Under the pieces are notes generated by a model that was not told the origin of the DNA, made no database searches, and saw nothing but the letters and a program-made list of their open reading frames with translations. A stretch of 21,040 nucleotides of DNA, from positions 1-21,040 of IMG/VR virus record IMGVR_UViG_3300010885_005884. The stretch is one strand, 5' to 3'. Both the position numbers and the translations under genes were made by a program. Shown piece after piece: positions 1-21,040 of the stretch (position 1 is the first letter of the stretch; every line of letters begins with the position of its first letter). The DNA comes from a virus.

Positions 1-123
1 GCAAGAGCCGAACTTGACCCAAAGGCTGCTAACGCTCTTATCTCCATCGCCGCAGACGGAGACGAAGCCATCCGCAAACTCAACTCCTGCATCGACTCCT
101 ACAACCAAGTGAGGATTAAATGA
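1..123 (+). CDS. C-terminal end of an unidentified phage protein (possible Rz-like spanin)
   Basis: An open frame enters from the left edge and stops at the TGA at 121-123, giving the last 40 residues of a protein. The tail is hydrophilic and probably helical, rich in Ala, Asp and Glu, ending in LNSCIDSYNQVRIK. Its stop overlaps the start of the endopeptidase gene by 4 nt (ATGA), so the two are probably translationally coupled. Rz-type inner-membrane spanins often sit next to the endolysin and can end in a similar Cys-containing helical tail, so a lysis role is possible. That is inference from position and a short tail; the N-terminal part that would show a membrane anchor lies outside the window. 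Confidence 0.6.
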   Translation, partial: ARAELDPKAANALISIAADGDEAIRKLNSCIDSYNQVRIK

Positions 124-554
124 ACCTAAGCAAACACTTCACCCTTGCAGAACTGACCGTTACCGACCACCGGGAGTTTGACAACAGCCCGACACAGGTG
201 GAAATCAGCAACCTGCAAAGACTGGCGCAATTGCTGGAGCAGGTCAAAGACACGCTAGGTGGCAAGCCAATCATGGTGAATTCGGCTTTCCGGTGCAAAC
301 AGGTTAATGATGCAGTGGGCAGCAAAGACTCCAGCCAACATCGTCACGGCTGCGCTGCTGACATCCGAGTACCCGGCATGACCCCTGATGAGGTAGTCCG
401 TGCGGTGATTGCTGCGGGTTTACCCTATGACCAGATCATCCGTGAATTTGATCGTTGGACTCACATTAGCATCCCCAACACAGAAGATGCAGAACCAAGA
501 GGGGTTGCGCTTATAATCGACAAGGAAACCCCTCGAGGTAGGCCTTTTGCATAA
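120..554 (+). CDS. Peptidase M15 family endolysin (D-Ala-D-Ala carboxypeptidase/endopeptidase-like)
   Basis: A 144-residue zinc peptidase of the M15 type (M15_3/VanY-like fold), expected to cut peptide cross-links in the host cell wall at lysis. Visible motifs: NSAFR at 54-58; the zinc-binding pattern S-x-H-x-x-G-x-A-x-D at 72-81, with ligands His74 and Asp81; a probable catalytic Glu109; and the third ligand His115 in WTHIS. The N-terminal FTLAELT segment and the whole length match single-domain phage M15 enzymes; no signal peptide or cell-wall-binding domain is seen. It overlaps the preceding gene by 4 nt and lies 9 nt ahead of the adaptor gene. Lysis partners such as a holin are not recognised beside it, although a candidate membrane ORF is nested in the deaminase gene far downstream. 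Confidence 0.93.
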   Translation: MNLSKHFTLAELTVTDHREFDNSPTQVEISNLQRLAQLLEQVKDTLGGKPIMVNSAFRCKQVNDAVGSKDSSQHRHGCAADIRVPGMTPDEVVRAVIAAGLPYDQIIREFDRWTHISIPNTEDAEPRGVALIIDKETPRGRPFA

Positions 555-563
555 GGAAGAATA

Positions 564-1217
564 ATGCCACAAGCAATGACCTTTACGTCGCTGCAAAACG
601 ACGTCCGCAGCTACCTGGAACGTGGCGCATCTGCCGTCACGGACCCATTGGTCTTTGCTCAGATCCCAAGCCTGATCAACTTTGCAGAACGCCGCATCAG
701 CCGCGACCTTAAGATCCAAGGCTTTCAAGTTGCCGTCGTGACAAATCTACAAGCCGGAGTTGCGGTCCTTGCCAAGCCAGACCGCTGGCGCGACACTATC
801 TCCATGAACATCGGAACCAGTACCGGCGGCAATACGCGCGTCCAGCTGTTTTCAAGGGCCTACGAGTATGTCAGAAGCTACTGGCCCAATGATACCCTGG
901 TTGCTCAGCCTGTGTTCTATGCCGACTACAACTACACCAACTGGATCATTGCGCCAACGCCGGATTCTGCCTATCCAATTGAGATCCTGTATTACGAATT
1001 GCCTGTCTTGTTGGATGAGAATACTCAGACCAACTGGCTGACCCAATATGCCCCCAACTTGTTGTTATATGCAACCCTGTTGGAAGCAGCTCCATTTTTG
1101 AAAAACGACGAACGAATCCCAGTCTGGCAAGCCATGTATCAATCAGCCGCGCAAGCATTGCAAGGCGAGGACATGAGCAAGATCTTAGACCGTGGTGCCG
1201 TGAGAAACGAGGCCTGA
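564..1217 (+). CDS. Head-to-tail adaptor protein (P22 gp4 / SU10 adaptor-like)
   Basis: A 217-residue protein. The N-terminal half has the look of phage adaptor proteins that dock under the portal ring: a short segment around YLERGA (18-23), then IPSLINFAERRISRDLKI (34-51), the 'inner helix with AE-R-I-R-DL' pattern common to these families. The middle is beta-rich with many Tyr and Trp residues, and the C-terminal part is helical (about 160-217). In P22- and SU10-type short-tailed phages this protein connects the portal to the nozzle. The nozzle-like gene lies two genes downstream, which supports the role. A Shine-Dalgarno-like AAGGAAG at 553-559 precedes the ATG. The family call rests on pattern recognition, so the exact family is less certain than the role. 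Confidence 0.72.
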   Translation: MPQAMTFTSLQNDVRSYLERGASAVTDPLVFAQIPSLINFAERRISRDLKIQGFQVAVVTNLQAGVAVLAKPDRWRDTISMNIGTSTGGNTRVQLFSRAYEYVRSYWPNDTLVAQPVFYADYNYTNWIIAPTPDSAYPIEILYYELPVLLDENTQTNWLTQYAPNLLLYATLLEAAPFLKNDERIPVWQAMYQSAAQALQGEDMSKILDRGAVRNEA

Positions 1218-1218
1218 T

Positions 1219-2409
1219 ATGACCACCTATACCAACATTTTTGGCGGCAGCAATATCTCTCCTGCTGAGATCAGTTATGCCGCAGTAAGCCTTACGGCCA
1301 ATACAACTTTTGACTGGGCACTTGAGACAGCTCCTTCAACAAACTTGATTGCCGGCATCATGGATGTCACAGCAACTGCCGGTCCTTGGAGCTTGACTTT
1401 GCCAAGCGCCCTAGAGGCATCAACTGGCCAAGCTATCTTGTTTAACAACGTTGGGGCCAGTTCTTTTATTATTCGAAATGCTGCAGGGACACAGATAGCT
1501 GCTCCTGCTGCCGGCCAAGTCTGGCAGCTCTACCTGACTAACAACACAACAGCCGGAGGCACCTGGCTTGCCTTCCAGTTTGGAGCGGCCGTCTCAACGG
1601 CAAATGCCGCGTCTTTAGCTGGGACAGGGCTAATTGCTATTGGCTCCCTCTTGTCTTTAGCCATGCCGGTCACATTTTTTGGAACCAATTACACGGCAGG
1701 CATAACTGACAGGGCAAAGACTTTTATCTGGAATGGGGGAGCAGGCACCTTTACTACAGCAGCTGCCGGTACGCTAGGAGACAATTGGTTTTTGCAGCTT
1801 CGCAACGAAGGTACTGGAGCCCTCTTGGTTGATCCTCCAGGCGCGCAAACTATCAACGGATCCTCTACTATAAGCTTTCAACCAGGAGATTCTGCCATTA
1901 TCTTTACGGATGGCAACAACTTCTACACCATTGGCTACGGGCAGTCCCCAGTCTTTGCATTTGACTATACCGTCATTAACGTTGCGGGAACAGGCAATTA
2001 CACCTTGTCAGGCAGCGAGTTAAATCGCATTGCCTATAGCTTTACCGGCGTCTTGACCGGCAATCGCAACATCCTTGTGCCTCAGACCGTTCAGCAATAC
2101 TGGGTAGCTAATAACACAACCGGCCCATATACCCTAACGGTCAAGACTGCAATTGCCGCAGGTACGTCAGTCACGCAAGGAGCTCGAGCAATTCTTTACT
2201 GCGACAGCACTAACGTAGTCGCAGCAGATACAGCGGGCGTCTCACTCCCGCTTTCTATATCCCAGGGAGGTACCGGAGCCACAACGTCTGGCAATGCTCT
2301 AATCAACTTGGGTGGTACTGCAACAGGTATTTCAATTTTTACTGCCTCCACTCAGGGCGCTGCTCAAGTGGCTATTGGTCTTGATCCAATTCAGGGCGGA
2401 ACCTACTAA
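1219..2409 (+). CDS. Tail fibre-like / receptor-binding structural protein with three beta-rich modules
   Basis: A 396-residue protein rich in Thr, Ala, Gly and Asn with almost no charged residues, typical of a beta-structured fibre or decoration protein. Three related modules can be seen at about residues 25-120, 163-243 and 246-338. Each opens with an aromatic-led strand, contains a Pro-Gly or Ala-Gly turn after a hydrophobic strand, and ends in an aromatic strand (for example NNFYTIGYG). After them comes a GGTGATTSGNALINLGG stretch (about 350-366), the short linker often seen near the end of phage tail fibres before a trimerisation or tip region. It sits between the adaptor and the nozzle gene, starts 2 nt after the adaptor stop, and its own stop overlaps the next start (TAATG). 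No receptor can be predicted. Confidence 0.65.
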   Translation: MTTYTNIFGGSNISPAEISYAAVSLTANTTFDWALETAPSTNLIAGIMDVTATAGPWSLTLPSALEASTGQAILFNNVGASSFIIRNAAGTQIAAPAAGQVWQLYLTNNTTAGGTWLAFQFGAAVSTANAASLAGTGLIAIGSLLSLAMPVTFFGTNYTAGITDRAKTFIWNGGAGTFTTAAAGTLGDNWFLQLRNEGTGALLVDPPGAQTINGSSTISFQPGDSAIIFTDGNNFYTIGYGQSPVFAFDYTVINVAGTGNYTLSGSELNRIAYSFTGVLTGNRNILVPQTVQQYWVANNTTGPYTLTVKTAIAAGTSVTQGARAILYCDSTNVVAADTAGVSLPLSISQGGTGATTSGNALINLGGTATGISIFTASTQGAAQVAIGLDPIQGGTY

Positions 2410-4055
2410 TGGCCACAACTCCAATTGTCCTTAAGTCTCTGCCTGGCATCAAGCGCGATGGCACTAGATATGAGGGCGACTATTACGTTGATGGGCAATG
2501 GGTCCGTTGGCAACGTGGACTTCCCCGCAAGATCGGAGGGTATACCGTTGTCAATCGTTACTTAAGTGAAATAAGCCGCGGGGTTAAAACTTTTACTGAA
2601 AATGGATCAACTTATTTTCATTCCGGATCAGCTGGCCTAGTCGAGCGATTTACCCTTGACGCAACTGGCAACTCTAGTATTACCACCGACCGTACTCCAA
2701 CAACCCTGCTAGTGGACGATGCCAACATTTGGCAATTTGACGTAATCTATGACAGCCAATCTATCCCAGCGGCAAACATGATTGTTGCCCAAGTGGCCCC
2801 AAATGCCGGCTGCCTTTGCAACACGGACGGGGGTCAGATTTTTATTGGTTCTATGACGGGGACCAATCTCCTAACTGAAGTCACAACGTTTCCGGCAGGA
2901 GTAAGTGCCACTGGGGGCGTGGTCTCCCTGCACCCCTATCTGATGTACTTTGGAAATGACGGTGTAATTGGGTGGTCGGTGGCTGGGGCTCCTACAGACT
3001 TGATAGGCGTAGGAGCAGGGAATGCGCGCGTAGCAGGTCAAAAAATTGTCCGTGGCCTTGCCCTTAGGGGTGGTCCAGGAAACGCGCCAGCGGGCCTCTT
3101 TTGGAGCGCAGATGCCGTTATCAGGGCCTCCTTTGTAGGAGGCACCGAAGTCTTCCAGTTTGATACGATCAGTCCGTATTCCAGCATCTTATCGGCTGCT
3201 TCTGTCATTGAGTATGACGGCCAATACTTTTGGCTGGGAACAGATCGTATGCTGATGTTTAATGGCGTAGTTCGCGAGATCCCCAACAACCTAAACATCA
3301 ACTACTTTTACGATGGCTTAAACAGGGCCGCTGCGCAAAAAGTCTGGGCCTACAAGGTTCCTCGTTACGGCGAGATCTGGTGGTGTTATCCACGCGGGGA
3401 TGCCACCGAATGCACTCATGCCATCATCTACAATCTCCGTGAGAACATCTGGTATGACACTGAGTTGCCTAATGGTGGGCGGTCGGCAGGGGAATGGTCC
3501 CCTTTATACGCAGCGCCGTTGCTGTGCGGTTTACAACTGTCTTCGTATGTGGCCAACAATAGAATCACTGAAAATGCCGACTTAAGGATTACACAGGAAG
3601 GCTTGCAGAGGATTATAATTCCTCAAGAAGGCTATAAGGTCTGGCAGCATGAGCATGACGTCAACGAGATTGATGGTCAGTTTATTACAGCAGTTCCTTC
3701 ATTCTTTGAGACAGCTGACATGAGCATGTTGGTCCCTCAAGGCGGATCTAAAAACAAGTGGATTCGGGTTGAGGCAATCGAGCCTGACTTTGTACAGTCT
3801 GAAAACATGACCGTGCAGCTGACCGGACGAGCCAATGCCAAGGCTCTTGAAATTCAAGGCCCTGAGCGCACGATTTTTGCAACCCCCACAGACCCTTACG
3901 AGCAGATCGTTTGGTTCAAAGAAGAACGCCGCGAACTGCGGTTTAAGTTTACCTCCAACACAATCAATGGTGACTACCAGATGGGCCAGATCATTGCGCA
4001 CGTTGGTGAAGCTGACGGTTCTATGCTTGGTGGCGTTGTTGGGGGTTCCCTGTGA
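2409..4055 (+). CDS. Nozzle / packaged-DNA stabilisation-like tail protein
   Basis: A 548-residue structural protein. The N-terminus (LKSLPGIKRDGTRYEGDYYV) and the next segment with WVRWQRGLPRKIGGY resemble phage tail-nozzle or gp10-like stabilisation proteins, which begin with a 'LPGI-RDGT' stretch and build a beta-propeller. Short blade-like strands recur, with many Gly-Gly and aromatic pairs (for instance YFHSGSAGLVERF, YFWLGTDRMLMFNG, WWCYPRG). The C-terminal third carries an IRVEAIEPDF type beta-sandwich. In short-tailed phages this protein closes the tail channel below the adaptor and holds the packaged DNA. The adaptor upstream and ejection-type proteins downstream fit. The start is fixed by the TAATG junction with the fibre gene. 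Assignment is by fold-like features and context. Confidence 0.72.
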   Translation: MATTPIVLKSLPGIKRDGTRYEGDYYVDGQWVRWQRGLPRKIGGYTVVNRYLSEISRGVKTFTENGSTYFHSGSAGLVERFTLDATGNSSITTDRTPTTLLVDDANIWQFDVIYDSQSIPAANMIVAQVAPNAGCLCNTDGGQIFIGSMTGTNLLTEVTTFPAGVSATGGVVSLHPYLMYFGNDGVIGWSVAGAPTDLIGVGAGNARVAGQKIVRGLALRGGPGNAPAGLFWSADAVIRASFVGGTEVFQFDTISPYSSILSAASVIEYDGQYFWLGTDRMLMFNGVVREIPNNLNINYFYDGLNRAAAQKVWAYKVPRYGEIWWCYPRGDATECTHAIIYNLRENIWYDTELPNGGRSAGEWSPLYAAPLLCGLQLSSYVANNRITENADLRITQEGLQRIIIPQEGYKVWQHEHDVNEIDGQFITAVPSFFETADMSMLVPQGGSKNKWIRVEAIEPDFVQSENMTVQLTGRANAKALEIQGPERTIFATPTDPYEQIVWFKEERRELRFKFTSNTINGDYQMGQIIAHVGEADGSMLGGVVGGSL

Positions 4056-4279
4056 TTACGCAACCGGTTATAATCGGATTGCGTGACTGGGCCGATCAGA
4101 TCGTGATGGATATGTCAATTTATGGAGCACTCTCAAGGCTAGACAATGAGGACAAGTGGCAAGAATGGGCCCTACAGTTTTGCGTTATCTCAGGACTAAG
4201 CCAAAAAAATGTTCCCGATCCATTTGACTTCCCTGACTGGCGTAGTTGGGCCCAACGATTTGTACAGATGGTGGACTAA
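4052..4279 (+). CDS. Small Trp-rich protein of unknown function in the tail module
   Basis: A 75-residue protein starting at a GTG that overlaps the nozzle stop by 4 nt (GTGA), so translation is probably coupled. A run of G residues at 4041-4045 can serve as a ribosome binding site. It is acidic to neutral with five Trp residues and short helical stretches such as GLRDWADQIVMDM and WRSWAQRFVQMVD. No enzyme motif or membrane segment is seen. I do not recognise the family. Its place between the nozzle and the internal virion proteins suggests a minor structural, chaperone or assembly role (inference). Confidence 0.7.
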   Translation: MITQPVIIGLRDWADQIVMDMSIYGALSRLDNEDKWQEWALQFCVISGLSQKNVPDPFDFPDWRSWAQRFVQMVD

Positions 4280-4386
4280 TGACCGATCAAGGATTTATCG
4301 AGCTGCTGAATGCCGTAGCCAAAAAGCCCGGCCATTTAACAACAAACCAAAGTGTGCTTTATAGCGTAATCCTAGTAAGGAAATAG
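4279..4386 (+). CDS. Possible 35-residue small protein, translationally coupled
   Basis: An ATG overlaps the TAA of the preceding gene by one base (TAATG at 4277-4281). It opens a frame of 35 codons (starts MTDQGFIELLNAVAKKPGHL, ends SVILVRK) and stops at TAG 4384-4386, just before the next gene. It fills what would otherwise be the largest gap in this module, and the AAGGA used by the next gene (4377-4381) lies in its last codons. The tight TAATG junction is the same arrangement used at 2407-2411. The protein shows a short amphipathic helix and nothing diagnostic. It could also be plain leader sequence. Confidence 0.45.
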   Translation: MTDQGFIELLNAVAKKPGHLTTNQSVLYSVILVRK

Positions 4387-4389
4387 AAA

Positions 4390-6174
4390 ATGGCTGAATC
4401 AGATTATTACGAACCTCCTAAGCCTGCTGTAGACAAAACTGGTCCGGGATGGTACATGTCTCAAGCGGGCGTGGGCGATCCTTCTGTCCTGACTTACGAT
4501 CCTACGATGGCCATGGCCGCACAACAAAAGGCCGATGCCGATTACTTGGCTAAGTATAGAGACACGACCATAACCGCTAAAAACGGTCCGATGGCCGGTC
4601 AAGAAATTAGACCTATATTCACCGAAGGCGCTCGTTACGGTGGGCCAGAATCAGACAACTATAGCTTGGACCCAAAAAAGATTTCTGGATACGGCTTTAT
4701 GCCGAATGGTGAGCATAATTATTTTTATGACACAGCGGGCAATTACCTATTTGATGATGGCGCTACTGTGGCCAAATTTAATCGTGGCATGGCTACGGGC
4801 TTGGGTGCTTTTCTTGGGGCGGGCGCGTTAAGTGCTGCAGGTGCGTTTGGTGGTGCTGCTTCAACTGCTGGAGCATTAACTCCCGCGCAAATAGCCATGT
4901 CGGACTTGGCTGTGTACCCAACATCCGGCATTGTTGGAGCAATACCTGCCACAGCAGCTACGGGCCTTGGTGGTCTAACCGCAGCGGAAATATACGCATT
5001 GACCCCCTCGCAACTGGCTGCGTATGCACCTGCAGTAGAGGCGGGTGGAGCAGCGGCGGCAGCAACAACAACGGGTAGTACAGCATTAACTCCCGCACAA
5101 ATAGCCGCATCGGACTTGTCGGTGTACCCAACTTCTGGAATTGTTGGCTCCGTACCCGCTACCGCAACTACTGGCCTCGGCGGTTTAACTGCGGCAGAAA
5201 TAAACGCATTGACGCCAGCGCAATTGGCGCAGTATGCGCCGGGAGCGGCGGCAGCTTCTTCAAGCCCACTTCAGGCATTAAAAGACCTTGGCGGCAAAGC
5301 TGCCGAATGGTATAAAAATGCAAGCCCGTTTGAGCTTGCTAGTCTAGGTCTTGGAGCTGCTAGCTTGATTGGTGGATCTGGCGGGAGTGGCTCTTCTGCG
5401 CCTCCTCCAAAAGGTTTTACTCAGGATTCAAACTTTAGCAAGCCCCTTGACTTATATAAATACACGCGGGATAAGGTCAACTACAAAGGTGCCCTTAATA
5501 AATATGGCCAAGTCGGTCAACCAAATGCGGCCGAGCACCAGTTTTTCAAAAATACTAAGTTTGTTCCCCTTCCAATACCTGCCAATATGGGCGGCCTCAT
5601 TCAGATGAAGCACTTTGCGCAAGGCGGTCAAGCCCAGGGTATGCAAGATCCACGTAGAGCCCAGATGATGCAGGCCATGGCCCAACAACGTCAAGCAGGT
5701 CAAGGTGGTTCTATGGGCATGGCTCAGGCACGTCCTCCAATGATGCAGGGTGCTCCTCAAAGAATGCCGCAAGGTATGCCCCCACAAGATATGTCTCAAC
5801 AGGGCATGTTGCAAGCACATCCTCAAATGCCTCAAATGCCCCAGCGTCCTCGCGACCCCAAGATGGCCTATTACCAATATGGCAATCCTCCTGCCAAAGC
5901 AATGGCAATGGGAGGTCTTAACCAAGTGCACAGCCTGAGAATTGGTGGAGGGGCAGACGGCCGCTCTGACGACGTAAATGCTGTCTTGTCTGACGGTGAA
6001 TACGTAATGGATGCCGAGACTGTTGCAATGCTTGGCAATGGATCCTCTAAAGCGGGAGCCTCTAAGCTTGATCAGATGCGCTCTAAACTGCGTCAACATA
6101 AAGGCAAAAATCTTGCAAGTGGCAAGATCAGCCCAAATGCTAAAAGTCCGCTAGCTTACTTGAAGGGAGCTTAA
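4390..6174 (+). CDS. Large virion structural protein with tandem repeat and Met/Gln-rich region
   Basis: A 594-residue protein. Residues 1-130 are mixed and Tyr-rich. About 131-160 is a Gly/Ala-rich hydrophobic stretch. Residues 162-215 and 232-285 are a tandem duplication. Around 400-520 is a low-complexity Met/Gln/Pro/Gly region containing FAQGG at 409-413. The C-terminus has the pattern DGRSDDVNAVLSDGEYVMDA followed by a Lys-rich tail. I know this 'DGRSDDV-A-LSDGEYV' pattern from C-termini of internal proteins in metagenomic phages, where its function is not established. The protein is the first of four large gene products that follow the nozzle gene, which suggests a virion internal or ejected protein. 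An AAGGA at 4377-4381 serves its ATG. No enzymatic motif is seen. Confidence 0.7.
   Translation: MAESDYYEPPKPAVDKTGPGWYMSQAGVGDPSVLTYDPTMAMAAQQKADADYLAKYRDTTITAKNGPMAGQEIRPIFTEGARYGGPESDNYSLDPKKISGYGFMPNGEHNYFYDTAGNYLFDDGATVAKFNRGMATGLGAFLGAGALSAAGAFGGAASTAGALTPAQIAMSDLAVYPTSGIVGAIPATAATGLGGLTAAEIYALTPSQLAAYAPAVEAGGAAAAATTTGSTALTPAQIAASDLSVYPTSGIVGSVPATATTGLGGLTAAEINALTPAQLAQYAPGAAAASSSPLQALKDLGGKAAEWYKNASPFELASLGLGAASLIGGSGGSGSSAPPPKGFTQDSNFSKPLDLYKYTRDKVNYKGALNKYGQVGQPNAAEHQFFKNTKFVPLPIPANMGGLIQMKHFAQGGQAQGMQDPRRAQMMQAMAQQRQAGQGGSMGMAQARPPMMQGAPQRMPQGMPPQDMSQQGMLQAHPQMPQMPQRPRDPKMAYYQYGNPPAKAMAMGGLNQVHSLRIGGGADGRSDDVNAVLSDGEYVMDAETVAMLGNGSSKAGASKLDQMRSKLRQHKGKNLASGKISPNAKSPLAYLKGA
4873..5244 (+). 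repeat. In-frame tandem duplication, 210-nt period
   Basis: Copy 1 is at 4873-5034 and copy 2 at 5083-5244, each about 162 nt, separated by a diverged Ala/Thr/Gly-rich spacer of about 48 nt. The first 14 bases of both copies are identical (GCATTAACTCCCGC), and later differences are mostly at third codon positions. The encoded unit begins ALTPAQIA and ends QLA-YAP, with VYPTSGIVG and GLGGLTAAEI inside. Silent differences between otherwise matching codons suggest an old duplication kept under protein-level selection. Confidence 0.9.
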
Positions 6175-6175
6175 C

Positions 6176-7597
6176 ATGGCAGTCACTGACTTTCTATTCC
6201 AGGGGCAGCCGCCTGCGTCGGTCACGACGTACGGTGAGACCACCACGAATGTTCCAAAATGGTACTCTGACTATACGCAAGGTCTGATCAGTCGAGCCAA
6301 CTCGATTGCAGCAGAGCCTTATCAACCGTACAGCGAGGCCAGAATTGCTGGTTTTGATACTGCCCAAAATACGGCCTATGACAAGGCAGTTGGTCTTGAA
6401 GATCAGTATTCGTCTCTCATGGATACAGCGAAGCAAAATATCTCCGGAGCAACGGGCAGCTCGCAGAATGCGGCGCAGCCCTATATAAATACGGCCTTGG
6501 GTTATAACCCGTATGAAACAGCCCAGCCAATGCTCGGTGAAGCAGGAAACTTCTTGCGTCAGCAGGTTGGGGATACTAGTGCCTTGGCTCAACCGTATTT
6601 TCAACAAGCGAGCCAGTTGACTAATCAGGGAACTCAATCAACCTCCGGTCTGGCCACCCCATACCTGCAGCAAGCTTTTGACTTGTCGCAGCAAGGTGCT
6701 CAAACGGGTCTTGGCAATATCCAAGACTACATGAACCCGTATACCGATCAGGTGGTCAATCGTATTGGCGAACTTGGTGCCCGCAATCTTCGTGAAAATC
6801 TACTGCCTAACATTCAAGATCGAGCCATCCAGGCCGGTACGTTTGGCGGCAGCCGTAGTGGCGAGGCAATTGGCCGCGCATTGCGGGACACTCAAGAATC
6901 GACGCTTGCACAGCAATCTTCCGCCCTTCAACAAGGCTACGGTCAAGCTGGTCAGCAACTCCAAGCTGATCGTGCCCGTCAATTACAAGCTGCTCAACAG
7001 CAACAGGCCATTGGTCAAACAACGGCGGGGCTTACTGCCGCGGACTACCAGCGTATGTTATCAGGAGCCCAACAGCAAGCGGCCATGGGCCAATCAGCCG
7101 CCGGTCTTGAAGGAGCAGACCTTTCAAGATACGGCCAAGCGGGCGCTCAGATTGGAGCTCTTGGTCAAATGCAAGGACAATTAGCCGGTCAAACAGGTGC
7201 GCAAAATCTGCAAGCTGCCCAGCAAATTGGCAACTTGTCCAATCAGGACTTTACCCGCCAATTGCAATCAGGACAAGCTATGGGAGCCCTTGGTCAACAA
7301 ACCCAACAAATGGGCATTCAAAACATTGCAGGCTTAGAGGCCGCAGGGGCTACTCAGCAACAGCAGGAACAACGCTCGCTGGACACGGCCTATCAAGACT
7401 TTCTCAACCAACGAGAGTACGACCGCAACAACATTGCATTCTTGAACGCATCTATTCGCGGTATGCAAGTGCCTACTTCCACAACCTCAACTTCTACTGG
7501 ACCAGCCAGCGTGTATCAGCCATCACCGTTGTCGCAGTTTGGTTCGGCTATGGCTTCGGGATACGGTCTTAGCAAGATGTTTGGCGGAAAGCCATAA
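6176..7597 (+). CDS. Gln-rich helical virion protein, probably internal or ejected
   Basis: A 473-residue protein dominated by Gln, Ala and Gly with long predicted helices. The N-terminal half contains a recurring Pro-Tyr motif (QPYQPY, QPYINTA, NPYETAQP, QPYFQQAS, TPYLQQAF, MNPYTDQVV), each followed by a helical stretch, which suggests a repeated helical hairpin. Residues around 200-235 (NLRENLLPNIQDRAIQAG, then GGSRSGEA) look like the best-conserved core. The second half is almost uninterrupted Gln/Ala helix. There is no signal peptide or catalytic motif. A strong AAGGGAG at 6162-6168 precedes the ATG. Position among the large virion proteins suggests part of the ejected internal complex. 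The family is not recognised with certainty. Confidence 0.68.
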   Translation: MAVTDFLFQGQPPASVTTYGETTTNVPKWYSDYTQGLISRANSIAAEPYQPYSEARIAGFDTAQNTAYDKAVGLEDQYSSLMDTAKQNISGATGSSQNAAQPYINTALGYNPYETAQPMLGEAGNFLRQQVGDTSALAQPYFQQASQLTNQGTQSTSGLATPYLQQAFDLSQQGAQTGLGNIQDYMNPYTDQVVNRIGELGARNLRENLLPNIQDRAIQAGTFGGSRSGEAIGRALRDTQESTLAQQSSALQQGYGQAGQQLQADRARQLQAAQQQQAIGQTTAGLTAADYQRMLSGAQQQAAMGQSAAGLEGADLSRYGQAGAQIGALGQMQGQLAGQTGAQNLQAAQQIGNLSNQDFTRQLQSGQAMGALGQQTQQMGIQNIAGLEAAGATQQQQEQRSLDTAYQDFLNQREYDRNNIAFLNASIRGMQVPTSTTSTSTGPASVYQPSPLSQFGSAMASGYGLSKMFGGKP

Positions 7598-7606
7598 GGA
7601 TAAAAT

Positions 7607-10600
7607 ATGCCATTACTTGAAGATGACGAAGAAACTAGTTCCATTGAGGGCGGCTCGCAAGACCAATTTAATGGCGCGCAAACGCTTGGCTTCTCCTCGT
7701 CAAGAGGTGCAGCTAATCCTTACACCGGGCAGCTTCAAACCCTGCTCACTAAATACCTTCAAAACAGCGAAAGAACAGCAACCGATAAGCAGGCCTTACT
7801 GGATAGGGCGCGTGAGCGAATCATGGCTCGGTCAGCTGGTCCGGATCAGGCAGAGATGGCATTTCGTTTGGCCGCGGCTCTTGGCAAACCCACCCGCACC
7901 GGTAGCTTTGGCGAGACACTTGGCAACGTTGCCGAGGCGACTGGCGAGGCTCTTTCTCAACGTCGCAAGGCTACACAAGAATTAGAAGACCTAAACCTTA
8001 AATACCAGCTGGCGTCAGCTGATACTCAAGGCGAAGGACAGAAAGCACAGATTGGCGCCCTTTCTGCTTTGTCTCGGTCGGCTCCTAGAGACCGCCTGAC
8101 AGAGATTGAGAAGCTGCAAGAAGTCATTGAGGATCCCAAATCGACTAAGGGAGCCAAGGATAATGCTCAAGCGCGTATCACCTATTTGACCACTCGTCCT
8201 TCAGCTGTCAAGACCAATGAGATTGATCAGCTTCTTGAAAAGATCAACGATCCTACTGTGTCTGCGTCCAATAAGGCTGTCTATAAGCAGCGCTTAAACA
8301 AGCTCAACTACATTCCGGCAGAGGCTAAGGCAGATCGCGATAGCGACAAGCCCCAATCCACACCAGGCAAGATTGCCAAGGATGAAGGCTTGACTCCAGG
8401 AACCATTGAATATCAGGCTCGTGTCAAAGCCTTGACAGGTGAAGGCAAGGGCATGAACCTGAGCGCCACCGAGCAAAAAGAATTGTTTGAGGCGGAGGAC
8501 TCTGTTAATGCTAGCAAGAACGTCATATTGAATTTGTCAAGGGCCAAGGAACTCAACAACAAGGCTTATTCAGGCTTTGCCGCAGCGGCGCGTAGAACAA
8601 TTGCGCGTAACATCCCCGGCGTGGAAGATTCTGAAGGCGTGACCGCCACAACTGAGCTTGAGACTTTGGTTGGTCAAAATATGCTTGATCAATTAAAAGC
8701 CACATTTGGAGGAGCTCCTAGTGATGCTGAAGGCCGGGTCTTGCGTGAGCTTCAAGGTTCCCTCAGCATGTCGCCTAAGGAACGCGAGGCAGTCTGGGAT
8801 AGGGCTATTTCGCTTGCTGCCCGCCGCCTTAAGACCAACCAGGCCAAGATGGAAAACATCCGCAAGGGCGCCTATGGCAAGATCACGCCTGAAGCCAATG
8901 CCGACGGTGGCTTTGTTGGCCGCTATGCAGACGGTGGCATGGTCGCTCATTATGAAGATGGTGGAGCTAAAAAGCCGGAAGAAAAGTCAACCATAGACAA
9001 GACGCTTAAGTGGCTTGAGTCGCAAGGAATATCTCCATCTGACATTGCAGCAATGGGGCGCCGGTCTTTGCCAATTGGCGCCGCCCTGTATTCCGGAGAA
9101 CTTAATAAAAATGAAGATGAGGAACTTAAAAAGCGCTGGAAAGGCCAATATGAAGATGGCGGCATGGTCGAGCATTATGCTGATGGCGGTGAATATTCCC
9201 TCGCCAACTTTGGCCGTGCTGTTGGTCAGGGCCTAGGCCTTGGCTTTGGCGACGAGGCAGTCGCTCGCGTCCGTGCCAAGATGGAAAATCGTCCCTATGA
9301 AGATGTTGTCAAGGAAGAGCGCGAGGCATATCAGAAATTCCAAGAGAAGCATCCGTTTGCGGCTCTAGGTACCGAGTTAGCTTCTGGTCTGGTCCCAACC
9401 ATCGGCATGGCCATGATCCCAGGAGCCGGTACCCCTGGTGCCGTCATGGGAGCAAGTCGTATGGGGATGGCGGCAAAGTCATTGGCCCAATATATGCCTA
9501 AGTTTATGACGGGCACAATGGGCAAGGCGGCAGCTACAGGTGCTACTACCGGAGCAATTGCAGGAGCAGGTTCCGAGACCGAAGGAAATCGTATGAGCGG
9601 AGCGGTCTCCGGCGGCGTAACGGGTGCCGTCCTTGGTCCGACTGTTGCTAAGGGCATTCAGCTGGGTGGTCAAGGCGTCACGGCTGTCAAGAACGCGATA
9701 CGACCATCTCCTGGAGCTGTAGAGCAGCGCGCAACCAATAAGGTATTGGAAGCTATGGGTAGAGACGAGATGGACACCCAGGCCCTTAGAGAGAAAATGC
9801 GAGCAGATCGGGCTCTTGGAGTTCAGTCTACCATCATGGACGCTACCCCAGCCATGTCTACCCTTGGCGAAGCCGTCGTGACTCGGCCAGGTCCTGGTCG
9901 CAAGATCCTTGGCACTGGTTTGAATGAGCGCCTTGAAGGCGGACGTGAGGCAGCTGCTTCTCGGGCTCTTAAAGACGTGGGCAAGGGTGTTGATTACACT
10001 GCCCAAGAAGACAAGTTGGTCGGCACTTTACGCGCAAATGCCAATAACCTCTACGACACGGCTTACGCACACGGCTCGGTTGACGACACCCGCATTCTGA
10101 AGGTCTTAGAGGATGACACCTTTAAGAAGGCGTTCAAGGAAGCTCAAGCCATCTCCAGCAAAGAAGCACGGGCAGCAGAATTGCGCGGAGAGGATCCAAC
10201 TCGCTTTAAGCTGAATGACATCTACAGTCAAGACAAAGACGGCAACATGATCAGCGTCGGCAAGATCCCTGACGTCAGGACTCTTGACTACATCAAGCGC
10301 GGCATCGATGCCTTGATTGACAAAGGCTACAAGGGTGAAGGCATGGGGAAAGCTGAAGCCAACGCGCTCAAAGATCTTCGCAAGGCTTACATCGGCGTGA
10401 TCGACGAGAACGTCCCAGAGTACGCAGCAGCACGAGCCAAGTATGCCGGCGACATGGAAGTTCTAGACGCGCTCCGTATGGGCCGCACTGACTACCTTAG
10501 CCCCAAGATGTTACCTGCCGAAGCCAAGAAGCTGGTCAATGCTATGTCAGACGGCGAGCGTGATGCTCTGCGCGCTGGCGTGGCCCAGTCGCTCCTGACC

Positions 10601-11200
10601 AAGGTTATGGATGCTCCCCAGCAAATCAATGCGGCCCAAAGGATTATTGGGGCACCTGCAACTCGCAAGCGTCTGGAAGCCTTGTTCCAAGATCCTAACG
10701 AATACAAGGTATTTGAGGCAGCCCTTCAACGCGAGTCAGAGTTGTTCCGTAACGCCCAGGACATTGTCCGCGGAAGCCGGACGGCTAACAAACAAGAAGC
10801 CTTGAAAGACTTAAGAGCTGGCAACGGCATCTTTGACATTGCAGGCGAAGCGGTAGACATTGCCTCCGGTTCCCCTGGCTCCGTGGTCGGACGTGTCTTA
10901 AAATACTTGCAGGCGCGTACGTCTCTTGATGAGAAGACCGCTGCTGACGTGGCTCAGATGTTAAAGTCAGGTTCCACGCAAGAAGTGGACGACGTCTTGC
11001 AGCGCCTTGAGTCTAGCAGCGCCAAGTTTGTAAAAGACCAGGCAACTACTGCTCGTCGCCTTAAAACGACTTCCGGTACAGTAGGGGCTGCTGCTCCAAC
11101 GACTCCAAGAGCTCCTTCCGAACAGGAACAGGCTCCTGAAGGCGAAGATGATGATGAAAAGCTCAAAAGGCTCTTGGAAAAATATAGCACAGAGGAATAA
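7607..11200 (+). CDS. 1197-residue internal virion (ejection-type) protein
   Basis: Residues 1-435 are largely helical and charged, with coiled-coil-like stretches. Residues 440-453 and 515-528 hold two copies of a Y-(A/E)-D-G-G-M-V-x-H-Y-(A/E)-D-G-G motif, framing a separate segment of about 60 residues. Residues about 584-697 are very rich in Gly, Ala and Met and hydrophobic (for example LVPTIGMAMIPGAGTPGAVM), as in phage proteins that insert into the host envelope during DNA injection. Residues about 700-1150 form a second long helical domain, and the last 50 are acidic and Lys-rich. No lysozyme or transglycosylase motif is visible. It begins 10 nt after its neighbour with AAGGATAAAAT ahead of the ATG, and the next gene starts 3 nt after its stop. 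The ejection role is inference from size, composition and position. Confidence 0.72.
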   Translation: MPLLEDDEETSSIEGGSQDQFNGAQTLGFSSSRGAANPYTGQLQTLLTKYLQNSERTATDKQALLDRARERIMARSAGPDQAEMAFRLAAALGKPTRTGSFGETLGNVAEATGEALSQRRKATQELEDLNLKYQLASADTQGEGQKAQIGALSALSRSAPRDRLTEIEKLQEVIEDPKSTKGAKDNAQARITYLTTRPSAVKTNEIDQLLEKINDPTVSASNKAVYKQRLNKLNYIPAEAKADRDSDKPQSTPGKIAKDEGLTPGTIEYQARVKALTGEGKGMNLSATEQKELFEAEDSVNASKNVILNLSRAKELNNKAYSGFAAAARRTIARNIPGVEDSEGVTATTELETLVGQNMLDQLKATFGGAPSDAEGRVLRELQGSLSMSPKEREAVWDRAISLAARRLKTNQAKMENIRKGAYGKITPEANADGGFVGRYADGGMVAHYEDGGAKKPEEKSTIDKTLKWLESQGISPSDIAAMGRRSLPIGAALYSGELNKNEDEELKKRWKGQYEDGGMVEHYADGGEYSLANFGRAVGQGLGLGFGDEAVARVRAKMENRPYEDVVKEEREAYQKFQEKHPFAALGTELASGLVPTIGMAMIPGAGTPGAVMGASRMGMAAKSLAQYMPKFMTGTMGKAAATGATTGAIAGAGSETEGNRMSGAVSGGVTGAVLGPTVAKGIQLGGQGVTAVKNAIRPSPGAVEQRATNKVLEAMGRDEMDTQALREKMRADRALGVQSTIMDATPAMSTLGEAVVTRPGPGRKILGTGLNERLEGGREAAASRALKDVGKGVDYTAQEDKLVGTLRANANNLYDTAYAHGSVDDTRILKVLEDDTFKKAFKEAQAISSKEARAAELRGEDPTRFKLNDIYSQDKDGNMISVGKIPDVRTLDYIKRGIDALIDKGYKGEGMGKAEANALKDLRKAYIGVIDENVPEYAAARAKYAGDMEVLDALRMGRTDYLSPKMLPAEAKKLVNAMSDGERDALRAGVAQSLLTKVMDAPQQINAAQRIIGAPATRKRLEALFQDPNEYKVFEAALQRESELFRNAQDIVRGSRTANKQEALKDLRAGNGIFDIAGEAVDIASGSPGSVVGRVLKYLQARTSLDEKTAADVAQMLKSGSTQEVDDVLQRLESSSAKFVKDQATTARRLKTTSGTVGAAAPTTPRAPSEQEQAPEGEDDDEKLKRLLEKYSTEE

Positions 11201-11203
11201 GCC

Positions 11204-14200
11204 ATGCCCTATGACGAACAAGGTAACTTCTACGGATCTAATGAAGATCTTGGCGACCTAGAGGCAAAGTACGTAAGACCGGATTACTCCTCACAGATCC
11301 CAGGCCAGGTTTCTATCTCTAAGTCCGAAGCACCTAAGAGCCTGCGTGAGAAGGCTGTTTCTGCTCTTACCCAAGCAAATCCTCTAATGGTGGGAAGATC
11401 ACTTGTAGACACGACTAAGTCATTTATCGGCTCATCGGTTCTTCCTATTGTGGCCCCTATCAGCGCGGGCGTCCAAGCCTTAAACGCAGCTCCTGGAAAC
11501 ATTTACCGTCGCAGTCTTGGCGAAGAAGAAGTTACGACGCCAACAGCAGAAGAGCTGATGCAAAAATATGGCCAGGCTCTTGCTCCTAAAACAGAAATGG
11601 GCAAAGGCTTTATTGGGGGCGTTAGCAAGCTTATGGACATCCTTAAGGTGCCTGCTGCTTTTCCAATGGTTCCTAATGCTCCTAGACGAGCAATGTTGAC
11701 GCCTACAGACGTGCGCGTAGGAGCGGGTCAAGTCAAGCAACTAGCCAAGGAACTTCGCGAGACTCCTGCAGACTTCCAAGCTGCGCAATCAGGTCTGAAG
11801 CGTCAGAACTTGTATGGTGAAGACACCCTTGGTGTCAAGGCTCAGGCTGCCGCCGACGCTCTTGGCGATACCCTTGAGCGCCGCAAATCAACGGGTCAGT
11901 CTTTGGTGCCTGGTTTGCCAGAGGCCTTGACTCCTGAGACCAAGCTCTACGCCGTCCGTCCAAAGGGTTCTCGCATTGTTCAGGCTCAGGTGCCGGCTAC
12001 GGCCAAGGGCTTTAGGACTGACAACGATGCGATTAGCAACTTAGTTGAAGACATTTACGGCGACGTTCCTACCGCGGACATGCCTGCTGCAATGGTGTCT
12101 GAGGAGTACCTTCGCCGGTTTCTTCAAAATAATCCACCTTTGCGAGAGGCAGTCATTGCTGCGGAACGTCAAAAAGCTGTCGAGATGTTTCCAGACGCGC
12201 CAACTGAACCCTCTGCTCAACGAGCCTACGGCGTTTTGTACTCAGACCCGTCTAAACGGCAGGTGGCGCAATTAGGTGTGATTGAGGATCTCCTGAATAG
12301 TCCTGAGGGGGCGGCCTTTCGCGAACAAGGGGTTATTGGTCCAAAAGAGTTTATGGCTCGTATGGCAGAGGCTGAACGGGTTCTTAAAGGACCTTTTTCA
12401 AACTATATCAACAAGACTGTGGGGGCTGAAGGAAGTCCTACAGTCAAGCTTGCTCGTCAGGGTATTACCTATGAGCGCCCTGAAGACATTGGCCAGTTAG
12501 CCCAGTTTGCAAATCCCACTGAGCTGGCTGATCGACGCCTAGCCTCTGGCTTCCCTGCTATGGGCAGCTTTTATGAGGAACGTTTGGCTAAGACGGGAGA
12601 ACTTGATCGCTTAAATGAAGAGATCAAAGTCCTTGAAGATGCTCGCGCGCCCTTGTTTAATCGTGCCCATGAAGAAGGCATTGACCCGGCTTCAATTCCT
12701 GAATATGCCGAGGCAACAAACCCTTTACGTCAAAAGCTGCGTCAGCGCGAACAAGTGCTAGGTGAGCTTGAAAACATCAAGCTTGGCACCGCTATGGAAA
12801 ACGTGGAAGACTCTATCGTCAGGCCAATGACCAAGAAGAGCATGCTGAAGAGCCTGCCCTACGAGCAACAACAATTCTTTCCAAGTGTGACTAAGGCCGC
12901 TGAGGATGAAAAACTATTTCGTATAGATAGAGACAGTTTGCTTAAAGACGTGGGCTATAAAAAACTTGGAGCTGCATTACTAGAAGACATTCTTACAGGC
13001 AAGGCTGGTGACACCTCTAAGCTGACCATTGAGAACTACATGCGGGAAAAAGGCTTGTCACGGATAGAAGCTGAAAAAGCAGCCAAGGTGCAAGAGCAAA
13101 AATATCGTCAGACCCTTCAAACCATTTTGCTTGATCGCTTACGTAACGACCAAAGTGTGAAGACTTTTGGCAATGCCTCTATTATTACTCTTGACCAAAA
13201 TACGCCAAGAGACGTAGCTATACGAGACATGAGTGCGGACACAACTGTCTTAGACCACTGCGTTGGCCAATGCGGAACTGCACCCCAAGGCCGTAAGAAC
13301 ATCTTGACAGGCAAGCAACAGTACTACGAGCCCCTTGTTGATCCCATCACCGGGGAACGTTCAGGCCGGGGCAAGGATGAAACCTCTTACGTAAGAGACT
13401 TGGAGCGGGGCCATGAGCTGGTCAGCGTTCGCGACTCTAATACTGGTTTGCCAGCTGCCACAATTCAATTTATTCCTACTAGCGGAGGCAGCCAATTAAG
13501 AGACGGCACATTTGACATTGGATATGCTTCAGGCGCTAAGAACGAAGCCGTTGATCCAGCCTATACAAATGCAATTCGCGACTACCTGAATCAGAGATCC
13601 AGCTCAATTAGAAGCGCTGGTGATAGATTGGCTGACCACACTGGAGTGTTTGATGCAACCAACCCTGGTGACTGGCGGCGAGTGACAAAAGAAGCCGGTC
13701 TTACAAAGGATCAAGCAGCGGCTTTTGATTTTGAATCCGGGGAAGGCCTTCCACGGTTTGTGACTGTTGATGACGTCAAAGCTGCCACCAAAGATGTCAG
13801 GGAAGCATCTCGGGCCCTTGCCACGCAAGATCAAGGCCCGGTTGCAACGCTTACAGCTAGGGATCACGCCCGGATGCTGGATGACTTTAATGCTGCGTGG
13901 AGTAACGCCGTTGAAGGGGCTCGTGAAAACTCAGCTAGCAATCCAAATCGAGTTGAAGGGGCCATGAACAGGGCTGTCAATACCATCTTCCAGCAGCATT
14001 TGGAGGATCCGGTCGCCTTTACCCAAGAGGGCATTACCAGACTTCGCCGGGCCGAACGGGACATGGAAAACATAATTGCAAGCTCGTACGCCCAGAATCG
14101 CGAAGTGGACACAGAGCTTGCCAATGGGCTTTCAGACCTTTTGGTTGATGTTCGTGGTATCCGTTCAAGCATTGAGCGTAGGCTGTCGGCAGCTGAAAAC

Positions 14201-15418
14201 AACCGCGCGCAGCCTGAAGAAAATTTGCCTGTAGGTGATTGGGAACCGGATGAAACGCATGCAGCTAATAACCCGGATCTGCTACAAGCCGCTGATCGTC
14301 TTGCTTTAGCGTTAAGGTACGAAATCCCTCCTGTCACAGCAGAAGAGATCCTAGCGCGCCGTTACGTCCCGATGGAAGATCTATTAGACTTGCGCACGCG
14401 CGCGCGTGAAGGACGCGCAGGCACAATCTTTGAGACTTTGCCAGATGAAAGCCGGTTAGGTGCATATCGCATGGTCAATGACATAATTGACGAGCGAACA
14501 GTTGGAGAAAACTACAATCTCTTGCGCAACTCTATGCTCACCGATACGCAACTCGGCCTGTTAGACCCGGAGCTTATTGATCTAAATATGGTTGTTGAAT
14601 CCATTCGAGATCAACAGTCCGCAAATTCACCCCTAATCAACGTAGGCAACGCCGAGCGGCAAATGCTGGCAGACTACGTCCAACGGCACGGTTGGGAACC
14701 TGAATTTAATCTGCCCGGGGGCCTATTGGGAAGACAGCCGGCCCGGCAGTTGCCCGCCCCTGTTGCCCCTGCTCAACAACCTTTGCAACTTGCCCAGCGG
14801 GCCCCTGTTCCTCGTGAAATTCGAGATATGACAAGGGTGGACTTGATAGCTAACATGGAGCCACGCGGAATTCGTCAAGCTGAAGAATTGGCAACTACGT
14901 ACTTTGACGACAACGTCATTGACGACAACAACACGACCATCAGCGCCCTAACCAACATGATCAGGAATTACAATGTTGGCCCGCACGCCGGGGCTAACTT
15001 TGATGTGCGTGAATTGACCGCCCGCAATCTTGAAGAGATGATCGGGACTGTGGTGCATGATGCGACGCAGATTGCTGAGACTCTGCGAGACACGTTTTAC
15101 AACGATGCAGACTCCCAAGAAGACGCAATGCGGCTAATTTCCCGAGACATTGCCGATCTCGACCAACGCGGGGACCTTATATGGGAAGACTTGATTGGCC
15201 CAATGGCAGAAGACATTCCTTGGAGCCGAAACATTCAGTCCAGGTTGCTTGATAATCTTCGAATCATAGCTGATCAGATCCGCGAGCAAGATAATTTTGC
15301 AAAAGGTGGTTTGGTCAAGAAGAAACGCAAGGCCAACAAGGCCAGAACGTCCTCGGTTGTCACCAGAAGGCACCCAGAGCTTGCCGAAATGCAATATCGG
15401 TATGGTGGCATGGTCTGA
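11204..15418 (+). CDS. 1404-residue internal virion protein with PcfJ-like segment
   Basis: The largest gene in the window and the last structural gene. The N-terminus has a short hydrophobic segment (about residues 68-95, Ile/Val/Ala-rich), followed by long helical regions. Residues about 684-796 contain DHCVGQCG, then VSVRDSNTGLPAATIQF, then GAKNEAVDPAY. This series of HCVG, 'SxRD..G.P..TI' and 'G.KN' is how PcfJ-like domains of plasmids and phages look. The rest of the C-terminal half is helical with charged repeats and a Pro/Gln linker around 1180-1210. The C-terminus has FAKGGLV (1365-1371), a basic stretch and a terminal YRYGGMV, the same Gly-Gly motif type as in the preceding virion proteins. 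Start: a GGAATAAGCC stretch precedes the ATG. Probably delivered with the DNA; function unknown. Confidence 0.72.
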   Translation: MPYDEQGNFYGSNEDLGDLEAKYVRPDYSSQIPGQVSISKSEAPKSLREKAVSALTQANPLMVGRSLVDTTKSFIGSSVLPIVAPISAGVQALNAAPGNIYRRSLGEEEVTTPTAEELMQKYGQALAPKTEMGKGFIGGVSKLMDILKVPAAFPMVPNAPRRAMLTPTDVRVGAGQVKQLAKELRETPADFQAAQSGLKRQNLYGEDTLGVKAQAAADALGDTLERRKSTGQSLVPGLPEALTPETKLYAVRPKGSRIVQAQVPATAKGFRTDNDAISNLVEDIYGDVPTADMPAAMVSEEYLRRFLQNNPPLREAVIAAERQKAVEMFPDAPTEPSAQRAYGVLYSDPSKRQVAQLGVIEDLLNSPEGAAFREQGVIGPKEFMARMAEAERVLKGPFSNYINKTVGAEGSPTVKLARQGITYERPEDIGQLAQFANPTELADRRLASGFPAMGSFYEERLAKTGELDRLNEEIKVLEDARAPLFNRAHEEGIDPASIPEYAEATNPLRQKLRQREQVLGELENIKLGTAMENVEDSIVRPMTKKSMLKSLPYEQQQFFPSVTKAAEDEKLFRIDRDSLLKDVGYKKLGAALLEDILTGKAGDTSKLTIENYMREKGLSRIEAEKAAKVQEQKYRQTLQTILLDRLRNDQSVKTFGNASIITLDQNTPRDVAIRDMSADTTVLDHCVGQCGTAPQGRKNILTGKQQYYEPLVDPITGERSGRGKDETSYVRDLERGHELVSVRDSNTGLPAATIQFIPTSGGSQLRDGTFDIGYASGAKNEAVDPAYTNAIRDYLNQRSSSIRSAGDRLADHTGVFDATNPGDWRRVTKEAGLTKDQAAAFDFESGEGLPRFVTVDDVKAATKDVREASRALATQDQGPVATLTARDHARMLDDFNAAWSNAVEGARENSASNPNRVEGAMNRAVNTIFQQHLEDPVAFTQEGITRLRRAERDMENIIASSYAQNREVDTELANGLSDLLVDVRGIRSSIERRLSAAENNRAQPEENLPVGDWEPDETHAANNPDLLQAADRLALALRYEIPPVTAEEILARRYVPMEDLLDLRTRAREGRAGTIFETLPDESRLGAYRMVNDIIDERTVGENYNLLRNSMLTDTQLGLLDPELIDLNMVVESIRDQQSANSPLINVGNAERQMLADYVQRHGWEPEFNLPGGLLGRQPARQLPAPVAPAQQPLQLAQRAPVPREIRDMTRVDLIANMEPRGIRQAEELATTYFDDNVIDDNNTTISALTNMIRNYNVGPHAGANFDVRELTARNLEEMIGTVVHDATQIAETLRDTFYNDADSQEDAMRLISRDIADLDQRGDLIWEDLIGPMAEDIPWSRNIQSRLLDNLRIIADQIREQDNFAKGGLVKKKRKANKARTSSVVTRRHPELAEMQYRYGGMV

Positions 15419-15435
15419 GGCTCCTTGTTCCCCTA

Positions 15436-15603
15436 TCAAAAACGCTATAGAGGATATTTTTAGACTATACAAAGAGGATCAATACTCTCTGTTTTGGTCT
15501 TGCGCGATTTAGAGAGAAGACGAACGAACGAGTTAAAAACAATTAGTTAAATGAATTGATTCACTCTGTATTGGCTCTAAAAAGTACTCTATAGCTTTTT
15601 TGA
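15436..15603. repeat. Long imperfect inverted repeat, arms of about 50 nt, loop about 67 nt
   Basis: The left arm is 15436-15485 and the right arm 15553-15603. Starting from the outside, TCAAAAACGCTATAGAG (15436-15452) matches the reverse complement of 15587-15603 at 16 of 17 bases. Further pairs run inward: 15455-15456 with 15585-15586, 15457-15464 with 15576-15583, 15467-15471 with 15567-15571, 15473-15474 with 15564-15565, 15476-15483 with 15555-15562 (one G-T), and 15485 with 15553. That is 42 pairable positions with small bulges and one 2x4 internal loop. This is far beyond chance. The mismatches are not compensated, so it looks like two inverted copies of one element as much as a selected RNA stem. 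Confidence 0.88.
15485..15516. repeat. Short inverted repeat inside the loop of the long inverted repeat
   Basis: CTCTCT at 15485-15490 is the exact reverse complement of AGAGAG at 15511-15516, with 20 nt between. It lies at the inner edge of the large inverted repeat, so a folded single strand could carry a second small stem. Six base pairs alone can occur by chance. Confidence 0.35.
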
Positions 15604-15672
15604 AAACATAGCTAGTAAAAGTCCCAGCTCAAAATAATTTGAAAAAACTGCGTAGCACGTGGTTTTACGCGC

Positions 15673-15708
15673 TAGAATCAATCCCATGCACAGCAATCTC
15701 GCTTGCAT
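15673..15708 (+). promoter_or_regulatory. Candidate -10 box and 5' leader hairpin of the replication operon
   Basis: TAGAAT at 15673-15678 matches the bacterial -10 consensus at five of six positions, but no good -35 is found 16-18 nt upstream. If used, transcription would start near 15685. From 15686 to 15708 the sequence ATGCA-c-AGC ... GCT-TGCAT forms an 8-bp stem with one bulged C and a 6-nt loop. The hairpin would then sit at the very 5' end of the transcript, ahead of a purine-rich ribosome binding region (15716-15730). Confidence 0.35.
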
Positions 15709-15735
15709 AAACAGAAAGAAGAAAGAGAGAATATC

Positions 15736-16722
15736 ATGGCTCACGAAGTTGAAACGATGGCTTACGCTAATGAGACCCCTTGGCATGGCCTTGGCACCCC
15801 CGTCGCAGACAACCTGACCCCCGCCCAGATGCTTGACGTAGCTGGCCTTGACTGGAAAGTTCAGAAGAAGGCCTTAGTCGTCGACGAACTTGACCACGTG
15901 CTAAACAGCCACTACGCTTTGGTGCGCGACACAGACAGCAAGATCCTTGGCATCTGCGGCAACGAATACCAGCCCACGCAAAACAGCGACGTCTTTGAGT
16001 TCTTTGACAAGTTTTGCAAAGCCGGCGACATGAAGATGGAGACTGCCGGCTCTCTTTGCGGTGGCAAGCGCGTTTGGGGCCTTGCTAAGATTAACGGCGG
16101 CTTTATGCTGGGCGGCAAAGACGAAGTGCAAGGCTACATCTTGCTTGACAATCCGCACATCTGGGGCCGTAGCTTGCAGATTTTGTTTACGCCAATCCGC
16201 GTAGTTTGCAACAACACGTTGACAGCGGCTCTTCAGAACAATACAAACAAAGACAACACATTCCGCATGTCTCACGATCGCGCGTTTGACGACGAGATTA
16301 AGCAGACTGCCGCCGAAAAGGTTGGCCTTGCAATGAAATCGCTTGACATGTTTAAGCAGCAAGCAGAGTTCTTGTCTACAAAACGCGCCAAGGACCAGCA
16401 AGTCATGGAGTTCTTTTCCAAGCTCATCAATCCGGACCAGTATCAAGCAGCCTTGGCTGCTTCAGAAGATGGTTCCGTCAGCCGTTCAGATCTTGGCCGT
16501 ACAGTCAACCGCCTGATCGACATCGTGCAAACCCAACCAGGTGCTGATCTGAAGACGTCAGCAGGTACTTGGTGGGGAGCATTCAACGCCGTGACGTACT
16601 ACTACGACCACGTCGCTGGAACTGACCAAGACAAGCGTCTGACAAGCGCGTGGTTTGGCTCAGCAGCAACTCGCAAGCGCCACGCACTTGACTTAGCCGT
16701 CGAGTTTGCCGAAGCAGCATAA
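15736..16722 (+). CDS. DUF932 family phage/plasmid-type protein
   Basis: A 328-residue protein with the clear hallmarks of DUF932 (phage/plasmid-like protein, TIGR03299 type): start MAHEVETMAYANETPWHGLG, the LVRDTDSKILG and YQPTQNSDVFEFF segments, GGKRVWGLAKI, and the IRVVCNNTL motif near residue 155. The family's biochemical function is unknown to me; members are common next to replication and recombination genes in phages and plasmids. An in-frame ATG 33 nt upstream exists, but the ATG at 15736 gives the usual family N-terminus and follows the purine-rich GAAAGAGAGA (15721-15730). It is the first gene after the control region, so it is probably the first expressed gene of this operon. Confidence 0.9.
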   Translation: MAHEVETMAYANETPWHGLGTPVADNLTPAQMLDVAGLDWKVQKKALVVDELDHVLNSHYALVRDTDSKILGICGNEYQPTQNSDVFEFFDKFCKAGDMKMETAGSLCGGKRVWGLAKINGGFMLGGKDEVQGYILLDNPHIWGRSLQILFTPIRVVCNNTLTAALQNNTNKDNTFRMSHDRAFDDEIKQTAAEKVGLAMKSLDMFKQQAEFLSTKRAKDQQVMEFFSKLINPDQYQAALAASEDGSVSRSDLGRTVNRLIDIVQTQPGADLKTSAGTWWGAFNAVTYYYDHVAGTDQDKRLTSAWFGSAATRKRHALDLAVEFAEAA

Positions 16723-16728
16723 AAACCT

Positions 16729-16742
16729 GGGGCTTTGGCCCC
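16729..16742 (+). terminator. Small GC hairpin after the DUF932 gene, weak terminator candidate
   Basis: GGGGC-TTTG-GCCCC forms a perfect 5-bp GC stem with a 4-nt loop, 7 nt after the DUF932 stop. It is followed by TACCTTCCC rather than a run of T, so it does not look like a strong intrinsic terminator. It may attenuate read-through or protect the 3' end of the DUF932 message. The next gene starts 24 nt further on. Confidence 0.3.
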
Positions 16743-16766
16743 TACCTTCCCACCCTAGGAGAATAT

Positions 16767-17621
16767 ATGGCAAACGCCAGAGGAAAGTCCATCGACAATA
16801 CCCACCTGAGCATTGATCAGGCGGAAGAGCGCGGTTTCATTCATCGCGACTACATCGCTCACTGCCTACGCTGGACCCACGTGGCCAAGTGGATGGGTAA
16901 CCCCAAGCATCGTAAGGATTGCAAGTTGCTTGACATTGGCTGCGGCAAGGACGTACCACTGGCAAAGATGCTGATGACCAGCCGCATGGCTTCAGACGGT
17001 CTTGACTACATCGGCATTGACTACAACAAGCTTGAGATGCCTAAGGCCTTTGAGAACACTAAGTTCAAGCCAACCCTGATTGGCAACGTGGCCTTCCCAG
17101 ATTGCCAGCTGCCGCATGACAAGTTTGACGTGATCACAAGCTTTGAGGTCCTTGAACACGTTGAGCCGCTGCATGCCTACAAGATGCTTGAAGGTATCCG
17201 CGATCGCTTGGCCCCTGAAGGCGTAGCATTCTTGTCCACGCCAGTCTACGACGCAAAGGTTGGGGCAGCAGATAACCACGTCAACGAGATGACTTACGAA
17301 GTAATGCAGTTGATGCTCCACAAGGTAGGCTTGGAAGTTGACGCACATTACGGCACTTTTGCCTCCATTAAAGACTACAAGGAAATGATTGAAAAAGATG
17401 ACCTCGATGCAGTGTTCAGCCGCCTGCGTGATTACTACGACAGCAACTACTTGGCAACTATCTTTGCTCCGCTCTATCCCCACCGATCACGCAATGTGCT
17501 TTGGCGAGTCAAACTGCCGAAAACTCAAGAAATGTTTGCCGCTGGTAAGTTCTCAGACCTCACAAAGCCGCTCTCCAGCAGTGACGCTTGGCAGCCCCTC
17601 TTTGACTACCTTGGAGAGTGA
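16767..17621 (+). CDS. Class I SAM-dependent methyltransferase, substrate unknown
   Basis: A 284-residue protein with a Rossmann-type methyltransferase core. Motif I is LLDIGCGKD with Asp56-Ile-Gly-Cys-Gly60. The acidic end of strand 2 is YIGIDY with Asp85. The post-motif segment is FEVLEHVEP (126-134), typical of UbiE/Methyltransf_11-like enzymes, followed by APEGVAFLSTPVYD. The C-terminal 90 residues are a Tyr-rich extension (IFAPLYPHRSRNVLW) not seen in simple small-molecule methyltransferases. There is no target-recognition domain or DPPY/NPPY motif, so it is not an ordinary restriction-type DNA methylase. An AGGAG at 16757-16761 precedes the ATG. Its place in a nucleotide-metabolism operon makes a modified nucleotide or DNA base a reasonable substrate guess, but it could equally act on a protein or small molecule. 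Confidence 0.82.
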   Translation: MANARGKSIDNTHLSIDQAEERGFIHRDYIAHCLRWTHVAKWMGNPKHRKDCKLLDIGCGKDVPLAKMLMTSRMASDGLDYIGIDYNKLEMPKAFENTKFKPTLIGNVAFPDCQLPHDKFDVITSFEVLEHVEPLHAYKMLEGIRDRLAPEGVAFLSTPVYDAKVGAADNHVNEMTYEVMQLMLHKVGLEVDAHYGTFASIKDYKEMIEKDDLDAVFSRLRDYYDSNYLATIFAPLYPHRSRNVLWRVKLPKTQEMFAAGKFSDLTKPLSSSDAWQPLFDYLGE

Positions 17622-17623
17622 TC

Positions 17624-18013
17624 ATGGACATGTTTGAACTGGTTTCCGATTTTCATAAAAAGTTTGGACTAGAGCCTACTGATCAGCCTAACTTTCCAGT
17701 TGAGGAAATCTGGAGACTTAAGAATGCGCACATGAAAGAGGAGCTAGACGAGCTTAGGGCGGCTGCTTACGTTGGCAATCTTGAGGAGTACTTTGACGGC
17801 CTGATTGACCTTGTTTACGTAGCTCTTGGGGCGGCCTACTTAGCAGGCCTTCCATTCAACGAAGGATTCAAGCGGGTGCACGAAGCAAACATGAAAAAAG
17901 TGCGTGCTTTAAGGGAAGAAGATAGCAAACGCGGGTCTATCTATGATATAGTGAAACCTGCAGGATTTGTGGCCCCAACGCTCACGGACCTCATCAGAAA
18001 GGAGAAAGAATGA
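17624..18013 (+). CDS. MazG-like nucleoside triphosphate pyrophosphohydrolase
   Basis: A 129-residue all-alpha NTP pyrophosphohydrolase. The metal-binding pattern EExxE is present as Glu39, Glu40 and Glu43, followed 12 residues later by ExxD (Glu55, Asp58), with a further Asp62. The VHEANMKKVRA segment (85-95) is typical of phage MazG-like/HisE-like proteins. Such enzymes turn a (d)NTP into (d)NMP and pyrophosphate. The substrate is not readable from sequence; in this operon dCTP or dUTP would make sense. The ATG at 17624 is preferred over a GTG two codons earlier because GGAGAG (17613-17618) is 5 nt upstream. It starts 2 nt after the methyltransferase stop and overlaps the kinase gene by 4 nt (ATGA). 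Confidence 0.85.
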   Translation: MDMFELVSDFHKKFGLEPTDQPNFPVEEIWRLKNAHMKEELDELRAAAYVGNLEEYFDGLIDLVYVALGAAYLAGLPFNEGFKRVHEANMKKVRALREEDSKRGSIYDIVKPAGFVAPTLTDLIRKEKE

Positions 18014-19002
18014 AAGGCATTATTGTCATTGATGGTTGCGATGGTACAGGTAAGACTACTCTTGCTAAAGCTATTTGCGACAAGCATGATGGAGTCTACA
18101 TTCACAACACGTACCGCTGGCCTACAAAGATGCCGCTGTATCACACAGCTGCTTTGCATCGCGCGTTGAAGCTTGCTCGTACGCAACTTGTTGTGATTGA
18201 TCGCTTGTGGATGAGTGAAGCCATCTATGCTGAAGTTTATCGCGACGGCAGCCCTTGGCCTAACATGGGACGCATGATTGATCGCATTATCCGTAAGGTA
18301 GGAGGTATGTACATCTTGGCGCAATCTCCACAAGGCCACAAAGAAAAGTTTGAGCAGCTGAAGACAGAACGCAAAGAGATGTACGACAACGTTGATCGTG
18401 TACGTGAACGCTTTGATCAGTTATTTGAAGGAGGCTTTGCTGGCAATGATAGCGACTACGCCCAGCAGCTGTCTGTGTTTGGTATGCTTAAGCGCGACGA
18501 TGTCCTTCCATATCGTTATGACATTGAAGGTACAAATCTTGATGTCTATATTGACATGGTGATGTCAGTCCTTGAATCACGCCAGACAAAGCAATACGCT
18601 CCGGCTCTTGATCTGCGTACAGAAAACTTTGCCGGACATGTGCATGAGGCCAACTTTATCTTTGTTGGAGATAAGGCCAACAGCAAGTTTAGAGCAGTTA
18701 GCTGGCCCTTCTACGACTTTGGCAATTCAAGCGAGTTTTTTGCTAGTGCTTTGCATGAATTGACATTTGACGAGACAAGAGCCATCTACATCAATGCTAA
18801 TGATCAGGATGGTATTACGCACATTGACAGGTGCCTTTCAGCAAAGCCGTATCTGCACTTGATATGTCTTGGCAATGACGCGCATGCTTCAGTGCACTCA
18901 CTCACTCGCCGCATCTCTAACATCTATCATCCGTCATACGCAAAGCGGTTTAACAAAGCCGATGAATTTTTGCTTCAACTTGAGGAGGCTCTCAATGGTT
19001 AA
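18010..19002 (+). CDS. Deoxynucleoside monophosphate kinase fused to a uracil-DNA-glycosylase-like domain
   Basis: A 330-residue protein in two parts. Residues 1-195 are a thymidylate/dNMP kinase-type P-loop domain: GCDGTGKTTLA (9-19) with Lys15, then a VIDRLW segment (DR motif) and a Lys/Arg-rich lid (HKEKFEQLKTERKEMYDNV). Residues about 212-330 resemble the uracil-DNA glycosylase superfamily: FIFVGDK (216-222), WPFYDFGNSSEF, an INAND strand end, LICLGNDAH (284-292) and YHPSY with His307-Pro-Ser. The catalytic Asp or Asn of active family members is not obvious in the first motif (GDKANSK), so the domain may bind a nucleotide without glycosylase activity. The kinase would raise dNMPs, perhaps modified ones, to diphosphates. 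It overlaps both neighbours (4 nt and 8 nt). The kinase part is secure; the second domain is inferred. Confidence 0.78.
   Translation: MKGIIVIDGCDGTGKTTLAKAICDKHDGVYIHNTYRWPTKMPLYHTAALHRALKLARTQLVVIDRLWMSEAIYAEVYRDGSPWPNMGRMIDRIIRKVGGMYILAQSPQGHKEKFEQLKTERKEMYDNVDRVRERFDQLFEGGFAGNDSDYAQQLSVFGMLKRDDVLPYRYDIEGTNLDVYIDMVMSVLESRQTKQYAPALDLRTENFAGHVHEANFIFVGDKANSKFRAVSWPFYDFGNSSEFFASALHELTFDETRAIYINANDQDGITHIDRCLSAKPYLHLICLGNDAHASVHSLTRRISNIYHPSYAKRFNKADEFLLQLEEALNG
18982..18988 (+). promoter_or_regulatory. Strong Shine-Dalgarno that sets the start of the TS-family gene
   Basis: GAGGAGG lies within the last codons of the kinase gene, 6 nt before the ATG at 18995. It is the strongest ribosome binding site in the replication module. 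It favours this start over an in-frame ATG 126 nt upstream, whose extra 42 residues (beginning MAMTRMLQC) match nothing in the family. Confidence 0.75.
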
Positions 19003-19789
19003 CACGACAAACATGAATTGGCAAGGCTTGCTGGATATTGTCATGCACAACGGCAGCGAGACAAGCCCACGTGGCAAAAAGACAAAAGAGCTCTTGGGCT
19101 TTAAGTCGATGATTGACATGAACCAGCCTGTCATTACCATTAAGGAACGGGCTCTTGGTTATAAGTTTATGGCAGCAGAAGCAGCTTGGATCATGTCAGG
19201 CGACAACCGCGTTAGCACCATCGCCCGTTTCAGTAAGCAGATCAGCAACTTCTCTGACGACGGCATCTTTTTCTACGGAGCTTATGGTCCAAGAATACGC
19301 GACCAATTGGCCCACGTTGTTCAGTCGCTGTTGGCTGATCCAGACACACGTCAAGCGGTCATCACGATATGGCGTCCAAACCCTCGTGCTTCAAGAGACA
19401 TCCCTTGCACGATCAGCTGCCAGTTTGTGATTCGCTCCGGTATGCTTCATTGCTTTATGAACATGCGCTCCTCTGACGCTTGGCTTGGCGTGCCTTACGA
19501 CTGGTTTAATTTCAGCATGCTGTCAGCAGGTATTGCTTTGCTTCTTCGTCAGAAAGGTCTGACTGTCCAGCTTGGCTCACTGCACTTTTACGCAGCAAGC
19601 CAGCACCTGTACGAAGAGAATTGGTTTAAGGTAGATGCTTGCTTAAATGGAGAGATCCTTGGAGATTACGCTCCGATTGATCTGGAATACTTCGATGACT
19701 ACGACCACCTAGTTAATCACTTGTGGACACTGGCAGGTGGCCATGTGCACAACGGTTTTCTCAAGGAATTATCAACATGGAAAGGATAG
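18995..19789 (+). CDS. Thymidylate synthase / dCMP hydroxymethylase family enzyme, probably dCMP-specific
   Basis: A 264-residue folate-dependent pyrimidine methylase-family protein. Key residues: Glu62 in AAEAAWIMSGD, catalytic Cys138 in RDIPCTISCQF, Arg158 in NMRSSD, and His197/Tyr199 in GSLHFY. The residue that reads the pyrimidine ring is Asp169 (GVPYDW), where thymidylate synthases have Asn. Asp at this position is the hallmark of T4 dCMP hydroxymethylase, and the Asn-to-Asp change in a thymidylate synthase is known to shift preference to dCMP. NMRSxD and GSLHxY also match T4 gp42 better than the 'QRSxD' and 'GDxHxY' of true thymidylate synthases. The likely product is therefore 5-hydroxymethyl- or 5-methyl-dCMP rather than dTMP. 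It overlaps the kinase gene by 8 nt and the deaminase gene by 13 nt. Confidence 0.87.
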   Translation: MVNTTNMNWQGLLDIVMHNGSETSPRGKKTKELLGFKSMIDMNQPVITIKERALGYKFMAAEAAWIMSGDNRVSTIARFSKQISNFSDDGIFFYGAYGPRIRDQLAHVVQSLLADPDTRQAVITIWRPNPRASRDIPCTISCQFVIRSGMLHCFMNMRSSDAWLGVPYDWFNFSMLSAGIALLLRQKGLTVQLGSLHFYAASQHLYEENWFKVDACLNGEILGDYAPIDLEYFDDYDHLVNHLWTLAGGHVHNGFLKELSTWKG

Positions 19790-20283
19790 GCAAAGATGAA
19801 TACTTTTCGCAATTGGCTGTACTCGTTAGTCGAAGGAGTACTTGCGCTCGGAGGAGTGTGGGCTGCGTTCTCATATCTCATCGTGGGCATATTCTCGGTA
19901 CTGGTTATAACGGGGTGCCTCGTGGTCATACTCATTGCACTGACGTTCGCTGTCCCGGTGCTTCTCTGCCTTCGGGCACTGGCCTGGATGTATGTGAAGC
20001 TATTCATGCGGAACAAAACGCCTTACTCCAATGTAAGGACGTTGAACAAATAGACACAGCTTACGTAACTGCTATGCCTTGCATGACTTGTACAAAGCTT
20101 TTGCTAAACACAAGCTGCAAGCGCATAGTCTACGTTGAACCATACCCGCATGACGCTGCAAAACAACTCTGGATAAAAAATGGACGTATCATCTTATCAA
20201 CCGCCGAAGCACTTTCCCAACCTGTTAGTAGCAAAGAGGATCGCAATAGACTGCGAGACGCGCGACCCGAACTTAATGACTAA
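19777..20283 (+). CDS. Deoxycytidylate (dCMP) deaminase
   Basis: A 168-residue zinc-dependent enzyme converting dCMP to dUMP. Motifs: STCARRSVGC near the N-terminus, GYNGVPRG (43-50), CEAIHAEQNALL with zinc ligand His77 and catalytic Glu79, and PCMTC with ligands Cys102 and Cys105. The length fits the family. The ATG at 19777 gives the normal N-terminus and has AAGGA 9 nt upstream, so an in-frame ATG further up inside the preceding gene is not needed. It overlaps the TS-family gene by 13 nt, and its last 104 nt also encode the start of DNA polymerase. It would feed dUMP towards dTTP while the neighbouring enzyme uses dCMP. The codons for SRRSTCARRS are unusual Arg codons (CGA, AGG, CGG, AGG). 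Confidence 0.93.
   Translation: MERIGKDEYFSQLAVLVSRRSTCARRSVGCVLISHRGHILGTGYNGVPRGHTHCTDVRCPGASLPSGTGLDVCEAIHAEQNALLQCKDVEQIDTAYVTAMPCMTCTKLLLNTSCKRIVYVEPYPHDAAKQLWIKNGRIILSTAEALSQPVSSKEDRNRLRDARPELND
19796..20053 (+). CDS. Candidate overprinted small membrane protein (holin-like) inside the deaminase gene
   Basis: In the +1 frame relative to the deaminase, an ATG at 19796 opens 85 codons. It has its own AAGGA (19782-19786), 9 nt upstream and overlapping the TS-family stop. The product is almost continuously hydrophobic from residue 8 to 70 (GVWAAFSYLIVGIFSVLVI, CLVVILIALTFAVPVLLCL), room for two membrane helices, then a basic tail (KLFMRNKTPYSNVRTLNK). This is the size and charge pattern of small holins or other phage membrane proteins. 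It may still be a by-product of T-ending codons in the deaminase, which make this frame hydrophobic. No homologue is recognised. Confidence 0.35.
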   Translation: MNTFRNWLYSLVEGVLALGGVWAAFSYLIVGIFSVLVITGCLVVILIALTFAVPVLLCLRALAWMYVKLFMRNKTPYSNVRTLNK

Positions 20284-21040
20284 AGGACCTGGAGGAGTAC
20301 GCAAAGATGGCTACATCGTGGGATTTTCTGTCGCAACTGATGATGGATTTGCTGAGTACTATCCTGTCCGTCATGCAGCAGGTGGGAACCTTAACCCTGA
20401 CAATGCATTTGCTTGGTTAAGTGACATGCTGAAGACAGACATTCCTAAGATTGGTGCCAACCTGCCTTACGACCTTGAATGGTTGCTGACAGAAGGCGTC
20501 AAGGTAGGAGGTCCTAAGTATGACGTGCAGATTGCTGAGCCTTTGCTTGATGAAGACCGCATCACCTATAAGCTTGATGCCTTGGCTCAGTCTTACCTTG
20601 GAGAGACAAAGGACGAGACAGAACTAATTGCGGCGGCCGTTCGCCGTGGTATCCACCCAAGCAAGGTCAAAGAAAACCTTTGGCAATTTCATGCTGCTGA
20701 GGTGGCTCCATACGGGCGTAAGGATGCAGACCTGCCTATTCGCATCTTTGCCCAACAAGAAGTCTTGCTGCACGACGAGAAGCTGTGGGAAGTCTTTGAG
20801 ATGGAGACACAGCTAGTCGACGTGATTGTGGCCATGCGCCAACGTGGGGTCCCAGTCGATCTTGACCGGGCCCACAAGGTCAAAGCTCAACTACTTGACG
20901 AGCAAGGCAAGCTGACGGAGCAACTCAAGAAGGTTGCAGAGCGGGATGTAGACATCTGGTCTGGTGACGATATACAGGCAGCCAGTGATGCATTGAAGCT
21001 GGATTACCCAAAGACTGAAAAGGGGAATGCTAGTTTTCCC
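20180..21040 (+). CDS. Family A DNA polymerase with 3'-5' exonuclease domain, cut by the window end
   Basis: 287 codons of a PolA-type phage replicative polymerase run off the right edge. The visible part is the 3'-5' exonuclease domain: Exo I is IAIDCETRDP with Asp24 and Glu26, Exo II is GANLPYDLEW with Asp98, and Exo III is Tyr178-Gly-Arg-Lys-Asp182. All metal ligands are present, so proofreading should be active. Then comes the linker into the polymerase domain (MRQRGVPVDLD, a helical stretch, and a KTEKGNASF segment). The start is the ATG at 20180, the first after an in-frame TAA at 20174-20176. A start at 20276 (MTKGPGG) would remove Exo I and is rejected. The gene overlaps the deaminase by 104 nt; only a weak GGA precedes it, so coupling to deaminase translation is likely. 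Confidence 0.93.
   Translation, partial: MDVSSYQPPKHFPNLLVAKRIAIDCETRDPNLMTKGPGGVRKDGYIVGFSVATDDGFAEYYPVRHAAGGNLNPDNAFAWLSDMLKTDIPKIGANLPYDLEWLLTEGVKVGGPKYDVQIAEPLLDEDRITYKLDALAQSYLGETKDETELIAAAVRRGIHPSKVKENLWQFHAAEVAPYGRKDADLPIRIFAQQEVLLHDEKLWEVFEMETQLVDVIVAMRQRGVPVDLDRAHKVKAQLLDEQGKLTEQLKKVAERDVDIWSGDDIQAASDALKLDYPKTEKGNASFP

Follow-up and report, generated by a model that had tools for sequence, protein, structure and literature searches.

An inverted-repeat element between two operons

The window, by which we mean the whole 21,040-nucleotide stretch of viral DNA analysed here, carries an element that starts 17 nt past the stop codon of the last structural-operon gene and ends approximately 130 nt ahead of the DUF932 gene, the first of the replication operon (Table 1). 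Two inverted arms form its ends. The outer arm pair (15436-15460 with 15579-15603, 25 nt) is 84% complementary and the inner pair (15457-15483 with 15555-15581, 27 nt) is 74% complementary. An earlier note on this DNA had described two arms of about 50 nt, and we likewise find that approximately 41-42 of about 50 positions pair and that 16 of the 17 outermost positions are complementary. The ungapped inverted-repeat score of the element is 17, the best in the window, where it is at most 11 elsewhere. In the shuffling control that the note had proposed, none of 300 dinucleotide shuffles of 15400-15735 reached 17 (mean 9.4, maximum 16). The fold z-scores of the element were -5.9 as RNA and -5.0 as DNA, with no equally good fold among 200 shuffles.

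Table 1. Features at the element, in its neighbourhood and in related genomes (window positions unless a genome is named).
Feature	Position	Strand	Basis or remark
Virion-type protein of 1404 aa, last gene of the structural operon	11204..15418	+	
Whole element, copy 1	15436..15603	+	nhmmer 141.6 bits; sole copy in the window
Left arm, read outward on the - strand: ATTGATCCTCTTTGTATAGTCTAAAAATATCCTCTATAGCGTTTTTGA	15436..15483	-	arm pairing; arm profile
Third, partial inner half-site GATCAATACTCTCTGTTTTGG, set back to back against the left arm	15472..15498	+	arm profile 15.6 bits; direct repeat D2
Central motif GCG...CGAACGAACGA, kept in nearly all copies	15502..15531	+	invariant columns in alignments A1 and A2
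AT-rich tract from central motif to right arm; possible unwinding region	15532..15556		mean 79% AT, all copies
Right arm, read outward: ATTGATTCACTCTGTATTGGCTCTAAAAAGTACTCTATAGCTTTTTTGA	15555..15603	+	arm pairing; arm profile
Palindromic operator-like motif AGCTAGTAAAAGTCCCAGCT, in a separate promoter module outside the element	15610..15629		alignment of relatives; module recurrence
TAGAAT, probable -10 box of the replication-operon promoter, facing away from the element	15673..15678	+	conserved TA(G/T)AAT; recurs in second module
DUF932 protein, first gene of the replication operon	15736..16722	+	Pfam PF06067, E 1.6e-45
Second promoter-module sites (oriented)	G003 52264; G005 33359; G007 27895; G008 11455		
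Sister-lineage array copies	4166-4363 and 24108-24305		reverse complement of G014 (L273+L272)
CTAATA cores, first sister array	4198, 4238, 4250, 4260, 4270		reverse complement of G014
CTAATA cores, second sister array	24140, 24148, 24180, 24192, 24202, 24212		reverse complement of G014

Read outward, each arm approximates to GTATTGATAC-ACTCTGTTATGG-CTnAAAA-N6-CTATAG-SNNTTTTG. The arms flank a conserved GCG...CGARCGAACGA centre, with the ACGAACGAACGA run at 15520-15531, which is followed by a tract of approximately 20-25 nt that averages 79% AT within an element that is AT-rich overall. The third inner half-site, packed back to back against the left arm, is seen in many copies. The motifs repeated in both copies of the element (see below) are the arms and this half-site, in inverted rather than direct order, and direct repeats arrayed at helical spacing are absent from the element. 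Searches for tRNA or tmRNA genes returned none, and similar DNA sought in annotated phages gave chance matches only.

Conservation and a second copy

A scan with the DUF932 protein returned 79 loci. The earlier note had raised the possibility that related phages might lack both arms at this junction; instead, the element is present in all 22 relatives with a DUF932 protein at least 82% identical, at the same junction and in the same orientation. At loci where that protein is at most 51% identical the element is absent from the junction. Looking for copies before other operons, as the note had also suggested, revealed exactly one more in each near-complete genome, before the terminase operon. 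The element profile finds exactly two copies of approximately 168 bp per near-complete related genome and only trace matches beyond them, and a single-arm profile built from 122 arms finds four arms per near-complete genome, all within the two elements.

Copy 1 heads the replication operon. Copy 2, which lies beyond the limits of our 21-kb fragment, heads the terminase/structural operon 16-21 kb from copy 1, where it lies just ahead of a 108-aa gene and the gene for the large terminase. Among the loci collected by a terminase scan 53 carry copy 2, and in 11 of these its orientation is reversed; a comparison of the arms did not separate inversion of the entire element from inversion of the centre alone between unmoved arms. 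The distance from copy 2 to the downstream promoter differs by tens of bases among loci. The element is absent from the stretches read of the Caulobacter RW group, the nearest cultured terminase relatives (57%), and from those of the environmental phage MW202545.

RNA stem or protein-binding sites

The strong single-sequence fold (z -5.9) favours a structured RNA that would end the late transcript or act in antitermination, packaging or regulation, as does a modest rise in covariation score (0.150 compared with 0.123 in shuffles). However, the alignments give no consensus stem past the invariant core. RNAalifold retained 11 invariant-core pairs in alignment A1, corresponding to the CAAAA/CTATAG core, and zero consensus pairs in alignment A2. 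When the window's own fold was imposed on the relatives, 76.7% of cells paired compared with 74.9% in shuffles. Mismatch classes were close to chance, with 47 G.U against 46 expected and 45 A.C against 43 expected. Since G.U is no commoner than A.C there is no compensation of the RNA type, which points to the arms as probable protein-binding sites in inverted order. The modest co-variation would also fit two sites that track one binder. Further points against an RNA are that an Rfam search gave no match, that some genomes carry copy 2 in reverse and that the probable promoters face away from the element. The terminator proposed in the earlier note gains nothing from a scan of the + strand of the element, which finds no G+C-rich hairpin with a T run. 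RNA structure was rejected on the alignment folding and the mismatch classes, and we regard any of these RNA roles as highly improbable. The element behaves like a cluster of protein-binding sites. The note had itself favoured two inverted copies of a binding element over an RNA stem, a preference with which the alignment folding, the mismatch classes and the reversal of copy 2 agree.

Alternatively, the arms could be a pair of divergent promoters read by a single-subunit RNA polymerase of the phage, as they end outward in CTATAG, or CACTATAGGG in some relatives, a core shared with T7-type promoters. CTATAG is nearly invariant at both outer ends, and ACTATAGG(G) occurs in L006, L012 and L013. 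T7-type promoters, however, have a conserved GGG start after TATA, whereas the bases past TATAG vary in the element (GCG, GCT, GGA), and there are only four sites per genome. The earlier note had listed RNA-polymerase binding sites among its candidates, but we found no polymerase gene in support: no examined ORF matches a polymerase, and 13 related records gave no PF00940 match, which is weak evidence as the control genomes were silent too. We consider this promoter pair quite improbable.

Promoter module and neighbouring genes

A promoter module of approximately 110-125 bp, consisting of the palindrome GCTRGTANNNGTCCYAGC and then TAGAAT, occurs twice per genome. One module lies at 15610-15690 of the window, before the DUF932 operon, and the second approximately 14 kb downstream, before another gene, where there is no element. 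At copy 2 the situation is the opposite, with the element present and the module absent. As the module occurs without the element and the element without the module, the element is not simply part of the promoter. We also observed palindromes such as GCTGGTACCTGTACTAGC beside copy 2 in L136, L137 and L160, which resemble the operator motif of copy 1.

The phage encodes a DNA polymerase A, an AEP-type primase and helicases of the UvrD and SNF2 types. In one relative the primase (L081:9184-10707:-) is encoded in the replication module, close to the helicases and DNA polymerase A, and matches the AEP domain found in TOTE conflict systems (PF22548). A protein in another (L088:10797-11432:+) matches a phage family annotated 'ferredoxin' (phrog_3704) and is conserved in the sister lineage described below as well.

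A shared binder and the MSRP protein

Similarity between copies was compared in the ten genomes that carry both. It is higher within a genome than between genomes (0.674 compared with 0.631, permutation p=0.0003), and the same comparison of the arms alone gave p=0.001. This likeness suggests a shared binding factor. It could arise from co-adaptation to such a factor or from gene conversion, but would not result from independent descent after an old duplication.

Beside copy 2, at a distance of 53-906 bp, all 49 of 49 loci encode an orphan protein of 146 aa that we call MSRP, after its first residues. Its gene lies to the left of copy 2 in L120-L180 (for example L122:2665-3105:-) and is transcribed divergently from it. 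MSRP has several predicted helices, a predicted helical N-terminal part and two CxxC pairs (CxxC...CxxC). The structure model is confident (pLDDT 87), and a comparison with the PDB returned no significant match. Pfam contained no family for the protein, and searches of phage records and bacterial genomes gave no match. Loci with a forward and a reversed copy 2 differ in MSRP subtype, which may simply reflect lineage. MSRP is the best candidate for the binder of the element; that it binds DNA is guessed from linkage and helix pattern, and is only a guess because there is no detectable family or fold match.

The main rival to an origin is an operator or enhancer. On this view the arms would bind a regulator of phage transcription through which the replication and structural operons are coordinated; MSRP could be that regulator, acting on its own gene beside copy 2. 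In favour, each copy is placed immediately upstream of an operon promoter, MSRP diverges from copy 2, and the within-genome similarity of the copies suits any shared binder. Yet the 168-bp composite, in which the arms keep a fixed spacing around a conserved centre and an AT tract, exceeds an operator pair, its distance to the promoter is variable and its orientation reversible, and the second early promoter module has no element. We therefore regard an operator as possible but rather doubtful. Some other cis site, such as a pac or packaging signal, a partition or recombination site or a switch of replication mode, is improbable. A role as replication-mode switch site has been proposed for oriR of phage SPP1. 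Copy 2 is indeed upstream of the terminase genes, but copy 1 is 16-21 kb from both copy 2 and terminase, and the subset of proteins scanned included none recognisable as a recombinase, a protelomerase or a partition protein.

A sister lineage with an iteron-like array

A sister lineage with a terminase approximately 73% identical lacks the element. At the same two junctions it carries a two-copy array of GCTAATA/ACTAATA repeats, spaced 8-12 bp within clusters, and the two array copies of one 40-kb contig are 73.6% identical over approximately 200 bp. The sequence TTATCCACA at the replication-operon copy is kept in three further contigs and absent from two more distant ones. A perfect DnaA box lies beside the replication copy in one subgroup only (L274-L276 and G014). 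The array looks like an iteron-type origin occupying the place of the inverted-repeat element. In the sister genome MSRP was sought and not found, and the place of the 1404-aa gene is taken by a weakly similar protein of approximately 1349 aa. L271, a more distant terminase relative (55%), has no comparable array upstream.

Discussion

The element is most likely a replication origin built of DNA-binding sites and present twice per genome, once heading each half of the genome of this uncultured phage, a reading to which we give roughly even weight on the comparative sequence evidence. An origin fits best because of the composite sites, the AT tract, the two copies, their reversibility, the variable distance to the promoter, the iteron-like replacement in the sister lineage and the replication genes. 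Of the roles put forward in the earlier note, the replication origin remains as the leading function, acting through protein binding and not through an extruded cruciform. We hypothesise that the inverted arms and the third half-site, and possibly also the CGARCGAACGA centre, would be occupied by a DNA-binding protein of the phage. The bound protein would help to open the AT-rich tract, on which the primase, helicases and DNA polymerase A of the phage could then load. We infer this sequence of protein binding, strand opening and initiation at the element. Against an origin, a search from -300 to +500 bp of the element start found no DnaA box (TTWTNCACA) in the 22 copies checked. GC skew, both overall and at four-fold sites, changes only mildly between the genome halves, with no sharp flip at copy 1, a pattern that speaks neither for nor against an origin.

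The arrangement can be compared with known systems. In phage P4, replication requires two separate cis elements, ori and crr, with initiator sites in both, and the elements described here are likewise two and separate. Those of P4 are based on iterons or direct repeats and are bound by the alpha primase-helicase. In the Bacillus phage SPP1, oriL and oriR lie approximately 13 kb apart, contain repeats and an AT-rich DUE, and are both bound by gp38 (PMC6316719). As in SPP1, we find two related cis elements on a circularised genome, many kilobases apart (16-21 kb here, 13 kb in SPP1), and each contains recurring motifs and a segment rich in AT. In contrast, the repeats of SPP1 are direct, whereas the element has inverted arms. 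The protein that binds the SPP1 origins is known, and SPP1 uses a helicase loader together with a helicase of the DnaB type; here there is only a candidate for the binder, and the polymerase, primase and helicases are different ones. The arrays of the sister lineage resemble iteron origins, such as the O sites of phage lambda and those of iteron plasmids, with a DnaA box at one junction in some members; the element of our window has neither an iteron array nor a DnaA box. For lambda ori, titration of an infection has been shown (PMC4488673).

It is possible, and we suggest this tentatively, that MSRP and the paired elements constitute an undescribed initiation system, with a new initiator family and its own origin architecture, and that in the sister lineage an iteron-type system has taken the place of this whole unit at the same two genome positions.

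For most uncultured phages the replication origins are unknown, and here we have a defined two-copy element together with a tightly linked candidate binder. The sister lineage provides a natural contrast, in that precisely these two junctions hold another array of binding sites there. Should the elements be origins, initiator/origin pairs would be replaced as units within a genome plan that preserves two of them in constant positions, and the question of why some phages retain two origins would become directly testable.
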